In this document: one piece after another, positions 1-64,000 of the stretch
Position numbering within the stretch: position 1 is the stretch's first letter
Layout of the letters: each line of letters starts with the position of its first letter
Source: a virus
DNA length: 64,000 nt
IMG/VR virus record: IMGVR_UViG_3300046777_001715
Span: 1 to 64,000 of that record
Direction: 5' to 3' (one strand)
Notes under the pieces: generated by a model
Databases searched by the model: none
Told to the model about the DNA's origin: nothing
What the model saw: the letters and a program-made list of their open reading frames with translations, nothing else
Position numbers and translations under genes: made by a program

Positions 1-105
1 TACTACCTCATATCTCCCAGTTAATCTATCATAATATCTTGCTGCTTGACAGGTACAACTAAATACACCTGGTACATCAGAGCATTCCCATTTATGTTCA
101 TGCAT
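1..105 (-). CDS. Partial small cysteine-containing protein
   Basis: The reading frame begins at ATG 105 and runs off the left edge. The 35 visible residues start MHEHKWECSD and include a later CTC, so a small metal-binding fold is possible. The start overlaps the end of the upstream gene by 8 bases, as is common in this tightly packed leftward run. No function is recognised. Confidence 0.55.
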   Translation of the reverse strand, partial: MHEHKWECSDVPGVFSCTCQAARYYDRLTGRYEVV

Positions 106-262
106 GATCAAAATACCCTTCTGCCCACAGGCCATCTAGGAATTCTCCAGCTTTAACTAAATAGTTATGAATTGCAGGATGTTCATCTGCATTAATTAAG
201 AGGTCGGCAGAGTTAATGCCATAAGACATATCTGCTAAATCCCTTGATGTATAACCTAACAT
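98..262 (-). CDS. Hypothetical 54-aa protein
   Basis: An open frame from ATG 262 to TGA 100-98 begins MLGYTSRDLADMSYGINSAD. It is coupled to the upstream gene through a TAATG junction, so ribosomes finishing that gene can restart here. It is soluble and acidic, with no membrane segment or recognisable motif. The coupling and the lack of any gap are the support for calling it real. Confidence 0.6.
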   Translation of the reverse strand: MLGYTSRDLADMSYGINSADLLINADEHPAIHNYLVKAGEFLDGLWAEGYFDHA

Positions 263-492
263 TATTTCTCCTCATCCCACTCTATGTAATATTGGTCTTC
301 AGGTTTCAAATCATAAAACTGATTAAATCTACCTTTTAGATAATTGCTTTCACACATTTCAGCAAATCTATAATCTGCATATAGTTGGCCTTCATCTAAA
401 TTAGAATTAACCCATTCCTCTACTAGTTGTTCACCAATATAAGAATATTCTGCGTCTATTACCATTTGATTTTCATTTTCTAAGAAACTCAT
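262..492 (-). CDS. Hypothetical acidic 76-aa protein
   Basis: The protein is strongly acidic (ends DEEK) and rich in Tyr, Glu and Asn. It has no cysteine pair, signal or membrane segment. Its ATG overlaps the TGA of the upstream DUF1281-type gene (ATGA), so the two are probably translated together. No family is recognised. Confidence 0.7.
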   Translation of the reverse strand: MSFLENENQMVIDAEYSYIGEQLVEEWVNSNLDEGQLYADYRFAEMCESNYLKGRFNQFYDLKPEDQYYIEWDEEK

Positions 493-1262
493 GCTTCCAC
501 CTTTTCTGTAGATTCCAATAATACACTATGGGTCTGACATTCTTTCATAGCCTCATCATCTTGCCAAGAACCCTCATTGCATTCTGAGCAGAATTGACCA
601 CAATCATTTTCACAATACTCAACACAATCAAAAGATTGGCAAGCATAGCAACGATTCTCATATTCTAGAATAGTTTTAACATCACCACGGACAATCTCAT
701 ATTCCCCACCCCAGCCTGTTTCCTCTTCATACTCTAATGTGAGCAGGCAGTTAGGAACAAGATTACTTAGTTTAGTTAGAATAGTTACAGCAGGTGACCA
801 TGCAGTCTCATATTTATATACAAGCCAGTTATCATCACCTTCTGATTTATATTCAAGTAATTCTGTATTAGAATACTCTTCGCCGTCACGGACGGCTACA
901 TCCCATTTAGTTCCCCAGTTGGTATTATTCCATGAATACCAATCTTTAGATACTTTAGCAATTTCAATAGATTTAGCAAACCAATTAGGGTCATTTGTAT
1001 CTAGACCTGTGCGGTCAGGCTGGCAGGCATACTCCTCATCAGTAATGCCGTCATCCTTATATGAGTGGATATTAAAGAAAGCAAAGACAGGATTATTATA
1101 TTCAACCTGCTTAATTTTGGTGGGGAAGCCTGAAGAACTAATATCACCCATACCATATGTCTCTTGTGCTAATACAAATGGCTTATTCAATCTATCTTTA
1201 ATCATATCTACCTCAGACTTAGGTCCTTGGATAGTTAATGTGTTATAACACCAATTTGGCAT
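489..1262 (-). CDS. DUF1281/YubB ferredoxin-like-domain protein
   Basis: This 257-residue protein opens with MPNWCYNTLTIQGP, the characteristic start of the DUF1281/YubB (Api92-like) ferredoxin-fold family found on plasmids and phages, whose role is unknown. A central Trp-rich region (residues about 90-140: WFAKS, WYSWNN, WGTKWD) is also typical. The C-terminus adds a cysteine-rich tail near residues 205-230 (CYACQSFDC, CENDCGQFCSEC) that could bind zinc and is less usual for the family. The start is fixed by a good Shine-Dalgarno (GAAAGGA) and by the TGTCAG/TATAAT promoter just upstream. Confidence 0.8.
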   Translation of the reverse strand: MPNWCYNTLTIQGPKSEVDMIKDRLNKPFVLAQETYGMGDISSSGFPTKIKQVEYNNPVFAFFNIHSYKDDGITDEEYACQPDRTGLDTNDPNWFAKSIEIAKVSKDWYSWNNTNWGTKWDVAVRDGEEYSNTELLEYKSEGDDNWLVYKYETAWSPAVTILTKLSNLVPNCLLTLEYEEETGWGGEYEIVRGDVKTILEYENRCYACQSFDCVEYCENDCGQFCSECNEGSWQDDEAMKECQTHSVLLESTEKVEA

Positions 1263-1289
1263 TTTATATCCTTTCGTTGATATGACCTA

Positions 1290-1311
1290 ATTATATATTA
1301 GAGCACTGACA
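1290..1311 (-). promoter_or_regulatory. Early promoter, TGTCAG-N10-TATAAT
   Basis: On the minus strand TGTCAG (1311-1306) is followed by exactly 10 bases and a perfect TATAAT (1295-1290). It precedes the DUF1281-type gene and its AACGAAAGG ribosome-binding block. TAGACA lies upstream as a possible -35 element with an 18-base spacer. Confidence 0.8.
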
Positions 1312-1330
1312 AATGTCTATAGAATATCCG

Positions 1331-1346
1331 TGTGATTCACACCACA
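1331..1346. promoter_or_regulatory. Crp-like site TGTGATTCACACCACA
   Basis: This matches TGTGA-N6-TCACA with one change in the right half (CCACA). The right-half variant CCACA recurs at 7247 and, as CCACT, at 9609. Its centre is 32.5 bases from the TGTCAG box, close to three helical turns. Overlapping it, 1330-1342 reads GTGTGATTCACAC, a perfect palindrome. Confidence 0.6.
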
Positions 1347-1441
1347 TGATCTCAAAGCTTGAGAATTCCTGTGAATTTACTTGACCGTCTTAAATACCTT
1401 ATGCTATCCTCAGTCTTTTGCGGGCTTCCTGGCAAAAAGTT

Positions 1442-1474
1442 GGGGCCCTAGCAGTCTCTCCTCTGCTGGGCCCC
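1442..1474 (-). terminator. Rho-independent terminator, leftward
   Basis: GGGGCCC(T)AGCAG pairs with CTGCTGGGCCCC across an 8-base loop, with one bulged base. Read on the minus strand the stem is followed by AACTTTTTG, a U-tract. It lies between the end of the 116-aa gene and the promoter of the DUF1281-type gene, where a leftward stop is expected. Confidence 0.75.
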
Positions 1475-1579
1475 TGGCGTTTGGCTGCATCCACACTATG
1501 CATATTTAAAGACTTGGCCGAAAGGGTGACCTGATAGCCTTACCAAACTATTTATGTTGAATTTATATTATATCATATC

Positions 1580-1930
1580 CTAGTTAACTGGAATTGTTGA
1601 ACCAAGGTGATACGCAATAAACTCCTCAAAACTGTGACCGTCAATCATTTTGTTAACCATGTCGATTTCAACTGTGAAATCCCATGCTGCAAAATCAGAC
1701 GGCTTAGCAACGGCACCAATTCCAAATCCTGTTTCTTGGTCCCATTCGCTTCCAATTAATTTACTAATGATGTTACGTATAGCATATGATGTGTCTTGCC
1801 AACGTGGACGTGCATGCATTAAAGCATTAGCAATGTCTATTTGCCAATCTGTCTCGCCCCAATGACTGTACAGCCATACTGCAGGTTCTTCAGCGCCTTC
1901 GTTGAAGAGATAATTAATCCGTGCTCCCAT
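1580..1930 (-). CDS. Hypothetical 116-aa protein
   Basis: A globular acidic protein starting MGARINYLFNEGAEEPAVWL, with several Trp residues and no signal, membrane segment or cysteine cluster. It overlaps the 3' end of the upstream zinc-binding gene by 17 bases and is followed by the terminator at 1442-1474, so it is the last gene of its transcript. No family is recognised with confidence. Confidence 0.75.
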   Translation of the reverse strand: MGARINYLFNEGAEEPAVWLYSHWGETDWQIDIANALMHARPRWQDTSYAIRNIISKLIGSEWDQETGFGIGAVAKPSDFAAWDFTVEIDMVNKMIDGHSFEEFIAYHLGSTIPVN

Positions 1931-2114
1931 TTGTTACTTCCGCCTTTTCTGAGTTGATGATGTGTGCTAATTCTACAATCTCGTAGGACCACTTGTCAAG
2001 AGCATCTTTAAACTCATTGTAGTGGTGCCCACAAAAGAATAGGTCCCCTGCTAATCCCTTAGCTTGGTATAAAGCTTGTGCTGTTTCGCATTTGTCGCAG
2101 CCTTGCCATGTCAT
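1914..2114 (-). CDS. DUF7455-like small zinc-binding protein
   Basis: The 66 residues begin MTWQGCDKCETAQALYQAKG and continue to LFFCGHH. This C-x2-C ... C-G-H-H arrangement is the pattern of DUF7455, a small zinc-ribbon family common in actinobacteria and their phages. The start at 2114 is chosen because its ATG overlaps the upstream TGA (ATGA); an in-frame upstream start at 2159 would add an unlikely Arg-rich leader lying within the neighbouring gene. The molecular role is unknown. Confidence 0.75.
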   Translation of the reverse strand: MTWQGCDKCETAQALYQAKGLAGDLFFCGHHYNEFKDALDKWSYEIVELAHIINSEKAEVTNGSTD

Positions 2115-2257
2115 AGAGTTCCGCCTTCTATCATTTCCGAAAGACGATCTAAGATCCATGAGTCAATGTCAGCGATATCAATCTCTGATAACTTCTCCAT
2201 GATTTCTTCACGAGCAAACTTGTACCCGTCATCAAAACCGTCTTTATAGTCCGACAT
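2111..2257 (-). CDS. Hypothetical 48-aa protein (MSDYKDGFDDGY type)
   Basis: A short acidic protein that begins MSDYKDGFDDGYKFAREEIM and is probably mostly alpha-helical. The repeated D-G-[FY] start resembles short proteins seen in actinophages, but this is from memory and no function is known. It ends in an ATGA overlap with the DUF7455-like gene. Confidence 0.7.
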   Translation of the reverse strand: MSDYKDGFDDGYKFAREEIMEKLSEIDIADIDSWILDRLSEMIEGGTL

Positions 2258-2258
2258 T

Positions 2259-2471
2259 TTATCTCCCTGTGTATCCTGTTGCCTCGTACTCGCTTACATA
2301 TGATTCTGATAGATTATATTTATCACGAATGCGGCTTACTTTCTCAATACTACCAGTTCCAATATTGAATGTCAATGGTGTCATTGCCTGCGGGTCTAGC
2401 CCTGTGATTTGTGCATCCCAATAGGCCCTCTCCATGGAGAGCCTATCGGGAGCGGTGAGTTCAAAGTACAT
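2259..2471 (-). CDS. Hypothetical 70-aa protein
   Basis: It starts MYFELTAPDRLSMERAYWDA at a TAATG junction with the upstream gene. The sequence looks globular, with a hydrophobic and Tyr-rich C-terminal part, and no known motif. The gap to the next gene downstream is a single base, so it belongs to the same transcript. Confidence 0.75.
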   Translation of the reverse strand: MYFELTAPDRLSMERAYWDAQITGLDPQAMTPLTFNIGTGSIEKVSRIRDKYNLSESYVSEYEATGYTGR

Positions 2472-2938
2472 TATGCTTCTCTCACATGACAGATTTCAAT
2501 GTCGCCAATTTCAATACGACCTGACTGTGAATCAACATACAGATTATCTGTAACTTCATCTTCAAGGTCATTACCCCAATCAGAAAGCAAATCAATTTCC
2601 ATTGTTCCGCTAACTTCGATTGTGCAAGTAAATTCAACCTGACGTGTTAGTTCAATATCAAGCGCTTCAGCAATTGCACGTAGAGTTTCTTGGTCCTCTG
2701 ATTCTGAATATGCTTCAGTGATAATATCTTTAACTAAACTAATCTTGTTAGTTAGAACGCCGTTAGTCTTCTGAGCCTGACGAGCATTGTGTAGGTCCCA
2801 TTCAAGGCTGGAAACCTTGGCGGTTGTAAATTCAGGGTCGGAGTAACCATGAATCACCTTATATGTAACTAGTAGATTAGGATTGTATTCCACTGCAGGT
2901 GAATGCAATGCATCCGAACCAATTGTTGTTTCTTCCAT
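2471..2938 (-). CDS. Nested internal-start product (C-terminal domain alone)
   Basis: ATG 2938 is in frame inside the larger gene and begins MEETTIGSDALHSPAVEYNP. It has its own early promoter (2970-2991) and an AACGAAAGAGGAAC ribosome-binding block of the kind used by other genes here. A 155-residue product would result. Either a formerly separate gene lost its upstream stop codon, or the locus deliberately makes two nested products. Confidence 0.6.
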   Translation of the reverse strand: MEETTIGSDALHSPAVEYNPNLLVTYKVIHGYSDPEFTTAKVSSLEWDLHNARQAQKTNGVLTNKISLVKDIITEAYSESEDQETLRAIAEALDIELTRQVEFTCTIEVSGTMEIDLLSDWGNDLEDEVTDNLYVDSQSGRIEIGDIEICHVREA

Positions 2939-3142
2939 TTGTTCCTCTTTCGTTGTGGTTGTAGGTTGAATTGTAGCATGCTCCACTGACACCAATGTAG
3001 TATCTCTACCACATGGGCATGTGAGCTTTGTCACACCAGATGGGAATCCAAATCCATCTGATGATGTTAGTTCAATTAAACAATCACATTCATCTGGGTC
3101 ACAGACAAACGTGTACTTACTTGACATTAATTCATTTGACAT
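2471..3142 (-). CDS. Two-part protein: N-terminal zinc-ribbon-like region plus conserved phage domain
   Basis: From ATG 3142 the frame encodes 223 residues. The first 60 contain CDPDECDC and later CPCG, a probable zinc-binding module. A Thr/Glu linker (PTTTTKEEQ) follows, then a second domain from about residue 69. The ATG lies 7 bases after a perfect TATAAT, so the transcript is probably leaderless. An internal promoter and ribosome-binding site sit at the linker (see 2471-2938), so the second domain may also be made alone. Function is unknown. Confidence 0.75.
   Translation of the reverse strand: MSNELMSSKYTFVCDPDECDCLIELTSSDGFGFPSGVTKLTCPCGRDTTLVSVEHATIQPTTTTKEEQMEETTIGSDALHSPAVEYNPNLLVTYKVIHGYSDPEFTTAKVSSLEWDLHNARQAQKTNGVLTNKISLVKDIITEAYSESEDQETLRAIAEALDIELTRQVEFTCTIEVSGTMEIDLLSDWGNDLEDEVTDNLYVDSQSGRIEIGDIEICHVREA
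2970..2991 (-). promoter_or_regulatory. Early promoter embedded in coding sequence, TGTCAG-N10-TACAAT
   Basis: TGTCAG (2991-2986), 10 bases, then TACAAT (2975-2970) lies inside the frame of the 223-aa gene and upstream of the internal start at 2938. Same exact spacing as the intergenic copies. Confidence 0.7.
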
Positions 3143-3149
3143 GCCGAGA

Positions 3150-3171
3150 ATTATACACCACCCCACTGACA
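3150..3171 (-). promoter_or_regulatory. Early promoter, TGTCAG-N10-TATAAT, leaderless
   Basis: TGTCAG (3171-3166) and TATAAT (3155-3150) with the standard 10-base gap. The ATG at 3142 is only 7 bases beyond the -10 box, so transcription would start at or next to the start codon. A weak half-matching Crp-like word (TGTGA at 3187) lies upstream. Confidence 0.75.
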
Positions 3172-3272
3172 TTTACAAGGAAATCCTGTGAAATTTTTAC
3201 GTGTCCCGTATGAGCTTGGTCACATCCTCAATATATTGCGGGCGTCTCATTATGTGAAACAAATTGTCTTGC

Positions 3273-3344
3273 GATTCGTACGGGATTTGAACCCGTGATC
3301 TCTACCGTGACAGGGTAGCGCTTTAACCACTAAGCTAACGAACC
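3273..3344 (-). tRNA. tRNA-Asp (anticodon GTC)
   Basis: The minus strand folds into a full cloverleaf. The acceptor stem GGTTCGT pairs with ACGAATC (one G-U). The anticodon stem CTACC/GGTAG encloses loop CTGTCAC, giving anticodon GTC, and the T arm is ACGGG-TTCAAAT-CCCGT. The D arm carries the usual AGTGGTTA. The length is 72 bases and no CCA is encoded. It lies alone between the DUF932 gene terminator and the next early promoter and would be co-transcribed leftward. Confidence 0.93.
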
Positions 3345-3351
3345 AAATAGA

Positions 3352-3377
3352 AACGGGGGAGATTTCTCTCCCCCGTT
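3352..3377. terminator. Terminator hairpin after the DUF932 gene
   Basis: AACGGGGGAGA pairs perfectly with TCTCCCCCGTT around a 4-base loop. On the minus strand it is followed by TCTATTTGG, only a weak U-tract, then the tRNA. It may end DUF932 transcription or act as a processing stem ahead of the tRNA. Confidence 0.65.
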
Positions 3378-3388
3378 AAATCATTTAG

Positions 3389-4393
3389 TTAAAATGATTT
3401 TACTAACTTGAGAATTTTATTTTTCTCAGCAGTTAGAACAGGGTCAAATCCTGATGCACCAGCCATTAGCGATTCAGAATTGCCACGACCAGAGCGGTAG
3501 TAATCAAGGCGTTCAGTGATTGCATTAAATGCACCCCACTTTGTTCCCTTGATTGTAGAATTCGTTGGTGAATTGTGGTAAAGGTCATCAAGCAAAACAA
3601 CCTTGTTTTCCCACTTCTTCATTGCACCCTTCAAATCCTTATCAGGCTTTGGATAGATTGTCTGAATCAACTTTGAAAATTCAGCATCGGTGATTGCTTG
3701 ATTAAACAAGCCCTGAGCCTCTTTTTCAAATTCATCAAAGTATCCAAGAGCAAGACCAAGAGTCTCACGAGCAACTTGAATGCGACCTTCAACAGATTGT
3801 GTGTGGCGAATCTTGAAAGATTGCTTAGCACTCTTCATTGCAAGGTTTAGAGTATTTTGGCAAACAACACGAACAGGTGTAACCGCTGCCTGAACAGCAA
3901 CAGAACCATCGTGTGATGTCCAAACAATGAGATATAGTTTTGTCTCATCATTTGCGCCTTGTGGGTCAAGAACCATTGTGCGAGGAATATCTACAGTTCC
4001 AAACACAACTTTGCCCTTCTTAAGAGAACCAGCAGATTCCCAACGGCAATCAGCATTGGCATCGTGAATTGCATCAGCAAATGCAAATAATTCTTCATTC
4101 TGCACAGGCTTGTAACGCTTGCCAACAGTAGCAAGAACATCAGTCCCGCCATTAAATGGATTAGTGCGTAACACTAAAGAAGATTGAGAAACATCGTTAA
4201 ATGATTCTGGAATATGCTCAGTGATTGGAGACAAGCGAACATTCCAGTTGGAAAGTTTAGCCTCATCGAGCATTGTTTGAGTAGTTACATCTTCATCTTT
4301 ATTGAAGATGCGATTGGCAAGATTATGCCAAGCAGGAGCACCACGAAGCGCAAACGCAACTTCGCCATTTTCTATTTCTAGATTGTGAGCCAT
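3389..4393 (-). CDS. DUF932 (TIGR03299) phage/plasmid-like protein
   Basis: The 334-residue sequence opens MAHNLEIENGEVAFALRGAP followed by AWHNL, the signature start of the TIGR03299/DUF932 family widespread on plasmids and phages. The length is normal for the family and the internal VVCQNTLN stretch is also typical. The function is not established; relatives often sit in early or plasmid-maintenance regions. It has its own promoter (4424-4445) and a strong AACGAAAGG ribosome-binding site, and a terminator follows it, so it is likely transcribed as a single gene and well expressed. Confidence 0.9.
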   Translation of the reverse strand: MAHNLEIENGEVAFALRGAPAWHNLANRIFNKDEDVTTQTMLDEAKLSNWNVRLSPITEHIPESFNDVSQSSLVLRTNPFNGGTDVLATVGKRYKPVQNEELFAFADAIHDANADCRWESAGSLKKGKVVFGTVDIPRTMVLDPQGANDETKLYLIVWTSHDGSVAVQAAVTPVRVVCQNTLNLAMKSAKQSFKIRHTQSVEGRIQVARETLGLALGYFDEFEKEAQGLFNQAITDAEFSKLIQTIYPKPDKDLKGAMKKWENKVVLLDDLYHNSPTNSTIKGTKWGAFNAITERLDYYRSGRGNSESLMAGASGFDPVLTAEKNKILKLVKSF

Positions 4394-4423
4394 TTTTTGT
4401 CCTTTCGTTTAGTTGATTTGGCA

Positions 4424-4445
4424 ATTATAACAGGTCGCACTGACA
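4424..4445 (-). promoter_or_regulatory. Early promoter, TGTCAG-N10-TATAAT
   Basis: TGTCAG (4445-4440) then TATAAT (4429-4424), driving the DUF932 gene. A TAGACA word just upstream gives an additional -35-like element with a 17-base spacer, making this the most complete copy in the window. Confidence 0.85.
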
Positions 4446-4483
4446 TTGTCTAGATTAGTTAGTCATTTGTCCGAATTGATCCG

Positions 4484-4499
4484 TGTGAGTAATCTCACA
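4484..4499. promoter_or_regulatory. Crp-like site TGTGAGTAATCTCACA
   Basis: A perfect TGTGA-N6-TCACA palindrome, with the outer arms extended to TGTGAG/CTCACA. Its centre is 51.5 bases upstream of the TGTCAG box, about five helical turns. Confidence 0.75.
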
Positions 4500-4511
4500 A
4501 ATTTTCAGGGT

Positions 4512-4541
4512 TGTGGATAACTGGTCGTAACCTGTGGATAA
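4512..4541. other. Two DnaA-box-like motifs in direct repeat
   Basis: TGTGGATAA occurs at 4512-4520 and 4533-4541, 21 bases apart, so on the same face of the helix. Its complement TTATCCACA is the classical DnaA-box consensus. They sit between a Crp-like site and a GCGGG hairpin. Confidence 0.55.
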
Positions 4542-4543
4542 CC

Positions 4544-4561
4544 CCCGCACATAGTTGCGGG
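4544..4561 (-). terminator. CCCGCA/TGCGGG hairpin
   Basis: A 6-bp GC stem with a 6-base loop, one of four near-identical hairpins in the early intergenic gaps. It has no U-tract, so it may be a weak or factor-assisted terminator for the upstream 138-aa gene or part of the replication-like cassette. A perfect TCTCACA-T-TGTGAGA palindrome (4564-4578) and further small stems (TGAGCA/TGCTCA; ATCGTT/AACGAT at 4656-4674) fill the rest of the gap. Confidence 0.5.
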
Positions 4562-4679
4562 CATCTCACATTGTGAGAACGCTATCTCGATCTCAGCTGG
4601 CGGCAGCCCCGAAGGGTTGAGCAGTTTGGCGACTTGCTCAGGTCGTTCGCAATTTATCGTTATGCGAGAACGATTTTAT

Positions 4680-5096
4680 TTAGAGATACTTAGCAATTTG
4701 CTTCATAGTAGAAGCATTTACTGTTTCCTCATCTGTCATCTTGAGAATTGTTAGGGCATTTGTGATGTCCTCTTTCATCTCACGATAAGTGTGCTGATGG
4801 ATAATCTCAAAATCCTTTTCAGGCTCTTTAGGAAAATCAGTTTCCTTTGTGATGATGTCAAAATCAACATTGAGAGTGTTGTTCCATTGACGATAGTTTG
4901 TGCGAAGGTTCTCAGACTTTGCGAAGTTTGCGATAGCCCACTTGCCAATTTCTTTCTGCCACTTTTCACGGGCTTTCTGATACTTGGCTTCGTTTGCTTC
5001 TTGTGAAGCATAGTCTTTTTCTAGTGTTGCTAGGCGAGTTTCTAGTGCCTTGATTACCTTTGGTGTTGCCACCTTTACTGTGATTGCTCTACTCAT
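4680..5096 (-). CDS. Hypothetical 138-aa coiled-coil-like protein
   Basis: A highly charged, Lys/Glu-rich protein beginning MSRAITVKVATPKVIKALET. Residues 15-50 look like a coiled coil and no cysteine or membrane segment is present. It has its own promoter (5128-5149) and the AACGAAAGG ribosome-binding block, then a 286-bp regulatory gap downstream, so it is probably a single-gene transcript. Function is not recognised; a DNA- or protein-binding accessory role would be a guess. Confidence 0.75.
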   Translation of the reverse strand: MSRAITVKVATPKVIKALETRLATLEKDYASQEANEAKYQKAREKWQKEIGKWAIANFAKSENLRTNYRQWNNTLNVDFDIITKETDFPKEPEKDFEIIHQHTYREMKEDITNALTILKMTDEETVNASTMKQIAKYL

Positions 5097-5127
5097 TTCT
5101 TACCTTTCGTTTGTGTGTTTGGAGAGT

Positions 5128-5149
5128 ATTTTATCAGAGGGGTCTGACA
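5128..5149 (-). promoter_or_regulatory. Early promoter, TGTCAG-N10-TAAAAT
   Basis: TGTCAG (5149-5144) then TAAAAT (5133-5128). Only a half-conserved Crp-like word (TGTGA at 5157) lies upstream. Confidence 0.75.
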
Positions 5150-5223
5150 AAAAGTGTGTGAGGGTTCTTACTTACGACATTGGGCGAGGACTCCCTCTAA
5201 ACTGCCCCTGTTTCGCTAGTTAA

Positions 5224-5400
5224 TTAAACTAGAGCCGAATTGCTAACTGTTGTCCAACGAGTTTCTTTCGTTGGCATTTCCAGTAGCACTCGCACCGAGC
5301 CAGATGCGTTAGGAATAATCTCCTTGATTACTCCAGTTTTCTTTGACTTTAAGGTTGTGAATAAATCGCCAACCTTGTAAGTGTATCCATTTACTGTCAT
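5224..5400 (-). CDS. Hypothetical 58-aa KOW/SH3-like small protein
   Basis: The product MTVNGYTYKVGDLFTTLKSK continues with a Gly-containing beta-strand pattern, reminiscent of small SH3/KOW-like barrels that bind nucleic acid or protein; this is only a resemblance. The start at 5400 is preferred over 5436 because the -10 box lies at 5427-5432 and a clear AGAAAGGAAG ribosome-binding site precedes 5400. Confidence 0.65.
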   Translation of the reverse strand: MTVNGYTYKVGDLFTTLKSKKTGVIKEIIPNASGSVRVLLEMPTKETRWTTVSNSALV

Positions 5401-5426
5401 TTTGCTTCCTTTCTTGTTAGGGTAGT

Positions 5427-5448
5427 ATTTTAGCATAGGGGTCTGACA
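5427..5448 (-). promoter_or_regulatory. Early promoter, TGTCAG-N10-TAAAAT
   Basis: TGTCAG (5448-5443) then TAAAAT (5432-5427). A perfect Crp-like palindrome lies 31.5 bases upstream of the box. Confidence 0.8.
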
Positions 5449-5466
5449 TTTATCAAGCCCCTAGAG

Positions 5467-5482
5467 TGTGAGTTATCTCACA
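5467..5482. promoter_or_regulatory. Crp-like site TGTGAGTTATCTCACA
   Basis: A perfect TGTGAG-TTAT-CTCACA palindrome overlapping the stop codon of the 90-aa gene, so the site also encodes its last residue. Three helical turns from the next promoter box. Confidence 0.75.
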
Positions 5483-5750
5483 ATACTTCGGGCAACCAAG
5501 CGTCCAAGTGGTGGGCGTCTATAATTGCAGATGCAGGGCAAGAGGTCTTACCTTTCCAAGTAATGTCATCAGGTAGAGGTATCTCACGATCAAAATCCTC
5601 CTCATAGTATGCGTCAATAGCGTCTATGCAAGGTTGCACCATAGCAAGGGGAACGGGAGGGTAATGATTAGAGCGGAGATGAATACCAATAGCCATTTCT
5701 AAATCTAATTCTAATTCCTCAGATAAATCTAATGCTGTATTGTAACCCAT
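5478..5750 (-). CDS. Hypothetical 90-aa acidic protein
   Basis: It starts MGYNTALDLSEELELDLEMA and contains HYPPVP and DITWKGK stretches, with no signal or membrane segment. It follows the 68-aa gene by 3 bases and is co-transcribed with it from the promoter at 5985-6006. No family is recognised. Confidence 0.75.
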   Translation of the reverse strand: MGYNTALDLSEELELDLEMAIGIHLRSNHYPPVPLAMVQPCIDAIDAYYEEDFDREIPLPDDITWKGKTSCPASAIIDAHHLDAWLPEVL

Positions 5751-5753
5751 TTA

Positions 5754-5960
5754 TTACTCCCCCCAACTTACTTTGGCGTATGAATTGTTTGCGTTAATCT
5801 TATCTAATGCACCAATACTATCTAATGCACCTGTAAATACGCCACTAAGTAAATCATTTAATTCTTTTTCAGAATAATTTACTAGAGCGGTTAAGACATA
5901 ATCAGGCATTGTTTTTTCATCAAAATCAACGCTGACTTTTACATTGTGTGTGAGTTTCAT
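5754..5960 (-). CDS. Hypothetical 68-aa protein
   Basis: A small soluble acidic protein beginning MKLTHNVKVSVDFDEKTMPD. A strong AACGAAAGGG ribosome-binding block and the early promoter at 5985-6006 fix the start. It is the first gene of a two-gene transcript; function unknown. Confidence 0.75.
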   Translation of the reverse strand: MKLTHNVKVSVDFDEKTMPDYVLTALVNYSEKELNDLLSGVFTGALDSIGALDKINANNSYAKVSWGE

Positions 5961-5984
5961 TTTTTCCCTTTCGTTATGGTCGCT

Positions 5985-6006
5985 ATTTTACACTACCCCA
6001 CCGACA
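5985..6006 (-). promoter_or_regulatory. Early promoter, TGTCGG-N10-TAAAAT
   Basis: TGTCGG (6006-6001), the G variant of the box, then TAAAAT (5990-5985). Its Crp-like site at 6040 is the only strong one not on a whole helical turn (46.5 bases). Confidence 0.75.
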
Positions 6007-6039
6007 TTTACAATTTCTGCATCGGCGTGTCGCAGCTTT

Positions 6040-6055
6040 TGTGATATTTCTCACA
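6040..6055. promoter_or_regulatory. Crp-like site TGTGATATTTCTCACA
   Basis: Perfect TGTGA-N6-TCACA. It heads the repeated cassette of palindrome, DnaA-box pair and GCGGG hairpin. Confidence 0.7.
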
Positions 6056-6065
6056 ATTCCCGTGT

Positions 6066-6097
6066 TTATCCACAGCCCCACTTAAACCTGTGGATAA
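6066..6097. other. Inverted pair of DnaA-box-like motifs
   Basis: TTATCCACAG (6066-6075) and CTGTGGATAA (6088-6097) are perfect inverted repeats separated by 12 bases. They could bind DnaA as an inverted pair or form a cruciform or RNA hairpin. Confidence 0.55.
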
Positions 6098-6098
6098 C

Positions 6099-6116
6099 CC
6101 CGCAAAAGACTGCGGG
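6099..6116 (-). terminator. CCCGCA/TGCGGG hairpin
   Basis: Second copy of the short GC hairpin, immediately after the DnaA-box pair and before the 32-aa membrane-protein gene end. No U-tract. Confidence 0.45.
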
Positions 6117-6118
6117 CC

Positions 6119-6217
6119 TCACCTCAGCTTTGTCAACATGTAAATGACTAATAAAATTGGTGTACATAAGAATGCAATAATACCAATTGCAAACACGGTA
6201 CCAAGGAATTCATACAT
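6119..6217 (-). CDS. Tiny 32-aa single-pass membrane protein
   Basis: ATG 6217 opens MYEFLGTVFAIGIIAFLCTP and continues as one hydrophobic helix (about residues 4-27) with a short basic tail (KLR). Its start forms a TAATG junction with the GP88 gene, so it is translationally coupled to it. A role at the host membrane is likely, but nothing more can be said. Confidence 0.6.
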   Translation of the reverse strand: MYEFLGTVFAIGIIAFLCTPILLVIYMLTKLR

Positions 6218-6936
6218 TATTTTTTACTCGCAGAAAATCGAATGTCTGACTTACCATAAACACATAGGCCACATGAAACACATGCGGACCCTGCATTGCT
6301 AATAAGTGGAATAGACTTATTATTTTCAGGACACTTAGCACCAGGCTTTCCAGTCAATTCTTTCATTGTGCTTTCAGTTGCGGCGAATGTCTTCCCTAAA
6401 TATGCAAGGCGGATACTAGAATTTAATTTAAGGTCATGAGCAATTTCTTTATTGTCGTCATCGGTAGAATAATAAAGAGATAGATTAGAGATATCCTTAA
6501 GAATAAGCGCTGCAGACTTTACACGAGTATAAACCCAGAATTGAACATCCGCATGATCATTAATTACATTCTTCCAGGCATACGTATAGAAATCATTAAA
6601 GAAATCTCCGTCCCAGTGGATACGGAATAACATCGGTGCGTCTTTCTTTACACAATCAGCCTTGAAATCAATAATCATTTCATTAAGCAATTGATACATG
6701 GTCTCCATGTCTGCATTGCGTAGGAGCTCCCAGTTATGAAGAAGATTAGTTTTTACTCCAGGGAAGAGTTTTTCAAGCTTTCCCGCATAGCAGACGCTTT
6801 CGCACACGCTAGTGGCACCAGGACAGGAGAAAGCCTTGCCTGCAGGTAATCCAAAAGTATTAGCAATAGCGGCTTGCTTTCCATTTTTTGTGACAAGGTT
6901 AGCCACCTTTCTATCATTAGAACGTTTTAATTTCAT
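6217..6936 (-). CDS. GP88-family phage protein (cysteine-rich)
   Basis: 239 residues with the hallmarks of the actinophage 'gene product 88' family: an N-terminal CPGATSVCESVCYAGK (Cys 38, 45, 49), a central R-x-H-x-D-G-D-F motif, and a C-terminal CVSCGLC cluster (Cys 219, 222, 225). The cysteine spacing suggests a metal or iron-sulfur site; the activity is not known to me. The start at 6936 is chosen because a perfect TATAAT ends 7 bases upstream, giving a leaderless mRNA; upstream in-frame ATGs at 6966 and 7014 lie outside the transcript. Confidence 0.85.
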   Translation of the reverse strand: MKLKRSNDRKVANLVTKNGKQAAIANTFGLPAGKAFSCPGATSVCESVCYAGKLEKLFPGVKTNLLHNWELLRNADMETMYQLLNEMIIDFKADCVKKDAPMLFRIHWDGDFFNDFYTYAWKNVINDHADVQFWVYTRVKSAALILKDISNLSLYYSTDDDNKEIAHDLKLNSSIRLAYLGKTFAATESTMKELTGKPGAKCPENNKSIPLISNAGSACVSCGLCVYGKSDIRFSASKK

Positions 6937-6943
6937 GGGGGTA

Positions 6944-6965
6944 ATTATAGCGGTTAGGTCTGACA
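6944..6965 (-). promoter_or_regulatory. Early promoter, TGTCAG-N10-TATAAT, leaderless
   Basis: TGTCAG (6965-6960) then TATAAT (6949-6944). The GP88 ATG begins 7 bases after the -10 box. The promoter lies directly after the stop of the 66-aa gene and has no Crp-like site. Confidence 0.8.
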
Positions 6966-6967
6966 TA

Positions 6968-7168
6968 TTAGTAATCCTCATCCATTCCAAATCCAGCGGA
7001 AGCAAGAGCGTCATTATCAGCCCATCCAGTTAATTCATAGAATGAAACTTCATCAGCGTCATAGCAAGAAGCACACAAGAAGTCATCCTGATAATAACCA
7101 TATTCATATGCGTCCATTAGGATATAATCAGCGCAATTATCGCCAGTGCAAAATACTTTGTATTCCAT
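6968..7168 (-). CDS. Hypothetical 66-aa acidic zinc-ribbon-like protein
   Basis: Starts MEYKVFCTGDNCADYILMDA and later has CASC: two cysteine pairs (C-x4-C and C-x2-C) that could hold one zinc. The rest is Asp/Glu/Tyr-rich. The start at 7168 fits the ribosome-binding site GAAAGGC and the promoter at 7198-7219. Confidence 0.7.
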   Translation of the reverse strand: MEYKVFCTGDNCADYILMDAYEYGYYQDDFLCASCYDADEVSFYELTGWADNDALASAGFGMDEDY

Positions 7169-7197
7169 TAGTTTGCCTTTCATTTGGAGAGGTTGCA

Positions 7198-7219
7198 ATT
7201 GTAGCAGAATGGACCGACA
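7198..7219 (-). promoter_or_regulatory. Early promoter, TGTCGG-N10-TACAAT
   Basis: TGTCGG (7219-7214) then TACAAT (7203-7198), upstream of the 66-aa gene. Confidence 0.75.
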
Positions 7220-7246
7220 AAATCTAATCGAAATGCTCAAAATTCC

Positions 7247-7262
7247 TGTGATTTATACCACA
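7247..7262. promoter_or_regulatory. Crp-like site TGTGATTTATACCACA
   Basis: Left half perfect, right half CCACA. The centre is 40.5 bases from the promoter box (about four turns). An almost identical word recurs at 9609. Confidence 0.6.
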
Positions 7263-7282
7263 CTCGTAACGACACGCCCGAC

Positions 7283-7299
7283 CCCGCAAAAGCTGCGGG
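7283..7299 (-). terminator. CCCGCA/TGCGGG hairpin
   Basis: Third copy of the short GC hairpin, here without DnaA-box motifs beside it. It follows the end of the 39-aa basic-protein gene. Confidence 0.5.
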
Positions 7300-7313
7300 C
7301 TTTAGTTGAAATT

Positions 7314-7433
7314 TCAATCAGTTTTATTTTTATGTTTTATTTTTCGTGTGTATTTTTTTTTATTGCGAACAGGAGTTGCGGCATTTGATCTCCGCAATTC
7401 CTGAATGCGTTTTATTTTTTCTTTTAAATTCAT
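7314..7433 (-). CDS. Small highly basic 39-aa protein
   Basis: ATG 7433 encodes MNLKEKIKRIQELRRSNAAT followed by a Lys/Arg-rich tail (about 16 basic residues in 39). Such a peptide would be expected to bind nucleic acid. It starts one base after the stop of the 62-aa gene. The A-rich composition lowers certainty, but the frame is open and coupled. Confidence 0.55.
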   Translation of the reverse strand: MNLKEKIKRIQELRRSNAATPVRNKKKYTRKIKHKNKTD

Positions 7434-7434
7434 T

Positions 7435-7623
7435 TTATACCTTTCCAAAAATTGTGTGATAGTTGCTCGCTTCGTGAAATCTTGTTACATCAAATCGAGG
7501 ATTATCTTTTGCAAACATCTCCGCAAAATCTGTTACGACTTTAGAAAATAAAGCAGGGTGAGTTTTTGTGCTCATATAGTTTAGAATTTCTGCGGTTGCC
7601 ACATAGTCTTTTCTTGTCATCAT
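7435..7623 (-). CDS. Hypothetical 62-aa protein
   Basis: Starts MMTRKDYVATAEILNYMSTK at an ATGA overlap with the upstream gene. It looks helical and neutral. The pattern 'RKDY..TAEIL' resembles small helical proteins often seen in actinophages, with no known function. Confidence 0.7.
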   Translation of the reverse strand: MMTRKDYVATAEILNYMSTKTHPALFSKVVTDFAEMFAKDNPRFDVTRFHEASNYHTIFGKV

Positions 7624-7823
7624 TTTACTGCCACCATTCCACTACGATAGAAAACTTTTGTATAGCATTTGCCTGAAGGCGTGTAGAGATTAACTGTTGA
7701 ATATTCGTTAGCCATTCCCCAATCGGTGAATAAGAAAAAGTTTTCCCACGCACCATATTCATTTTCATATTCAGCAGACCAATGAGGGGCGTTGCTATCA
7801 TAAGCGCAAGTTAGTTTATACAT
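7620..7823 (-). CDS. Hypothetical 67-aa protein
   Basis: Tyr/Trp-rich small protein beginning MYKLTCAYDSNAPHWSAEYE, with two cysteines 47 residues apart. It starts at a TAATG junction and ends at an ATGA junction, so it is translationally coupled on both sides. No family recognised. Confidence 0.7.
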   Translation of the reverse strand: MYKLTCAYDSNAPHWSAEYENEYGAWENFFLFTDWGMANEYSTVNLYTPSGKCYTKVFYRSGMVAVK

Positions 7824-7987
7824 TATTCATTTACCCAATCTACTGTTAATTCATCTTCAACATTTGCGATACAATCGCAAGGCTCTACATCATAAGCCAA
7901 TTCATTACCAAAGAAAATAAATCCTGCGCCACCGCATTCATCACATTCAGCAGAAACAATTTCGATTAGTTCTTTTACTTTAGCCAT
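7823..7987 (-). CDS. Small DnaJ-zinc-finger-like 54-aa protein
   Basis: The sequence contains ECDECGGAGFIFFG and later PCDC: a C-x2-C-G-G-x-G knuckle like those in the DnaJ zinc finger, with a second cysteine pair to complete a site. It starts MAKVKELIEI after an AACGAAAGGG block about 5-15 bases upstream. The early promoter at 8017-8038 lies inside the preceding small gene. Confidence 0.7.
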   Translation of the reverse strand: MAKVKELIEIVSAECDECGGAGFIFFGNELAYDVEPCDCIANVEDELTVDWVNE

Positions 7988-8102
7988 TTAGGTTTTCCCT
8001 TTCGTTATTTGTTGAAATTGTAGCAGATAGCACTGACAAGGCTTCCGCTTTTGTTGCTTCACGTTGTGCGATAACGTGAGCCTTGAATTCTTCTAAATTC
8101 AT
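7980..8102 (-). CDS. Hypothetical 40-aa protein containing an embedded promoter
   Basis: ATG 8102 sits in a TAATG junction and encodes MNLEEFKAHVIAQREATKAE followed by 20 residues whose codons include the early promoter at 8017-8038. It overlaps the next gene by 8 bases. The coupled start and open frame support it, but the promoter sequence accounts for half of its 3' end, so confidence is moderate. Confidence 0.5.
   Translation of the reverse strand: MNLEEFKAHVIAQREATKAEALSVLSATISTNNERENLNG
8017..8038 (-). promoter_or_regulatory. Early promoter in coding sequence, TGTCAG-N10-TACAAT
   Basis: TGTCAG (8038-8033) then TACAAT (8022-8017), followed by an AACGAAAGGG block for the 54-aa zinc-finger gene. 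No Crp-like site. Confidence 0.75.
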
Positions 8103-8302
8103 TATTCACCAACCTTTACTGCTAAATAGCGATAAGAATCTTTGAAAGATTTGTGAGGTCTAACCTGCACAAGATAGGTATCGCAATCTGCATACCATAC
8201 CGCAGAAGTTTTTTCTGCGTCAATGATTTCACCTGTAAGGGTGCGGGAATGATAAGTCTTTCCGATAAGAAGACTTTCGACTGTATAGACATTTGCTGAC
8301 AT
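8102..8302 (-). CDS. Hypothetical 66-aa protein
   Basis: Beta-rich small protein starting MSANVYTVESLLIGKTYHSR, with a G-K-T-Y-H-S-R-T-L-T-G-E stretch that looks like a small barrel rather than a P-loop. It has a good AGAAAGG ribosome-binding site and its own promoter at 8337-8358. No family recognised. Confidence 0.7.
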   Translation of the reverse strand: MSANVYTVESLLIGKTYHSRTLTGEIIDAEKTSAVWYADCDTYLVQVRPHKSFKDSYRYLAVKVGE

Positions 8303-8336
8303 TAGTTGTCACCTTTCTTTAGTAATTTATAGGGAG

Positions 8337-8358
8337 ATTGTATCAGTTACTACTGACA
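8337..8358 (-). promoter_or_regulatory. Early promoter overlapping a stop codon, TGTCAG-N10-TACAAT
   Basis: TGTCAG (8358-8353) encodes the last two residues (Cys-Gln) of the 50-aa gene; TACAAT is 8342-8337. Confidence 0.75.
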
Positions 8359-8502
8359 ATTTTGGCAAGGACACGCCTTTAGAGAGAAAAGATATTTTAG
8401 CAATACCTTTTTTTCTGATACTGAAATTTCAGGGTGAAATTGTTTTACCCCACCATTTAGATATTCGTGAGAGATTTTATTTAGAGTTTTTTCAGTGAGC
8501 AT
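8350..8502 (-). CDS. Hypothetical 50-aa protein with C-terminal cysteines
   Basis: ATG 8502, after a strong AAGAAAGGGG site, gives MLTEKTLNKISHEYLNGGVK and a helical basic middle, ending CPCQNCQ. The three clustered cysteines could bind metal. The promoter at 8532-8553 fixes the start. Confidence 0.65.
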   Translation of the reverse strand: MLTEKTLNKISHEYLNGGVKQFHPEISVSEKKVLLKYLFSLKACPCQNCQ

Positions 8503-8531
8503 TTTTGCCCCTTTCTTTTTGTTATGCTGAA

Positions 8532-8553
8532 ATTATAGCCTAAGCCACTGACA
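8532..8553 (-). promoter_or_regulatory. Early promoter, TGTCAG-N10-TATAAT
   Basis: TGTCAG (8553-8548) then a perfect TATAAT (8537-8532). The Crp-like site is 62.5 bases upstream (six turns). Confidence 0.8.
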
Positions 8554-8602
8554 TTTTTCTACTTACTAGCCAGTAATTTCATATTTTGAGACGCTCAAGC
8601 CG

Positions 8603-8618
8603 TGTGATAAATATCACA
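8603..8618. promoter_or_regulatory. Crp-like site TGTGATAAATATCACA
   Basis: Perfect palindrome TGTGAT-AAAT-ATCACA, heading the third full copy of the intergenic cassette. Confidence 0.75.
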
Positions 8619-8630
8619 AGAATTTCAGGG

Positions 8631-8663
8631 TTTTCCACAGGCTGTCTTAAGGGCTGTGGATAA
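8631..8663. other. Inverted pair of DnaA-box-like motifs
   Basis: TTTTCCACAG (one mismatch) at 8631 and a perfect TGTGGATAA at 8655-8663 face each other as at 6066-6097. Confidence 0.5.
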
Positions 8664-8664
8664 C

Positions 8665-8682
8665 CCCGCAGTCTTTTGCGGG
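8665..8682 (-). terminator. CCCGCA/TGCGGG hairpin
   Basis: Fourth copy of the short hairpin, between the 32-aa gene end and the DnaA-box pair. No U-tract. Confidence 0.45.
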
Positions 8683-8715
8683 CCAGCTTGATTTTGTCAA
8701 GCCGACACGCCGTTA

Positions 8716-8814
8716 TTATTTAATTTTTTCTAAAAGTTTTTCTAGTTCTTTTAGTTGCTCTAGATTAAGGTGATCTAGTTGAATAGCTTTTTCAAATCCG
8801 AATTCGTCGCTCAT
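8716..8814 (-). CDS. Hypothetical 32-aa leucine-rich helix
   Basis: MSDEFGFEKAIQLDHLNLEQ continues as a Leu/Lys/Glu heptad-like helix to a double TAA stop. Coupled by TAATG to the upstream membrane-protein gene. It could be a small dimerising peptide; unknown. Confidence 0.55.
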   Translation of the reverse strand: MSDEFGFEKAIQLDHLNLEQLKELEKLLEKIK

Positions 8815-8924
8815 TAATTTAACCCGTTTTCTTTTAGGTCTTTTATTACGGCGATTACTAGCGGGATAGTAACTCCCGCTAGTAGTAATTGGACGGCGGT
8901 AGTTAGTAGACGATTAGTAGTCAT
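8814..8924 (-). CDS. 36-aa single-pass membrane protein
   Basis: MTTNRLLTTAVQLLLAGVTI and on to LVIAVI form one hydrophobic segment of about 20 residues, with a short charged C-terminus (KDLKEN). TAATG junctions couple it on both sides. Small size and one helix would also suit a membrane-targeting accessory peptide. Confidence 0.6.
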   Translation of the reverse strand: MTTNRLLTTAVQLLLAGVTIPLVIAVIKDLKENGLN

Positions 8925-9064
8925 TACTTATTCCTCTTTCTCTTGATTACTGTATAGAGTGTAGCACCTACTACCGACAAGATAATAAACGCCCACGATT
9001 GGGATACATAGAGGAAATCCCCTAGGTCAATCATTAGCCCATAGTCATTTAGTTCAATAGTCAT
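8924..9064 (-). CDS. 46-aa single-pass membrane protein
   Basis: An acidic N-terminus (MTIELNDYGLMIDLGDFLYV) is followed by a hydrophobic helix (WAFIILSVVGATLY) and a basic tail (KRKRNK), so the C-terminus should be cytoplasmic. Codons of the helix contain the early promoter at 8958-8979. Start couples to the upstream stop. Confidence 0.6.
   Translation of the reverse strand: MTIELNDYGLMIDLGDFLYVSQSWAFIILSVVGATLYTVIKRKRNK
8958..8979 (-). promoter_or_regulatory. Early promoter in coding sequence, TGTCGG-N10-TACACT
   Basis: TGTCGG (8979-8974) then TACACT (8963-8958) within the 46-aa gene, followed by AGAAAGAGGAA before the 36-aa membrane-protein gene. Confidence 0.6.
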
Positions 9065-9216
9065 TAGTCATTCCAATCTAGTGTTAGTTCATCTTCATCA
9101 AAAGCATCAAAAGAAATGTCTCCCTTTTGGATAGCGTCTTCCCACGCTAGGTTTTCTTCTATGCCTACATAGGCATCTGCTACATCTGCTTGAATAGTAT
9201 CCCATTTAGACATCAT
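9064..9216 (-). CDS. Hypothetical acidic 50-aa protein
   Basis: Tandem ATGs (9216, 9213) open MMSKWDTIQADVADAYVGIE; the C-terminus is very acidic (DEDELTLDWND). Its end resembles the C-terminus of the 54-aa zinc-finger-like protein at 7823 (EDELTVDWVNE), suggesting shared ancestry of the tail. Function unknown. Confidence 0.6.
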   Translation of the reverse strand: MMSKWDTIQADVADAYVGIEENLAWEDAIQKGDISFDAFDEDELTLDWND

Positions 9217-9389
9217 TACTTGTTATCTCCTGTCTTGATAGATTGAACATTAGCGGAAAACTTTACTTTCTTACCTAGATTGCTAGCATTTAGCGAATCT
9301 ATTAGATGGTCAATAGCCTTCATTTCGTGGGCTACATTGTCAATGCTTAGTAGGCGAGAGCCTTGCCAAATTGAATAAGTTATAGTCAT
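9216..9389 (-). CDS. Hypothetical 57-aa protein
   Basis: MTITYSIWQGSRLLSIDNVA begins a small mixed alpha/beta protein with a basic C-terminal half. It couples to the gene below by TAATG, and lies 4 bases after the 38-aa gene. No family recognised. Confidence 0.6.
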   Translation of the reverse strand: MTITYSIWQGSRLLSIDNVAHEMKAIDHLIDSLNASNLGKKVKFSANVQSIKTGDNK

Positions 9390-9393
9390 TTAT

Positions 9394-9510
9394 TTACTTA
9401 CCTTTCTTATCTTGGAGAGATTTAGCATAGTCTACATCAGAGACGGCGGTAGCACCAAACTCCTCATAGATTTCTAGATAGATTTCATCATAGTATTCGT
9501 TATAGTCCAT
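9394..9510 (-). CDS. Hypothetical 38-aa acidic protein
   Basis: MDYNEYYDEIYLEIYEEFGA followed by a short Lys-rich end. Tyr/Glu-rich. First gene after the promoter at 9559-9580, with an AAAGAAGG ribosome-binding site, which supports the start. Confidence 0.6.
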   Translation of the reverse strand: MDYNEYYDEIYLEIYEEFGATAVSDVDYAKSLQDKKGK

Positions 9511-9558
9511 TATTAGACCTTCTTTCTTTTAGTTAGTTAGTTATTTAGTTATGAGAGA

Positions 9559-9580
9559 AGACTAGCAGAGTAGTCCGACA
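9559..9580 (-). promoter_or_regulatory. Early promoter (weak -10), TGTCGG-N10-TAGTCT
   Basis: TGTCGG (9580-9575) then TAGTCT (9564-9559): the box and spacing are conserved although the -10 is poor. Confidence 0.6.
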
Positions 9581-9608
9581 ATTACAAGGCGACACGCTAC
9601 CCTGTGGG

Positions 9609-9624
9609 TGTGATTTATACCACT
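9609..9624. promoter_or_regulatory. Crp-like site TGTGATTTATACCACT
   Basis: Identical to the 7247 site in 15 of 16 positions; overlaps the stop of the 75-aa gene. Centre 41.5 bases from the next promoter box. Confidence 0.55.
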
Positions 9625-9850
9625 ATTCCCAAGAGCGGGTAGTAGCATAGACTACACGCTTACTAGGCTTATAGTTTTCTAATTCTTTTAGAGAACACTC
9701 TAGGATAGTGCCTCTTTCTGCTAGTAGGTCTAGCATTTCATTAGCAGAGTGTTCATCTTTTACGAGAACACCTAGACAAGTTCCAAACTCTTTAGAGAGA
9801 GGATACTCAGGGTTAGTATTGTATTCTATTTTATAACTTAGTGAGAACAT
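9623..9850 (-). CDS. Hypothetical 75-aa protein
   Basis: MFSLSYKIEYNTNPEYPLSK leads a small beta/alpha protein with two cysteines. The start follows a strong AGAAAGGAG site and the first early promoter of the leftward run (9887-9908), so it is likely the promoter-proximal gene. Function unknown. Confidence 0.75.
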   Translation of the reverse strand: MFSLSYKIEYNTNPEYPLSKEFGTCLGVLVKDEHSANEMLDLLAERGTILECSLKELENYKPSKRVVYATTRSWE

Positions 9851-9886
9851 TTTGTTCTCCTTTCTTTTGTTTATCTTATGTATAGA

Positions 9887-9908
9887 ATACTAACATAGAC
9901 CACTGACA
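9887..9908 (-). promoter_or_regulatory. Early promoter, TGTCAG-N10-TAGTAT
   Basis: TGTCAG (9908-9903) then TAGTAT (9892-9887), the rightmost copy of the leftward promoter series. Confidence 0.7.
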
Positions 9909-9946
9909 TTTTGACCTGTTTTTCGGGCGTGTCGCAAAACTATTTT

Positions 9947-9962
9947 TGTGAAGTGCATCACA
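9947..9962. promoter_or_regulatory. Crp-like site TGTGAAGTGCATCACA
   Basis: Perfect TGTGA-N6-TCACA in the divergent gap between leftward and rightward genes; 51.5 bases from the leftward promoter box. Confidence 0.7.
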
Positions 9963-9985
9963 CAGATAATGGGCGCACTATACAG

Positions 9986-9994
9986 TTATCCACA
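9986..9994. other. DnaA-box-like motif TTATCCACA
   Basis: A single perfect copy in the divergent gap between the two strands, next to the AT-rich stretch 10,015-10,060. Confidence 0.5.
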
Positions 9995-10061
9995 GCCTGT
10001 GCAAAACTCGTATCATACAAATTAAAAATATATTAACATTTCTAGAAATCTGAAATATTAG

Positions 10062-10090
10062 TTGACCAGAATACTTATAAATGCTATTAT
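10062..10090 (+). promoter_or_regulatory. Sigma70-type promoter TTGACC-N17-TATTAT, leaderless
   Basis: TTGACC (10062-10067), a 17-base spacer and TATTAT (10085-10090). ATG 10098 is 7 bases beyond the -10 box, so the mRNA should start at or one base before the start codon. It lacks the TGTCAG box used on the other strand. Confidence 0.75.
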
Positions 10091-10097
10091 AAGGGTT

Positions 10098-10847
10098 ATG
10101 AGTAAAGAACCTCTTGTTGTATATTGGGCTCCTATGGAATCGGCGGAAGCCAGTGATTATGGAGCATGGAATATGCTATATCCAGATCCTAAGCTACTAA
10201 TGCATGAGCTTATGGAAAAAAGAAATAAAGAAGATAAATATCCAAGAGGATTCTTGCAATGTCCTGCAGCTACAGGCAGATTTAAGCACACATATGTTTT
10301 TAGAAACGGAATTAGGTCAGAGATAGAGTTTGATATGTCTGATCCTGAAAATCCTAGAATTGAATCTCTTGGCAAAACAGGAGTAAACTTTAGAATAGAA
10401 AGACCATCTGCATTTACAGAGGGTGCATCTTTTGCGTTCATGCAAAAATATTTATTTTTTGCGGAAGAACCAACAATGGGAGTATTCAGTACGCCTATGA
10501 TGCACAAACCTGGATATACCCAATATGGGACCCTAATCCCAGGAGCATTTGATATATCCTCTTGGTTTAGACCTATGAATGTAGAAATTCAAACGTGGGA
10601 AACACAAGGAAAGCTCATTATTGAGGAAGATGAACCTTTGTTTTATTTTGAGGTACTCACTGATAGAGAAATTATTATGAAGAGATTCAAATGTAATGAG
10701 TCTTTGATCAGATATGCAGAAAGCTGTGCAGATTCTCCTAAGTGGTATGGAAATAATCTACCTCTAGTTAAGCGTTATACTAAATTTAAGCAATCACAGA
10801 TGGATAAAATTATTTTAAAGGAAATTAAAAATAATCTAGTCGACTAG
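10098..10847 (+). CDS. Conserved tailed-phage protein (DUF6065-like resemblance)
   Basis: 249 residues starting MSKEPLVVYWAPMESAEASD. Motifs such as PGAFDISSWFRPMNVE and a central 'FFAEEP' resemble a family of phage proteins of unknown function found in cyanophages and pelagiphages, and distantly the product at 11540-12232; this is from memory and needs a profile search. The start is chosen from the leaderless promoter; an earlier start at 10062 lies inside the -35 box. Confidence 0.65.
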   Translation: MSKEPLVVYWAPMESAEASDYGAWNMLYPDPKLLMHELMEKRNKEDKYPRGFLQCPAATGRFKHTYVFRNGIRSEIEFDMSDPENPRIESLGKTGVNFRIERPSAFTEGASFAFMQKYLFFAEEPTMGVFSTPMMHKPGYTQYGTLIPGAFDISSWFRPMNVEIQTWETQGKLIIEEDEPLFYFEVLTDREIIMKRFKCNESLIRYAESCADSPKWYGNNLPLVKRYTKFKQSQMDKIILKEIKNNLVD

Positions 10848-10853
10848 GATATT

Positions 10854-10961
10854 ATGGCATCTCATAGAGTAGTAATTTGTGAAATATGTGGGCGGGAAAT
10901 AGAAGTTAGATCTGACTTTGCCTATATGACTTTAAATAATCATATGAAGGAGCACAAATGA
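10854..10961 (+). CDS. 35-aa C2H2 zinc-finger protein
   Basis: MASHRVVICEICGREIEVRS continues to NNHMKEHK. The C-x2-C and H-x3-H pairs are 19 residues apart, giving a single C2H2-like zinc finger with little else. It starts 6 bases after the previous gene and overlaps the next start by ATGA. A DNA- or protein-binding role is likely from the fold. Confidence 0.7.
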   Translation: MASHRVVICEICGREIEVRSDFAYMTLNNHMKEHK

Positions 10962-11248
10962 ATAAAATTTGGCGGGATGAAATAGCTATGACTATTTCTG
11001 CTGCAAAGCTCAAGAATGAAAGCATCTACCTTGATGATCATATCATTGCAGAAGAGATTCTAGGATACCTTGTAAAAAGGCTAGAAGGGGTCTTAGAGAC
11101 ATGTTTAAATGTAGAGGCAGGTAGATGTATGACCTGGTGGAAACATGATGAATGTCTAAGCTTGCAGAAAATTCTTTTTGATATTACAGAAGATCCTAAA
11201 TATATGACCCAAGAGATGCTAAATGAATATAATTGGAGCAAATTATGA
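10958..11248 (+). CDS. Hypothetical 96-aa protein
   Basis: MNKIWRDEIAMTISAAKLKN opens a mostly helical protein with Cys-Met-Thr-Trp-Trp-Lys-His near residue 57. ATGA overlaps join it to both neighbours, making a four-gene rightward transcript. No family recognised. Confidence 0.7.
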   Translation: MNKIWRDEIAMTISAAKLKNESIYLDDHIIAEEILGYLVKRLEGVLETCLNVEAGRCMTWWKHDECLSLQKILFDITEDPKYMTQEMLNEYNWSKL

Positions 11249-11322
11249 CAGGCCAAAGATTTATAACTATCTTGGGAATGATTTTAATTACTTATTATTT
11301 ATTAGTTGCTTTAACTTGGTAA
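11245..11322 (+). CDS. 25-aa single-pass membrane peptide
   Basis: MTGQRFITILGMILITYYLL plus VALTW is essentially one transmembrane helix. It begins in an ATGA overlap with the preceding gene. Small size limits certainty. Confidence 0.5.
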   Translation: MTGQRFITILGMILITYYLLVALTW

Positions 11323-11431
11323 TTAGTCGACTAAAATATTTTTCTATACGTGTAGGCTTAGCATATGTCATCATATGTCTGTTCTCCGAAAAATATCTTC
11401 TAGGCATAATATAATTCTATCACAAAAAGAC

Positions 11432-11467
11432 GAAAATCCCTTCGGAGGCGGATCCTAGGGGATTTTC
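11432..11467. terminator. Bidirectional terminator hairpin between convergent genes
   Basis: GAAAATCCC pairs with GGGATTTTC around an 18-base inner region that can itself fold (CCTTCGGAGG). A-rich on one side and T-rich on the other, it can act on both strands. It lies between the rightward unit ending at 11322 and the leftward gene ending at 11540. Confidence 0.7.
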
Positions 11468-11539
11468 TAATGTTAGGGAGAATGGTGGTTCTCAACCAAA
11501 CACTACTCTTATAATAACATAAGTGTAATTTGTAGTCAA

Positions 11540-12232
11540 CTACAAATACTGTTTTCTCTCTCTATATTCTTTCTTATACTTACCTGATCTATTACTTTCA
11601 AAATTCATGCTCTCTTCCGCCTGCACTTTTAAGTATTCAGCATCTGCTATTTTAATTGAGCTTTTATAGTCTTCCCGCTTAAATGGAATGATCTGAGCTA
11701 TGAGAGTTCCTTTAGGAATAACCCCGTTAAATTTCTTAATCAAGAATGGCAGTAGTACTGGCTGAAAGTAGTTATCTGTTTCTACCACCCCTGTTAATGT
11801 ATAGAATGGGGACTCTGGCCTATTAAATGGTTGAGTAAATACACAGCTATATCCCTCTGGGGTCTTTACTGTAAATGGGTTAAACCACTTGTACGCCCAC
11901 TTAGCGTATCCTTCTGGAATTGGCATATCTCCAAGCTGGGCAATTGGGTGCTCTAGAATATCTTCTCTAGACAATCCCTCTCCAGAAAATGTTACCTTAT
12001 CTCCGACATGCTTTACATGGATATCTATCTTAGTGGCTAGGTAGTATCCGCCAATAAATGAATCTAGAACTGGCGTACATCTTTTTACAGACATATCCTC
12101 AAAGTTTTTATCTTCGTAAAGTTTTACAATTGGTGGCAAATTTTTAAACCATTTAGGAAGTGCTTCTACGCCGCCGAGCACTTCAAGATATGTGCAATCT
12201 AATTGTGTGTGTATAAAATCAATGTCTACCAT
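11540..12232 (-). CDS. Conserved phage protein, DUF6065-like family
   Basis: 230 residues. ALPKWFKNLPP near the N-terminus, NPFTVKTPEGYSCVFTQPFN in the middle, then GVVETD and PKGTLIAQIIPFKR, are blocks I associate with a family common in marine T4-like and pelagiphage genomes; function unknown. It forms a TAATG junction with the 29-aa gene upstream and ends at the shared terminator. Confidence 0.7.
   Translation of the reverse strand: MVDIDFIHTQLDCTYLEVLGGVEALPKWFKNLPPIVKLYEDKNFEDMSVKRCTPVLDSFIGGYYLATKIDIHVKHVGDKVTFSGEGLSREDILEHPIAQLGDMPIPEGYAKWAYKWFNPFTVKTPEGYSCVFTQPFNRPESPFYTLTGVVETDNYFQPVLLPFLIKKFNGVIPKGTLIAQIIPFKREDYKSSIKIADAEYLKVQAEESMNFESNRSGKYKKEYRERKQYL
12157..12184. repeat. Inverted repeat GAAGTGCT/AGCACTTC inside a gene
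   Basis: Perfect 8-bp arms around a 12-base GC core (TCTACGCCGCCG). Similar elements occur at 13013-13036 and near 13350-13375, all with the TACCGCCG core. Confidence 0.5.
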
Positions 12233-12321
12233 TAAATAGGGCTATCTAGTATTTCATCGACAGCATCATCAATTGTTCTACCGTTATGTTCTGTAGAGCA
12301 GTCTCCACAGTTCTTACACAT
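12232..12321 (-). CDS. 29-aa cysteine-rich peptide
   Basis: MCKNCGDCSTEHNGRTIDDA begins with C-x2-C-x2-C and ends in an acidic helix. Coupled by TAATG to the DUF6065-like gene and overlapping the upstream gene by 8 bases. A small metal-binding peptide; function unknown. Confidence 0.55.
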   Translation of the reverse strand: MCKNCGDCSTEHNGRTIDDAVDEILDSPI

Positions 12322-12559
12322 CTTTACCCCATTTACCAAGTGGGCATTCTGCATCTGATAAAGAAGCCTTAAGCGGCATTATGCAAAGGCACTCTTTACA
12401 CTGACTGGTTAGCTTAAATAGCTCTGGGCAAGCATTACAGATAGACATTCTGTGATTATATACGTCGCCCTCTACATGCTCTTTCTTAGGGTTAACAATA
12501 TCCCAAGGCTTAACCTGATTGGGATCTTTAAAATTTTCATAGGCTGATTTAATACCCAT
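12314..12559 (-). CDS. Cysteine-rich phage protein ending CPxGKW
   Basis: 81 residues with C-x2-C (CNAC), C-x2-C-x-C (CKECLC) and a terminal CPLGKW. This cysteine array, expected to bind one or two zinc ions, resembles small proteins found beside the DUF6065-like genes in cyanophages. The next upstream gene ends with the related CPIGEF, so the two are likely diverged duplicates. TAATG junction with that gene. Confidence 0.7.
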   Translation of the reverse strand: MGIKSAYENFKDPNQVKPWDIVNPKKEHVEGDVYNHRMSICNACPELFKLTSQCKECLCIMPLKASLSDAECPLGKWGKDV

Positions 12560-12729
12560 TAGAATTCTCCTATCGGACAGCTAAATGTTTCGTCAACAAA
12601 ATACTCAGCACTATGGGCATCTGCCATAGTACACTTAAGTTCTATTTTACTAAATTCAAGGCACTTATTGCAAGTGCCTGACCTAAAATCAGCTAGAAGC
12701 TTCTTCTGTATTTTCGGGTGTAGAGTCAT
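12559..12729 (-). CDS. Cysteine-rich 56-aa protein ending CPIGEF
   Basis: MTLHPKIQKKLLADFRSGTC is followed by C-x2-C, a third cysteine and a terminal CPIGEF, parallel to the downstream protein. ATG 12729 has an AAAGAGAA ribosome-binding site and overlaps the upstream gene by 41 bases in another frame; a start at 12783 is possible but would add a hydrophobic leader with no ribosome-binding site. Confidence 0.65.
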   Translation of the reverse strand: MTLHPKIQKKLLADFRSGTCNKCLEFSKIELKCTMADAHSAEYFVDETFSCPIGEF

Positions 12730-12925
12730 TATTCTCTTTAGGTAGAAATGCTGGCATAGGACCAAGAATATGACCCTGCTCATGCAAATTAACGATATTC
12801 TGAATTAGCTCTGGCTTTTCAGTAACATGAGATGCAACAACAGACATAAGGTCATAAATTCTGGCCAACATAATGTACTGTGCCATCTGTAAGTTATCTT
12901 CTAGATTGACGTTCTCTTCGCTCAT
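12689..12925 (-). CDS. Hypothetical 78-aa helical protein
   Basis: MSEENVNLEDNLQMAQYIML opens a helical, acidic protein whose C-terminus is Pro/Asn/Glu-rich and disordered. Upstream, at 12,965-13,020, TATACTAAAAT words could serve as a -10, but no clear -35 is seen. Function unknown. Confidence 0.7.
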   Translation of the reverse strand: MSEENVNLEDNLQMAQYIMLARIYDLMSVVASHVTEKPELIQNIVNLHEQGHILGPMPAFLPKENNDSTPENTEEASS

Positions 12926-13012
12926 TTTCGTAGTACTTTCTAAGATGTCCTCTAGAGAATTTTCTAGAGTTTAGGTGTTTCCGTATTTTAGTATAGCATA
13001 TAAATGAAGTGT

Positions 13013-13036
13013 CTCTACCGCCGCCGAGCACTTTTT
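13013..13036. repeat. Second copy of the GAAGTG...CACTT element
   Basis: GAAGTGTCTCTACCGCCGCC is followed by GAGCACTTTTTTT. The stem is imperfect; on the plus strand it ends in a T-run, so it could stop rightward transcription. Confidence 0.4.
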
Positions 13037-13061
13037 TTATCACTAATTGCGATCCATATAA

Positions 13062-13331
13062 TTATTTTTCAATAATGAATACAGCTACTGTAGAGCCTTC
13101 ATCGCCAACTGCAAAAATTTTATCTTCTGGTCCAAGGTCTGTTTCAAAGCTTTCTTGTGGGTCTAGCTTTCTTCCATAGTTTGTCAAAGATACGTTTCCG
13201 TTTCCAAGGAAGATGTGCTTTGTGCTTGATGAAACATTTTGAATTGAAATATGGTTTGGACCATCTACTGCGTCATCAATTGTAAGTTCCTGTGGAACCG
13301 ATGACAATGTTAAAAGTTTTGTTCTTAGCAT
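13062..13331 (-). CDS. Hypothetical 89-aa beta-rich protein (structural-like)
   Basis: MLRTKLLTLSSVPQELTIDD introduces an all-beta pattern (SIQNVSSSTKHIFLGNGNVS, KLDPQESFETDLGPEDKIFA) like small phage structural proteins that report on local virion decoration. ATG 13331 lies 6 bases after a perfect TATAAT (13343-13338), so the transcript is probably leaderless. Confidence 0.65.
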   Translation of the reverse strand: MLRTKLLTLSSVPQELTIDDAVDGPNHISIQNVSSSTKHIFLGNGNVSLTNYGRKLDPQESFETDLGPEDKIFAVGDEGSTVAVFIIEK

Positions 13332-13337
13332 ATATCT

Positions 13338-13343
13338 ATTATA
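13338..13343 (-). promoter_or_regulatory. -10 box TATAAT giving a leaderless mRNA
   Basis: TATAAT, then six bases, then ATG 13331. The predicted transcription start coincides with the A of the start codon. No clear -35 box or TGTCAG element. Confidence 0.6.
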
Positions 13344-13602
13344 TCACTTTCTTCTCTACCGCCGAAGCACTTTCAATTATTGCTTTAACTCTATCTGCTA
13401 TATCCTGTGGCACGTATCTATCATCTACATTTAGTCTTACCCATGGACCATACGAGTCCATCCTGTCGGAACCCTGATATACCTGACCAGTCTCTTGATC
13501 AACTAGAATCCACTTTGGTGGAACAAGAGTTCTTACAAGAAGATTGATTGGTTCTCTAAGTTCTTCTACTTCTCCGCCGTTAATTAAGTTCCTGCTTGCC
13601 AT
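13339..13602 (-). CDS. Hypothetical 87-aa protein
   Basis: MASRNLINGGEVEELREPIN continues to a Trp-containing core (PPKWILVDQETGQVYQGSDR). It overlaps the upstream gene by 23 bases. Its 3' end carries the third GC-core element (CTACCGCCGAAGCACTTTC) and the downstream promoter. Not recognised. Confidence 0.7.
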   Translation of the reverse strand: MASRNLINGGEVEELREPINLLVRTLVPPKWILVDQETGQVYQGSDRMDSYGPWVRLNVDDRYVPQDIADRVKAIIESASAVEKKVI

Positions 13603-13789
13603 GATATTTATCTACATACTTTTCTACTTTTTCGTACATCTCTAAACCCATATAGTTTTTATAAGAACACTCTAAGCAATATAGGTAAAGCTGATCTTGA
13701 TCCGTTAGGTTCGGATATAAAAATGATTTGTCCATTGGGCAAGTAAGCGGGGGAACTTTTTGCTCCCCCGCCAACTTCTGATAAGCCAC
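13580..13789 (-). CDS. Small zinc-ribbon-like protein, GTG start
   Basis: The frame begins at GTG 13789 (MAYQKLAGEQ); C-x-x-x near LTCPMDKSFL and YCLECSY later give cysteines that could hold zinc. The codons of residues 6-14 fold as a strong hairpin (GCGGGGG/CCCCCGC, 13747-13771), which may terminate the lysozyme transcript or control this gene; if so the real start could be ATG 13736. Confidence 0.6.
   Translation of the reverse strand: MAYQKLAGEQKVPPLTCPMDKSFLYPNLTDQDQLYLYCLECSYKNYMGLEMYEKVEKYVDKYHGKQELN
13747..13771 (-). terminator. Hairpin downstream of the lysozyme gene
   Basis: GCGGGGG pairs with CCCCCGC across 11 bases; minus-strand sequence after it is TTACTTG. It lies inside the first codons of the zinc-ribbon gene, so attenuation is possible. 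Confidence 0.5.
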
Positions 13790-13820
13790 TATTAATTGTG
13801 TTTTAATTTACTGTCCCTAC

Positions 13821-14375
13821 TTATTTTTTCATTGTTAAACACTCATCAGGGAATTCTTTTACAAACTCCTTGTATCTTACAGTTCCATAGCTTGGCCAAG
13901 AACTCCAGTCCTTGCCCGCCCTACTCATTCTATAAACGACTTCTGCGTTTAAAATGGGGTCATATAGATTTGAATTGGAAGTGAGACCGTATTTGTCTCT
14001 TCTTACATCTCCTAAGTTATCAATCATGTTTACTTGAAAGATTCCATAGGAATTGTCCCCTGTTTTTCTGTTTCCGTTATAAGCAAGCGGTCTTCCGTTG
14101 GACTCTGTTTTTGACACAGCCCACGCCTTTTTTAGAAACTGACCTTCAAAGCCAGCAATGCTTAATACTTCAACCAGTTGGCAGTTACTTAAATCAGTTG
14201 CTACTGAATAAGCTTCCACTTTTTCCTGCAATTTCTCGGCAGCGATTTGCTCCTCAATTTTTGCAGCATATGCGGTTGCGTTTGTAGTTGCTACAAAATA
14301 TACAGCTACCGTAAACATTACGAATATGGTAGAATTACTAAGTAAGTCATACAAACGCTTCATATTTTTCTCCAT
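13821..14375 (-). CDS. Membrane-anchored lysozyme/SLT-type transglycosylase
   Basis: 184 residues. Residues about 14-36 are a hydrophobic signal or anchor, followed by an Ala/Glu-rich helical linker to about residue 60 and a lysozyme-like catalytic domain. The domain has WAVSKTESNGRP (probable catalytic Glu) and DNSYGIFQVNMI, the classic SLT/goose-lysozyme motif. It should cleave peptidoglycan, for lysis or cell-wall remodelling. An AGGAGG site 9 bases before ATG 14375 and a sigma70 promoter fix the start. It runs opposite to the holin, so it is controlled separately. Confidence 0.8.
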   Translation of the reverse strand: MEKNMKRLYDLLSNSTIFVMFTVAVYFVATTNATAYAAKIEEQIAAEKLQEKVEAYSVATDLSNCQLVEVLSIAGFEGQFLKKAWAVSKTESNGRPLAYNGNRKTGDNSYGIFQVNMIDNLGDVRRDKYGLTSNSNLYDPILNAEVVYRMSRAGKDWSSWPSYGTVRYKEFVKEFPDECLTMKK

Positions 14376-14380
14376 AGGTT

Positions 14381-14437
14381 TTAACCTCCTAAGAGACAGT
14401 AACTATAATAGTACTAAACAAAGTATGGGCTTGTCAA
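14381..14437. promoter_or_regulatory. Overlapping divergent sigma70 promoters
   Basis: Leftward: TTGACA (14437-14432), 18 bases, TACTAT (14413-14408) for the lysozyme. Rightward: TTAACC (14381-14386), 17 bases, TATAAT (14404-14409) for the glycosyltransferase. The -10 boxes overlap, so the two directions should compete. Confidence 0.6.
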
Positions 14438-14459
14438 GCTAGTCAACCAGAAAGATAAA

Positions 14460-15458
14460 ATGGATATTTCATATTACACAGTAAGAGCGGGATTAAATCC
14501 TGCTGTTGGATTTGGTTATGCTGGCCAAAATATAGTTAAATCATTGCAAAGATTAGGACATAATGTAACTTTTGCAAACCCTAAGTCTCAAGTACAAATA
14601 AACTTTACACAACCAGATAACTTTAAATTTCATAGAGGTCAGTATCAAATTGGATACACACCTTGGGAATCAACTTCAATGGATCCAATGTGGGTAACAA
14701 AGTTTAATCAATGTGATGAAGTTTGGGCAACATCTCAATGGACAGCAGATGTTTTTAAAGCAAATGGTGTTGAAAAAGATGTCAAGGTTTACAGACATGG
14801 TATTGAAAGTTTATGGAAGCCAAAGAAAAGAAGTTTAAAAGATGATGGAGTTTTTAAATTTCTTCATATTGGAGAACCTGCTCCAAGAAAAGATGGACAA
14901 TTAGCAGTTGAAACTTTTATTAAATTGTTTGGCAATAACCCAAAATATCACTTAACAATCAAAGCTCATCTATTTAATACTATAAGAATATATAATAATA
15001 ATAATATATTATCTTTACCAGATATATATAATAATATATCTATTATAACAGAGGAATATGATACTAGTCAACTGTTATTTTTATATCACTCTCACCACGC
15101 ACTTTTATATCCTTCTTGGGGAGAAGGTTTTGGTTTTATTCCTCTTCAAGGTTTAGCAACTGGTATGCCAGTAATTTCAACTTATGATTGGGCGGATTAT
15201 AAAGAATTTCTTGGACCTCTAAAGCTAAAGTCAACATTGACAGATGACAAGCTTCCTAAATCTGTTGGACATGAATATGTTGGAAAAATGTTTAAGCCAG
15301 ACAGAGAACACCTTGAGCAACTTATGCTTGATGTTGTAATGAATTATAAAGCTTATTCAGGATATTATTTTGCTCAATCAGAAAAAGTCCATCAAAAATA
15401 CAACTGGGATCAGTTGACTAAGAATGCTTTTGAAGATTTATCTAAAAAATTTTCCTAG
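14460..15458 (+). CDS. Glycosyltransferase, GT4 type
   Basis: 332 residues. The N-terminal half has NPAVGFGYAGQNIVKSLQRL, a donor/acceptor Rossmann start; the C-terminal half has HIGEPAPRKDGQ and PSWGEGFGFIPLQGLATGMP, the E-x7-E-like nucleotide-sugar site of GT-B family 4 enzymes. It would transfer a sugar from a nucleotide donor, perhaps to phage DNA, virion protein or host surface. The stretch near 14,985-15,060 is extremely AT-rich (N/I/Y runs), unlike the rest of the gene. Confidence 0.8.
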   Translation: MDISYYTVRAGLNPAVGFGYAGQNIVKSLQRLGHNVTFANPKSQVQINFTQPDNFKFHRGQYQIGYTPWESTSMDPMWVTKFNQCDEVWATSQWTADVFKANGVEKDVKVYRHGIESLWKPKKRSLKDDGVFKFLHIGEPAPRKDGQLAVETFIKLFGNNPKYHLTIKAHLFNTIRIYNNNNILSLPDIYNNISIITEEYDTSQLLFLYHSHHALLYPSWGEGFGFIPLQGLATGMPVISTYDWADYKEFLGPLKLKSTLTDDKLPKSVGHEYVGKMFKPDREHLEQLMLDVVMNYKAYSGYYFAQSEKVHQKYNWDQLTKNAFEDLSKKFS

Positions 15459-15461
15459 CCC

Positions 15462-15490
15462 TTGCCCTCTAAAAAAAATTTAGGTATACT
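15462..15490 (+). promoter_or_regulatory. Promoter TTGCCC-N17-TATACT for nrdJ
   Basis: TTGCCC (15462-15467) and TATACT (15485-15490) with a 17-base spacer, giving a leader of about 53 bases before ATG 15550. The leader contains GGCGGAAGAGAG as a distant ribosome-binding site; no cobalamin riboswitch is visible. Confidence 0.6.
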
Positions 15491-15549
15491 TGGACTTACC
15501 CAAAAAAATTATTAGCTGTTTGGAAACGGCGGAAGAGAGTATTCTATAA

Positions 15550-17481
15550 ATGTCAAGAACTATTGAAAACCCATATGAGAACTTTATTGCATTGTCAAGA
15601 TATGCAAGATGGTTGCAAGAAGATAACCGTCGTGAGACATGGGGTGAAACAGTAGATAGATACTTTGACTTCATGCTTTCCCACTTAAAAACAATGGACT
15701 ATGTTCCAGACAACAAAACAGTAGAAGAGTTAAAGCAAGCTGTGTATGATAGAAGTGTTATGCCTTCTATGCGTTCAGTAATGACTGCAGGTCCTGCTCT
15801 TGATAGAGACCATGTTGCAGGATATAACTGTTCATTTGTTCCAGTAGACAATCCAAGATCATTTGATGAAACAATGTACATCTTGATGTGTGGAACAGGT
15901 GTTGGATTCTCTGTTGAATACAAGTATGTAAATAAACTTCCTGCCGTCCCAGAAACTTTTGAAAAGTCTACAACTATCATTACTGTAGAAGATTCTAAGC
16001 AAGGTTGGGCAAAAGCATACCGTGAACTTCTTGCACTGCTTTGGTCAGGACAGGTTCCAGCGGTAGACGTAAGTAAGCTTCGTCCTGCAGGTGCACGTCT
16101 TAAGACAATGGGTGGTCGTTCATCTGGTCCACAACCTCTAATTAACCTTTTTGATTTTACAATTGCAAAGTTTAAGTCAGCAGCTGGCCGTCAGCTAAAG
16201 CCAATTGAGGCTCACGATATTATGTGCAAGATTGGTGAGATTGTAGTTGTTGGTGGAGTTCGTAGATCAGCAATGATTTCACTTTCAAACATTAATGATA
16301 TTGAAATGGCTCAAGCAAAAGCAGGAAACTGGTGGGAGAATAATTCACAACGTGCACTTTCAAATAATTCAGTTGCATATTCTCGCAAGCCAGAGATGGA
16401 ACAATTTATAGCAGAATGGAAATCTCTTTATGATTCAAAGTCGGGTGAACGTGGCATTTATAATGTGGCAGCGGCGCAAAAGCAGGCAGCTAAGTATGGT
16501 CGTAGAGACCCTGAAATCCACTATGGAACAAATCCTTGCTCAGAAATTATTCTCCGTCCTTATCAGTTTTGTAATCTTTCAGAAGTCGTACTACGTGAAA
16601 AGGATACACCTACAACTGTCGCAGAGAAGGTACGCCTTGCAACAATTCTTGGGACTTGGCAGTCAACGCTAACAGACTTTAAGTATTTGCGTAAGATTTG
16701 GAAGGACAATACAGAAGAGGAAAGACTTCTTGGGGTTTCACTTACTGGACAGTTTGGAAACAAGTTTTTTTCTGGCAAAGAAAACCTAAATAAGCTTGAA
16801 GAAACTCTTGCACACCTTCGTGAGTATGCAAGAACAATTAACGCAGAAGAGGCTGGGAAAATTGGGATTCCTGAGTCTGCAGCTATTACATGTGTAAAGC
16901 CTTCTGGAACAGTATCTCAATTGGTCGGGGTATCTTCAGGAATGCATGCATGGCATTCACCATATTACATTCGCACAGTTCGTGGCGATAAGAAAGATCC
17001 ACTTTCAACATTCCTAAAAGAAGTTGGAATCCCAGTGGAAGATGATTTTATGAAACCAAATGACACTTATGTATTTTCATTCCCAGTAAAAGCTCCACAA
17101 GGTGCAATTACAAGAAATGATCTTACAGCAATTGAGCATTTAAACACATGGCTTGTTTACCAACGTGCTTGGTGTGAGCACAAGCCTTCAATTACAGTTT
17201 CTGTTAAAGAAGATGAATGGATGGAAGTCGGTGCTTGGGTTTATAAGCACTTTGATGAAGTATCTGGTATTTCGTTCCTGCCTCATTCAGACCACTCCTA
17301 TAAGCAAGCGCCTTATCAGGAGGTAACTGAAGAAGAATACTTAGAACTTCTGGCAAAGATGCCTTCTTCAATCCGCTGGGAAGATTTGTCTTTTTATGAA
17401 ACAGAAGACGGAACATCTGGAACACAAACACTTGCCTGTACCTCTGACGGAAATTGCGAAATTGTAGATATTTCCGCTTAG
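15550..17481 (+). CDS. nrdJ: Adenosylcobalamin-dependent (class II) ribonucleoside-triphosphate reductase
   Basis: 643 residues resembling the monomeric Lactobacillus-type RTPR. It reduces ribonucleotides to deoxyribonucleotides for phage DNA synthesis using B12 as radical source. Visible catalytic features: Cys94 in GYNCSF and Cys341 (redox pair), Asn328/Cys330/Glu332 in TNPCSEI (radical cysteine and partners), ILMCGTGVGF near 111-120, and a C-terminal redox pair Cys630/Cys636. It is shorter than the roughly 740-residue bacterial enzyme. It lies between a glycosyltransferase and a holin rather than with other nucleotide genes. Confidence 0.93.
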   Translation: MSRTIENPYENFIALSRYARWLQEDNRRETWGETVDRYFDFMLSHLKTMDYVPDNKTVEELKQAVYDRSVMPSMRSVMTAGPALDRDHVAGYNCSFVPVDNPRSFDETMYILMCGTGVGFSVEYKYVNKLPAVPETFEKSTTIITVEDSKQGWAKAYRELLALLWSGQVPAVDVSKLRPAGARLKTMGGRSSGPQPLINLFDFTIAKFKSAAGRQLKPIEAHDIMCKIGEIVVVGGVRRSAMISLSNINDIEMAQAKAGNWWENNSQRALSNNSVAYSRKPEMEQFIAEWKSLYDSKSGERGIYNVAAAQKQAAKYGRRDPEIHYGTNPCSEIILRPYQFCNLSEVVLREKDTPTTVAEKVRLATILGTWQSTLTDFKYLRKIWKDNTEEERLLGVSLTGQFGNKFFSGKENLNKLEETLAHLREYARTINAEEAGKIGIPESAAITCVKPSGTVSQLVGVSSGMHAWHSPYYIRTVRGDKKDPLSTFLKEVGIPVEDDFMKPNDTYVFSFPVKAPQGAITRNDLTAIEHLNTWLVYQRAWCEHKPSITVSVKEDEWMEVGAWVYKHFDEVSGISFLPHSDHSYKQAPYQEVTEEEYLELLAKMPSSIRWEDLSFYETEDGTSGTQTLACTSDGNCEIVDISA

Positions 17482-17490
17482 TGGTAGAAT
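17462..17490 (+). promoter_or_regulatory. Candidate promoter TTGTAG-N17-TAGAAT for the holin
   Basis: The hexamers lie at 17462-17467 and 17485-17490, overlapping the nrdJ stop. Moderate match only. Confidence 0.4.
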
Positions 17491-17494
17491 ATAT

Positions 17495-17531
17495 ATTGGG
17501 GAAACCCAATTCATAGAGACAGCTTCTCTAT
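17495..17531 (+). other. Tandem leader hairpins before the holin
   Basis: ATTGGG-GAAA-CCCAAT (17495-17510, GNRA-type loop) and ATAGAGA-CAGCT-TCTCTAT (17513-17531) are back to back and end just before the CAGGAGA ribosome-binding site. They could stabilise the leader or tune lysis timing. Confidence 0.6.
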
Positions 17532-17542
17532 CAGGAGATAAA

Positions 17543-17797
17543 ATGGCAACAACAAAGAAAGCAGTTAAGAGGCCAGCAAAGGCAGATCTTAACAAAGACG
17601 GAAAGGTCACAGAAATGGAAAAAGCATTAGCAGTTCTAGCAAGCTACGGACGTTCATTTTTCGCAGCAGCACTAGCACTATATATGACAGGTAATACGAA
17701 TCCAAAGGATTTGGCAATGGCTGGAGTAGCAGCAGTAGCACCAGTAATTTTGAGAGCACTAAATCCAAACGACAAGTCTTTTGGACTAACTAAGTAA
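17543..17797 (+). CDS. Holin
   Basis: 84 residues. A basic N-terminus (MATTKKAVKRPAKADLNKDG), an amphipathic helix, then two hydrophobic segments (SFFAAALALYM and LAMAGVAAVAPVILRAL) separated by a short DPKDL-like turn, ending with NPND: the layout of class II actinophage holins. It would permeabilise the membrane to release or activate the lysin. Residues 15-24 (DLNKDGKVTE) match an EF-hand/dockerin calcium loop, which is unusual in a holin. A strong terminator follows directly. Confidence 0.75.
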   Translation: MATTKKAVKRPAKADLNKDGKVTEMEKALAVLASYGRSFFAAALALYMTGNTNPKDLAMAGVAAVAPVILRALNPNDKSFGLTK

Positions 17798-17809
17798 ATA
17801 CTTTAGGAC

Positions 17810-17839
17810 TGTCCCTATGCTAAAATTGGCATAGGGACA
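17810..17839 (+). terminator. Rho-independent terminator after the holin
   Basis: TGTCCCTATGC pairs perfectly with GCATAGGGACA over an 8-base loop, then TTTCTATTT. It separates the lysis/nrdJ unit from the tail-fibre genes. Confidence 0.9.
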
Positions 17840-17872
17840 TTTCTATTTAAAATACAAATAAGGCAGGGTATT

Positions 17873-18217
17873 GTGGCAGCAGTTAAAAATTTTGAAGTAG
17901 ACCAAGGTGCTACTTTCTCATTTCAAATTGAGTATTTGGACTCAAACGACAACCCTATAGCCCTTACAGGATCAACTGCAAAAATGCAGGTAAGAGATAC
18001 AAAAGGCGGAAAACAATTAGTAGCTACAATGTCTACTCCATCATCAAATGGTATTAATATTAGCGGCAATGTTGTAACAGTTACAATTCCTGCCGCTTCA
18101 ACAAACAAATTAATTTTTCCAAAATCCGCATACGACCTTGTTGTTACAGACACAAATGGAAATAAAATAAGGTTGCTTGAAGGGTTTTTAACTCTAAGTA
18201 GATCGGTGACAGTATAA
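17873..18217 (+). CDS. Tail-fibre-region beta-sandwich protein (BppU-like), GTG start
   Basis: 114 residues beginning MAAVKNFEVDQGATFSFQIE. The 'F.V.QGATF....Y.D....P..LTGSTAKMQVRD' pattern is that of N-terminal domains of phage baseplate-upper-protein-like and tail-associated proteins. It starts at GTG after AAGGCAGGG and ends in a TAATG coupling with the next gene. Likely a baseplate or fibre-base component. Confidence 0.65.
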   Translation: MAAVKNFEVDQGATFSFQIEYLDSNDNPIALTGSTAKMQVRDTKGGKQLVATMSTPSSNGINISGNVVTVTIPAASTNKLIFPKSAYDLVVTDTNGNKIRLLEGFLTLSRSVTV

Positions 18218-18660
18218 TGGCTGAAAAAGTAATAGTTCACGAAAATGTAAATAAAGTTGTCATCGGAGACATTGGCGTACAAGGACCAAGAGGAAAAGGG
18301 ATCCTTAATGGAAACGGAGCCCCAGCAGAGTCACTTGGTTTAAATGGAGATTTCTACTACGACAAAGACACAACAAGGTTCTATGGCCCAAAGCCATCAG
18401 ATCAAACATGGGCAGGGGCACCAAACTATCTTCTAAATACAGAAGTAGCAATGGTCTATCCTTGGGAGCTTTCTCAAGTAACTGGTCCAGTAAATGGAGT
18501 ATATTCTTTAAGAATAGAACACAACCTACAGTTCCATCCAAACGTGACTGTTAAATCTAGCAGTGGTGACGTATTAGAGACGGGAATAGACTATAATAGT
18601 ATTAACGTGCTCACACTAACAATGGCACAAGCATTTTCTGGGACAGCGTATCTGTCCTAA
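18217..18660 (+). CDS. Tail-fibre protein with short collagen-like segment
   Basis: 147 residues. Near the start GVQGPRGKGILNGNGAPAES is a brief Gly-x-y run leading into GDFYYD, a common fibre hinge; the C-terminal part (residues about 75-147) is a beta domain with HPNVTVKSSSGD, like fibre or decoration domains. Coupled to the preceding gene by TAATG. Confidence 0.7.
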   Translation: MAEKVIVHENVNKVVIGDIGVQGPRGKGILNGNGAPAESLGLNGDFYYDKDTTRFYGPKPSDQTWAGAPNYLLNTEVAMVYPWELSQVTGPVNGVYSLRIEHNLQFHPNVTVKSSSGDVLETGIDYNSINVLTLTMAQAFSGTAYLS

Positions 18661-18677
18661 AAGGGGAGTAATATAAT

Positions 18678-20159
18678 ATGGCAAGAAAATTTCTAGTCAG
18701 CTTAGACCTAACAAAGAATGAGTTGTTGAATGCTCGCATTCAAAACCTTCCTTCATCATCTAAGCCAACAAATCCAGTCACTGGTCAAATCTACTATGAC
18801 ACCACTGACAATTTCCTATACTTCTGGAACGGAACCACATGGCTAAGAGCCTCTGGTGATTTCGGCATTGGCGGACAGACAACTTCCCTAACATTTGGCA
18901 ATACAAAATCTGATGGAACATCTTCATCAGTAGCTCGTGCAGATCACGTACATGAACTCCCAGATGTAATTGGTGAGTCTGGCGAAATTGTTATTGATAA
19001 GGATCCTAGCAACGGAGATGCAACATTCTCTCTTGCAGATACAGCGGTAAACCCAGGATCTTATGGATCACAAACAAAGATTCCTACATTTACAGTAGAT
19101 GCTAAAGGTCGCTTAACAGCAGCTTCACAAGTTGATGTTGCAACACAACTTAAAATCACTGATGACAACGCAACAGAAATTCAGATTGATCTTCTTACTG
19201 AAGGACTTTCAGTTAAGGGCGGAGAAGGAATTGATGTCTCTGTTCTTGGTAATGAACTAACAGTTTCTGCAGAAGATGCAACCCACACAAATAAGGGTGT
19301 TGCTAATTTCCCAGCGACAGACTTTGAGGTATCTTCAGGTTCTGTAACAATTAATGCTGAAAGAATTCAAGACATTGTTTCTTCACAAATTGTTGCAGGC
19401 GAAGGCATTGATGTAACTTATGACGATGCAGCTGGAACACTTACAGTAGATGCAGAAATTGCAACAACAACAAATCGTGGTGTGGCTTCATTTGCTACAG
19501 CAGATTTCAATGTATCTAACGGCGAAGTAACAGTAAAGAACGTAAACCTTGGTTCACAGACAACTGGCGATTATGTTGCTGGAATTACTGGTACAACAAA
19601 TGAAATTGAAGTTACAAATTCAGGTGGAGAAGGCTCTACAGTAACAATTGGCCTACCAAATGATGTAACAATTGGAAATAATCTTACAGTTAATGGAAAC
19701 CTAAATGTATTAGGTTCAATTAACTCTGTAAATACAACACAGGTTAACATTGAAGATAATAAGATCAATCTTAACTCAAATATGTCAGAGTCTGCAGAAC
19801 CTACAGTTGATGCTGGACTCATTATTCACCGTGGTGCACAATCTGATGCACTATTGACATGGAATGAAACATCAGATCAGTGGGAAGTTGGCCTAGACGC
19901 TGGTCGCCAGTACTCACTTGCTCGCAAGTTTGCAGCAGACCTAAACACTGGAGATTATGTAACAATCTCAGGCGGTGGAACAGTATTTACTGTAAACCAT
20001 GGCCTTAATACAAGAGATATCTCAATTCAAGTTTACGAATCAGCAGCAGAGTGGAATAACGTAGAAGTTGATACAGAAAGAACCACTGCAAATACAGTAA
20101 CAGTCAGATTTGCATCTGCACCAGCAGCTGGAGCATACAGAGTAGTAATTACGGGATAA
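18678..20159 (+). CDS. Tail fibre / structural protein with repeated beta modules
   Basis: 493 residues. The N-terminus MARKFLVSLDLTKNELLNAR plus 'G.IYYDTTDN.LYFWNGTTW' is a fibre-base module seen again at 20163. Two similar repeats (TLTVDAEIATTTNRGVASFA and TVSAEDATHTNKGVANFP) and NNLTVNGNLNVLGSINSVN, a T4-fibre-like shaft sequence, follow. The last about 100 residues form a terminal beta domain. A GGGGAG site precedes the ATG. Confidence 0.75.
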   Translation: MARKFLVSLDLTKNELLNARIQNLPSSSKPTNPVTGQIYYDTTDNFLYFWNGTTWLRASGDFGIGGQTTSLTFGNTKSDGTSSSVARADHVHELPDVIGESGEIVIDKDPSNGDATFSLADTAVNPGSYGSQTKIPTFTVDAKGRLTAASQVDVATQLKITDDNATEIQIDLLTEGLSVKGGEGIDVSVLGNELTVSAEDATHTNKGVANFPATDFEVSSGSVTINAERIQDIVSSQIVAGEGIDVTYDDAAGTLTVDAEIATTTNRGVASFATADFNVSNGEVTVKNVNLGSQTTGDYVAGITGTTNEIEVTNSGGEGSTVTIGLPNDVTIGNNLTVNGNLNVLGSINSVNTTQVNIEDNKINLNSNMSESAEPTVDAGLIIHRGAQSDALLTWNETSDQWEVGLDAGRQYSLARKFAADLNTGDYVTISGGGTVFTVNHGLNTRDISIQVYESAAEWNNVEVDTERTTANTVTVRFASAPAAGAYRVVITG

Positions 20160-20162
20160 TAA

Positions 20163-20462
20163 ATGGCAAGACAATTTCTCGCAACGCTGTCATTGCCAAC
20201 TCTTCCAGATCATCCTAGTGATGGACATGCTGGATCTCTATACTTTAATACCGAAATGAATGCATTAATGATGCATACAGGAACAAGTTGGATGCCAGTA
20301 AACGGATCACAATATGTTCTTGAAGATCACATTCATACTTATGACGGATCAATTCACACAGTTATAGCAGGATCATTTAATCCAAATCTAACAATTTTTG
20401 ATGGTGGATTATCTAGTGCTCAATACAACGCAGACACAAATCTTGATGGAGGTAATGGATAA
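20163..20462 (+). CDS. Short paralogue of the fibre N-terminal module
   Basis: 99 residues starting MARQFLATLSLPTLPDHPSD with GSLYFNTEMNALMMHTGTSW, matching the first part of the preceding fibre protein. It may be a fibre connector or a remnant of a longer fibre. TAATG coupling with the next gene. Confidence 0.7.
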   Translation: MARQFLATLSLPTLPDHPSDGHAGSLYFNTEMNALMMHTGTSWMPVNGSQYVLEDHIHTYDGSIHTVIAGSFNPNLTIFDGGLSSAQYNADTNLDGGNG

Positions 20463-21949
20463 TGGCAATTAGAATTCAGATGAGAAGAGACACAGAGGCA
20501 AATTGGATTGCAAATAATCCTATTTTAAAGCCAGGAGAGATTGGTCTTGCATTAGATAAATTTAGATTTAAGGCTGGATACTCAGAAACTTCAAGATGGA
20601 ATGATTGTGTTTACCTAAATGTTTATCCAGGAGAATTAGTAGAAGCAGTACAAGATGCAATTGGAACATCTGTTAACCACTCAGACCATTCTCATATTAC
20701 CGTAACATATAATGATGCAACAAATAAGTTTGTATTTGGAACTGCTCCAGAAGTTGTTCTGTCTTCTGGTTTGACAGATACACTTGGTGACTATGTAGAA
20801 TTTTCTTATTTTCAAGGAATATTAGATGAGCCAAATGGAATACCTACCTTGGATTCAAATGGTTTAATAATGGATGCAGAAATTCCAGCAACAATAGCAA
20901 GAGTTGCTTCTCCAACATTTACTGGAACAGTTGGCGGAATTACAAAATCAATGGTTGGTTTAGGTAATGTTGACAATACATCAGACGCAGCCAAGCCAAT
21001 ATCAACAGCAACCCAGGCAGCCCTTGATTTAAAAGCCCCTTTAGCAAATCCTTCTTTTACTGGAACAACAAGTACATCAAATCTTACAGTTTCAGGCAAT
21101 CTTACAGTGACTGGATCAACAACAACACAATCAACACAAAATCTTTCTGTTGCTAACCCACTTATCTATGTGGGAGAAAATAATCAAGCAAATATTATTG
21201 ACGTAGGACTGGTCGGAAGCTTTAATAATGGAACATATCAACATACTGGTATTGCAAGAGACCATGAAGCAAACAAATGGAAGCTATTTAAAGGTGTTGC
21301 AGATGAACCATCGACAACAATTAATTGGACACAGGCTACCCTTGATGACCTTGCTCTTGGAGACTTAACAGCAGCAACAATATCTACAACAACATCAATT
21401 TCTTCTCCAACAATTACTTCATCTACACAATTAAATGCAAATAACCTTACAGTAACTGGGACCTTAAATATTCCAACAGAATCAATTGCAAGTTCAGATT
21501 TACATTGGGAGCATTATGCCGCAGAAAGCAATTTGCCACCTGCGGCAGATAAACACGGCATGTTTGCTCACGTTCATGGGACTGGTGCTGCTTATTATGC
21601 ACACGCAGGCTCATGGTATAAGCTTGCTAAAGTAACAGATATATCAGACAACAACTTAACTTCAATTGTCCAAGTTAATGCTTCATATACGCCATCATTA
21701 ATTGATGCTTTTAAACTAATTGAAATGTCAACTGGAACACTTACTCTTCCAAATGATTCTACTGTAGATTTTCCAGTAGGAACTTATATTGATATTCTTC
21801 AAACAACAACAAATCAAATTAATATTGCTGGAACAGGATTTACACCAGATGCCACACCAGGTTTGAAATTAAGAACTAGGTGGAGCAGTGCAACATGTTT
21901 AAAACGAGGCCCTAATTTGTGGGTAGTATTTGGAGACCTAGTAGCATAA
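20462..21949 (+). CDS. Tail fibre protein
   Basis: 495 residues. The N-terminus MAIRIQMRRDTEANWIANNP with LKPGEIGLALDKFRFKAG is a widespread fibre domain that attaches to the virion. The middle has repeated SFTGTTSTSNLTVSGNLTVT strands, and the C-terminal 150 residues form a distinct beta domain. It likely forms part of the receptor-binding apparatus. Confidence 0.75.
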   Translation: MAIRIQMRRDTEANWIANNPILKPGEIGLALDKFRFKAGYSETSRWNDCVYLNVYPGELVEAVQDAIGTSVNHSDHSHITVTYNDATNKFVFGTAPEVVLSSGLTDTLGDYVEFSYFQGILDEPNGIPTLDSNGLIMDAEIPATIARVASPTFTGTVGGITKSMVGLGNVDNTSDAAKPISTATQAALDLKAPLANPSFTGTTSTSNLTVSGNLTVTGSTTTQSTQNLSVANPLIYVGENNQANIIDVGLVGSFNNGTYQHTGIARDHEANKWKLFKGVADEPSTTINWTQATLDDLALGDLTAATISTTTSISSPTITSSTQLNANNLTVTGTLNIPTESIASSDLHWEHYAAESNLPPAADKHGMFAHVHGTGAAYYAHAGSWYKLAKVTDISDNNLTSIVQVNASYTPSLIDAFKLIEMSTGTLTLPNDSTVDFPVGTYIDILQTTTNQINIAGTGFTPDATPGLKLRTRWSSATCLKRGPNLWVVFGDLVA

Positions 21950-23019
21950 TGAAAAAAACATCCAGAAGGTCCAGACTGACGTCTAGGACGTCTATTCCAA
22001 ATTTAGTAGGATTAACAAGAGCTGAAGCAGAAACTGCTTTATCTAATGCTGGCCTTAGATTTAAATCTACTAGCATTGTAACAAATTATTCTGCAGATAA
22101 TAACAAAGTTGATTCTTTGCCAACGTATGTTTCAGGACAAATTATTCCTAGAGAAACAGAAATTGAATTTGTTTATAAGTCCTATCAGGGAATTGCAGTA
22201 CCAAATGTTTATGGTCTTTCTCAAGCAGCCGCCATTGCAGCAATTACAGCTGCTGGATTAACTGCTGGAACAGTTTCTGGAACAACTGGATCAGACAGTT
22301 CATTAGATCAAAAAATTACAGGGCAAAGCGTAGCTGCTGGAAATTTGGTAGATGCACTTAGCACCATAAATATAACTTTGTATACATATGTTGCGCCATA
22401 CTATAATCCTTATAGTAATCCTCCACCATATGATAATTATGGAAATTATGGAAATTATGGAAATTATGGAAATTATAATAATGCTCCACCACCCCCACCA
22501 CCAGATACAGGCGGCGGCATTGTCCTTCCACCCAGTGGTTGGAAAAGTTTGGGAGTTCACACTCTTGTTAGAACCCCAGATGGTTTAGTTGCCGCAGGAA
22601 GTTTAAATGTTGGAGACGTGTTAATTTCAGCAAATATTGAAGGTGTTCCTTACATGTCTAGCCCAGAAGCTAATCAAAGTATTTACAACTGGACTGATTC
22701 AGAACCAAATATTGAATATACAACAACAACAATTGTAATGGTTCATAAAAAAACAGGAGACACTGTTGTTGCTATTAATGGAGATATATTTTCTCAATAC
22801 CATTATATTTTAATCAAAAGAGACGGACTTGCAAGATTTATTGCAACAGCAGATATACTGGCAACAGATGAAATATATAGCTATGCTTCAAATTCTTTTG
22901 AGCCAATAACAATGTTGCAAATGGTTCCAGTTTCTCATGAAATTGTTTCTATTGATTGTGAACCATATGACATATTTTTCACTCAAGAGATGCTTGTTCA
23001 CGACTCAGTATCTATTTAA
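21949..23019 (+). CDS. PASTA-domain protein with C-terminal Hint-like domain
   Basis: 356 residues. After a basic start (MKKTSRRSRLTSRTS) come two PASTA repeats (IPNLVGLTRAEAETALSNAG, residues 16-78; VPNVYGLSQAAAIAAITAAG, 84-148). A low-complexity Asn-Tyr-Gly/Pro linker (160-190) follows, then a Hint-type fold: VHTLVRTPDG...VGDVLIS, INGDIFSQYHYILIKRDG and a terminal MLVHD. The usual first Cys/Ser of a splicing Hint is not evident, so it is probably inactive. PASTA modules could bind cell-wall muropeptides. ATG 21949 overlaps the previous stop as TAATG. Confidence 0.7.
   Translation: MKKTSRRSRLTSRTSIPNLVGLTRAEAETALSNAGLRFKSTSIVTNYSADNNKVDSLPTYVSGQIIPRETEIEFVYKSYQGIAVPNVYGLSQAAAIAAITAAGLTAGTVSGTTGSDSSLDQKITGQSVAAGNLVDALSTINITLYTYVAPYYNPYSNPPPYDNYGNYGNYGNYGNYNNAPPPPPPDTGGGIVLPPSGWKSLGVHTLVRTPDGLVAAGSLNVGDVLISANIEGVPYMSSPEANQSIYNWTDSEPNIEYTTTTIVMVHKKTGDTVVAINGDIFSQYHYILIKRDGLARFIATADILATDEIYSYASNSFEPITMLQMVPVSHEIVSIDCEPYDIFFTQEMLVHDSVSI
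22432..22476 (+). repeat. 9-bp tandem repeat (GGAAATTAT x4)
   Basis: Four perfect GGAAATTAT units (22441-22476), preceded by a degenerate unit (GATAATTAT), encode the Asn-Tyr-Gly linker. Copy number may vary and so change linker length. Confidence 0.9.
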
Positions 23020-23020
23020 A

Positions 23021-23515
23021 ATGTTGTTAAAGTGGCCAGATGTACTAGAAGGGTATTGGATGCACCTTGCTAAATTGGACAACCATTCTTCTATAAGCTA
23101 CTGTGGCTCACTTTATAAAAACGATAAATATAAAAGTGGAACAATTATTGTTTCAGATTACATATTAAATGATTATCCAGATGTATATGCAACATTAGAT
23201 AAAAATAATGAGCTTAATAGGGTTTATACAAACCCATCGCTAAGACCATCCCACGTCTGGGAGTGGTGGGGCGTAATAACTAAATTTCTTTTAAAAAACA
23301 ATTTAAATTCAGATTTTCATGCACCAAAGGTAAGAAATAAAACGGCTCAAGATGGGTATGTAAGATATCAAAAGAATGTTAATGCCCCAGACAAATATAA
23401 GATAGAAGATATAACGTTGCTTCCAAATATTGAAGAGCCACCAAGAGACTTCATGTACCCTACAATATGGTACAATAAAAGAATAAAAGAGGTGTTAAAA
23501 GATGAGAATAGTTAA
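23021..23515 (+). CDS. Hypothetical 164-aa protein
   Basis: Starting MLLKWPDVLEGYWMHLAKLD, it has HVWEWWGVITKFLLKNN in the middle and a Pro/Tyr-rich C-terminus. No metal motif or membrane segment. It overlaps the next gene by 14 bases and leads the oxygenase-like run. Not recognised. Confidence 0.7.
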   Translation: MLLKWPDVLEGYWMHLAKLDNHSSISYCGSLYKNDKYKSGTIIVSDYILNDYPDVYATLDKNNELNRVYTNPSLRPSHVWEWWGVITKFLLKNNLNSDFHAPKVRNKTAQDGYVRYQKNVNAPDKYKIEDITLLPNIEEPPRDFMYPTIWYNKRIKEVLKDENS

Positions 23516-24035
23516 CTATCTAAACGGTATAGCTTACCTTGAAAACGTTGTTGAGGGGATAGACCTAAATTTAATTTCTTATGAAAAAAAAGAACTTGTC
23601 TTGGGTCAAAATGAAATATACCATGCTGAATTTAATATTGGCAAAAATGATGAAAATTTAGTTTTAAAAACATTATTTTATAAATCTTTTTTTAGCGCAT
23701 TAAGCCTTTATTTTAAAAGCAATTCAATTGTAGAAAAAGTTAATGTGTGGACAAGAAGCGAAGATCATTTTATACAATTACCAGGAACAGAAAACCCACA
23801 ATTAAAAGAAAGATCTGGTAACTTAGTAGAGGGCGGATACACCGTATTGTATTTTTTAGATACAGTAACTAGCGGAGGAAATGTCAATATTCCAAGTCAA
23901 AATTTTTCTATTAATTTGCAACAAAACTGCATGATAGTGTTTCCTTCGGGACAAGATTATAGATACAATATTAATAAAATTGGAGAAGGCACAGAGAGAA
24001 AGTTTATAGAGATAGTTTTTGATGAACGCATTTAA
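23502..24035 (+). CDS. Double-stranded beta-helix (2OG-oxygenase-like) protein, degenerate
   Basis: 177 residues. The C-terminal half (YTVLYFLDTVTSGGNVNIPS...CMIVFPSGQDYRYNINKI) follows the strand pattern of prolyl-4-hydroxylase-like folds (Y-L-N, G-G-x-h-x-h-P, hhFPS, then the distal strand), but the H-x-D and distal His are not obvious. It may be a non-catalytic relative of the enzymes that follow. Overlaps both neighbours. Confidence 0.55.
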   Translation: MRIVNYLNGIAYLENVVEGIDLNLISYEKKELVLGQNEIYHAEFNIGKNDENLVLKTLFYKSFFSALSLYFKSNSIVEKVNVWTRSEDHFIQLPGTENPQLKERSGNLVEGGYTVLYFLDTVTSGGNVNIPSQNFSINLQQNCMIVFPSGQDYRYNINKIGEGTERKFIEIVFDERI

Positions 24036-24567
24036 AATTAAAAACATTTTTGAGGAATCATATTTTAACGAAATAAAAAATTATTTTGAAAGCCATTCTT
24101 TTTTAAATAATGCCGAATATGATTTTTACAACAGCAAAAGGATCGATTCTTTTGACGATCCAGTTTTAAAATCTATTTTAGAAAAATTACATGAACCAGC
24201 AAAAAAATGGTTTAACAATGAAAATATTGTTCCAACATATGCAATATTTTCTGAGTATTCTGGAAAACAAGCCCATTTAAATCCCCACCGTGATTCTGGT
24301 CCTTGCACCTACACGTTAGACATCGGGCTATACCACAAAACCCCTTGGCCACTTATAATTGAAGGCAAAGAATATTCATTTTTAGAAAATGAAGCAATAG
24401 GATTTTATGCCAACGATCAAGATCACTGGAAGCCAGAATTTCCAGATCCAGAAAACAATAAAGTTGGAATATTGCTTGTTCACTACGTTAATTCAGATCA
24501 CATATGGCTTACATTGCAGCCAGATGTTCAAAAATTAATAAGACAAAGAATTAAAACTGTTTCATGA
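24022..24567 (+). CDS. 2OG-Fe(II) oxygenase-like protein (Asp/Asn hydroxylase type)
   Basis: 181 residues. AHLNPHRDSGPCTYTLDIGL contains a His89-x-Asp91 facial-triad pair, and GFYANDQDHWKPEF or VGILLVHYVN (His135 or His154) could supply the distal His. Size and pattern fit small aspartyl/asparaginyl hydroxylase-like proteins using Fe(II), 2-oxoglutarate and O2. The substrate is unknown; neighbours suggest virion protein or host surface. ATG 24022 is chosen over TTG 24019. Confidence 0.65.
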   Translation: MNAFKIKNIFEESYFNEIKNYFESHSFLNNAEYDFYNSKRIDSFDDPVLKSILEKLHEPAKKWFNNENIVPTYAIFSEYSGKQAHLNPHRDSGPCTYTLDIGLYHKTPWPLIIEGKEYSFLENEAIGFYANDQDHWKPEFPDPENNKVGILLVHYVNSDHIWLTLQPDVQKLIRQRIKTVS

Positions 24568-25109
24568 TAAAAGCAAACTTTAATGTTCACGGAGTTAAAG
24601 AAGCAATATTGTCTGTCAAAAACAGTACAGAAAAGGTTTATTTTTTTAACTCTGGAGATAAGGCCGATCTTGTAGGAGAGCCTCTTTCCTATTCTTCAAC
24701 CCAGTTTAATGTTTTTGGCATATACAATTCAAATATATTAAGCCTTTATAAAAATATTTTAGCCATTTTAAAGGAAGAATGCTTAAAGAATGAAATAAAT
24801 TTTAGCGGCTCCGAATACTATATCTCTTCAGATTATTTTCAAGAATTGGTAAACACCAGGGCCACATATGATTTTGGGGGAATTGGAATACCGTGCTTTA
24901 ATGGTATAATTTCTTTACAAGAAAAAGAAATTGTTGTATACTTAAATAAAGAAGAAAAAAAGCTTAATTGCGGGGACACGCTATTTTTTGAAGCGGGACA
25001 AGAAATAAGCTATAAAGAAGAAGAAGTAGAGTGCATATACTTTAATATTGCCCCAAGATTTATGATTGAAAGTCAGTACCCTTTTAAATGGATACCTATA
25101 GGAGCATAA
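24564..25109 (+). CDS. Beta-helix-fold protein of the oxygenase run, function unknown
   Basis: 181 residues starting MIKANFNVHGVKEAILSVKN. The last third (GIPCFNGIISLQEKEIVVYL, NCGDTLFFEAGQEISYKEEE) has the alternating strands of a cupin or double-stranded beta-helix, but no H-x-D is visible. It overlaps the previous stop by ATGA and ends one base before the next ATG, so the run is one transcript. Confidence 0.5.
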   Translation: MIKANFNVHGVKEAILSVKNSTEKVYFFNSGDKADLVGEPLSYSSTQFNVFGIYNSNILSLYKNILAILKEECLKNEINFSGSEYYISSDYFQELVNTRATYDFGGIGIPCFNGIISLQEKEIVVYLNKEEKKLNCGDTLFFEAGQEISYKEEEVECIYFNIAPRFMIESQYPFKWIPIGA

Positions 25110-25745
25110 ATGGCGCTAGAAGACGTTGTAGTTATATATAACTTCATTGATGAAGAAGAAAGATCAATGCTTTTGGAATACGAAAAAAATTTAACCAAAA
25201 ACGATCTTTGGGAAAAAAGAAATTATTCTGATCCACAAAATCAGTGGACAAATAGACACCTTTCAATCATTCATTTGCTTATACCAGAGCTTGGATTTGG
25301 AACAGAATATGACATTATGATAGCTAAAAAGCTTTGGGAGATAGAAGGAAGAATTAGAAAGCAAATTAAAGAATCTTGGAATTTAGATAAAGACATCTGG
25401 CCAGATTGCTTTAATTTAATTCGTTGGCCACATGGTCAAGCTCAACCACCACATTCTGATTATGAAAATTTCTCAAGAGAACCACATGTTTGGAATTGGA
25501 GAGACATAGGGTGTGTGCTTTATTTAAACGACGAGTTTGAAGAAGGCGAAATACGATTCCCGCAGTTTGACCGTGAAATAAAAATTAAAGCAGGTATGCT
25601 AGCATTTTTCCCAGGAGATATTCATCATGCTCATGGAGTTAAAGAAGTAAAAAATGGTACTAGATATACTTTAAATACATTTTACACTTTTTCAGAAGAC
25701 CATAAGTTTGAAGTAGATTTTAATAGAAATTACGGTGCTTGGTAA
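25110..25745 (+). CDS. 2OG-Fe(II) oxygenase, prolyl-4-hydroxylase type
   Basis: 211 residues with a complete active site: His115-x-Asp117 in PPHSDYENFS, distal His175 in IHHAHGVKEV and the 2OG-binding Arg185 in NGTRYTLNTF. GCVLYLNDEFEEGEIRFPQF is the usual core strand. It should hydroxylate a protein or nucleic-acid target with O2, Fe(II) and 2-oxoglutarate. Such enzymes are common in cyanophages, but their phage substrates are mostly unknown. It couples to the next gene by TAATG. Confidence 0.85.
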   Translation: MALEDVVVIYNFIDEEERSMLLEYEKNLTKNDLWEKRNYSDPQNQWTNRHLSIIHLLIPELGFGTEYDIMIAKKLWEIEGRIRKQIKESWNLDKDIWPDCFNLIRWPHGQAQPPHSDYENFSREPHVWNWRDIGCVLYLNDEFEEGEIRFPQFDREIKIKAGMLAFFPGDIHHAHGVKEVKNGTRYTLNTFYTFSEDHKFEVDFNRNYGAW

Positions 25746-26137
25746 TGGCTCATGATATAAGGGTTGAAACAAAAAGATGGCAAATAAGAAAAGTAGTAAA
25801 CCTTGGCAATCTTTACTTAAGAGTAAATACAATTATCAATGCTGCACAAAGATATGAAACTGCTGTTTTTCAAACTGATGACACTGGAAGAATGAGAGAC
25901 TTAGGATTTAAATACTATAAAAAACATGAGTCTATGCAAGAAGCAATAGATTTTAATAAGTATTTTTGTGAAACCTTAAAGCTGCAAGATGTCTCTGGCC
26001 TAGAAGAAATTGATATCTATAAGAAGCTTGACGAGGTTTTTGCTGATTTTATATATTTAGATGGGCCAAGAACATGGATGATGCCACCTAAAAACCCTCC
26101 AAATGTGGCAATAGGACAAAAGCCAGAGGATATGTAG
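25745..26137 (+). CDS. Hypothetical 130-aa protein
   Basis: MAHDIRVETKRWQIRKVVNL opens a basic, mostly helical protein with a Pro/Met-rich end (MMPPKNPPN). ATG 25745 overlaps the upstream TAA. It is the last gene before a -10 box and fibre gene, and may belong with the oxygenase cassette or with the fibres. Not recognised. Confidence 0.65.
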   Translation: MAHDIRVETKRWQIRKVVNLGNLYLRVNTIINAAQRYETAVFQTDDTGRMRDLGFKYYKKHESMQEAIDFNKYFCETLKLQDVSGLEEIDIYKKLDEVFADFIYLDGPRTWMMPPKNPPNVAIGQKPEDM

Positions 26138-26151
26138 CCTAACTCTGTTAT

Positions 26152-26160
26152 TGGTATAAT
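26152..26160 (+). promoter_or_regulatory. Extended -10 (TGGTATAAT), leaderless
   Basis: TATAAT (26155-26160) with an upstream TG. ATG 26167 begins 6 bases later with no ribosome-binding site, so the mRNA is likely leaderless. Confidence 0.6.
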
Positions 26161-26166
26161 TGTAAT

Positions 26167-28095
26167 ATGGAAACCTTATACCCCAATCAATTAGATGTCT
26201 TTATTCAGCCACTTGCAACCGATTCGGTACAAGCAGTTTCCCACTCTGCACAACACAGAAGGTTAAATGATGCAGTTTATCAAATTGAGTTAAAGCTTGG
26301 CATAAACAACTCAACAGATCCAGCCTCTATTGAAAACAGGCTAACAACTCTTAAAAATTTTGTAGATTTAACTAGCGCAAATTTAGGAAACCTAGAAGAT
26401 TCACTTGGGGATTATGTCCCGCTATCTTTGTATGAAGACGAAAAAGCTGCACCAGGAGGATTGGCAACCCTAGGCCTTGACGGAAAACTTCAAGCCTCTC
26501 AAATTCCAGCTTCAATTGCAGCAGACGCACAGTCTCGTGCAGATCAAGCACTGTCTGCAGCTGGAACCTACACCGATGAAAAAATTGCAGATCTTTTAGA
26601 TTCAGCTCCAGCAGCTTTAGATACTTTAAATGAGCTAGCAGCAGCACTAGGTGACGATGCTAATTTTGCATCAACAATGACGACATCTTTGGCTGGAAAA
26701 TCAAATGTTGGACACACTCACCTTTCTTCAAATATAACTGATTTTATTGAGGCGGCACAAGATGCTTCAGCTTTACTATTTAATCACAGCAACCATAATA
26801 GCGTAACTGCTACATATGACGACGAGAACAATAAAATTATTTTAACTGTAAGTCCACAACTTACTCAAGAACAGGTTCAAGATTACATTGTTCCGCTTTT
26901 CCAAAGCGCTAACAACAAAAATATGAATATAATGTACGACGATGAGAATAATCAGCTTATCGTTGAAGCAATTACAGAGCCCTCAAAGGCTGTTATGTCT
27001 GACACCGCTCCAACAAACCCAGCACACGGAGCATTTTGGTTAGACACAGATGAATTTAGAAGCGGCGTTAGAGCCCTTAAAATTTATAACAAATATCCAG
27101 CTGCATATAAAGGGGACTACAATAATGGCGCATACTACGCACTAAATGATGTAGTTAGCATTCCAGCAGGAAGCCCATATGGAATAGTTGGATCATATTT
27201 TATAAGATCTGGTAATCCAGGAAATCCAGGATATCCTCCAGAGCCAGGCGGAGCAACAAATGCTTCATGGACACTCTACTCATTTGCTGGAAGTTGGGAA
27301 TACGCATCAACTGCACTAGGATTAGCAACAGAAAATGTTTGGACAGCAAAAAATACATTTAACCAAGGCGTAATTATTGGAATGGATGTTGCTCCAACAA
27401 ATCCAGTAGAAGGACAAATCTACTATAACCTTGCAGCAGAAAAGCTAAGAGTGTTTGATGGTTTAGTTTGGAAAGATGTTTCAGGAGGAGCAGGCGGAGG
27501 TGGCGGACTTCCAAGTATTTCTACGGATGGATCTGCTACACCAGCAACACTTTTCTTTGGAATGATTGCTCCGCCTTCTGCAGCCGCATTAGAAGGAGAT
27601 ATTTGGTTTGATGTTGATGACCTTGGAGCACCTTATGGACAATTCTACACTGGCCTAACCGCACCAGACCCAGACCAATATGAATTTTGGGTGGATCCAA
27701 GTTTAGCTCCTGGAGAATTAATTTACTCTGCAGATGAACCAACAACTCCACAATATACTGGAGAACTTTGGATTGATACAGATGATTTAGATGGACAGCT
27801 TTTAGAGGTTGGGTCAAACACTCCAAATCCAAATAACGTCCAACTTTGGGTAGATATTAACGATCTTGATACGCCATCGTATTATACAAATTTGGTCTTT
27901 ACAAGCTATCCAAATTATTCAGCTTTTCCAGTAGCCTCATCAAAACCAGGCATGCTAGCAGTAGATTCTTCAACTGGATTAGTTTATATTTCAATTAATG
28001 GGGTGTGGGCATCACAACCAACTCAAGCAGAACAGAATAAAACTAAAATTCAATCACAAGGCACTCAGGCCTTAGTTTGGATGGGCTTTTTATAA
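26167..28095 (+). CDS. Large tail-fibre/structural protein
   Basis: 642 residues. METLYPNQLDVFIQPLATDS opens a helical N-terminal region. LPALDTLNELAAALGDDANF-type shaft sequence, as in T4-like fibres, appears near residue 150. Two 'PTNP..G.IYYN...KLRVFDGLVW' modules recur later, and a C-terminal globular part ends with SQGTQALVWMGFL. Probably a long fibre or spike component. The region from 470 to 590 contains repeated 'A P . . . . G . L W I D . D D L D' units. Confidence 0.7.
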   Translation: METLYPNQLDVFIQPLATDSVQAVSHSAQHRRLNDAVYQIELKLGINNSTDPASIENRLTTLKNFVDLTSANLGNLEDSLGDYVPLSLYEDEKAAPGGLATLGLDGKLQASQIPASIAADAQSRADQALSAAGTYTDEKIADLLDSAPAALDTLNELAAALGDDANFASTMTTSLAGKSNVGHTHLSSNITDFIEAAQDASALLFNHSNHNSVTATYDDENNKIILTVSPQLTQEQVQDYIVPLFQSANNKNMNIMYDDENNQLIVEAITEPSKAVMSDTAPTNPAHGAFWLDTDEFRSGVRALKIYNKYPAAYKGDYNNGAYYALNDVVSIPAGSPYGIVGSYFIRSGNPGNPGYPPEPGGATNASWTLYSFAGSWEYASTALGLATENVWTAKNTFNQGVIIGMDVAPTNPVEGQIYYNLAAEKLRVFDGLVWKDVSGGAGGGGGLPSISTDGSATPATLFFGMIAPPSAAALEGDIWFDVDDLGAPYGQFYTGLTAPDPDQYEFWVDPSLAPGELIYSADEPTTPQYTGELWIDTDDLDGQLLEVGSNTPNPNNVQLWVDINDLDTPSYYTNLVFTSYPNYSAFPVASSKPGMLAVDSSTGLVYISINGVWASQPTQAEQNKTKIQSQGTQALVWMGFL

Positions 28096-28101
28096 AAACT
28101 T

Positions 28102-28110
28102 TGGTATACT
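28102..28110 (+). promoter_or_regulatory. Extended -10 (TGGTATACT)
   Basis: TATACT (28105-28110) with a TG element, then AAAGGAG before ATG 28129. Confidence 0.45.
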
Positions 28111-28128
28111 TTGTAAAGGAGTAAATAC

Positions 28129-28758
28129 ATGTCACTTAAAAGATGGGACGGCTCTTCTTGGGTTGTCGTAGCAGGTTCTAGACCAGGTCCACAAGGTCCG
28201 CAAGGTGCCCAGGGTCCAGCAGGTACACCTGCAACAATTTCTATCGGAACAGTAAATACTACCGCAGAAGGAACAAATGCAACAGTAACAAATACTGGAA
28301 CAGCTTCTGCAGCAATTTTAGCTTTTAATATTCCAAGAGGTGCGGTAGGAGCACAAGGTAATCAGGGTCCACAAGGTATTGCTGGACAAAGAGGAAGCAA
28401 GATCTACACAGGACTTAATGCTCCAACATCTTCTAATCCTGCACCTTCAAGTCTTTTAGGAAATGATCAATATTTAGCAACATCAACTGGAGCCTGGTAC
28501 ATTTATGATTCATCAGGTTCTGGGGCTTGGTCTCTACAGGGAAACATACAGGGACCACAAGGTTTGAAGGGTGATACAGGTGCCACTGGCCCAACTGGTC
28601 CTTCAGGTAACGTAGTGGCAAATGAACTATATGCAAAGACAGACGCTTTGCAAGTTGATGCACTACTTAATCTTGGAATATACTATCCAAAGTATACTTC
28701 AACATTAACACAATCACAGTTAAACAGTAGATTCGCTGCAAGCAGTTTCTTATTTTAG
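28129..28758 (+). CDS. Collagen-like tail-fibre protein
   Basis: 209 residues with three Gly-x-y stretches (GPQGPQGAQGPAGTPA, GNQGPQGIAGQRGSK, GPQGLKGDTGATGPTGPSG) separated by short beta domains. Trimeric collagen-like shafts of this kind are frequent in phage fibres. The C-terminus (LTQSQLNSRFAASSFLF) may be the trimer tip or partner-binding end. A strong AAAGGAG site precedes it. Confidence 0.8.
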   Translation: MSLKRWDGSSWVVVAGSRPGPQGPQGAQGPAGTPATISIGTVNTTAEGTNATVTNTGTASAAILAFNIPRGAVGAQGNQGPQGIAGQRGSKIYTGLNAPTSSNPAPSSLLGNDQYLATSTGAWYIYDSSGSGAWSLQGNIQGPQGLKGDTGATGPTGPSGNVVANELYAKTDALQVDALLNLGIYYPKYTSTLTQSQLNSRFAASSFLF

Positions 28759-28769
28759 GAGAATAAAAC

Positions 28770-31700
28770 ATGGCAAGAAGACAAATTGAAGAGACATACT
28801 ATACATTTAATCCAGTAACAAATACGATTACTGTACCTAGAGTTATTAAAGCAGAACGCCTTATGCTCATCACCAATGTCACAAAAAACACTGTCATTTA
28901 TAATTTCTCCGACCCAAATCTGGGCTATGTTTCTGTAACACCAGATAACTCTATTTCAAACAGACCTGGAACAACAATTGTCCTTGAATACAACTGCTCT
29001 TCTATGCTATCAACAGACAAGCTTGCAATTGTCTATGATGAAGTTGCAGAGACAGTTACATTTGAGCCAGCACTTTTAGATGCTGTTCAAAAGCTTCGTG
29101 TAGCACCACCGCAGTCTTTGATGGATACAGACTTTGAGTACGGTGTACAGCCATCAAAATGGGAAGCCCTTGTAACATGCAGCAATTACCCAACATTTTT
29201 CTCAAGAAATACAGGCGGAAACTCCTACGACATTATTAATATAGCAGGAAACGGAGCTTCACCAAGATCAACCGTTACAGTAACAACTGCTTCAAACCAT
29301 GGACTTGCAAATGGAGACGTAGTTTCAGTTCAAGAAACATCATCAGGTGCAACAGCAGATGGAACTTATCCAGTTACAATTGTTGACTCTACTACATTTA
29401 CATATCAGGCTAAGGGTGTTGTTCCAAACCAATCAATCAAAGATGGAAATATGACTGGTGTTTATGGTGGAGGAATCTACGACAATGCTCACATTGTTGG
29501 AGGAAACATTGGTGGATTTGGATCATGGTCTGCAATTTCAGATCAAGCATCATATTCAACAATTACTGTTACAACTCCAAGACCACATGGATTGCTTCCA
29601 GGAACACCAATTCTTGTTAATGATCTTACAAACCCAATTGGTGGAATTCAGTTTATCACAAACGTTTCTACACCAAATCAGTTTAAGTTCCAAATGGCTA
29701 CTCAGGCGGCAGTTACAAATCCAATTAATACAGTAAACGTTGGTTTATTTACAAGACCAGAAGGATATGTTGACCACCGACCATTTGACGGCGGAGTTAT
29801 TTTAACTACAGCAAACAACGTTTGCGGTGTACAGACAGTACGCCAAACACGCCGTTACTTTAGATATCAATCAGGTAAGTCAATCCAGTTCTCAACAGGC
29901 GCAATGTTGACACCAAATTATGACATAGATACAATTTATTGCGACAGCAATGCTGTTGGAATTACAAGAGTTGTTGTAACAACTCGCCAAGACCACGGGT
30001 TGCAGCCAGGCGCAACAATCAGACTTGAAAATGCAACAGTTACTGGGACATATAACCCTTGGAATGGAGATTTCCAGGTTACTGAAGTTTTAGGAACAAA
30101 CTCATTTAAGTATGAAATGTTGCTTAACCAAATTCTTCCTTCAACAGATCAGTTCCCAGGAGGAACAGATGTTAAGATTACTGTTGTTAAATGGAAAGGT
30201 GCAGCAACTCGCTGTGGACTATTTGATGACCAAAACGGATTCTATTTTGAATATGATGGAAAAGAGTTCCACTGTGTTCGTAGATTTACAAAGAAAGAGC
30301 TCTTTGGAAGAGTTAATGTTACACAGTATTCCAGCTATGTACAAGGAACTAACACAAGATTTAGAAAGCAGCTTACTGTAGGAGATCAAATTACAATTAG
30401 AGGAGCCCATTACAAGGTAAATCAAATTAATAACGATACAGAAATGTATATCTCTCCAGCTTATAAGGCTCAATCAGTTTCATCTGCTAGATACTTAAAG
30501 ATGGAAACTATTAAGGTTCCACAGTCACAATGGAATATTGACAAAATGGACGGAACAGGTCCATCAGGATATATTTTGAACCCAGCTCGTATGCAGATGG
30601 TCTACATTGACTACACATGGTACGGAGCAGGATTTATTAGATTTGGATTTAGAGGCTCAGACGGAAATATTTTCTATTGCCACAAGATGCCTAATAATAA
30701 TGCAAATACAGAGGCGTATATGCGTTCTGGAAACCTTCCAGCACGTTATGAGGCAGTAAATGAGCCAACAAAGTTTGCACGTCTTGTTGCAGGAGGAACA
30801 GCGATCAGTGGAGCAGACCTTCTGCCAACAGAAATTGCAATGTATGTTGACAATATTGATTTCTGGCCATCATCTGGACACTTGTTTATTAGAGATGCTC
30901 AAAATACCGAAATTGTTTCGTACTCATCTCTTGGGGCGTACAATCCAGTAGCTCGTGGATATCTTGTAAACATTGCAAGACGTCAACCTATGTCAATTAA
31001 TTATTCTGGAGCAATGGTTCAACTTACTGGAACTCAAGCAAATGTTGTATTCTCACCAGACGCAACAGTTCCAGGTGGAGCAGGAACAGCACAAGTTTCT
31101 GTAGCCCCAATTTCACAAGAATGTGCTCCAGTTATTTCACACTGGGGATCATCTGTGATTATGGACGGAAGATTTGATGATGATAAGGCTTATATCTTTA
31201 CCGCTGGTATGCAGAGATTTATGCAAATTACTGGTTCTGGTACATTTACAGCTAAAATTGCAGGAAGATCCGCAACAGGTGGGTTGGTAACATTAACAAC
31301 AGCTACAGCGCATAATATTCAGCCAGGATATGATGTTTCTATTTCTGGTGTAAATACAACAGCTTCAATTATTTCAGCAAACATTACAAACTTCAATACA
31401 GCAACTATTACAACTTCAGGTGCTCACAATTTATTGGCTGGACAGACAGTTACACTTACAAACGTAATTAGTGCTTCCAACACAATATTTAATGGAGTTA
31501 GAACAATTCTTACTGTACCAACAACAAACACATTTACATTCTCTAGACCAAATCCACAAAATGTTAGCTTTACTGGATTGGCTGGAACAGTAACAGAGTC
31601 TCAAACATTTAACGGAACATTCTCCGTTACAAATGTTACAACAAACACACTCATGTACAACATTTCAAACAATACTAGTTTCCCACAAGCAGTTGTTGCT

Positions 31701-32276
31701 TCTGGAACAGCCACACAATCATTTGGTTCTTCTTCAACACCACGTCCACTGGTATCAATTAGAATTGCGCCGTCTGTAGACAATGGTCTTGGAAGAAACT
31801 ATGGAATTCGTGAAATTGTTAACCATATGCAGCTTAACCTTTCATCAATTGGTATCTTGTCTTCAGGACAGTTCCTTATCCAGGGCTTCTTGAATCCAGC
31901 ATCAATTATTGGACCTTCAATTCCTAATGATTGGGAAACAACAAGAATTCCAGGAGGTTCTCTTGCACAGGTAATTTACCATGATGGAGGTGGAGTTCCA
32001 GGAAATACAATTACAAACCCTACAAACTCAGTTACAGGTGGTGACCAGGTGTTTGCGTTCTATACCGAAAACTCTGGTGGAGATAACCTTTCTGTAACAT
32101 CGTTTGATCTTTCAAAGGTACGAGATCTTGGAACATCTATTCTTTCTGGAAATGGTAGCACAACCGCTCCAGGATTCCCAAATGGTCCAGATATTCTTAC
32201 AATCGTAGCAACAAACCTTGGTGCTACAACAGGTAACATTTCTTGCCGCTTGTCATGGACAGAGGCTCAGGCTTAA
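28770..32276 (+). CDS. Giant structural/tail-fibre protein (1168 aa)
   Basis: The largest fibre-locus gene. Repeated 'ITTVTTASNHGLANGDVVSV' / 'ARSATGGLVTLTTATAHNIQPGYDVSISG' units, each about 80 residues with a Thr/Gly-rich beta pattern, occur at least four times. A central domain (residues about 480-800) is non-repetitive, with FYFEYDGKEFHCVRRFTKKE. Likely a long fibre or a tail-side protein that reaches the receptor. An AGGAG site lies before ATG. Confidence 0.75.
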   Translation: MARRQIEETYYTFNPVTNTITVPRVIKAERLMLITNVTKNTVIYNFSDPNLGYVSVTPDNSISNRPGTTIVLEYNCSSMLSTDKLAIVYDEVAETVTFEPALLDAVQKLRVAPPQSLMDTDFEYGVQPSKWEALVTCSNYPTFFSRNTGGNSYDIINIAGNGASPRSTVTVTTASNHGLANGDVVSVQETSSGATADGTYPVTIVDSTTFTYQAKGVVPNQSIKDGNMTGVYGGGIYDNAHIVGGNIGGFGSWSAISDQASYSTITVTTPRPHGLLPGTPILVNDLTNPIGGIQFITNVSTPNQFKFQMATQAAVTNPINTVNVGLFTRPEGYVDHRPFDGGVILTTANNVCGVQTVRQTRRYFRYQSGKSIQFSTGAMLTPNYDIDTIYCDSNAVGITRVVVTTRQDHGLQPGATIRLENATVTGTYNPWNGDFQVTEVLGTNSFKYEMLLNQILPSTDQFPGGTDVKITVVKWKGAATRCGLFDDQNGFYFEYDGKEFHCVRRFTKKELFGRVNVTQYSSYVQGTNTRFRKQLTVGDQITIRGAHYKVNQINNDTEMYISPAYKAQSVSSARYLKMETIKVPQSQWNIDKMDGTGPSGYILNPARMQMVYIDYTWYGAGFIRFGFRGSDGNIFYCHKMPNNNANTEAYMRSGNLPARYEAVNEPTKFARLVAGGTAISGADLLPTEIAMYVDNIDFWPSSGHLFIRDAQNTEIVSYSSLGAYNPVARGYLVNIARRQPMSINYSGAMVQLTGTQANVVFSPDATVPGGAGTAQVSVAPISQECAPVISHWGSSVIMDGRFDDDKAYIFTAGMQRFMQITGSGTFTAKIAGRSATGGLVTLTTATAHNIQPGYDVSISGVNTTASIISANITNFNTATITTSGAHNLLAGQTVTLTNVISASNTIFNGVRTILTVPTTNTFTFSRPNPQNVSFTGLAGTVTESQTFNGTFSVTNVTTNTLMYNISNNTSFPQAVVASGTATQSFGSSSTPRPLVSIRIAPSVDNGLGRNYGIREIVNHMQLNLSSIGILSSGQFLIQGFLNPASIIGPSIPNDWETTRIPGGSLAQVIYHDGGGVPGNTITNPTNSVTGGDQVFAFYTENSGGDNLSVTSFDLSKVRDLGTSILSGNGSTTAPGFPNGPDILTIVATNLGATTGNISCRLSWTEAQA

Positions 32277-32290
32277 AAAGGAGGGCATAA

Positions 32291-32962
32291 ATGCCTAATT
32301 ACTCTACATTATCTGATCAGATTAATGTATTTAAAGACAAGGTAGACGCCTTGTATGCAACTGGCACCCTAGATGCAAACTCGCTCCTACTTTTAGCAGA
32401 AGCTCTTGAGACACTATCCACAGCACTTGGTGTAAACGATGTTGTTGGAGCTACAGCAGAAGCAATAGCTCAATTAAATACAGCAAGAGATGCAGCTATT
32501 ACAGTTGTAAACGGTACAGCAAACGGTACAGCTGTTACAACTCTTCAGTCTGCATACGACACACTAAATGCTGCTTACAATAATCTGACTCCAAGAGTAA
32601 CTTCTCTTGAGTCTTCTATTAATTCGCAGCAATCAGCAATTGCCACAGCCTCAGCGCTTGCAGCTCTTGGTGGATGGAATGCTTGGATTTTGCACACAAG
32701 TGGAACAAGACAATTAGCAGTAAATGATAGAGTTCTTGTTATACCAGCAGCAAACATGACTCTTACTCTTCCACTTACTCCGTCTATTGGAAATGAAGTT
32801 AGAATTGTTGATGCAGCTGGAACTTCTGGAACAACAAACTTTACTATTGCAAGAAACGGAGAAAGAATTATGGGAACTGCTGAAAATATGACAGTTAACA
32901 CTAATTCTGCTAGACTTCATTTAGTTTATGTTGATTCAACAAGAGGGTGGAGGTTAGTATAA
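32291..32962 (+). CDS. Fibre-associated protein with coiled-coil N-terminus
   Basis: 223 residues. MPNYSTLSDQINVFKDKVDA and ALETLSTALGVNDVV are shared almost word for word with the 110-aa protein at 38757, so the two are paralogous trimerisation or adaptor modules. The C-terminal half is a beta domain (VLVIPAANMTLTLPLTPSIG), like many fibre tips. TAATG junction with the next gene. Confidence 0.7.
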   Translation: MPNYSTLSDQINVFKDKVDALYATGTLDANSLLLLAEALETLSTALGVNDVVGATAEAIAQLNTARDAAITVVNGTANGTAVTTLQSAYDTLNAAYNNLTPRVTSLESSINSQQSAIATASALAALGGWNAWILHTSGTRQLAVNDRVLVIPAANMTLTLPLTPSIGNEVRIVDAAGTSGTTNFTIARNGERIMGTAENMTVNTNSARLHLVYVDSTRGWRLV

Positions 32963-33354
32963 TGGCACTTTATAGCGATGTTGTTAACGAGACAATGAAT
33001 TTTACAAATATTACAACAACTGGAGCAACTATATCTGGTTATAAAACTGGTAGAACTGATCTAGGAACAGTAAATGGTACTGTTGCTTTAAACCTAGCAT
33101 TGTCAAATGATTTTACAGCAACACTTAATGGAAATACAACTTTTAATATTACAAACACACCATCAACTGGAGTTGTTGGATTTTCTTTGCAGTTAGTGGG
33201 TGGAGGATCTTATACAGTATCCTTTACAAATGCTAAATACCCAGCAGCTACTGCACCAGCCTTAACTTCAGGCGGAATCGATGTAATAACATTTGTTACT
33301 TATGACAACGGTGCAAACTGGCGTGGAACTCTAGCAATGAAGGACTCAAGATAA
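32962..33354 (+). CDS. Fibre-region beta-domain protein
   Basis: 130 residues. 'SNDFTATLNGNTTFNITNTP' with 'VGFSLQLVGGGSYTVSFTNA' is a small all-beta domain. The protein at 40750 has the parallel 'ANGTATCNIAAFNVF.. FSNIPSTGKAAFWQVEIKAG', so they are paralogues. Start at ATG 32962 overlaps the previous TAA. Probably a fibre decoration subunit. Confidence 0.65.
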   Translation: MALYSDVVNETMNFTNITTTGATISGYKTGRTDLGTVNGTVALNLALSNDFTATLNGNTTFNITNTPSTGVVGFSLQLVGGGSYTVSFTNAKYPAATAPALTSGGIDVITFVTYDNGANWRGTLAMKDSR

Positions 33355-33854
33355 TGTACGCACAAGTTATAGAAGAAGAAATCGTTCAAATTGTTGATGA
33401 GCAGTCTTTAAGAGAGCTTTATCCATCAACACATTTCCCATCACCAATTCTACAGGCACATCTAGAGGGCTTTGACAATTGGTATGTTGTGCAAGATGAT
33501 TTGTCTATCCCAGAGTATGATGCAAAAAATAAAAGAATTGAATTTACTCGTGAATGGAATGCGGGAGCAGTAGTAGGATCATATAAGGTATTAAATTTAA
33601 CAAAAGCAGAAAAAGACGCTCTAGTAGAGTCTAGATGGAATGAAGTAAAGTACCACAGAAATAACACAATTAATGCAACAGACTATTTGGTTCTTCCAGA
33701 TGTTTTTGCTTCATTCTCAGAATCAGATAAGGCAAAGATTGTTTCTTATCGTCAAGCACTAAGAGACCTTACAAATCAAGAAGACCCATTTAATATCTCA
33801 TGGCCGTCTCTTGGAATTGATTCTATTACAGTAAAATATAATGTGGAGATTTAA
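33354..33854 (+). CDS. Tail-fibre assembly chaperone-like protein (Phage_tail_APC-like)
   Basis: 166 residues. The C-terminal half has NATDYLVLPDVFASFSESDK followed by YRQALRDLT, the characteristic motif of phage tail assembly chaperone proteins that accompany fibres. The N-terminal part (residues 1-90) is mixed and acidic. It should help fold or trimerise the adjacent fibre. Confidence 0.8.
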   Translation: MYAQVIEEEIVQIVDEQSLRELYPSTHFPSPILQAHLEGFDNWYVVQDDLSIPEYDAKNKRIEFTREWNAGAVVGSYKVLNLTKAEKDALVESRWNEVKYHRNNTINATDYLVLPDVFASFSESDKAKIVSYRQALRDLTNQEDPFNISWPSLGIDSITVKYNVEI

Positions 33855-34772
33855 ATGCCATTTCCACAAACTAGATATATGCGAGGCGGAGCAGGCCCAG
33901 TATCTTTTCTTTTAAGACAAGTCATTACAAAAGGATACGTTCTTGCTGGATATAGAAATAGCTCTCCTTGGACAAGCGTTAACGAAGTAACACATTCAAC
34001 TGATACAACTATAGATTTAGGAAGTCCTTTAAATAACTCTACTGCATATCCAGGTGGAATGTCAGACGACACATTTGCTTATGTTCTTAAAGCCAATAAT
34101 ACAGTCGGAGGATCAAGTTCACAAACTAATCGGTACAATATGAGAACAAATGTTTCAAATGTTGGACCGTCAGCTCCATATAACGTTGCAAATGCTGGAA
34201 CAATAATGCATCAAGAGCAATCATTTGCATACGGAAAACCAGCAGATGGATCAGCAGCAATTATGAAATTTAATTTTACAACACAGCAATGGATGAGCTC
34301 TATTGGTTCAGCCGCTGGTCCAAACTCAGACACAATGTCTGCTGTTTATCACGAGACAAAAGGTTTTCACTATGGAAACAACTCAGCGTTAAAATTTGTT
34401 TTTGCAACAGAATCTCAGTCTAGCTCTTCAGTATCTGGTGTTCATGGTCAGCAAAAAGGAATTTCTTCTAAGTTGACATATCTTTACGCTGGCAATGAAG
34501 GAGACTACGCTGGAGGCAACAACCTAAGAAGATGGAGCGTTGCTACAGAGACAAACGTAGGAAATGTTGGAAAGCCAATTACAAATTGTGGCGAAGAAGA
34601 TTTTGACATGGGGCAAGATCGTCAATTCATGCTTGGAAACTATAACGGAGAGCAAAATAATAGATCTTGGAGATTTAATTATGCTACAGACTCTGGTTTT
34701 GAAGGCAGCAGCACAATGCAGTCTAAGGGAGTTCCAGGCAGAAGCTCTGCCTACTCAGCACAACGTTCTTAA
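33855..34772 (+). CDS. Fibre-locus beta-propeller-like structural protein
   Basis: 305 residues. Repeated patterns such as 'YAGNEGDYAGGNNLRRWSVA' and 'MLGNYNGEQNNRSWRFNYAT', each ending in an F/W-x-F-x-Y/x-T strand, suggest a beta-propeller or repeated blades, but only about five are visible. Starts right after the chaperone stop. Likely a receptor-binding or decoration protein. Confidence 0.6.
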   Translation: MPFPQTRYMRGGAGPVSFLLRQVITKGYVLAGYRNSSPWTSVNEVTHSTDTTIDLGSPLNNSTAYPGGMSDDTFAYVLKANNTVGGSSSQTNRYNMRTNVSNVGPSAPYNVANAGTIMHQEQSFAYGKPADGSAAIMKFNFTTQQWMSSIGSAAGPNSDTMSAVYHETKGFHYGNNSALKFVFATESQSSSSVSGVHGQQKGISSKLTYLYAGNEGDYAGGNNLRRWSVATETNVGNVGKPITNCGEEDFDMGQDRQFMLGNYNGEQNNRSWRFNYATDSGFEGSSTMQSKGVPGRSSAYSAQRS

Positions 34773-34787
34773 TAGATAGGAAATAAA

Positions 34788-35519
34788 ATGAGATATATAA
34801 ACGATTTAACGTCGGATGTTTCTGGCTATACAAAATCACAAAAAGACATTCTTCTTTACGCTACAAATAGACACTGGGGAGTTCCAGTATTTAAAATAGA
34901 TAACTTTGTCGGCGGGGCACAGTTCACACCATTTGGAAAGTTAAGACAGCTTCTGCTAGAGCTTGGTTCAAGAGAAAATATGATCTCAGATCAGGAGCTT
35001 AAAATAGAAAGAACAAAGCTAGAAATTGAATTAGAAAAAGAAAGAATTCAGCTTTCAAGCTCTCCTGTAGAAATAAAAATTCACGAACTTAATATTAAGG
35101 AAAAAGAAAGACTTCTATTAACTCAAAAAAATTCTGTTAGCTTGATATACGAAGAAAGAGATAAGTATATGATGTTAATAGATAAGTTTAATAATTCAGA
35201 AGAAGGCAAGCTTCCAGATGGCAGACTTATTATGGATATTATTGGAAACCATGAGGAAGAAGAAAGGCTAGAGGCAGAACTTTGGGGCATTAGACTTGGT
35301 GCACAAGCGGCATACGATTTAATGTTTTACGGAAGAGTTAATGGCGGAAACATGGAGGCAATTGATCAACTTCCAAAAGAAGTAAGAGAGATAGCTTTGG
35401 AGCATGCTGTATTTAAAGCAATTGAAACAAATAAGCAGCTAGACTCCCTACAGATAGAGGTTAAGAAAAGGCTGGAGCTTGCAGATTCAGAAACAAACTT
35501 GTGGGAAGAGCTTGAGTGA
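34788..35519 (+). CDS. Hypothetical coiled-coil protein
   Basis: 243 residues. A long Glu/Lys/Leu-rich helix (residues about 60-130: 'ERTKLEIELEKERIQLSSSP') dominates, flanked by a 50-residue N-terminal domain (GYTKSQKDILLYATNRHWGV) and a helical C-terminus. A scaffold or regulator role is possible. First gene of a tight four-gene unit with the U32-like and DUF401-like genes; ATGA overlap with the next. Confidence 0.7.
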   Translation: MRYINDLTSDVSGYTKSQKDILLYATNRHWGVPVFKIDNFVGGAQFTPFGKLRQLLLELGSRENMISDQELKIERTKLEIELEKERIQLSSSPVEIKIHELNIKEKERLLLTQKNSVSLIYEERDKYMMLIDKFNNSEEGKLPDGRLIMDIIGNHEEEERLEAELWGIRLGAQAAYDLMFYGRVNGGNMEAIDQLPKEVREIALEHAVFKAIETNKQLDSLQIEVKKRLELADSETNLWEELE

Positions 35520-36064
35520 TTTATTTTTTATTTGATGTAGAGGACAACGCCTCTTATATAGAGGAGGTTGGATCATGGGGCAATGTAATGGTTGGAGCGG
35601 TAGATGAAAGTCTACTTTTGTATATAAACCTTCCATCTATTACAGTCGTGCCAAAAGATGTGGCGTATGCCTGGAAATTTGCTGGCAAATACAAAGGCTC
35701 TATTAGCGTAAGAGAGAATACAGTCCCTTATAATCAAATAGACAAATCATTGCTTGAGCCATACAAAGATAAGTTTAAGTATACCTTGTCTGATTTAGAT
35801 AAAGAAAATAGTTGCCTCTTTCATAAAGCCATAATGCATTTTCTTTTAAATAAATATTATGCCAATAAAATTTTAATTTCAAACTCTACACCCGTTGAGC
35901 TAAGGAATGACAAGTGGGAGTCTGAGGTAGAGCTAATAATTAAGAAAAATAAAATAATTGCAGAGATAGAGTCTTGTCAAGATTGGCAAGAAACTGGTAT
36001 ACTAATATCTGATAGATTTGGAGTTGGGCATAATCCTGACGCCGTAGCCAAAATAGATTTGTAG
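35516..36064 (+). CDS. Hypothetical 182-aa protein
   Basis: MIYFLFDVEDNASYIEEVGS opens a mixed alpha/beta protein with a Lys/Asn-rich middle and no cysteine cluster. ATGA overlaps the upstream stop, and the next gene starts 4 bases after its end. Not recognised; the tight packing suggests it acts with the enzymes that follow. Confidence 0.65.
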   Translation: MIYFLFDVEDNASYIEEVGSWGNVMVGAVDESLLLYINLPSITVVPKDVAYAWKFAGKYKGSISVRENTVPYNQIDKSLLEPYKDKFKYTLSDLDKENSCLFHKAIMHFLLNKYYANKILISNSTPVELRNDKWESEVELIIKKNKIIAEIESCQDWQETGILISDRFGVGHNPDAVAKIDL

Positions 36065-36068
36065 GAAA

Positions 36069-37733
36069 ATGTTTAGTGTACCATTAAACCCAAAGTTAAA
36101 TGAAAAGCAAACAATTGAGTTTATCCAGTTCCTAAAGGAATATAGTAAATACATTTATGATTTTTATTTTACTTGCAGAATCCCCCCATTTACACAAGAT
36201 GCCATGGGCGACATTTTTGAGGGCAAAGAAGAAGACTATTCTTATTTAATTAATCTAGCTCTCCACATTCAGGCTGAGACTGGAATTACAGCATCAGCAG
36301 TATTTAACAATACAGAGGTAAGGCCATCACAACAAAACCTAGATTTGTTTATTGAAAGTTTTGCACCACTCTATGATTTAGGAATTAGATCTGCAACAAT
36401 ACCACATACTCATTGGATGGCTACTGGACAGATAAAAAAAGCTTTTCCAGAATTGTTTGTTAAAAACACAATCCTTAGAAATGTTTCAGAACCTAGAGAC
36501 ATAGAGAAGCTGGCTAAGGCTGGCTTTGATTATATAAATTTAGACCGTGATCTAATGAGGGACCACGAAAAGCTAAAAAGATTTAAGAAAGCCAAGCAAC
36601 AATTTGGGGTAAAGCTATCTTTGTTGGCAAATGAAGGCTGCTATGGCGGCTGTATAATGATGGACGAACACTATCAGTTTAACAATACCCGTACAGATGG
36701 GCCTCAATATTTTAATGATCCTATAAGCAGAGTGTCCTGCCCAAAATGGGATCATGAAGATTTTGCGGTATCATTAAAAACAGCCAATTTCCCACCATGG
36801 CGTGAAGACTGGCAAGAGTTTTTAGACGACCTTGGAATTGATGTTATTAAGATGCATGGGCGGGAATCCCATACAAGGCTAAAAGAAACCATGGATATAA
36901 TCAGGAGGTATGCCAACAATGAAGAAATTCTATTTGACAGCTTTAATGATTTTATTGAAGAAACTAATATGGTTGACAAACCGATTACCATCTGGCGTAA
37001 TAAGATCAAAAATTGTAAATTTGATTGCTGGGATTGTGGCTATTGTGACAAAATAATGGCTGCCAAATATGGCAACCACATAAATCCAAAAGTTGCTATG
37101 GTGGCAAAAGAATTAGTTGATTCTGTAAATAGCCCAATTGAAATTAATATTCCAGGTCTTACTTCTACTAGGGTTCAATCCCTTATAAATGGTTTAGCAA
37201 AGAACTCTTCTAGGTACCTTGAGATTGGGTCTTATCAGGGTGCTACAGCGTCTGCCGCTTTAATGGGTAATAGATTGGATGCGTACTTTGTAGACATGTG
37301 GCAGGAAGCTCCACAGGCCGTTAGAGAAGGGTGGGAAACTCCTACAACAAATACCTTGCAAGAATTTAAAAACAATATAGCTCCATACAAGGGTAACAAT
37401 AAGGTATTTATATCTAACTCAGATATGTTTAAAGTTAATTTATCAAAGATCTCAGATATTGATTTATTCTTTTATGATGGCCCACATGATTTTGAATCAA
37501 CAAAAGATGCGGTTAGATATTACTCTACAACCTTTGCAGATCAATCTATTTTAATATTTGATGATGCAAATTGGACGGAAGTGGTTCAGGGTGCACACAA
37601 AGGCATAATTGAATCTGGGCTAAAAATATTGTATAGTAAGAAGATACTGAATTCCTTAGAGTCGGAAAAAGACTGGTGGAACGGTATTTATATAGTTGTA
37701 GTAGAAAAGGAAAATAATGGAAATCACAACTAG
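36069..37733 (+). CDS. U32-peptidase-like Fe-S protein fused to a SAM methyltransferase
   Basis: 554 residues. The N-terminal 330 residues follow the U32 family (UbiU/UbiV/RlhA relatives, iron-sulfur proteins that do O2-independent hydroxylation): LSLLANEGCYGGC (Cys191, Cys195), RVSCPKW (Cys224), DVIKMHGRES, and a terminal C-x3-C-x2-C-x2-C (Cys316/320/323/326). Residues about 384-540 form a class I methyltransferase: YLEIGSYQGATASAALMGN (SAM loop), AYFVDMW, DLFFYDGPHDFES and ILIFDDANW, as in Methyltransf_24. Together they would modify a common substrate; none is known. It overlaps the membrane-protein gene by 17 bases. Confidence 0.7.
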   Translation: MFSVPLNPKLNEKQTIEFIQFLKEYSKYIYDFYFTCRIPPFTQDAMGDIFEGKEEDYSYLINLALHIQAETGITASAVFNNTEVRPSQQNLDLFIESFAPLYDLGIRSATIPHTHWMATGQIKKAFPELFVKNTILRNVSEPRDIEKLAKAGFDYINLDRDLMRDHEKLKRFKKAKQQFGVKLSLLANEGCYGGCIMMDEHYQFNNTRTDGPQYFNDPISRVSCPKWDHEDFAVSLKTANFPPWREDWQEFLDDLGIDVIKMHGRESHTRLKETMDIIRRYANNEEILFDSFNDFIEETNMVDKPITIWRNKIKNCKFDCWDCGYCDKIMAAKYGNHINPKVAMVAKELVDSVNSPIEINIPGLTSTRVQSLINGLAKNSSRYLEIGSYQGATASAALMGNRLDAYFVDMWQEAPQAVREGWETPTTNTLQEFKNNIAPYKGNNKVFISNSDMFKVNLSKISDIDLFFYDGPHDFESTKDAVRYYSTTFADQSILIFDDANWTEVVQGAHKGIIESGLKILYSKKILNSLESEKDWWNGIYIVVVEKENNGNHN

Positions 37734-38634
37734 TTTGATTACAGATAATCAACAGTACTTGTTGCTTTTGGCAACGGTTATGGGGTTGTCTTTTTGGGCA
37801 AAAAAGACTCAGGTATTTTTGCCAGTTTATAAGTTCATTGCTGATAGAGTAAAGTCAAAAAGAGCAGTCGTTGCACTAATCTCTTTGATCTCAGGAGTTC
37901 TTCCAGTTAATGGTAGAGCATCAATTTCTGCAGGAGCCCTAGATACAGTTGCTCCAAACAATGAAAAAAGAAAAGTTTTTGGAATTATTGATTACCTTTC
38001 AACGCACCACTATTATTTCTGGTCTCCACTAGAGGCTACAGTTTTGGTTCCAATGGCGGCATTAAGCATTTCTTATGCAGAATTTATGGGACGCATTTGG
38101 CCATTGTTAGTAACAGCCCTAATTATAATTTTGTATTATATCTTTAAGGTTGTAAAAGAAGACGAAGTTGAGATTAACATTAACAAGTCGCTAACCCCAA
38201 CAACATGGAAAGAAGATAGAAAGCAGATTAGGTCATATGCAACCACCCTTCTTTTTGTTGGTTTGGTGATTATTCTTAGCAACATCGTAAAGGCAAATTT
38301 TGATCAAATTAATGCATGGGTAAATTCAGCACATGATGAAGGTCTTTTGGTTCTAGTAGCTTTGGCTGGATTCCTTGCCAGCTTTGCTTTGGGAAGTAGC
38401 GGAAAGTTTGCTGGCTTTACTTCTCTGTCTGCAACGGTTTATGGGGTAGAGTACCTACCTCTGTTCTTTGCAATAGACTATGCTGGCTACATGTTGGCCC
38501 CAACTCACAAATGCCTAATTATTACAAAGTCCTATTTTGATACCCCAATCAAGAAGCACTACAAAGCAGTCTTCGCCCTAGTGGTGCCGATTGTCCTTGT
38601 GGGAATTTTGACCTATTTAACAATAGACAGCTAG
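37717..38634 (+). CDS. DUF401-like multi-pass membrane protein
   Basis: 305 residues with about seven to nine hydrophobic segments. The SGVLPVNGRASISAGALDTV stretch (residues 59-78), then LSTHHYYFWSPLEATVLVPM and LAPTHKCLIITKSYFDTP, match the conserved blocks of DUF401 permease-like proteins, which normally have about 400 residues. It may be a transporter or carrier for a substrate of the upstream enzyme. Such transporters are rare in phages. A terminator follows directly. Confidence 0.65.
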   Translation: MEITTSLITDNQQYLLLLATVMGLSFWAKKTQVFLPVYKFIADRVKSKRAVVALISLISGVLPVNGRASISAGALDTVAPNNEKRKVFGIIDYLSTHHYYFWSPLEATVLVPMAALSISYAEFMGRIWPLLVTALIIILYYIFKVVKEDEVEININKSLTPTTWKEDRKQIRSYATTLLFVGLVIILSNIVKANFDQINAWVNSAHDEGLLVLVALAGFLASFALGSSGKFAGFTSLSATVYGVEYLPLFFAIDYAGYMLAPTHKCLIITKSYFDTPIKKHYKAVFALVVPIVLVGILTYLTIDS

Positions 38635-38646
38635 TAATTCTAGTCA

Positions 38647-38681
38647 ATACCCCAGTGGCTTCAAGAAGGTCACTGGGGTAT
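38647..38681 (+). terminator. Hairpin terminating the four-gene cassette
   Basis: ATACCCCAGTG pairs with CACTGGGGTAT around a 13-base loop. The T-tract after it is poor (AATTAAG), but its position between two transcripts fits a terminator. Confidence 0.7.
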
Positions 38682-38730
38682 AATTAAGAGTGTTATAGGC
38701 AGGGCGGAATCCTAAACAATAAAACGATTA

Positions 38731-38739
38731 TGCTATAAT
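38731..38739 (+). promoter_or_regulatory. Extended -10 promoter TGCTATAAT
   Basis: TGC plus a perfect TATAAT (38734-38739), followed by CAGGAGA and ATG 38757. The same extended -10 word begins transcripts at 52270 and 56250. Confidence 0.75.
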
Positions 38740-38756
38740 TTATACAGGAGAAAAAT

Positions 38757-39089
38757 ATGCCTAGTTATGACAGTTTATCAAGCCAGATCACTACTTTTAA
38801 AGCTAAAGTAGATGCTCTAAGCAGCAGCACCCTTACTGCACAAGAGATTGTATTCCTTGCAAAAGCACTAGAATCAATGGGTAATCTATTAGGGGTAAAT
38901 GATATCGTTGCTGCAACTTCAGCTAGCATCAATTCAATTCAAACATCAGGATCTGGACAGGTAACAACAGTTCAGACAGCTGGTGCAACTCAAATTGCTG
39001 CTGTTAACACAGCAGGAACACAAAACATTGCTAACTTGGAAGGCCAAATTAGCAATTATACTTTATACACAAACATGGGAGTGATTTAA
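38757..39089 (+). CDS. Fibre coiled-coil/adaptor protein
   Basis: 110 residues. MPSYDSLSSQITTFKAKVDA plus LAKALESMGNLLGVNDIVAA is paralogous to the N-terminus at 32291; the second half is a repeated Q-T-x-G-x-x-Q-[IV] coiled-coil-like shaft (TTVQTAGATQIAAVNTAGTQ). It lacks the terminal beta domain of its relative. Probably a fibre stem or adaptor. Confidence 0.7.
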   Translation: MPSYDSLSSQITTFKAKVDALSSSTLTAQEIVFLAKALESMGNLLGVNDIVAATSASINSIQTSGSGQVTTVQTAGATQIAAVNTAGTQNIANLEGQISNYTLYTNMGVI

Positions 39090-39090
39090 T

Positions 39091-39408
39091 ATGGCAGTAG
39101 TAAGCTTACCAGCTCGTTTCGCAGCAGGAACAGCAACAACATCAGAAGTCACAGTACTAACAGTTCCTGGTGGAGAGACAGATATCGTTACTTCAGTAAC
39201 ATTTGACAACATCACAGATGTTGCAAATCAGGTTACATTGAAGATGGCAGGCGTAAACTTTGCCAAGAACCTTGATCTCGCACCAAGATCTCTAGTTGTA
39301 CTAGATTTCAAGCAAGTTTTAAACACAGCAGAGACAATTACAGTACAGGCATCAGTTAATAACGGTGTCACATACTTTATCTCTGGTGTAAAAGTCACAA
39401 GTATTTAA
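39091..39408 (+). CDS. Small beta-sandwich structural protein
   Basis: 105 residues. 'TVPGGETDIVTSVTFDNITD' and 'KNLDLAPRSLVVLDFKQVLN' are a jelly-roll-like pattern shared with the 118-aa protein at 43324. It lies one base after the previous gene. Likely a small fibre-associated or decoration subunit. Confidence 0.65.
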   Translation: MAVVSLPARFAAGTATTSEVTVLTVPGGETDIVTSVTFDNITDVANQVTLKMAGVNFAKNLDLAPRSLVVLDFKQVLNTAETITVQASVNNGVTYFISGVKVTSI

Positions 39409-39425
39409 TTAAAGGAGTTTAACAA

Positions 39426-40394
39426 ATGGCTGTAGCAAATTCAACTACACAAATCATAATGCCAGGTTTAGATGCGGCAATTCAGACAAATCTAAACACA
39501 GCGCTTAATAGCAATACTACACTTCAGAGCGTTTTGGCTTCTGTAGGAAATATTCCACTAAAGGTAGTTAAGCCAGTTACAGTTAAGTTGAACACAACAC
39601 AGTACTGGGTAAGACCAGCTGACACACTTTCTTCAGTAGAAGTTATTCTTGTTGGCGGCGGTGGCGGAGGCGGTCAAGGCCACTCATCAAGTCACGCAGG
39701 TGGCGGAGGTGGCGGAGGCCAAGTAGTTAGAAGAAATGTTGATATTGCATCAGTTGCTACAGGGCAAGGAATTCTTGTAACTATTGGTGCTGGTGGAGAT
39801 GCTCGCTCAGGAAGCGGAAATACTAATGGCGGAAATGGTGGACAATCAACTTTCGGTACATTGCTAACTGCAGGCGGTGGTGGTGGCGGTGGAGCTTATG
39901 GACAACACTCACCACAATCAGTTGGTTCAACTGGTGGCGGAGGTTCACGTAGTGCTCACTCAGGAGCAGGCGGTGGCGGTGGCGCAGGTGGCGCAGGTGG
40001 ACATGCATTCTGCTCACACAATCATTACAACTGGTATATTCGTGCAGGACACTCTTCACACTCTCCAACTGGAGATGAAGGTGCATCAGCTGGTGGACAA
40101 GGGCAGTCAGCAGACAGCTCTTCCGATCAAGGTTGCTGCGGTGGCGATGGAGGTCCAGGACTTTACGGCTTCGGCGGAGGCGGAGGTGGCGCAGGCTATC
40201 ATGGCCCAGGAAATGGAGCTAACGGTGGAGGAAATGGCGGTAACGCTACAAACTATGGCGGAATTGGATGTAACGGAGCTCAGGGAATTGACGGCACAGG
40301 CGGTGGCGGTGGTGGAGCAGACAATGGCTGTACATCAGGACGTGGTGGAAATGGAACATGCGTTATTACATATTGGCTAAAGGAGACAGCATAA
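39426..40394 (+). CDS. Glycine-rich tail-fibre adhesin-like protein (copy 1)
   Basis: 322 residues. A 70-residue beta N-terminal part (ends SSVEVILVGGGGGGG) is followed by Gly-rich loops and strands, with GGG runs separated by His/Ser/Asn-rich segments, to a short CVITYW end. The pattern resembles polyglycine-helix adhesins of T-even-like phages (gp38 type) that contact the receptor, and the Gly_rich phage family. AAAGGAG precedes ATG. Copy 2 lies at 41201. Confidence 0.7.
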   Translation: MAVANSTTQIIMPGLDAAIQTNLNTALNSNTTLQSVLASVGNIPLKVVKPVTVKLNTTQYWVRPADTLSSVEVILVGGGGGGGQGHSSSHAGGGGGGGQVVRRNVDIASVATGQGILVTIGAGGDARSGSGNTNGGNGGQSTFGTLLTAGGGGGGGAYGQHSPQSVGSTGGGGSRSAHSGAGGGGGAGGAGGHAFCSHNHYNWYIRAGHSSHSPTGDEGASAGGQGQSADSSSDQGCCGGDGGPGLYGFGGGGGGAGYHGPGNGANGGGNGGNATNYGGIGCNGAQGIDGTGGGGGGADNGCTSGRGGNGTCVITYWLKETA

Positions 40395-40750
40395 TGACAC
40401 AAAGAAGAGTTGCACTTGTAAAAGATTCTATTGTTGAAAATATCCTCATTATTGATGAGGAAAATATGGAATCATTAAAGGCAGACATCGAATCACAATT
40501 TGGTGGGGAGTTAATTGACTCAACAGATTGGGTAGATGAAGATACTGAAACTCCAACACTACAGGTAGGTATAGGATTTTCTTATGTTGGTGGAAAATTT
40601 GTAAAGCCAGAGCCAACACCAAACACAATTACAGCAGAAGATATTGAAAGATCATTGGCAAAGTTTGCAGCAGACGTTGCAAGGGGAGAGAATCCAGATC
40701 TAAACTCATTGCCAGAAGGGGCAACAGGCCCACAGGAGGAAAATAACTAA
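40394..40750 (+). CDS. Small acidic fibre-associated protein (chaperone-like)
   Basis: 118 residues starting MTQRRVALVKDSIVENILII, with an acidic C-terminus (PEGATGPQEENN). Its position, TAATG-coupled after the first Gly-rich adhesin, matches that of the chaperone-like gene at 42183 after the second, so it may help adhesin folding. ATG 40394 is preferred over 40358. Confidence 0.55.
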   Translation: MTQRRVALVKDSIVENILIIDEENMESLKADIESQFGGELIDSTDWVDEDTETPTLQVGIGFSYVGGKFVKPEPTPNTITAEDIERSLAKFAADVARGENPDLNSLPEGATGPQEENN

Positions 40751-41187
40751 TGCCAATTACATCGATACCAGAGTCCATTGCCCCAGCGCTTTGGACATAC
40801 ACATACGTACAGGCACCAATTGATGGTCAGGGAAATACCTATTTCAACATTCCATCAGCAGTAGAATCAAAAGGAAACATTGCTGCAAATGGAACAGCTA
40901 CATGCAATATTGCAGCGTTTAACGTTTTTGCATTTACAGTTCTAGGTAATGCAACAGTAGCTTTTTCAAATATTCCATCAACTGGCAAAGCAGCATTTTG
41001 GCAAGTTGAAATTAAAGCTGGAGGATCATACTCAATTACATGGCCAGCAGCAATAAAGTGGGATGGTGGTGGAGCTTCTAACGTAGCACCACTTCTTTCA
41101 ACAAATACAACAGTACTTAATTTTTACACAAGAGACGGTGGAAACACGATTTACGGATCATACGCTTTCGCTGATCTAAACGTATAG
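40750..41187 (+). CDS. Fibre-region beta-domain protein (paralogue of 32962)
   Basis: 145 residues. 'ANGTATCNIAAFNVFAFTVL' and 'FWQVEIKAGGSYSITWPAAI' line up with the 130-aa protein at 32962. Overlaps the previous stop by one base. Confidence 0.65.
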   Translation: MPITSIPESIAPALWTYTYVQAPIDGQGNTYFNIPSAVESKGNIAANGTATCNIAAFNVFAFTVLGNATVAFSNIPSTGKAAFWQVEIKAGGSYSITWPAAIKWDGGGASNVAPLLSTNTTVLNFYTRDGGNTIYGSYAFADLNV

Positions 41188-41200
41188 GAGAAAAAAATAA

Positions 41201-42181
41201 ATGGCAGTCAATTCCACCACTAAGTTAACAGTTCTACCAGGTCTAGATACAACCATGCAGACAAACATGCAGGTTGCTTTAAACTCAAATGCTACATTGG
41301 CATCAGTTATTTCTGCAACTGGTGGAGTTTCGACAAAGCTACTTAAGCCAGTAACTGTAAAGTTTAACTCTACAGGAAACTGGACTCGTCCAGCAAATAC
41401 AATGTCTTCAGTTGAAGTTATTCTTGTCGGCGGTGGCGGAGGAGGCGGAGGCTGCCATGCTTCAGGTCACTCAGGCGGTGGCGGAGGAGGCGGACAGGTT
41501 ATCCGACGCTTTGTTGATATCTCAGCAACTGCTCCAGGACAGAACATCCTTGTCACAATCGGTGGCGGAGGAACAAACGTTTCTGGAAACTCAAATACAA
41601 ATGGCGGAAATGGCGCAAACTCAACATTTGGCACATATCTAACTGCAGGCGGTGGTGGTGGCGGTGGAGCTTATGGACAGGTTGGTGCACAAGGCACAGG
41701 AGGCTCATCTGGTGGTGGAGGATCTCGTGGAGACCACGCAGCAGGCGGTGGCGGTGGCGGAGCAGCCCAGACAGGCCAAAGAGGTTATTGCTTTATGAAT
41801 CATGCTTATTGGTATGTAAGACCAGGATATGGATCTTATACACCAACTGGTGCAAACGGTGGAGATGGTGCATCTTCTGGAGGAACTGGAATGGAATCTG
41901 GTTCTTCTTCAGATCAAAATTGCTGTGGCGGAAATGGCGGATACGGTCTTTACGGCTTCGGCGGAGGCGGCGGAGGCGGCGGAGACTACGGAGTTGGTTC
42001 AGGTTCTAACGGTGGTGGAAACGGTGGATCTCGTGTATCTTACTCACCTTATGGAAGAAGCGCTTCTCCAGGAATTAACGGTACAGGCGGTGGCGGAGGC
42101 GGTTGTTCAGACGGCGCTACTTCTGGCGTAGGTGGATCTGGAACCTGCTTAATCACATACTATATAAAAGAGAGCTCATAA
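41201..42181 (+). CDS. Glycine-rich tail-fibre adhesin-like protein (copy 2)
   Basis: 326 residues, paralogous to copy 1 along its length: PGLDTTMQTNMQVALNSNAT near the start, SSVEVILVGGGGGGG, and a terminal GGSGTCLITYYIKESS. The loops between the Gly runs (AHW/CFMNHAYWYVR; ECG-like) differ from copy 1, as expected for diversified receptor-contact loops. Both have a conserved SSSDQ.CCGG(N/D)GG motif that may form a disulfide or metal site. Confidence 0.7.
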   Translation: MAVNSTTKLTVLPGLDTTMQTNMQVALNSNATLASVISATGGVSTKLLKPVTVKFNSTGNWTRPANTMSSVEVILVGGGGGGGGCHASGHSGGGGGGGQVIRRFVDISATAPGQNILVTIGGGGTNVSGNSNTNGGNGANSTFGTYLTAGGGGGGGAYGQVGAQGTGGSSGGGGSRGDHAAGGGGGGAAQTGQRGYCFMNHAYWYVRPGYGSYTPTGANGGDGASSGGTGMESGSSSDQNCCGGNGGYGLYGFGGGGGGGGDYGVGSGSNGGGNGGSRVSYSPYGRSASPGINGTGGGGGGCSDGATSGVGGSGTCLITYYIKESS

Positions 42182-42182
42182 C

Positions 42183-42587
42183 ATGTACGCCGTAGTAAAA
42201 GACAATAAGGTTGTCGCATACGGCACAGTAGAACAGATACTTAATGTTTCTATTGGTGAGGCTGGGATTAAGGACGTAATCAAGGACAACGATCTAGTTG
42301 AGGTTGTAACCACAATTAAGTATGATTCTAACACAGAAAGATTGCTTTCAGTAGAGCCATATGTAGATGGAAAGAAAGTGTATTCTGTTAAAAAAGAAAA
42401 GCTTTCTCAAGAAGACATTAAGGCAAATATTGAAGCCCACGTAAATTTTGAACTTCTTTCAATGGAGGGCAGAAAAGACAAGGCAGCCAAGGACTATATA
42501 AAGGCGCTTGAATCTATTAAAAAGTCAGCAGAGACAATCTCAGAGATTGAATGGCCAAACAAGCCATTGGAGGAATCAGCAGAATAA
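42183..42587 (+). CDS. Fibre-chaperone-like protein
   Basis: 134 residues. MYAVVKDNKVVAYGTVEQIL begins an acidic alpha/beta protein with a helical, Lys/Glu-rich C-terminal half (residues 75-134). It follows a fibre adhesin as tail-fibre assembly proteins usually do. TAATG junction with the next gene. Confidence 0.6.
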   Translation: MYAVVKDNKVVAYGTVEQILNVSIGEAGIKDVIKDNDLVEVVTTIKYDSNTERLLSVEPYVDGKKVYSVKKEKLSQEDIKANIEAHVNFELLSMEGRKDKAAKDYIKALESIKKSAETISEIEWPNKPLEESAE

Positions 42588-43315
42588 TGTTAGGTAATCA
42601 AAGATCTGTTTTTAGAAGAAATCGTTTTACACAAAGAGGACTACAGCTTTGGGTAGATGCAGCATTGCCAGGAACAGTTACAAGAGACGGTTCTAATAAA
42701 GTTTCTGTTTGGAGAGATAAGACTCTTAACGCTAGAAACTTTTCTCAACCTACAGCAGCTCAGCAGCCAACATATCTTCCTACTGGAATTAATGGTTTGG
42801 GAGCAGTTTACTTTGATGGAGCTGCATTTAATATGCCATTCTCAGACCAGGCCATGCCTTACATTGCAAACAGCTCATTTACAATTGCATATGTTGCAAC
42901 AAAAACAGCTGGAACAGCAAACCAATACGTAATTGGTGGACAAGGAACTGGAACAAGAAACAACCTTATTATGGGATATGTTTCAGCTAACACATATAAG
43001 TTTGGTCTAGGAAATGATGATCAGAACGCAATTGTTAACGTTGTTAATGCAGGTGTTCCAGAACTTTATCTAGTAACATTTGACTCAACAACATTTGAAA
43101 GAAGAATTAGAAGAAATACAGCAGACGAAGGTCTTGGAGCAGCATCTGGAGCACTTTCAGGAATGTCTGGACAAGCACTTGGAAAGTATCTATCATCATT
43201 TGGAAACTTTGCACTAGGAGAACTTTTAATTTATAACAGAGTGTTGACTGCATCTGAAATTTCAGGCGTTGAGCGTGACATGATGTCAAAGTGGTCAATT
43301 TCTTACGGTAGCTAG
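42587..43315 (+). CDS. LamG/concanavalin-like lectin-fold tail protein
   Basis: 242 residues. 'GLQLWVDAALPGTVTRDGSN' through 'FNMPFSDQAMPYIANSSFTI' to 'FALGELLIYNRVLTASEISG' is the typical core of the LamG/concanavalin A-like fold found on phage tail tips, where it may bind glycans. ATG 42587 couples by TAATG. Confidence 0.75.
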   Translation: MLGNQRSVFRRNRFTQRGLQLWVDAALPGTVTRDGSNKVSVWRDKTLNARNFSQPTAAQQPTYLPTGINGLGAVYFDGAAFNMPFSDQAMPYIANSSFTIAYVATKTAGTANQYVIGGQGTGTRNNLIMGYVSANTYKFGLGNDDQNAIVNVVNAGVPELYLVTFDSTTFERRIRRNTADEGLGAASGALSGMSGQALGKYLSSFGNFALGELLIYNRVLTASEISGVERDMMSKWSISYGS

Positions 43316-43323
43316 GAGGGGCA

Positions 43324-43680
43324 ATGACAGTATCATATGAGTACTATTCTCCACAAAGATTTGGAGATCCTACTACACTTACAACAACCCCAGTAAATAT
43401 TTATACATTTGATGAAAAATCAATTATTAAGCAGCTACTTGTTTCAAATATTTTTAATGGCTTGCTAACGTTTTCTTTATATCTTGTACCTTCTGGCCAA
43501 GTTCTAAAAGAGCAGTACAAGCTTTTTGGAGATGTGCAGGTTGATGCAAATACAGTTTTAACAATTGACCTTAATCAGGTTGTATATGATGGTGAGGCTT
43601 TATATGCTCACGCAAATGTTGCTAATGGTCTAAACATGATTATTTCTGGAGTGGAAATATTTAATCCAGTTGAGTTATAA
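43324..43680 (+). CDS. Small beta-sandwich structural protein
   Basis: 118 residues with the same strand pattern as the 105-aa protein at 39091 ('NTVLTIDLNQVVYDGEALYA'). Likely a duplicated decoration or fibre-cap subunit. GGAGGGG lies before its ATG. Confidence 0.65.
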   Translation: MTVSYEYYSPQRFGDPTTLTTTPVNIYTFDEKSIIKQLLVSNIFNGLLTFSLYLVPSGQVLKEQYKLFGDVQVDANTVLTIDLNQVVYDGEALYAHANVANGLNMIISGVEIFNPVEL

Positions 43681-43704
43681 ACTAGGGTTAAATGGTGAAT
43701 ACCC

Positions 43705-45996
43705 ATGGCATACAGACAATATGGAAACGTAATAAATACACTAAATATAAAAGCTAAAAATATATTTAATTGGAACACTAATTATCCAGATACATACGGA
43801 TACACAAATTTAAACTCAGTAAATGCCCACACAATTATTAAAAGATCTGGAATTAAAGTTGCTACTGGTACAGGGCAACTTCTTGGATTCGTGCCTTCTT
43901 TAATTGGACTAAATTTTGACACAGCATCACTTATTCTTAGAAATGCTGGATTCACACCAGACCCAAACTATATATTTTCAAATAGTATAGGCTTTCAGCA
44001 ATATCTTGCTCAGGGTGGTTATGTTTCTGCACAGGCCCCCGCACCTTCATCATCTTCTGGAACACTTCTGGCTTTTGGTTCTAGCGTTAGAATGGACGTA
44101 ATCCTTTATACAACAAATCCAATTGATAACAGCACTGTTCCAAATGCACCGTTATGGTCAAACGCAACATCTGGAGATTCTTCTGTTACTTTAACATTTT
44201 TAACACCAGCAAACGGTGGCTCACCAATTACAAGATATGAATATTCTATAACAAACGGAGCAACTTGGATAAATGTAAATCTTCCAATAGATAACACGTT
44301 TACGGTTTCAAGTTTAAGTAATGGAGTTAATTACACTTTTTATATTAGAGCAGTTAATGCTAAAGGAAACTCTGCATCATCTTCTGGTGTAACTAAAGCT
44401 CCTAGCAGCGGAAGTGGTGGAGGTCAGCTAACTGTTCCAGGCGCACCAACATTTACAGTGTCATTTATTACCAACACATCATTTAGAATTGATTTAACTC
44501 CACCAACAAATAACGGCGGAGCAGAAATTATTAGATACCAGCATACATTAGATAATGGAGTTAGCTGGACAAATGATTTTACAAATACAGGACCAATTAC
44601 AGTTTCTTCATTAAGCCCAGGTTCAACTTTTCAGGTTGGATTAAGAGCTGTTAACTCTGTTGGAAGCGGAAATTCAAGTCCTATACAATCTGTATCAACA
44701 ACACAAGTAGTTCCAGATCTTACTGGTATATCTGTAAACTCAGCCAAATCAATTATTACAGCTTCTGGTTATGTATATGGAGATGGAACAATCTCTGCTT
44801 CAAATAACCAATTTTTTCTTGATTATCCTGGAGGGTATGTTACAGCACAATCTCCAACGGCAGGAGCAACCTTAGCTGGCGGCGGAACAGTAAGACTTGA
44901 CTTTACTCAATATTTGTCAGCACCATCTTTTGGAACGGTTCCAAACGTTATTGGCCTAACTCTTTCAGAGGCAGTTACAAGAATACAGCAGGCTGGATAT
45001 TCAAATATATCTTATGTTACAACTTCAGATCCAAACAGAGTCTATCAACAGATTTATGCACAAAACCCAGTTTCTGGAACAGCAGCACTTGTTAATACTC
45101 AAATTACAATTAGTTATTCAGATTATACTGGATCAATTGCAATTCCAACTAATACAGTTCTTCCAAGTATTACATATGACAATCTTTATATTGGCTCAAG
45201 ATTTGCTGCCGTTCCTGGATCTTGGACAGACAGCCCTACATCCTACGCATATCAGTGGTTTGACTCAAACGGAAACAATTTTATAAACGCCACAAGCGCA
45301 ACGTTTATTGCAGGTGCTTCAGCAATTTCTAGATCGGTAAGATTAAAGCTTGCAGCAACAAATGCAGTTGGAACAAGCTCATACGTTTCAGCATTAAATT
45401 CCTACGGACCAATTAAAGATTTATTTCAGCCAACATCAATTGAATATGGACTAACAAATCCAAGACAAAAAACACAGCTTAATATAAGATGGTCTGGAGG
45501 AGACGCTCCATTTTATTTTGTTGGTGTGTATAAACCAGGCACCTCTTCTTATGTAACAACTAGAATTGTTACAACAGAATCAGCTTCAATAACAGGACTT
45601 TTTGAAGGGACAAATTATTACATTCAAATTTTTGCCAACAATAACAATGAATATTCAACTGGTTCAAAAACAAGTCAAGTTTTGTCAACTGTGTATCCAG
45701 CCGCCTCAGCAACACCAGTTCTAAATACAGCCACAAAGTCTGGAAATGCAATTAATTTTACAGCAACAAAAGGTTCTAATACTGGAGCTCTTTATATGAT
45801 ATTGGAAACAACATCTGGGGGTTCCGTGTCTAATGCAGTTGCTCAATATTTTGGATATGATCAGTCCACAAACAGTGTTTCTGGTTCATACGATATAACA
45901 AATATTGAATCTGGAACATACAGGCTAACTGCTTATGGATGGAATGAAGACTACAATACTTCATTAGCTGGTTCTTCTGTACAACTTACGATATAA
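43705..45996 (+). CDS. FN3- and PASTA-domain surface protein
   Basis: 763 residues. After about 60 residues come a PASTA-like repeat (VPSLIGLNFDTASLILRNAG), two fibronectin type III domains (residues about 145-230 and 240-330: 'PNAPLWSNATSGDSSVTLTF', 'PGAPTFTVSFITNTSFRIDL'), two further PASTA-like repeats (VPDLTGISVNSAKSIITASG; VPNVIGLTLSEAVTRIQQAG), and Ig/FN3-like domains to the end. Such arrays decorate virions or tail fibres and often bind carbohydrate. Domain borders are approximate. Confidence 0.75.
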   Translation: MAYRQYGNVINTLNIKAKNIFNWNTNYPDTYGYTNLNSVNAHTIIKRSGIKVATGTGQLLGFVPSLIGLNFDTASLILRNAGFTPDPNYIFSNSIGFQQYLAQGGYVSAQAPAPSSSSGTLLAFGSSVRMDVILYTTNPIDNSTVPNAPLWSNATSGDSSVTLTFLTPANGGSPITRYEYSITNGATWINVNLPIDNTFTVSSLSNGVNYTFYIRAVNAKGNSASSSGVTKAPSSGSGGGQLTVPGAPTFTVSFITNTSFRIDLTPPTNNGGAEIIRYQHTLDNGVSWTNDFTNTGPITVSSLSPGSTFQVGLRAVNSVGSGNSSPIQSVSTTQVVPDLTGISVNSAKSIITASGYVYGDGTISASNNQFFLDYPGGYVTAQSPTAGATLAGGGTVRLDFTQYLSAPSFGTVPNVIGLTLSEAVTRIQQAGYSNISYVTTSDPNRVYQQIYAQNPVSGTAALVNTQITISYSDYTGSIAIPTNTVLPSITYDNLYIGSRFAAVPGSWTDSPTSYAYQWFDSNGNNFINATSATFIAGASAISRSVRLKLAATNAVGTSSYVSALNSYGPIKDLFQPTSIEYGLTNPRQKTQLNIRWSGGDAPFYFVGVYKPGTSSYVTTRIVTTESASITGLFEGTNYYIQIFANNNNEYSTGSKTSQVLSTVYPAASATPVLNTATKSGNAINFTATKGSNTGALYMILETTSGGSVSNAVAQYFGYDQSTNSVSGSYDITNIESGTYRLTAYGWNEDYNTSLAGSSVQLTI

Positions 45997-46005
45997 TGGA
46001 GAGAT

Positions 46006-47760
46006 ATGTCATACTATCTAAATGTAATAAAAGATAATCCACTAGGCCTCTGGCCACTGGATGAGTCTGTATTTACAACAGCAAATGATATCTCTGGGTG
46101 CGGAAACCACGGATTGTACAACGGAACATTTAATTCAAATATAATGCCACTGGTGTATGGAGGATCCTTTGCTACAAAAATTACCAACACCTCTTCTATT
46201 TCTTATAACACAAATAAAAACTTTTATAAAAACGTTGGATTTGGAGGCTTTGCAACATCCGAATATTCAGACAATGATTTTTCTTTAGAGATATGGTTTA
46301 AGCAGAATATATCTACCTCTGAGCTTACTCCAATTTTGGGAGATCCTACAAATTCTATCGGCTTGTTTTATAAAGACGGAAATATAATTTTTTCTTTAGG
46401 TGTGGAGTCTTTAACCCACAAACTTTCTTTTTCACAAAAATCAATGCATATTGTTGCCAAATATAATGTTCGCACAATGGAAATTTATATTGACGGTACA
46501 CTTGTGTCCTCAAAGTCTTTGTATAACTTTAAGTTTGCTAATACCTCGGTTTCATTTATTTCTGGCCCAACAACAAACGTTCTAGATAGCTTTCTTGTAG
46601 ATGCTCCAGCAATTTATAGATATGGACTTTCAGAAATGCAAGTCTACAAGCATTACTATGCTGGCCTAGATCATACTCAGCCAGTCCATGTTGTTGCTCC
46701 AGACGATGGTTTGCTTTTGGGATTGCATGGCCAAAACATTGCACCAATATTTGTTTATGAATATACTAAAGATTCTCAGTGGCAATTATTCTTAGATGAA
46801 AATACATATTATGACGAAAAGAAAAAATATATAGGATTTAATCAAACAGAAGCTGCAGAGCCTAAGCAATTTACAATTAATGATGTTTTCCACATACCAG
46901 CTGGAATACCAATTGTATCTTCCAAAGTTGAATGGAGGGGGGATAAAAATGTTTCTGTGGAAACATCTTTAGATGGCATAACTTATGAACCATGCATAAA
47001 TGGATCATCTCTTCCACAATTTAATAAAGAATCATACACTGGCAGCAACATACTTTATGTAAGAATAACTATGGTTACACAGGATGCTTCAAAAGATTTA
47101 CCAAGACTGTCTTTGTTTAAGATTTCTTTTTATTCTAAAAAAGAGTCCTATGCACATAATTATGGGTATTACGCAGAATCAAGCAAAGAATACGACCTTG
47201 CTAATTTTAGCTACCCAGTTTTACTTAGACACCCAAATGTAGGATTAAAGACAAAAGGAACTGGTGGATTTAATGTGTCTGTAGACCAAGAGATAAGATC
47301 AATTGAGTTTATGTTTACTCCGTCTTCTATTTCAAATAATACAGTTTTTTACTCTTCCCTATCTGGCTCATACCCAGAAACTAAATTTGGCTGGAATGGG
47401 TCTGGATCCCTTAAGTCTAATATATCTAAGGTTTATATAAATGGGGTAGACAAAACATCAGCCTCAAATATTCAAAATGAGTTTGTTGTGAATGAGCCAC
47501 ACCACCTAGTCCTTGTTTTTACAGACCCAATTTTAAATGTATTACAGTTTAATTATTTATCTTCCTCAAGTTATGGGCCAGCATGTAATTATCAGAACAT
47601 AGCTTTGTATAAATATGACCTATCTCAGGCATTAGTCTTAAATCACTACAACCTATATTGTGGCAAACCTGCTATCTCGTCGTCAGATTCGTCACTTCAG
47701 CTGACAGAATCTTCAGTATCAACCTACAACCAAGACTATTTAGTAGTCTCTAGCGCCTAA
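46006..47760 (+). CDS. Large concanavalin/LamG-like tail protein
   Basis: 584 residues. 'PLGLWPLDESVFTTANDISG' near the start and 'FSLEIWFKQNI' / 'MEIYIDGTLVSSKSLYNFKF' are classic LamG-type strands; a second, partial LamG-like set (EFMFTPSSISNNTVFYSSLS, ALYKYDLSQALVLNHYNLYC) lies at residues 430-560. GGAGAG precedes ATG 46006. Last gene of the fibre locus, and probably a glycan-binding tail component. Confidence 0.75.
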   Translation: MSYYLNVIKDNPLGLWPLDESVFTTANDISGCGNHGLYNGTFNSNIMPLVYGGSFATKITNTSSISYNTNKNFYKNVGFGGFATSEYSDNDFSLEIWFKQNISTSELTPILGDPTNSIGLFYKDGNIIFSLGVESLTHKLSFSQKSMHIVAKYNVRTMEIYIDGTLVSSKSLYNFKFANTSVSFISGPTTNVLDSFLVDAPAIYRYGLSEMQVYKHYYAGLDHTQPVHVVAPDDGLLLGLHGQNIAPIFVYEYTKDSQWQLFLDENTYYDEKKKYIGFNQTEAAEPKQFTINDVFHIPAGIPIVSSKVEWRGDKNVSVETSLDGITYEPCINGSSLPQFNKESYTGSNILYVRITMVTQDASKDLPRLSLFKISFYSKKESYAHNYGYYAESSKEYDLANFSYPVLLRHPNVGLKTKGTGGFNVSVDQEIRSIEFMFTPSSISNNTVFYSSLSGSYPETKFGWNGSGSLKSNISKVYINGVDKTSASNIQNEFVVNEPHHLVLVFTDPILNVLQFNYLSSSSYGPACNYQNIALYKYDLSQALVLNHYNLYCGKPAISSSDSSLQLTESSVSTYNQDYLVVSSA

Positions 47761-47762
47761 TT

Positions 47763-47781
47763 TTGTCATTTTAGTTGACAA
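47763..47781. repeat. Inverted repeat TTGTCA/TGACAA before the head genes
   Basis: TTGTCA (47763-47768) and TGACAA (47776-47781) are inverted repeats 7 bases apart. The right arm contains TTGACA as a possible -35, but no well-spaced -10 follows (TATAAC is only 13 bases away). It could be an operator. Confidence 0.4.
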
Positions 47782-47820
47782 GATATGGACTTATATAACA
47801 TGAAATGGTAAAATAAAACA

Positions 47821-48156
47821 ATGGACATTAAAAGCATGAAGAAGCAGATCGTCGAAGAGACGACTTTGGGCATTTACGTATGGGAAATGCCAGATGGACG
47901 ATGGATTGGTGACGACGACGGCAACTTCCTTTCTGTTACTTCAATGAAGGGCAACCGTGTAAAAATGGACATGCTTGCCAGAGAAGTCCGATCTTACGGA
48001 ATTTATGAGGGGCAGCCAAAATTTCTTTCTGGTCGCAGAAAAATTGACGACGAAGAATTTGAGTATCAAAAGCAAAGACTTGAGTGGGGCCTAGTTCCAG
48101 ATCAGTTAGATATTGGCGTCTATAAAGACGAAATGAAAAAGGCAGGAAATAGATGA
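47821..48156 (+). CDS. Hypothetical 111-aa protein preceding the portal
   Basis: 111 residues. MDIKSMKKQIVEETTLGIYV then WEMPDGRWIGDDDGNFLSV and a Lys/Arg-rich end. Such short acidic/basic proteins are often encoded just before actinophage portals and have no known role. ATGA overlap with the portal gene. Confidence 0.7.
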   Translation: MDIKSMKKQIVEETTLGIYVWEMPDGRWIGDDDGNFLSVTSMKGNRVKMDMLAREVRSYGIYEGQPKFLSGRRKIDDEEFEYQKQRLEWGLVPDQLDIGVYKDEMKKAGNR

Positions 48157-49745
48157 AAGCTCAATACGAAGAAGACACAGAGTCCCTAGAAAACGAAATC
48201 AGATTAAGCACATATGCTGACATGGTTCGTTTTACAAAAGCTCAGGAGTCTGGATCTCCAGACGAGTTTAAGATTTCTGCAGAAGAGATGCAGAAGATGT
48301 CTGGAATGTCTCCAGCGTTTAGAAGAAAGCTTAGCAGAGAACTTTCAAAAGCTTTTACTGGAAAAGATGGGGCGGAAACACAGCAGAGCCTTTTAGCACA
48401 AGCAATCACAGGGTATGCATTCCTTGATGTTATTGAGCCAGTATATAACCTAGAATACCTTTCAAGACTTTACGAAATCTCTACATATAATTATGCAGCA
48501 TGTAATGCTAAAACCTCAAACATTGTTGGTCTAGGATATCAATTTTTAGAAACAAGAAAAACAAACGATGCGCTTGATGGAATCAGCGATGAGAAGCAGT
48601 TGGAAAGAGCACGTAGAAAGCTTTCAAAGCTTAAGCAAGATCTTCAAGACTGGCTAGATCAGTGCAACAGTGAAGACACATTCCAAGAAACTCTGATTAA
48701 AGTCTGGACAGATTACGAAGCAACAGGTAACGGATACTTAGAAGTTGGCAGAACTGTTCGTGGAGACATTGGATATATTGGACATATTCCAGCAAAGACA
48801 ATGAGAGTCCGAAGACTAAGAGACGGATTTGTTCAGCTTCTTTTTGGTAAGATTGTTTTCTTTAGAAACTATGGAGACCAAGAAACCCCTAATCCAATTT
48901 TGGGTGGGAATGACAGGCCTAATGAAATTATTCACCTTAAGAAGTACACTCCAGTAAATCAATACTATGGAGTGCCAGACATTGTTGCAGCCCAAAACTC
49001 TTTGGCTGGAAATGAATTTGCTGCAAAGTACAACCTTGACTATTTTGAGAATAAAGCGGTTCCAAGATATATTATTACAGCAAAGGGAGCAAAGCTTTCA
49101 CCAGAGTCAGAAAGAAAGCTTCTAGAGTTTTTCCAAGTTGGACTTAAGGGAAAAAATCACAGATCCCTGTATATTCCTCTTCCAGCAGATACTCCAGAAT
49201 CTAAGGTTGAATTTAAGATGGAGCCAATTGAGGCTGGCACACAGGAAGGCTCATTTGATAAATACCGTAAGGCAAATAGAGATGAAATGCTATTGGCTCA
49301 CCGTGTTCCAATTAACAAGGTTGGAACTCCAGAGGGGGTTAATTTAGCGGTAGCCCGTGATGCAGATAAGACATTTAAAGAGCAGGTATGTCGTCCAGCA
49401 CAGATGAGACTTGAAAAGAAATTAAATGCAATTATCGAAGAAAAGACGGATGCTCTAGTAATTAAATTTAATGAGTTAAGTCTTACTGATGAAGATACTC
49501 AGTCTAAGATTGACGAGAGATATTTGAGAATGCAGGTAATTACCCCTAATGAAGTTAGAATTAGAAAGGGTATGATCCCTCTAGACGGAGGAGACGAAGT
49601 CGTAGATTTAAAGGGTGAAGCTGCTGCAGAGCAAACAGCTCAGGCTGGAAAAACTAGAGCCAGAGATGGAGAAAGAGCAGCAAATTCCCCAGATAAATCT
49701 GGAGAAGGTAGAAATGCAAAGGGCGACGGAAGGCAAGTAGAGTAA
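48153..49745 (+). CDS. Portal protein
   Basis: 530 residues. A basic N-terminus, then AITGYAFLDVIEPVYNLEYL and YAACNAKTSNIVGLGYQFL, the usual portal core, with 'VPRYIITAKGAKLSPESERK' and 'AHRVPINKVGTPEGVNLAVA' matching PBSX/HK97-type portals. The dodecameric portal is the DNA gate and connector base. The last about 40 residues are disordered and charged. Position before the protease and capsid genes is canonical. Confidence 0.85.
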   Translation: MKAQYEEDTESLENEIRLSTYADMVRFTKAQESGSPDEFKISAEEMQKMSGMSPAFRRKLSRELSKAFTGKDGAETQQSLLAQAITGYAFLDVIEPVYNLEYLSRLYEISTYNYAACNAKTSNIVGLGYQFLETRKTNDALDGISDEKQLERARRKLSKLKQDLQDWLDQCNSEDTFQETLIKVWTDYEATGNGYLEVGRTVRGDIGYIGHIPAKTMRVRRLRDGFVQLLFGKIVFFRNYGDQETPNPILGGNDRPNEIIHLKKYTPVNQYYGVPDIVAAQNSLAGNEFAAKYNLDYFENKAVPRYIITAKGAKLSPESERKLLEFFQVGLKGKNHRSLYIPLPADTPESKVEFKMEPIEAGTQEGSFDKYRKANRDEMLLAHRVPINKVGTPEGVNLAVARDADKTFKEQVCRPAQMRLEKKLNAIIEEKTDALVIKFNELSLTDEDTQSKIDERYLRMQVITPNEVRIRKGMIPLDGGDEVVDLKGEAAAEQTAQAGKTRARDGERAANSPDKSGEGRNAKGDGRQVE

Positions 49746-49803
49746 GGATTTTAGTCAATCATTATTTGCCTTTTTAAGCACAGATTGATAAACTTTATAC
49801 AGT

Positions 49804-51132
49804 ATGAACATTGAAAAAACAAATTGGTCTAGTAATGGCAATCGCCTGTCTATAGGCGTCCCATTTAGCAAGGTCAATAAAGAAAATAGAACTGTTTCAG
49901 GTTTTGCTACATTGAACAATGTAGACCAAACAGGCGATGTTGTCACAGCGGAAGCGAGCCTTAAAGCGTTTGAAAACTTTAGAGGCAACATTCGTGAAAT
50001 GCATCAGCCAATTGCCGTAGGCAAGATTTTGTCATTTAAGTCAGAGACATTCTTTGATCCAATCTCAAAATCATTCTATGATGGAATTTGGGTGAGTACA
50101 TACATTTCAAAGGGTGCTCAAGCAACTTGGGAAAAAGTGCTTGATGGCACTCTTTCTGGTTTCTCTATTGGCGGCAGAATTAATGATGCAGACACAGAGG
50201 TAAACAAGTCAAACGGTGAGTCTGTAAGATTTATTAAAGATTACGATCTTGTCGAGCTTTCTCTTGTAGACTCTCCAGCAAACGAACTTTGCAATGTTCT
50301 TTCAATTGAAAAGGTAAACGGTCAATTGGTATTTAAAGGTCTTGCAGCAGAAACATTGGCGGCTAATGTATTTTTCTGTTCATCAGACAACATCGTTGTT
50401 TCAGAGACTGTTGAGTCTCGTGATTGCACAGCGTGTGGCAATTCAATGGAGATTATTGGTTGGGTTGAAAACAATGAGGTTAATAAGGCGGACGCAGTTC
50501 GTTACGTATACGAACAACATATAAATAAGATTTCTAGTTCTGCAAATGAACTTGAAAACAACACCGAAGTAAATAAAGGAGGTACAACAATGTCAGAAGA
50601 AACAACAATGACAGAAGAAACAACAGTTGATGCACCAGTCGCAGAAGCAGTAGCAGAAGCTCCAGTAGCAGAAGCACCAGCAGCAGAAGAGGCGCCAGCA
50701 GTTGCAGAAGAATCAGCACCAGCTGAGGATTCAGTTGCCGCCGATACCGCAGGAGAACCAGCAGCAGAAGCAGCTTCAGAAGAGCTTGATTTTGCAAAGA
50801 TGCTAGGGGACCTTAAGGGCTTCTTGTCCGATACACTTAGCAAGGCAGCAGAAACAAATGCAGCACAGGTTGCAGAAGTTAAAAACACTGTGGAGTCCTT
50901 TAGCAAGAGTGTTGAAGCAAGAATCGTCGATTTGGCAGAACAGCACAATAATTTAAGCGAGACCGTAAAGGGTATTCGTGAAACAATCGGTTCAGTAGAA
51001 AAAAGAATCGACGCAGTAGAGGGCGAGACTGCAATTAAGAAGTCTGCTGACCTTGGCGGGTCAACAGAGTTTGTAAAGAAATCAAAATGGAGCGGCGCTT
51101 TCCTCGGTTCCGTGAACGACATTCTAAATTAA
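49804..51132 (+). CDS. XkdF-type prohead protease with C-terminal scaffold
   Basis: 442 residues. The protease (residues 1-170) has His67 in EMHQPIAVGKIL and Ser121 in GFSIGGRIND, the HK97/XkdF-type catalytic pair. A Cys-pair ribbon (DCTACGN) follows near residue 213. Then from about residue 263 comes an Ala/Glu-rich, coiled-coil scaffold (AETNAAQVAEVKNTVESFSK), ending with SVNDILN. It would shape and mature the prohead. An internal start (50590) lets the scaffold be made alone. Confidence 0.85.
   Translation: MNIEKTNWSSNGNRLSIGVPFSKVNKENRTVSGFATLNNVDQTGDVVTAEASLKAFENFRGNIREMHQPIAVGKILSFKSETFFDPISKSFYDGIWVSTYISKGAQATWEKVLDGTLSGFSIGGRINDADTEVNKSNGESVRFIKDYDLVELSLVDSPANELCNVLSIEKVNGQLVFKGLAAETLAANVFFCSSDNIVVSETVESRDCTACGNSMEIIGWVENNEVNKADAVRYVYEQHINKISSSANELENNTEVNKGGTTMSEETTMTEETTVDAPVAEAVAEAPVAEAPAAEEAPAVAEESAPAEDSVAADTAGEPAAEAASEELDFAKMLGDLKGFLSDTLSKAAETNAAQVAEVKNTVESFSKSVEARIVDLAEQHNNLSETVKGIRETIGSVEKRIDAVEGETAIKKSADLGGSTEFVKKSKWSGAFLGSVNDILN
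50590..51132 (+). CDS. Nested scaffolding protein from internal start
   Basis: In-frame ATG 50590, 7 bases after a very strong AAAGGAGG ribosome-binding site inside the protease gene, gives MSEETTMTEETTVDAPVAEA and 180 residues of acidic, Ala-rich coiled coil. Nested protease/scaffold pairs are well known (lambda C/Nu3). The shorter form should be made in larger amounts than the full-length protein. Confidence 0.8.
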   Translation: MSEETTMTEETTVDAPVAEAVAEAPVAEAPAAEEAPAVAEESAPAEDSVAADTAGEPAAEAASEELDFAKMLGDLKGFLSDTLSKAAETNAAQVAEVKNTVESFSKSVEARIVDLAEQHNNLSETVKGIRETIGSVEKRIDAVEGETAIKKSADLGGSTEFVKKSKWSGAFLGSVNDILN

Positions 51133-51152
51133 AAAGGCAGGTGAAAAAATAA

Positions 51153-52202
51153 ATGAGCAATGAACTATTAGAAAAGGCAGTAGCAGCAAATACTACTGTA
51201 TCTACAGGCATGAACGGTGGATCCATTACAGGATCTGGCATTCACGTCGGAGCTACCCAAACAGGTGGTCTCCTCAACCCAGAGCAGTCAGCTCGCTTTC
51301 TAGATTATGTATTTGATGCAACCGTTATCGGTAAAGTAGCACGTACAGTTAGAATGAAGGCAGACACAACTGAGATTGATCGTATCGGAGTAGGCGAGAA
51401 GTTGATGAGAGTCGCTTCAGAAGCTGAAGATACAGGATCAAACGCAGGCGTTACATTCTCCAAGATTTCTTTGACCACAAAGAAGCTTCGTCTTGATTGG
51501 GAACTCTCAACAGAGTCTCTAGAAGACAACATCGAAGGTCCAGATCTTGAAGATCATATTGCACGTCTTATGGCAACACAGGCAGGTAACGACATTGAAG
51601 ACCTAGTCCTCAATGGAGATTCCTCACTATCATCAGATAACCTATACAAGGCATTTGATGGTGTTGTTAAGAGAGCAAAGGGCAATGGACATGTTGTAGA
51701 TGCAGCGGGAGCTAATATCTCTCGTGCAGTATTCAACAGCGCACTTAAGGCACTTCCACGTAAGTACAAGCAACGTCGTACAGACCTACGCTTCCTTGCA
51801 GGATCTAACCTTATTCAGGACTTCCTATACCAGCAAAGCATTGGTACAAATCAGACAATCCCACAAGATATCGCATCAAGCGTTATCCGTGGCGATGTGG
51901 CTCCACTTGGTGGACCAGCTGGTTATGTAGCACCATTTGCATTCGGTATTCCAATTGTTGAAGTTCCACTTCTAAAGGAAACTCAAACTGGTACACATAC
52001 AGGTGCATCAGGAGATCATGGTGACATCCACCTTTCATTCCCAAATAACGTAGTTATTGGAATTAAGCGTGATGTAACTGTATACAGATTCTTCTGGCCA
52101 CGTAAGGACTCAGTTGAGTACACACTCTACACTCGTGTAGGCGTTCAGATTGAACAAGCAGATGCTTGGGTAGTCGTAAAGAACGTTAAGGTAGCTTCTT
52201 AA
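51153..52202 (+). CDS. Major capsid protein (HK97 fold)
   Basis: 349 residues. After a short N-terminal arm, LNPEQSARFLDYVFDATVIG, SKISLTTKKLRLDWELSTES and 'NDIEDLVLNGDSSL' follow the N-arm, E-loop and P-domain layout of HK97-type major capsid proteins. The last part (DVTVYRFFWPRKDSVEYTLY) is the A domain. The gene is followed immediately by a strong terminator and a new promoter, as for a very abundant product. Confidence 0.88.
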   Translation: MSNELLEKAVAANTTVSTGMNGGSITGSGIHVGATQTGGLLNPEQSARFLDYVFDATVIGKVARTVRMKADTTEIDRIGVGEKLMRVASEAEDTGSNAGVTFSKISLTTKKLRLDWELSTESLEDNIEGPDLEDHIARLMATQAGNDIEDLVLNGDSSLSSDNLYKAFDGVVKRAKGNGHVVDAAGANISRAVFNSALKALPRKYKQRRTDLRFLAGSNLIQDFLYQQSIGTNQTIPQDIASSVIRGDVAPLGGPAGYVAPFAFGIPIVEVPLLKETQTGTHTGASGDHGDIHLSFPNNVVIGIKRDVTVYRFFWPRKDSVEYTLYTRVGVQIEQADAWVVVKNVKVAS

Positions 52203-52219
52203 TTTAAGGAATTACTATT

Positions 52220-52252
52220 AAAGACCCCTGGAATTTAATTTCGGGGGTCTTT
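52220..52252 (+). terminator. Terminator after the capsid gene
   Basis: AAAGACCCC pairs with GGGGTCTTT over a 15-base loop, then ACCTTTTAA. Confidence 0.85.
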
Positions 52253-52278
52253 ACCTTTTAACATTCAAATGCTATAAT
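52250..52278 (+). promoter_or_regulatory. Promoter TTTACC-N17-TATAAT (extended -10)
   Basis: TTTACC (52250-52255) overlaps the terminator's right arm; TGC-TATAAT ends at 52278. It drives the connector genes after the capsid terminator. Confidence 0.7.
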
Positions 52279-52300
52279 TAATGAGAACAAAGGAGAATGT

Positions 52301-52699
52301 ATGTCATTCACGACATTAAAAATTGCTGAGCTTCGTCAAATTGCCGAAGATTTTGCAGTTGATTTACCAAACTCAAAGAACAAAGCGGAAATCGTTGCAG
52401 CCCTCGCAGAAGAAGGCGTTACATGGGATGTATACCAAAAAACAATTAAAAATATTGAAGAAGAAGCAGTAGAGATGGAAGAGGTCCTTCCAAAGTTTGA
52501 CCCAAAGAAGGAGCAGCCAGAGAATACTGTTCTCGTAAAGATGACAAGAGCTAACTTTAGATATGACGCCCTTGGATTCACATTTACAAAGGAACACCCA
52601 TTTGTGGCAATGCCTTCAGAGCAAGCAGAAGAAATTTTTGAAAAAGAGGAGGGTTTTCGTTTAGCAACAGCAACAGAGGTTCAAGACTTCTACGCTTAA
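52301..52699 (+). CDS. Head protein with SAP/HeH-like N-terminus
   Basis: 132 residues. The first 40 (TLKIAELRQIAEDFAVDLPN..NKAEIVAAL) match a HeH/LEM-type helix-extended-helix, a fold seen in phage head-associated and termination proteins. An acidic linker and a C-terminal MTRANFRYDALGFTFTKEHP domain follow. AAAGGAG precedes ATG. Likely a head-completion or decoration protein. Confidence 0.65.
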   Translation: MSFTTLKIAELRQIAEDFAVDLPNSKNKAEIVAALAEEGVTWDVYQKTIKNIEEEAVEMEEVLPKFDPKKEQPENTVLVKMTRANFRYDALGFTFTKEHPFVAMPSEQAEEIFEKEEGFRLATATEVQDFYA

Positions 52700-52711
52700 C
52701 GAAAATTTAAA

Positions 52712-53704
52712 ATGGCAGAATTATATGTAAACAGTAACGGAGCAATTCGTCAAAAAATTTACTGGGGAGGTCAGCCAGTAGATGCAGACGGAAACGTAAC
52801 CGTTACTGTTTACGATATAACCGAAGATCCAGCCATTAGCCCATCAATTAATCCAGCAGTGGCAATTGGAACATATACTGCTACTAACCTAGAAACAGAT
52901 AATGGCAACTATGAGCTGGTTATGCCTTTTTCAATTACCTCTAGAAATAGAAAGTTAAAACTTGTTTGGTCGTACCAGGTTCAAGGAAACGCTGGTTCAA
53001 ATACAACTCATGTAGATGTTGTTACGCCGTATGTAAATATTTCAGAAGCAATAGATGCTCTTGGAATTGGCGTTGACCCAAGCGATGAAAATTACAAGTC
53101 ATACGAAGAGCTAATGCTTGCAGAAAAATATGCAAGAAAGCTAATTGAAAGCTATACAAATGATTTATTCTATACTTATGATGATGCTGTTACAGTATAC
53201 GGCGGCGGAGATGATTCATTACAGACCCTTTATAAGGTTAACGAGCTTCATGAAGTGTATGCAAATGACATATTGTTAATTGACAATCCAAACAATGTTA
53301 ATAATATTGGATACGATTTAATTCCAGTTTCTAGCGGATATGGAATTAAGGTTGATCGTGGAGCGGCTTTAAATAGAGACAACACAGTCTATCTTGCAAA
53401 CGGAATGGTTTCTCCAACCGTGTACGATATCGGATTTCAAGGGTTCTTTCAAAAAAATGTAGCATATAGAATTCAGGGTAAATTTGGCTGGGACTATGTT
53501 CCAGACGAGGTATCAATTGCAACAATTGAATTGATGAAAGATTTCTTTAATAAAGATACTCAATGGAAGCACAAATACGTAAAAAATATACAGACATTTG
53601 ACTGGCAATTTGAATTTGACCCACAGGTCTATAATGGAACAGGAAACTTTTTTGTAGATAATATCCTTTCTGGATATGTTATCAAGCAGATGCTGGTGAT
53701 CTAA
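52712..53704 (+). CDS. Head-tail connector (gp6-like with beta N-terminus)
   Basis: 330 residues. An Ig-like N-terminal beta domain (residues 1-110) is followed by helical ISEAIDALGIGVDPSDENYK and LMLAEKYARKLIESYTNDLF, a common head-tail connector/gp6-like core, then a beta-rich C-terminal region. It couples to the next gene by a one-base overlap. It likely forms the ring below the portal. Confidence 0.7.
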   Translation: MAELYVNSNGAIRQKIYWGGQPVDADGNVTVTVYDITEDPAISPSINPAVAIGTYTATNLETDNGNYELVMPFSITSRNRKLKLVWSYQVQGNAGSNTTHVDVVTPYVNISEAIDALGIGVDPSDENYKSYEELMLAEKYARKLIESYTNDLFYTYDDAVTVYGGGDDSLQTLYKVNELHEVYANDILLIDNPNNVNNIGYDLIPVSSGYGIKVDRGAALNRDNTVYLANGMVSPTVYDIGFQGFFQKNVAYRIQGKFGWDYVPDEVSIATIELMKDFFNKDTQWKHKYVKNIQTFDWQFEFDPQVYNGTGNFFVDNILSGYVIKQMLVI

Positions 53705-54132
53705 TGAGCGTAGACCTAGTTGGCTCAATTCTGTCAATGAAGGCAGATGTTTACTCTCAGATGGATTCTCAAGATGAAGACACTGGCGCACTCAGAAAAA
53801 CTTGGGCTTTTACAAAAACAGTCTCGTGCTTTGCCAAGGGAAGTATCAGCTCTACTGGTGGTCGTGGGTCGGATAAACAAAAGTATGCAACCAGATTTAA
53901 AGACACTGAGGCTATTCAAATTCGTGTAGATCAATTTGTTTCGCATAGAGATAAAATAACTAATATTAGAAATAATGAAGGCAAGGTTATTTGGTTTGAA
54001 TTAAATTATCCAACGAATACGCCAACAGTATTTGAGATAGTTGGGAATACCCCAATTACTGATCCATTTGGAAATGTGCTTGGATATAATCTTTTAGCAC
54101 AGAGATCGGAGAATCAGACAATTGGCGAGTAA
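53704..54132 (+). CDS. Head closure / head-tail adaptor protein
   Basis: 142 residues. 'ILSMKADVYSQMDSQDEDTG' and 'TEAIQIRVDQFVSHRDKITN' form the beta-barrel pattern of SPP1 gp16-like head-closure proteins. Its location (between connector and the gp10-like gene) is typical. Confidence 0.7.
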   Translation: MSVDLVGSILSMKADVYSQMDSQDEDTGALRKTWAFTKTVSCFAKGSISSTGGRGSDKQKYATRFKDTEAIQIRVDQFVSHRDKITNIRNNEGKVIWFELNYPTNTPTVFEIVGNTPITDPFGNVLGYNLLAQRSENQTIGE

Positions 54133-54916
54133 TGCAGCGGCTCTACAGTCAGCTTCTAACGCCCTAGGAGGCCTTATGAGAGGCTCAAAGCCGTCTGGGG
54201 TCATAGACCATGGGGGAACTGTCCAAAAAATTTCTGCGGCCCTTTATTACCAAACACAAGTAATGTCACACATGGTAACAGAAGCAACAATTCAAGAGGG
54301 TTTTGTTAATAGGATATATAATCAGATAAACAAAGATCTTGGAAATTACATTGATATGCAGGCAAGATCAAAGCCAAAATATCTGCACCATGTTTATGAG
54401 TGGGGAAAAACTGGAGAAAAGTCTGGCAGATTGTTTGAATTAACAAAAGAAAATAAAGGCGGATTTAATTTTTCAATGTCTTACAAGTTTAAGATGTCTA
54501 AAACATCAGTTCCAAAACAATCAACTAAAGGAAAGAATTACGTATTTAAAAATAAAGCATTTGTTATGGAAGCTGGAAATCCAGTTTTAATTACCCCAAG
54601 GACTCCAAGCGGAAGACTTGCTTTTGTTATAGACGGCAAAAATGTTGTTCTTCAGCCAGGCAGATCAGTAAGGGTGCAAAGCCCAGGAGGTAAGTACGTA
54701 AAGATGGGATTTGGAAACACATACAAATTCTTTGTCCGTGGAAACCTTATTCAAAATTCAATTAAAAGCTCTGGCGTGGAGCAGGCATTCCACCTTGTAA
54801 CCAGACAATCTATGATGTTGCCACCACTGGTAAGAGCAAAGGCTTATAGCTATTCTCCAGCATCCGTAAGAAATCTTGCACAGGCAGCAGTTCAAACAAA
54901 CGGGAGGAACATGTGA
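54122..54916 (+). CDS. Minor head-tail protein (HK97 gp10/tail-completion-like)
   Basis: 264 residues with a Gly/Lys/Arg-rich, beta-rich middle (SYKFKMSKTSVPKQSTKGKN, QPGRSVRVQSPGGKYVKMGF). By position it corresponds to HK97 gp10-like or tail-completion proteins. The start is uncertain: TTG 54122 overlaps the previous gene, whereas ATG 54176 has an AGGAGG only 4 bases before it. TGATG junction with the next gene. Confidence 0.6.
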   Translation: MASNAAALQSASNALGGLMRGSKPSGVIDHGGTVQKISAALYYQTQVMSHMVTEATIQEGFVNRIYNQINKDLGNYIDMQARSKPKYLHHVYEWGKTGEKSGRLFELTKENKGGFNFSMSYKFKMSKTSVPKQSTKGKNYVFKNKAFVMEAGNPVLITPRTPSGRLAFVIDGKNVVLQPGRSVRVQSPGGKYVKMGFGNTYKFFVRGNLIQNSIKSSGVEQAFHLVTRQSMMLPPLVRAKAYSYSPASVRNLAQAAVQTNGRNM

Positions 54917-55425
54917 TGGCAAACTATAAGCTAGATGCAGTAAATGAGCTTAGAAAATTCCTATGGAACGAATTTAAAGAGGCAGAGATTTTTGATGAGA
55001 CAGACTATTACTCAGACAATATAAATGAGACCATTGTCCCGCTTATCCCAGTTCAGCAATTACCAGAGCTCAATCAATTCTTGAGCGGGAAGAAGCACAT
55101 AGTCTATGATAAAACTGGAATTACCTATGATGATACATGGCTTATATGCAATGAGCAGGTTATGTTTACCCTATATTCAACAGACATCTCAGAAATCAAT
55201 GAAATGAGAAACTTTATCATTGATTTATTTAGAAGATCAGACGAATCTGCCAGAGATATTAACAATTTTATTGGAAATTCTTCAAAGTTTAGATTTCATA
55301 CTGTCTATATTGGAGATATTTCACCAACTGCCCCATCAGATGAGGTCCTAGGGTTCCTTTCTACAGATGTAATAGTAGAAATCAAGTATTCTAGGGATGT
55401 ATCTGTCAGTGGCAGGTTCAACTAG
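54916..55425 (+). CDS. Tail terminator-like protein
   Basis: 169 residues. 'DAVNELRKFLWNEFKEAEIF' and 'VMFTLYSTDISEINEMRNFI' match the alpha/beta pattern of tail-terminator (gpU-like) proteins that cap the tail tube; it lies just before the tube gene. ATG 54916 has GGGAGGAAC upstream; a GTG three bases earlier is possible. Confidence 0.65.
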   Translation: MANYKLDAVNELRKFLWNEFKEAEIFDETDYYSDNINETIVPLIPVQQLPELNQFLSGKKHIVYDKTGITYDDTWLICNEQVMFTLYSTDISEINEMRNFIIDLFRRSDESARDINNFIGNSSKFRFHTVYIGDISPTAPSDEVLGFLSTDVIVEIKYSRDVSVSGRFN

Positions 55426-55529
55426 CCTTGCTTTATGAACCAATTTGGCCTATTATTGTACTAAGAGGAAACCCGCCTAGCCAGCATTGATTTTACAAAA
55501 ATTTTTAACTTTCCAGGAGGTGGAAATAA

Positions 55530-56171
55530 ATGGCATTTGAAGCTAAGAATATTATCGTTGGAGCAGCACCTATGTTCCTATCAAAGAAGGATTCAACAGA
55601 ATCAACTTACGCAACTGTTCTTCCAGAAGGATCAAACGTAACAGCTAACACATCAATCTACGACCCAGCAACCCGTGAACTCACAGGTGCACTAGGTACA
55701 GCTTATGCAAACGTTGGTTACACAAATAACGGTCTTCAGATTACTTACAACCCAACATACGGTTCAGTAACAGTAGATCAGCTTCTTGATACAGCAAAGT
55801 TGTTCAAGGAGTCTATGGAAGTTATGCTTGCAACTGAATTCACTGAAGCAACACTTGAGAACGTTCTTAAGGTATTTGGTCAGGGAGCAGCAACTCTTTC
55901 AAACGACGCACTCGGATTGGAAGCAGGAGCTCTTGGACAGGAGCCTACAGAGCGTCAGCTAATCGCTGTCGGTCTTGCACCACGTTCAGCAGCTAACAAG
56001 AAGCGTGAGCGTGTATATTATGCACGTCGTGTACTTTCTGTACAGCAATCACAATTCACACTAGCACGTAACAACCCAACAGTATTTCCAGTAACCTTCC
56101 GTCTTCTTCCTGATGCAGCATACGCAGGGGCAGAATACGGTAAGATTATTGACCGTTTGATTGAAGCGTAA
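55530..56171 (+). CDS. Major tail (tube) protein
   Basis: 213 residues of beta-rich sequence (STYATVLPEGSNVTANTSIY, NNGLQITYNPTYGSVTVDQL) with a helical middle and 'FPVTFRLLPDAAY' near the end, matching tail-tube subunits of long-tailed siphoviruses. Codons and the AGGAGGTGG ribosome-binding site are among the strongest here, and a terminator follows, as for an abundant protein. It lies between the tail terminator and the chaperones. Confidence 0.75.
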   Translation: MAFEAKNIIVGAAPMFLSKKDSTESTYATVLPEGSNVTANTSIYDPATRELTGALGTAYANVGYTNNGLQITYNPTYGSVTVDQLLDTAKLFKESMEVMLATEFTEATLENVLKVFGQGAATLSNDALGLEAGALGQEPTERQLIAVGLAPRSAANKKRERVYYARRVLSVQQSQFTLARNNPTVFPVTFRLLPDAAYAGAEYGKIIDRLIEA

Positions 56172-56205
56172 TTACAATTAAATAACAATTTAATATTGAG
56201 AGCAG

Positions 56206-56223
56206 ACCCCCAGAAATGGGGGT
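56206..56223 (+). terminator. Terminator after the tail-tube gene
   Basis: ACCCCC pairs with GGGGGT around AGAAAT, followed by TTGTTATTTG. Confidence 0.75.
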
Positions 56224-56230
56224 TTGTTAT

Positions 56231-56258
56231 TTGCTTATGCTGGTATTTTTGCTATAAT
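56231..56258 (+). promoter_or_regulatory. Promoter TTGCTT-N16-TATAAT (extended -10)
   Basis: TTGCTT (56231-56236) and TGC-TATAAT (56253-56258). It drives the chaperones and tape measure after the tube terminator. Confidence 0.7.
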
Positions 56259-56284
56259 GATAAGGACGATCCTAGGAGGATAAA

Positions 56285-56617
56285 TTGGCAACAACAGTGT
56301 ACGACGTACAAGAAATTGAACTACAAAATGGCGCAAAGGTGAAGTTAAAGCCACTCACAATTAAGGAACTTAGAAAGTTCATGACTGTCATTCAGAAGAC
56401 AGCAGAAGTTACAGGAGAAGACGATACTCTAAACATTCTTATTGAAGCATGTGGTGTCGCACTAGAGAAGCAGCTACCAGAGCTTGTCGCAGACAAAGAT
56501 GCATTTGAAGATGCGTTGGATGTTCCAACCATTAATCGCATTCTTGAAGTTTGTGGCGGAATGAAGATGGACGACCCAAATCTTCTGGCGGCAGCAGTTC
56601 TGGCTGGTCAGAACTAG
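56285..56617 (+). CDS. Tail assembly chaperone, short form (TTG start)
   Basis: 110 residues beginning (TTG) MATTVYDVQEIELQNGAKVK with a helical LKPLTIKELRKFMTVIQKTA core, typical of gpG-type tail assembly chaperones. AGGAGG five bases upstream supports the TTG start. Near its end is a slippery sequence that shifts some ribosomes to the long form. Confidence 0.85.
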   Translation: MATTVYDVQEIELQNGAKVKLKPLTIKELRKFMTVIQKTAEVTGEDDTLNILIEACGVALEKQLPELVADKDAFEDALDVPTINRILEVCGGMKMDDPNLLAAAVLAGQN

Positions 56618-56955
56618 ATCTAGCCGCCTTAGAAGCGCAAGTTTTTCTAATTGGTAAATGGAAAAACTTTGAAGAGTTAGAAGATAGTCTTTCTATGCCA
56701 GAGCTTGTACAATTATTAAAGGGTATAAGTAAAAAGGAAGATGAAGATAGAAAGTTCCAAGCTTCATTGCAAGGAATAAATCTAGGGGAGGATGCAACGG
56801 TTGAGGAAGAAAGTGAACACCCAACTTTTGAAGAGATTCAGATGAGAGCACAAGGAATCAACGGACTGCAAAACGATATCATCGGACTTCGTGGTCAAGC
56901 CGCTGCAACAAAAGGTTTCGGTATAAATCAAGGACTGGGGTATACCGAGGAGTAA
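56285..56955 (+). CDS. Tail assembly chaperone, -1 frameshifted long form
   Basis: At C CCA AAT (56575-56581) a -1 slip joins the first 99 codons to a second frame beginning (D)PKSSGGSSSGWSELDLAAL and running to 56955, giving about 223 residues. The second part includes QVFLIGKWKNFEELEDSLSM and LVQLLKGISKKEDEDRKFQ, a helical acidic gpT-type domain that binds the tape measure. The frame analysis and the heptamer agree exactly. Confidence 0.85.
56575..56581 (+). other. -1 ribosomal frameshift slippery site CCCAAAT
   Basis: The heptamer is in the X XXY YYZ register of the first frame (C56575, CCA, AAT). It lies 34 bases before the zero-frame stop. Confidence 0.85.
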
Positions 56956-56958
56956 TAA

Positions 56959-59900
56959 GTGGCAGAGAATATTAATACTAATATAACCGCTAATGCTGAT
57001 TTTTCTGGCTTAATAAGTCAGATACATAAAGCAGTATCACAGCTCACACTTTTACAGCAAAAATTAGGGTCTTCAAATGTTGCGCTTACTCAACAGATTG
57101 CTGCAACAAACAATGCTTTTTCAGACGTACTTAGAAAAAGCAATCAATTTAATACCCACTTTGTAACACTAGCAAGTGACACTGAAAAGTTTGGCAAAGC
57201 TTTAGATTCAGGAAAATTAAAATTAAGAGATTACTATCAGCACTGGCAGCAATACCATCGCCAGGCTGGTGGTATGATCCGTGATCTTGCTAAGCAACAG
57301 ACAGCTCTACAAAACGCAATTGTTCAGCCAATGGGAAGAAACCAAAAGGGACAAATGCAGTTCAATGTTCATGTTCCAACTGGAATTGACGAGCTGGCCA
57401 ATAAGACAAAACTTGCAAGAACCGAAATGTCTATCCTTAATAAGGTTATGCAAGATGGATCAAACAGCTTAATTAACTGGGGTAAGAATACGCAGTGGGC
57501 TGGACGTCAGCTGACTGTTGGCCTTACGGTTCCAATGGCAGCATTTGGCGCTGCAGCTGCTAAGGCTTTTAGAGAAGCAGATCAAGAGCTGGTAAGACTT
57601 ACAAAGGTTTACGGCGGACTTTCAAAAACTTCAGACGCAGAGCTTGGTAAAGTAAGAGCAGATGCAGTTGCAACAGCAAGAGAGCTTTCTTCAGCATATG
57701 GTGTTTCTTTTAAAGAGACATTGTCTTTAGCAGCAGATATTGCTGCTACAGGAAAAACAGGCAACGAGCTTTTGGGTTCTATTCGTGAAACTACAAGACT
57801 TACCGTGCTTGGTGAAATTGACAAGCAAGAGGCAATGAAAGCAACTCTTGCAATTCAGAATGCTTTTAAGCAGAACACAGACGAGCTTGCAAAATCAATT
57901 AACTTCTTGAACGCAGTAGAAAACCAAACATCTACAACACTTGAAGATTTGGTTGAAGCAATTCCTAGAGCAGGTACAATTGTTAAAGGTCTTGGCGGCG
58001 GAGTAGAAGATTTAGCTTTGATGATGGTGGCGATGAAAGAAGGCGGAGTTGATGCAGCTTCAGCAGCTAACGGATTAAAGTCAGCACTTGGTTCTCTTAT
58101 TAATCCAACAAAAGTTGCAAAAGAACAGTTTGCTGGATTTGGAATTAATTTAACTCAAATTGTAGAAGGAAATGCTGGCAACATTACAGCAACAATTATG
58201 GAGTTGCAAAAGGCGATGGAAAAGCTTAATCCATTGCAAAAGCAACAGGCCATTGAAACTCTTTTTGGTAAGTACCAGTTTGCTCGTATGGGAGCTTTGT
58301 TTGACAACCTAGGAAAGCAAGGAAGCCAGACACTACAAGTATTAGATTTAATGAAGGCAAGCACAGACGATCTTGCTCAAGTAGCAGGTCGAGAATTAGG
58401 GATGATTACAGAGTCTGCTTCTGGTAAATATAGAAGAGCCCTAGAATCTTTGAAAGCAGATTTAGCAACAGTTGGAGAACAGTTCTTAGGAATTGCAACA
58501 GGCCTTCTTAATTTTGCTAATGGGGTTGTAAACGCATTTAATAAAATGCCAGAACCAATTAAAAAGATGGTTACTTTATTAGGCGGACTTACAGCAGTAG
58601 CTGGTCCAATCATCATGTTGACTGGTGTATTTGCTAACTTCCTTGGATATGTGATGAAGGGCTTTTCAGCAATTAGAGCTTTCTTTAGTCACGCAGAAGG
58701 ATTTAAATTACTTACTCCAGAAATGATGGCAGCTAATCAAGCTGGTACATTAGTAGAAAAAACATTTTATTCAGATGCAACAGCCGCAAAAGTTTTAACA
58801 ACCGCATTAAACGGAATGCGTTTAGAAATGCAACAAATTGCAACTCTATCAAGAAGCGGTACGGTTACAGCAAAACCAATTATCGCAGGTGCAGCCGAAG
58901 GAGTCGGCATTGCTTCCTATGACTTTGCACACTATAACCCTCAATCTAAGTTATCCGAAGAAGCAAGACTTGCACAGACATTCCACACATCAGTTCCTTT
59001 AGACCCTTCAACAAATAAAAAGATTGGTCAGAATCCACAAATGATGGCAATGCCTGGAACAACTCTTCCAAATGTTCCTGGTCTTACAACAATCAATGGC
59101 GCAAGCACAGCAATTAATGCTAAAGAGGCAGCAAAATGGCATACTCAAATGACCGTTATGGCAATGCGTTCAAAAGATGAAATTATGGCAGTGGAAAAGA
59201 TTATTGATTCAACTGGCAAGTTGCCAGCAGAATTTATGGCAGACTTTAGCCACATTCTCCCAAAGATGGAAGCAATTACTTCAACAGCAGCTGCGTCAAG
59301 TGCTCGTGTAGCGGCAGCAGCACAAGCTGGAATACTTACAGTAGAAAAATCACAAGCAGCACTTACAGCAATCAATGCAAAGATGATTGAAAGAATGAAT
59401 GCTTTGTCTATTGCTTCTGGTGTACCTTTAGATAGAATGACAGTTGTTCCTGGAACAGGAACTACAATTGCAACTGGTACAGCAATTGATAAAAATACAG
59501 ATTACAATATGCGTTCAACTCTTCGCTCAGGCGCAGGAAGAGCTGGATCAATTACAAGTAAAATTGCTAAAGCAGTAGGAACATCTGTAAGAAGAATCAA
59601 GTTTGCAACTGGTGTAACAGCTTTAGGCAAGTTCTTGCCTAAGTTTACAGACATGAGAAAAGCAGCAGCTGCTGCAAAAATGTTAAGAGAATATTCCACA
59701 AGATCTGGTGGAATTGGTGGAACAAGAACTCCAAACTTAAGGCCACCAAAGCCTGGTAAGCGTGGAAGGAGTGGTGCTTCAACTGGAAAAGCTAGCGAAT
59801 CTGGCATGGGAACATCCTTTAGAGACTTTTCAAAAAGAGATAGCGATTTGTATGAAGATTCTTGGTGGAAGGAAGTTGGTGTAACTCCTACAGCTAAAGG

Positions 59901-62900
59901 TATAGGAGCTGATGATGAATATCTAGTTCACGCAATTACTCCTGCATTTAAAAAGAGAACAGCAAGCTTACCAGTTATGGGAAAGCAGTCCACCCCGTCA
60001 TTACCTAGAGAAAGATTTGATGAATTTAATATTTCAACAACATCAAAAGCTCCTTATCTTCAAGTTCTCCCTACAACATTTATAAAGAATACAAAAAGAT
60101 TTAATGATGCATTAAAAACTGGAGCAAGTCCAGATGATTTTAGAGAAGTAACTGGATCCGATATGGTCAGCTTCTTGGCCTTTTTAAAGGATCAAGGATT
60201 AAGGCCAGCACAAGCAAAAGCTTTAGCAGACAGAGCTGCAACACTTTTAAATCAAAAGGTTAAAAATTCCACAAACCCTATAACAGAAGAAGTATTTGGA
60301 GCAATGTTTAACCAATCAACTGTTAGAGCATTGCGTTCTGGGTTTATGCCTTCAATGCGTCCAGTAGTAAATACTTTTGGTTACGATAGACATTCAAGAA
60401 ACCGTGGACTTGAGCCAATGCCTTTCCAAAATGGAGTTACAAGACTTCCTGGTTATGGCGGAGGAGATACAATCCCAGCACTTCTTGAGCCAGGAGAGTC
60501 TGTTGTTACAAAAACAGCAACTGCTGGTAACGAAGGCGCAATTGCATTTATGAATGCTGGAGGAAAGATCCCTGGATTTGCTGGAGGAATTACAGCAATT
60601 GGAACTAAGATTAGTGCAATGAGAGCATCAAGAGCGGAAAAGCTTGCAGAGAATCCATTCTATAAGCCAATGGGAATGGGTGGAAATATTGCTGGATCTA
60701 TTGGCGGAGGAATAGCTGGAAGAATGACTGGGCTTCCAGGAGGAGAAATTGTAGGTTCAATAATTGGACCAGCAATTCTTTCAAGAATTATGGGTGTAAC
60801 AAAAGCTCTTTCTCTTGGAATTAAAACGGGAGCAGGATTTGTAAATACTCTTAAGATGATGGGAACTGCACTTAGAATAACTCCATGGGGATTGGCGGCA
60901 ACTGGTGTTGCAGCACTAGGACTTAAATTATTTAATATGTGGAAAACAGCTAAAGCGCAAAGCGATGCCGCAGCTCAATCATTTAAGGTAAATGAAAAGC
61001 TTGCAGGCCAATTGGGAATTAAATACACCACTTTGTCTGGAAAAATAAAATCTGCACAAGAAGATGCTAAGAGACAAAAGCAAATACTTCAAGCCGTTCT
61101 TGAAACCAATAGATTGGCAGGCGGAACAGGCGGACTTTCTATGACTATTAAAGAGCTTAAGGATATGCAGGCTCAAGCAAAGAAGTCTCAACCAGACGTA
61201 ATCAAGCTATTTGATGCAATGGATAGAAAAGATGTTGTTGCTAATGCTGCAGCAATGAAAGCACAATTAGTTGCAGGAGGAATGGCTGCAGATAAAGCAG
61301 CAAAGATGATATTTGCAATTATTACAGAATCTAATAAAGCATCTCAAGCAGTTGCTGCAATTTCTTCTAAGCCGTTTATGGAAATTAAAGATAAGGTTTC
61401 TGCAGCAACAGTTTCAGTAAGCACATTTAATAAAGCTATGGGCGTATATGGTGTAAATGGAAATGAATTGGCAGCAGCATTTGAAGGATCAATGGATGCA
61501 ATTGATGCTTACTACAATAGCTTAGTTGGGTCAAAAGACGAAACTGGAAAGATTATAACAGAAACAGAAGCTTTAAGAATGACAATGGAAAAGCTAAATG
61601 GTTCTGCTGCAACGAATAGGCAACTTGGACAATACAATTTAAATCTTATCCTTAAGCAAAAGCCAGAGCTTAAGGGAATTCTTTCTGCAACAGATTCAAC
61701 TGCAGATGCATATGCAAAGATTAAGCTATACACATCTGGAGTAGTAGATGATCTAAGCAAGATAAGTGGAATGCAAGCTCAAGCAATGCTTGCAGTTCAA
61801 AATGCTGTATCTCAAAATGCTACCGCTATGACAACAGATACCTCTATTAAGAATAACCCACTAGCTAGCTTAGCAGGACTCGGTGCAGAAGCAGCAAAAG
61901 CTTCTAAGACAGCTGCAGCACAAGCAGCCGCAGCATCAAGAGCTGCACAAAGAGATATCTCAAAAGAAGCAGCACTAATTGATAAGAAGATTGCTGCAAT
62001 TAAAAAAGAGGCGGATGCAAGAAAGAAAGCGCTTCAAGAGCAGCAAGATGCTGCAGACGTAGGACTTGCAATACAAGAACAGCAGCTTAGGTATCAAAAT
62101 GCTTTAGCAACTGGCAATATGAATGAGGCAGCTTCAGCTCAAATTGAAATTCAAAGACTTAGTGGTCAACATCAAAATAAGTTGGCTCAAACAGCAATTG
62201 AAGATAAGGCAAATAAAGATACAGAAGCTCTTCAAAATAAAAAGGCTGGACTGGAAGCATCACTTGCAGCTGCACAAAAAGCAGCAGCAGCAGCGGCAGA
62301 AAAAGCTTCTCTTGCTGCTGAAAGAGATTCAACAATTAAAACAATTCAGTCAACAATTGGAACTCTTATTACAAATGCTGGTCTTACAAACGATAAGGAC
62401 AAGATTGAGGCATACGGATACCAACTAAGAGATCAACTAGATGCACTCAGAAAGCTTGGAAAGGCTGGTGTAGCAGCAGCTAACGCTATTGCAATGCCAA
62501 CAACAATGTCTTACAACGGTTCATCATTAACAACAAAGCCACAGGATTATTCAAAGGTCATACAAGAACTTGCAAAGAAGAATCTTGAGTCTACAGCGGC
62601 AACTGGAAAGTTTAGTGGTTCTGTAGACGACTTTAAAAAAGCTGTTTCAGATTTCCAAATTGCAGCAGGTGGCGGAACATCAAAGTCAAGCGCTATCTCA
62701 ATTGATTACAATGCTAAGTATAGAAAAGACCCTAAAAAACAAAATATTCTAGATGATGATTCAAAGAAAGCAATTGTAAAAGATTATGGATTTAAGGCTG
62801 GACAGTATTTTGAATACGACGGAAGAGTTTATCGTGTTAAGTCAGCCACAGATATTGTGGCACAAAATTACGCAGAAGGTGGAGCAATTTACGGAGCAGG

Positions 62901-63249
62901 ATCATCAACATCAGATTCAATTCCAGCAATGCTTTCAAACGGAGAATTTGTTGTAAAGGCTTCAGCTGTTCAAAAGTATGGTGTCGGAACAATGGAAGCA
63001 ATTAATTCTATGAAATATGCTGCTGGAGGAATGGTTTCTTCATACGGTAGCGCAAATAAATATGCTACTGGAGGAAGAATTAGATTCAACGATGGCGGTA
63101 TGGCAGGAAATGCTATTGGAACTAATGTGGTAATAAATAATGACATTACTGTTAATGGAACTAATTTGACTGGACAAGAAATTGCACAGGCTATAATGGT
63201 AGAACAAAACAGACAAATTTCAATGTCTGGAAAGCAGAGGAACTTCTAA
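56959..63249 (+). CDS. Tail tape measure protein
   Basis: 2096 residues from GTG 56959 after GAGGAG. Residues about 180-540 hold the TP901-type core (DLALMMVAMKEGGVDAASAA, EQAMKATLAIQNAF-like helices). Ala/Gly-rich hydrophobic segments (GLLNFANGVVNAF; LGGLTAVAGPIIMLTGVFAN) follow. The later third has two 'GDTIPALLEPGESVV' / 'SDSIPAMLSNGEFVVKASAV' motifs frequent in tape measures, and a long coiled coil (AQAAAASRAAQRDISKEAAL). Its length should set the tail length (long tail, roughly 300 nm if 1.5 A per residue). Confidence 0.92.
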   Translation: MAENINTNITANADFSGLISQIHKAVSQLTLLQQKLGSSNVALTQQIAATNNAFSDVLRKSNQFNTHFVTLASDTEKFGKALDSGKLKLRDYYQHWQQYHRQAGGMIRDLAKQQTALQNAIVQPMGRNQKGQMQFNVHVPTGIDELANKTKLARTEMSILNKVMQDGSNSLINWGKNTQWAGRQLTVGLTVPMAAFGAAAAKAFREADQELVRLTKVYGGLSKTSDAELGKVRADAVATARELSSAYGVSFKETLSLAADIAATGKTGNELLGSIRETTRLTVLGEIDKQEAMKATLAIQNAFKQNTDELAKSINFLNAVENQTSTTLEDLVEAIPRAGTIVKGLGGGVEDLALMMVAMKEGGVDAASAANGLKSALGSLINPTKVAKEQFAGFGINLTQIVEGNAGNITATIMELQKAMEKLNPLQKQQAIETLFGKYQFARMGALFDNLGKQGSQTLQVLDLMKASTDDLAQVAGRELGMITESASGKYRRALESLKADLATVGEQFLGIATGLLNFANGVVNAFNKMPEPIKKMVTLLGGLTAVAGPIIMLTGVFANFLGYVMKGFSAIRAFFSHAEGFKLLTPEMMAANQAGTLVEKTFYSDATAAKVLTTALNGMRLEMQQIATLSRSGTVTAKPIIAGAAEGVGIASYDFAHYNPQSKLSEEARLAQTFHTSVPLDPSTNKKIGQNPQMMAMPGTTLPNVPGLTTINGASTAINAKEAAKWHTQMTVMAMRSKDEIMAVEKIIDSTGKLPAEFMADFSHILPKMEAITSTAAASSARVAAAAQAGILTVEKSQAALTAINAKMIERMNALSIASGVPLDRMTVVPGTGTTIATGTAIDKNTDYNMRSTLRSGAGRAGSITSKIAKAVGTSVRRIKFATGVTALGKFLPKFTDMRKAAAAAKMLREYSTRSGGIGGTRTPNLRPPKPGKRGRSGASTGKASESGMGTSFRDFSKRDSDLYEDSWWKEVGVTPTAKGIGADDEYLVHAITPAFKKRTASLPVMGKQSTPSLPRERFDEFNISTTSKAPYLQVLPTTFIKNTKRFNDALKTGASPDDFREVTGSDMVSFLAFLKDQGLRPAQAKALADRAATLLNQKVKNSTNPITEEVFGAMFNQSTVRALRSGFMPSMRPVVNTFGYDRHSRNRGLEPMPFQNGVTRLPGYGGGDTIPALLEPGESVVTKTATAGNEGAIAFMNAGGKIPGFAGGITAIGTKISAMRASRAEKLAENPFYKPMGMGGNIAGSIGGGIAGRMTGLPGGEIVGSIIGPAILSRIMGVTKALSLGIKTGAGFVNTLKMMGTALRITPWGLAATGVAALGLKLFNMWKTAKAQSDAAAQSFKVNEKLAGQLGIKYTTLSGKIKSAQEDAKRQKQILQAVLETNRLAGGTGGLSMTIKELKDMQAQAKKSQPDVIKLFDAMDRKDVVANAAAMKAQLVAGGMAADKAAKMIFAIITESNKASQAVAAISSKPFMEIKDKVSAATVSVSTFNKAMGVYGVNGNELAAAFEGSMDAIDAYYNSLVGSKDETGKIITETEALRMTMEKLNGSAATNRQLGQYNLNLILKQKPELKGILSATDSTADAYAKIKLYTSGVVDDLSKISGMQAQAMLAVQNAVSQNATAMTTDTSIKNNPLASLAGLGAEAAKASKTAAAQAAAASRAAQRDISKEAALIDKKIAAIKKEADARKKALQEQQDAADVGLAIQEQQLRYQNALATGNMNEAASAQIEIQRLSGQHQNKLAQTAIEDKANKDTEALQNKKAGLEASLAAAQKAAAAAAEKASLAAERDSTIKTIQSTIGTLITNAGLTNDKDKIEAYGYQLRDQLDALRKLGKAGVAAANAIAMPTTMSYNGSSLTTKPQDYSKVIQELAKKNLESTAATGKFSGSVDDFKKAVSDFQIAAGGGTSKSSAISIDYNAKYRKDPKKQNILDDDSKKAIVKDYGFKAGQYFEYDGRVYRVKSATDIVAQNYAEGGAIYGAGSSTSDSIPAMLSNGEFVVKASAVQKYGVGTMEAINSMKYAAGGMVSSYGSANKYATGGRIRFNDGGMAGNAIGTNVVINNDITVNGTNLTGQEIAQAIMVEQNRQISMSGKQRNF

Positions 63250-63707
63250 TGGCTACAGTATATCTTCCACAAGGGTCAGTATTGTTTATTGATAATTCAA
63301 CATCTGGCGCTGCAACATGGCAAAAGGTTACAGAGCATAATAGGTCTGCAATTGCAATGGATACAGAAAGATTTGAAAAGGTTCAAAGAATGTCCAACGG
63401 AACATTGAGAAAGATATTTATAGCTGACAAAAAAACATTTAATACTGCCTGGTCAATGTTGCCTTCATATAGTACAATGACAGTAGATGGTGGTTGGGGA
63501 GCAGAAGACATTAGGTCTTTCTATCATAGCGCAAAAGGTCAAGGAACATTTAAAATTAAGATTGCATATAGTGCAGCAAGAACTGAAGAATTTACAGTTT
63601 CGTTTACATCGGCTAACTTTACTATTGTAAAAAGAAACGTTAAGGCAAAAACATCTGACGCTGCACAAGAATTCTGGGATGTTAACTTTGCACTGGAAGA
63701 GGTATAA
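63249..63707 (+). CDS. Distal tail protein-like
   Basis: 152 residues after the tape measure. MATVYLPQGSVLFIDNSTSG is beta-rich throughout and includes 'FTVSFTSANFTIVKRNVKAK'. Such position and size suit a tail-tip component such as a distal tail protein. TAATG junction with the next gene. Confidence 0.6.
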   Translation: MATVYLPQGSVLFIDNSTSGAATWQKVTEHNRSAIAMDTERFEKVQRMSNGTLRKIFIADKKTFNTAWSMLPSYSTMTVDGGWGAEDIRSFYHSAKGQGTFKIKIAYSAARTEEFTVSFTSANFTIVKRNVKAKTSDAAQEFWDVNFALEEV

Positions 63708-64000
63708 TGATTCCAGTTGTGCAAGGGGTAAAAGACCTACTAAATAAAAATACATCTTTATCCATAGGGGCTGGTGCCACAATGGATATTAATGTCAACT
63801 CCATGGTTTCATTTACACCCACATCAATTACTGGAACAGAGTATCAAACAATTAATGGGCGTCAGCCATTTAAAAAGTTATTTCCTTTAGATACAATTAT
63901 TAAGCCTTCAAGACCACAGCTTGCTGGAATTAAATATGGAATTTCTGGAGACATTCAAACTAAAACATATGCTGATCCAAAATCGGTTGACTATAAGCCA
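63707..64000 (+). CDS. Partial tail-tip protein
   Basis: The frame from ATG 63707 runs off the right edge; 98 residues are visible, beginning MIPVVQGVKDLLNKNTSLSI and including SITGTEYQTINGRQPFKKLF. Beta-rich, following the tape measure and distal-tail gene, so probably the next tail-tip component. Truncated by the window. Confidence 0.7.
   Translation, partial: MIPVVQGVKDLLNKNTSLSIGAGATMDINVNSMVSFTPTSITGTEYQTINGRQPFKKLFPLDTIIKPSRPQLAGIKYGISGDIQTKTYADPKSVDYKP

Follow-up and report, generated by a model that had tools for sequence, protein, structure and literature searches.

Helically phased Crp-like sites upstream of probable early promoters in a clade of presumed freshwater actinophages

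A widespread clade of viruses related to Streptomyces phages of the Stanwilliamsviridae carries near-perfect palindromes of the Crp type upstream of a distinctive promoter, at distances that recur with the helical period. The observation is real, and far stronger than the DNA in which it was first made shows by itself. That DNA, referred to here as the window, is a stretch of 64,000 nucleotides from a 106,256-base IMG/VR virus record (G+C 38.6%). It is probable that a dimer of the host Crp/GlxR protein occupies a defined face of the helix, some 54–95 bp ahead of the transcription start, and aids the host RNA polymerase at promoters composed of a TGTCRG element and an extended −10 box. The arrangement suggests, as far as sequence can tell, that the virus borrows a host regulator to turn on its own genes.

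The closest named relatives of the phage are Streptomyces phages of the Stanwilliamsviridae, with identities of 57% for the capsid, 60% for the portal and 51% for the DUF932 protein. Capsid, portal and early module are homologous to those of this family and follow the same gene order, and the succession transglycosylase-glycosyltransferase-ribonucleotide reductase matches that of BillNye. A DnaB-like helicase, a primase and RecA were found in the phage; of the proteins scanned, none was recognised as an integrase. The phage also encodes a WhiB homologue, a sign of an actinobacterial host. Judging by the IMG/VR sample sets, its relatives are mostly from freshwater. A putative host in the freshwater actinobacteria, for instance in 'Ca. 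Nanopelagicales' (PMC10202952), would agree with the low G+C, the WhiB homologue and these relatives. The leftward genes at 262–9850 run opposite to the structural genes, and their counterpart is the left-end module of NootNoot. In the latter, early-type promoters repeat near the right end at a constant offset (1307/121606, 8202/128501 and 9231/129530), which is the pattern expected of a terminal repeat; the label "early" rests on it, and by gene order the genes bearing the Crp-like sites would be early too.

The promoters of this module were sought with the pattern TGTC(A/G)G-N10-TANNNT on the minus strand, where the genes of this part of the window lie. Allowing spacers of 9–11 nucleotides, 17 of them occur at 1–10 kb of the window, and promoters of the TGTCRG type are nearly absent from the rest of the record. 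Over the clade, 1,470 unique promoters yield the consensus aaaTGTCRGT(G/C)(G/C)...TGnTAnAAT, in which TGTCRG and TA...T were imposed by the search pattern while AAA and TGn were not. It corresponds to an extended −10 promoter whose TGTC element precedes the predicted start by about 28 bp. A sigma factor recognising a new −35 box was rejected, as the phage has no Sigma70_r4 domain and the TGTC element sits within the usual spacer of 17–18 bp, downstream of a degenerate −35 region. The Streptomyces relatives carry TGTCCY-N10-TAGACT at the equivalent place, so that the TGTC element probably predates the Crp-like sites. A use of the composite promoter by host chromosomes was rejected: it gave six scattered matches in 257 Gb, none of them actinobacterial by title.

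An exact pattern search recovered all eight sites of the form TGTGA-N6-(T/C)CAC(A/T) listed in the earlier note and added a ninth, perfect one at 3020–3035; a tenth, with one mismatch, lies at 3209–3224. The list had missed these two, which are both in phase. The site pattern has 15 strand matches against 0.53 expected, a count that none of 100 shuffles reached. Distances are given here from the site centre to the 5′ base of TGTCRG (the box), which is the higher coordinate of each minus-strand promoter. The eight distances reported before were taken from the 3′ end of TGTCRG and are each 5 bp longer for this reason; they reproduce exactly and their relative phase is unaffected. From left to right, the promoter at 1290–1311 (TGTCAG-N10-TATAAT, ORF 489–1262) has the site TGTGATTCACACCACA at 1331–1346, 27.5 bp from its box. 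The promoter at 2970–2991 (TGTCAG-N10-TACAAT) has the perfect site TGTGAGCTTTGTCACA at 3020–3035, inside the minus-strand ORF 2471–3172 and 36.5 bp away, and that ORF has its own promoter at 3150–3171 (TGTCAG-N10-TATAAT) with the site TATGAGCTTGGTCACA, of one mismatch, at 3209–3224 (45.5 bp). The gene for the DUF932 protein (ORF 3389–4393) is preceded by a promoter at 4424–4445 (TGTCAG-N10-TATAAT) and by the site TGTGAGTAATCTCACA at 4484–4499 (46.5 bp); this promoter bears a Crp-like site at 45.5 or 46.5 bp in all 81 copies analysed. There follow the promoter at 5427–5448 (TGTCAG-N10-TAAAAT, ORF 5224–5400) with TGTGAGTTATCTCACA at 5467–5482 (26.5 bp), the promoter at 5985–6006 (TGTCGG-N10-TAAAAT, ORF 5754–5960) with TGTGATATTTCTCACA at 6040–6055 (41.5 bp, half a turn out of phase), and the promoter at 7198–7219 (TGTCGG-N10-TACAAT) with TGTGATTTATACCACA at 7247–7262 (35.5 bp). 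The last three promoters, at 8532–8553 (TGTCAG-N10-TATAAT), 9559–9580 (TGTCGG-N10-TAGTCT) and 9887–9908 (TGTCAG-N10-TAGTAT, ORF 9623–9850), are accompanied by TGTGATAAATATCACA at 8603–8618 (57.5 bp), TGTGATTTATACCACT at 9609–9624 (36.5 bp) and TGTGAAGTGCATCACA at 9947–9962 (46.5 bp), respectively. Taken alone, the eight sites of the original list give R = 0.67 at a period of 10.5 (permutation p 0.026), or p 0.046 with the period left free between 9.5 and 11, so the phasing is marginal and the window by itself suggestive; it is the relatives that make it decisive.

For this comparison, 80 related IMG/VR loci were fetched by their DUF932 protein, blind to the Crp-like sites. Of the 316 unique perfect TGTGA-N6-TCACA sites in these loci, 295 fall 20–70 bp upstream of a TGTC(A/G)G-N10-TANNNT promoter, although such intervals make up only about 4% of the DNA and would be expected to hold a like share of the sites; for the reversed control motif, the 80 loci gave no site. 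Counted by promoter, 873 of the 1,470 unique ones have a site with at most one mismatch, against 16 for the reversed motif, and about 40% have no Crp-like site. Over the whole of IMG/VR, the composite pattern was met in at least 120 stretches, against 12 for the reversed control. The distances form a comb with peaks at 26.5, 36.5, 46.5, 56.5 and 66.5 bp, near-empty gaps and an additional peak at 41.5 bp, and the same comb emerged when all of IMG/VR was scanned independently with a gap 31 wide. When a wider range of gaps is allowed, a sharp lower limit appears at 25.5 bp and the sites fade past 68 bp. The register thus persists in related phages, where the earlier note had proposed to look for it. 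Its multiples of 10.5 bases hold as strict phasing, but the period is nearer 10.1–10.2 (R = 0.88 outside the half-turn class). The motif of the clade is the Crp consensus, including the flexible N6 and the A/T-rich flanks, which bears out the assignment to a Crp-type dimer; the palindrome lies wholly upstream of the core promoter and, with the exception of the class at 41.5/42.5 bp, its permitted positions recur with the helical period. An RNA hairpin or terminator was rejected, as the half-sites do not covary and the register is set relative to the promoter.

A register of this kind could be inherited rather than selected, if it reflected the mere common descent of duplicated promoter cassettes. 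Many spacers are indeed homologous within promoter groups, and single-linkage clustering puts 595 of 826 into one family. Nevertheless, orthologous promoters, grouped by their downstream protein, keep the phase while shifting between spacing states in steps of about 10 bp. For instance, one group is distributed over 26.5 (21), 36.5 (7) and 46.5 bp (47), and on the DUF932 tree about 68 parsimony changes of class are counted over 14 promoter groups, a number that recombination may inflate and that includes a few changes to or from other distances. With one value for each of 30 conservative (over-merged) spacer families, R is still 0.735 (p ~1e-7), unrelated spacers converge on equal lengths, and the leader lengths of these promoters have no comparable ten-base periodicity. 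Common descent is therefore unlikely as a full explanation, and highly improbable as the sole source of the register; selection, to which the ten-base jumps, the spacer families and the leaders all point, is the only explanation found for its maintenance.

The eighth distance of the earlier note, considered there as out of phase, is half a turn out and belongs to a genuine second class. This class (41.5 or 42.5 bp) comprises 71 unique promoters, 8% of those bearing a site in the clade, among them that of the site at 6040. A third element is present in 70 of the 71: GACACGCC within the spacer, most often 17 nt ahead of the box, or else A(A/T)GTC / TGTCC immediately next to the Crp-like site. 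None of 712 in-phase promoters has the element next to the site, and GACACGCC is found in some of them too (39 of 238 at 46.5 bp). In the window, it lies on the minus strand at 6024–6031, in the half-turn promoter, and at 9926–9933, in both cases 17 nt upstream of the respective box (6006 and 9908). The class may have had only two or three independent origins, which makes the third element a lead to a bridging factor rather than proof of one.

Regarding the protein that reads the palindromes, a Crp encoded by the phage was rejected: no match to PF00027 (cNMP-binding) was found in this phage record or in 27 relatives, whose records may be incomplete, nor any to PF13545 (HTH_Crp_2) in this phage record. 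Host Crp/GlxR is thus the most likely binder, and its role would be that of a class I-like activator working from upstream. A phage-encoded regulator of another fold might instead use the palindromes as a stage switch, activating the early promoters or shutting them off. Numerous small, uncharacterised early proteins are encoded by the phage besides its WhiB homologue, and the sites are specific to the clade and missing from the Streptomyces relatives. This proposal is unlikely given that the motif is exactly that of Crp, N6 and flanks included, and that no Crp-fold protein was found in the records searched. Moreover, a TGTGA palindrome would be an unexpected target for the phage WhiB. The absence of sites from the Streptomyces relatives also speaks against activation by host Crp, since Streptomyces has Crp, and so does their absence from about 40% of the promoters of the clade.

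The geometry is best read as upstream activation by host Crp, although the match to the E. coli arrangement is approximate. With the start assumed 7 nt after the −10 box, the predicted centres are −54.5, −64.5, −74.5, −84.5 and −94.5, and −69.5 for the half-turn class; we know of no activating position in E. coli at −54.5. Relative to the class I optima of E. coli (−61.5, −71.5/−72.5 and −82.5, with weaker activation still present at −64.5), these positions, which depend on the assumed starts, are 2–3 bp off (PMC6301791). The class I reading of the earlier note stands for the upstream placement, with centres at about −54 to −95, and for the helical phasing, but is less certain for the exact optima. 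In M. tuberculosis, CRP sites near starts are placed, for example, at −55.5, −57.5, −58.5, −62.5, −69.5 and −95.5; activation is associated there with upstream sites and repression with those close to the start, and the consensus of the clade is that of CRP in E. coli and M. tuberculosis (PMC4117774). These positions, together with activation from upstream, are what favours this reading. The dimer, bound on one helix face, would contact the alpha C-terminal domain, probably as in class I activation, and the phage promoters would be put to use soon after DNA entry. We infer the identity of the protein as host Crp, its activating role, the relevance of cAMP or carbon state and the early timing of the genes. 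A comparison of core strengths lends no support to activator dependence, because the −35 region is not weaker at promoters with a site (3.49 matches, against 3.01 without) and the −10 box only slightly so (5.01 against 5.18). It is also conceivable that bound host Crp has a repressing or an architectural role and keeps the early genes off until the carbon state changes. In phage T1, cAMP-CRP represses the pir, dam and recE promoters (PMC6737242), and phasing matters for looping and architectural effects too. This is quite improbable here, considering that the sites avoid the core promoter and the start (only 7 of 817 exact sites lie less than 25 bp from the box) and that upstream CRP sites accompany activation in M. 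tuberculosis, where repression accompanies sites near the start (PMC4117774).

Several known systems resemble parts of this arrangement. As in class I CRP-dependent promoters of the E. coli lac type, a TGTGA-N6-TCACA dimer site lies upstream of a sigma70-type promoter, and permitted positions recur about one turn apart (PMC6301791). The phage differs by the shift of 2–3 bp in predicted positions with one class at −54.5, by a class half a turn out that is linked to a third element, by the TGTCRG spacer element with its extended −10, and by the location in a phage and not in a chromosome. The palindrome is identical to that of the actinobacterial Crp/GlxR regulons (M. tuberculosis Rv3676 and C. 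glutamicum GlxR), and the distances upstream of starts are similar in M. tuberculosis (PMC4117774); in the literature found on these regulons, neither phage promoters nor a strict phasing like that of the phage were seen. Control of phage promoters by host CRP is already known for T1, as repression; there, as in the reading proposed here, it lets the phage read the metabolic state of the host, but it represses a lysogeny switch in E. coli, whereas here upstream sites are repeated at many putative early promoters (PMC6737242). No report of Crp-controlled actinophage promoters was found in a non-exhaustive search of the literature. Finally, the Stanwilliamsviridae phages of Streptomyces (NootNoot, Karimac and BillNye) share the gene order, proteins 50–60% identical and early promoters with TGTC at the identical N10 distance from the −10 box; unlike this clade, their early region has no Crp-like sites beyond chance and no DnaA boxes.

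These DnaA boxes form a further component of the promoters. The 64-kb window has six perfect TTATCCACA boxes, and all fall at 4512–9994, adjoining four Crp-like sites: at 4512–4520 and, 21 bp from it, 4533–4541 (both on the minus strand), at 6066–6074 (plus) and 6089–6097 (minus), at 8655–8663 (minus) and at 9986–9994 (plus). The 80 loci contain 366 perfect boxes, against 10 of the reversed word, and they accompany 134 of the 502 promoters that bear a Crp-like site, against 2 of the 346 that lack one. Their distance from the centre of that site is mostly 23.5–26.5 and 43.5–47.5 bp, in several promoter groups, and 80 of the 81 copies of the DUF932 promoter carry them. None was found in the early regions of four Streptomyces relatives. 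It is possible, though on balance doubtful, that the early promoters are composites bringing together host DnaA, host Crp and a TGTC/GACA-binding factor in fixed helical register, timing the take-over by host replication and carbon state, with the half-turn class needing the last of these three factors as a bridge. The layout would then comprise two DnaA boxes separated by about 21 bp, followed by Crp at about 24.5 bp and by the phased core promoter.

The geometry of activation by Crp has been little studied in the actinobacterial phylum, and the more than 800 unique natural promoters described here constitute an evolutionary record of workable spacings between activator and promoter. If the proposed reading is true, abundant freshwater actinophages would put a module of probable early genes under a global regulator of the host, and infection would be coupled to the carbon state in some of the commonest bacteria of lakes.

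DnaA boxes (TTATCCACA) adjoin the Crp-like sites, TGTGA-N6-TCACA-type palindromes upstream of the leftward probable early promoters. They are perfect at 4512-4541 and 6066-6097, include one near-perfect copy (at 8631) in 8631-8663, and comprise a single perfect box at 9986-9994. Pairing is frequent beside these sites, with a spacing of about 21 bp within pairs. In the relatives (80 related IMG/VR loci fetched by DUF932 protein), the boxes are strongly enriched, and promoters with a Crp-like site hold nearly all of them. The early module also includes a leftward tRNA-Asp gene (3271-3344).

The promoter spacer contains a TGTC element, 10 bp upstream of the -10 box, both in the window (1290-9908, minus strand) and in the left ends of the Streptomyces phages NootNoot and Karimac. 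Further elements share this TGTC/GACA core: GACACGCC, located at 6024-6031 and 9926-9933, 17 nt upstream of the TGTCRG box, and at the same constant distance in the relatives' spacers, and CGGACA/TGTCCG, which occupies a few fixed spacer positions.

Elsewhere in the record (104340-105923), a 527-aa protein matches a phage family annotated as tryptophan halogenase.

The TGTC element is common to freshwater phages and Streptomyces phages of the same kinship, being TGTCRG in the former and TGTCCY in the latter.
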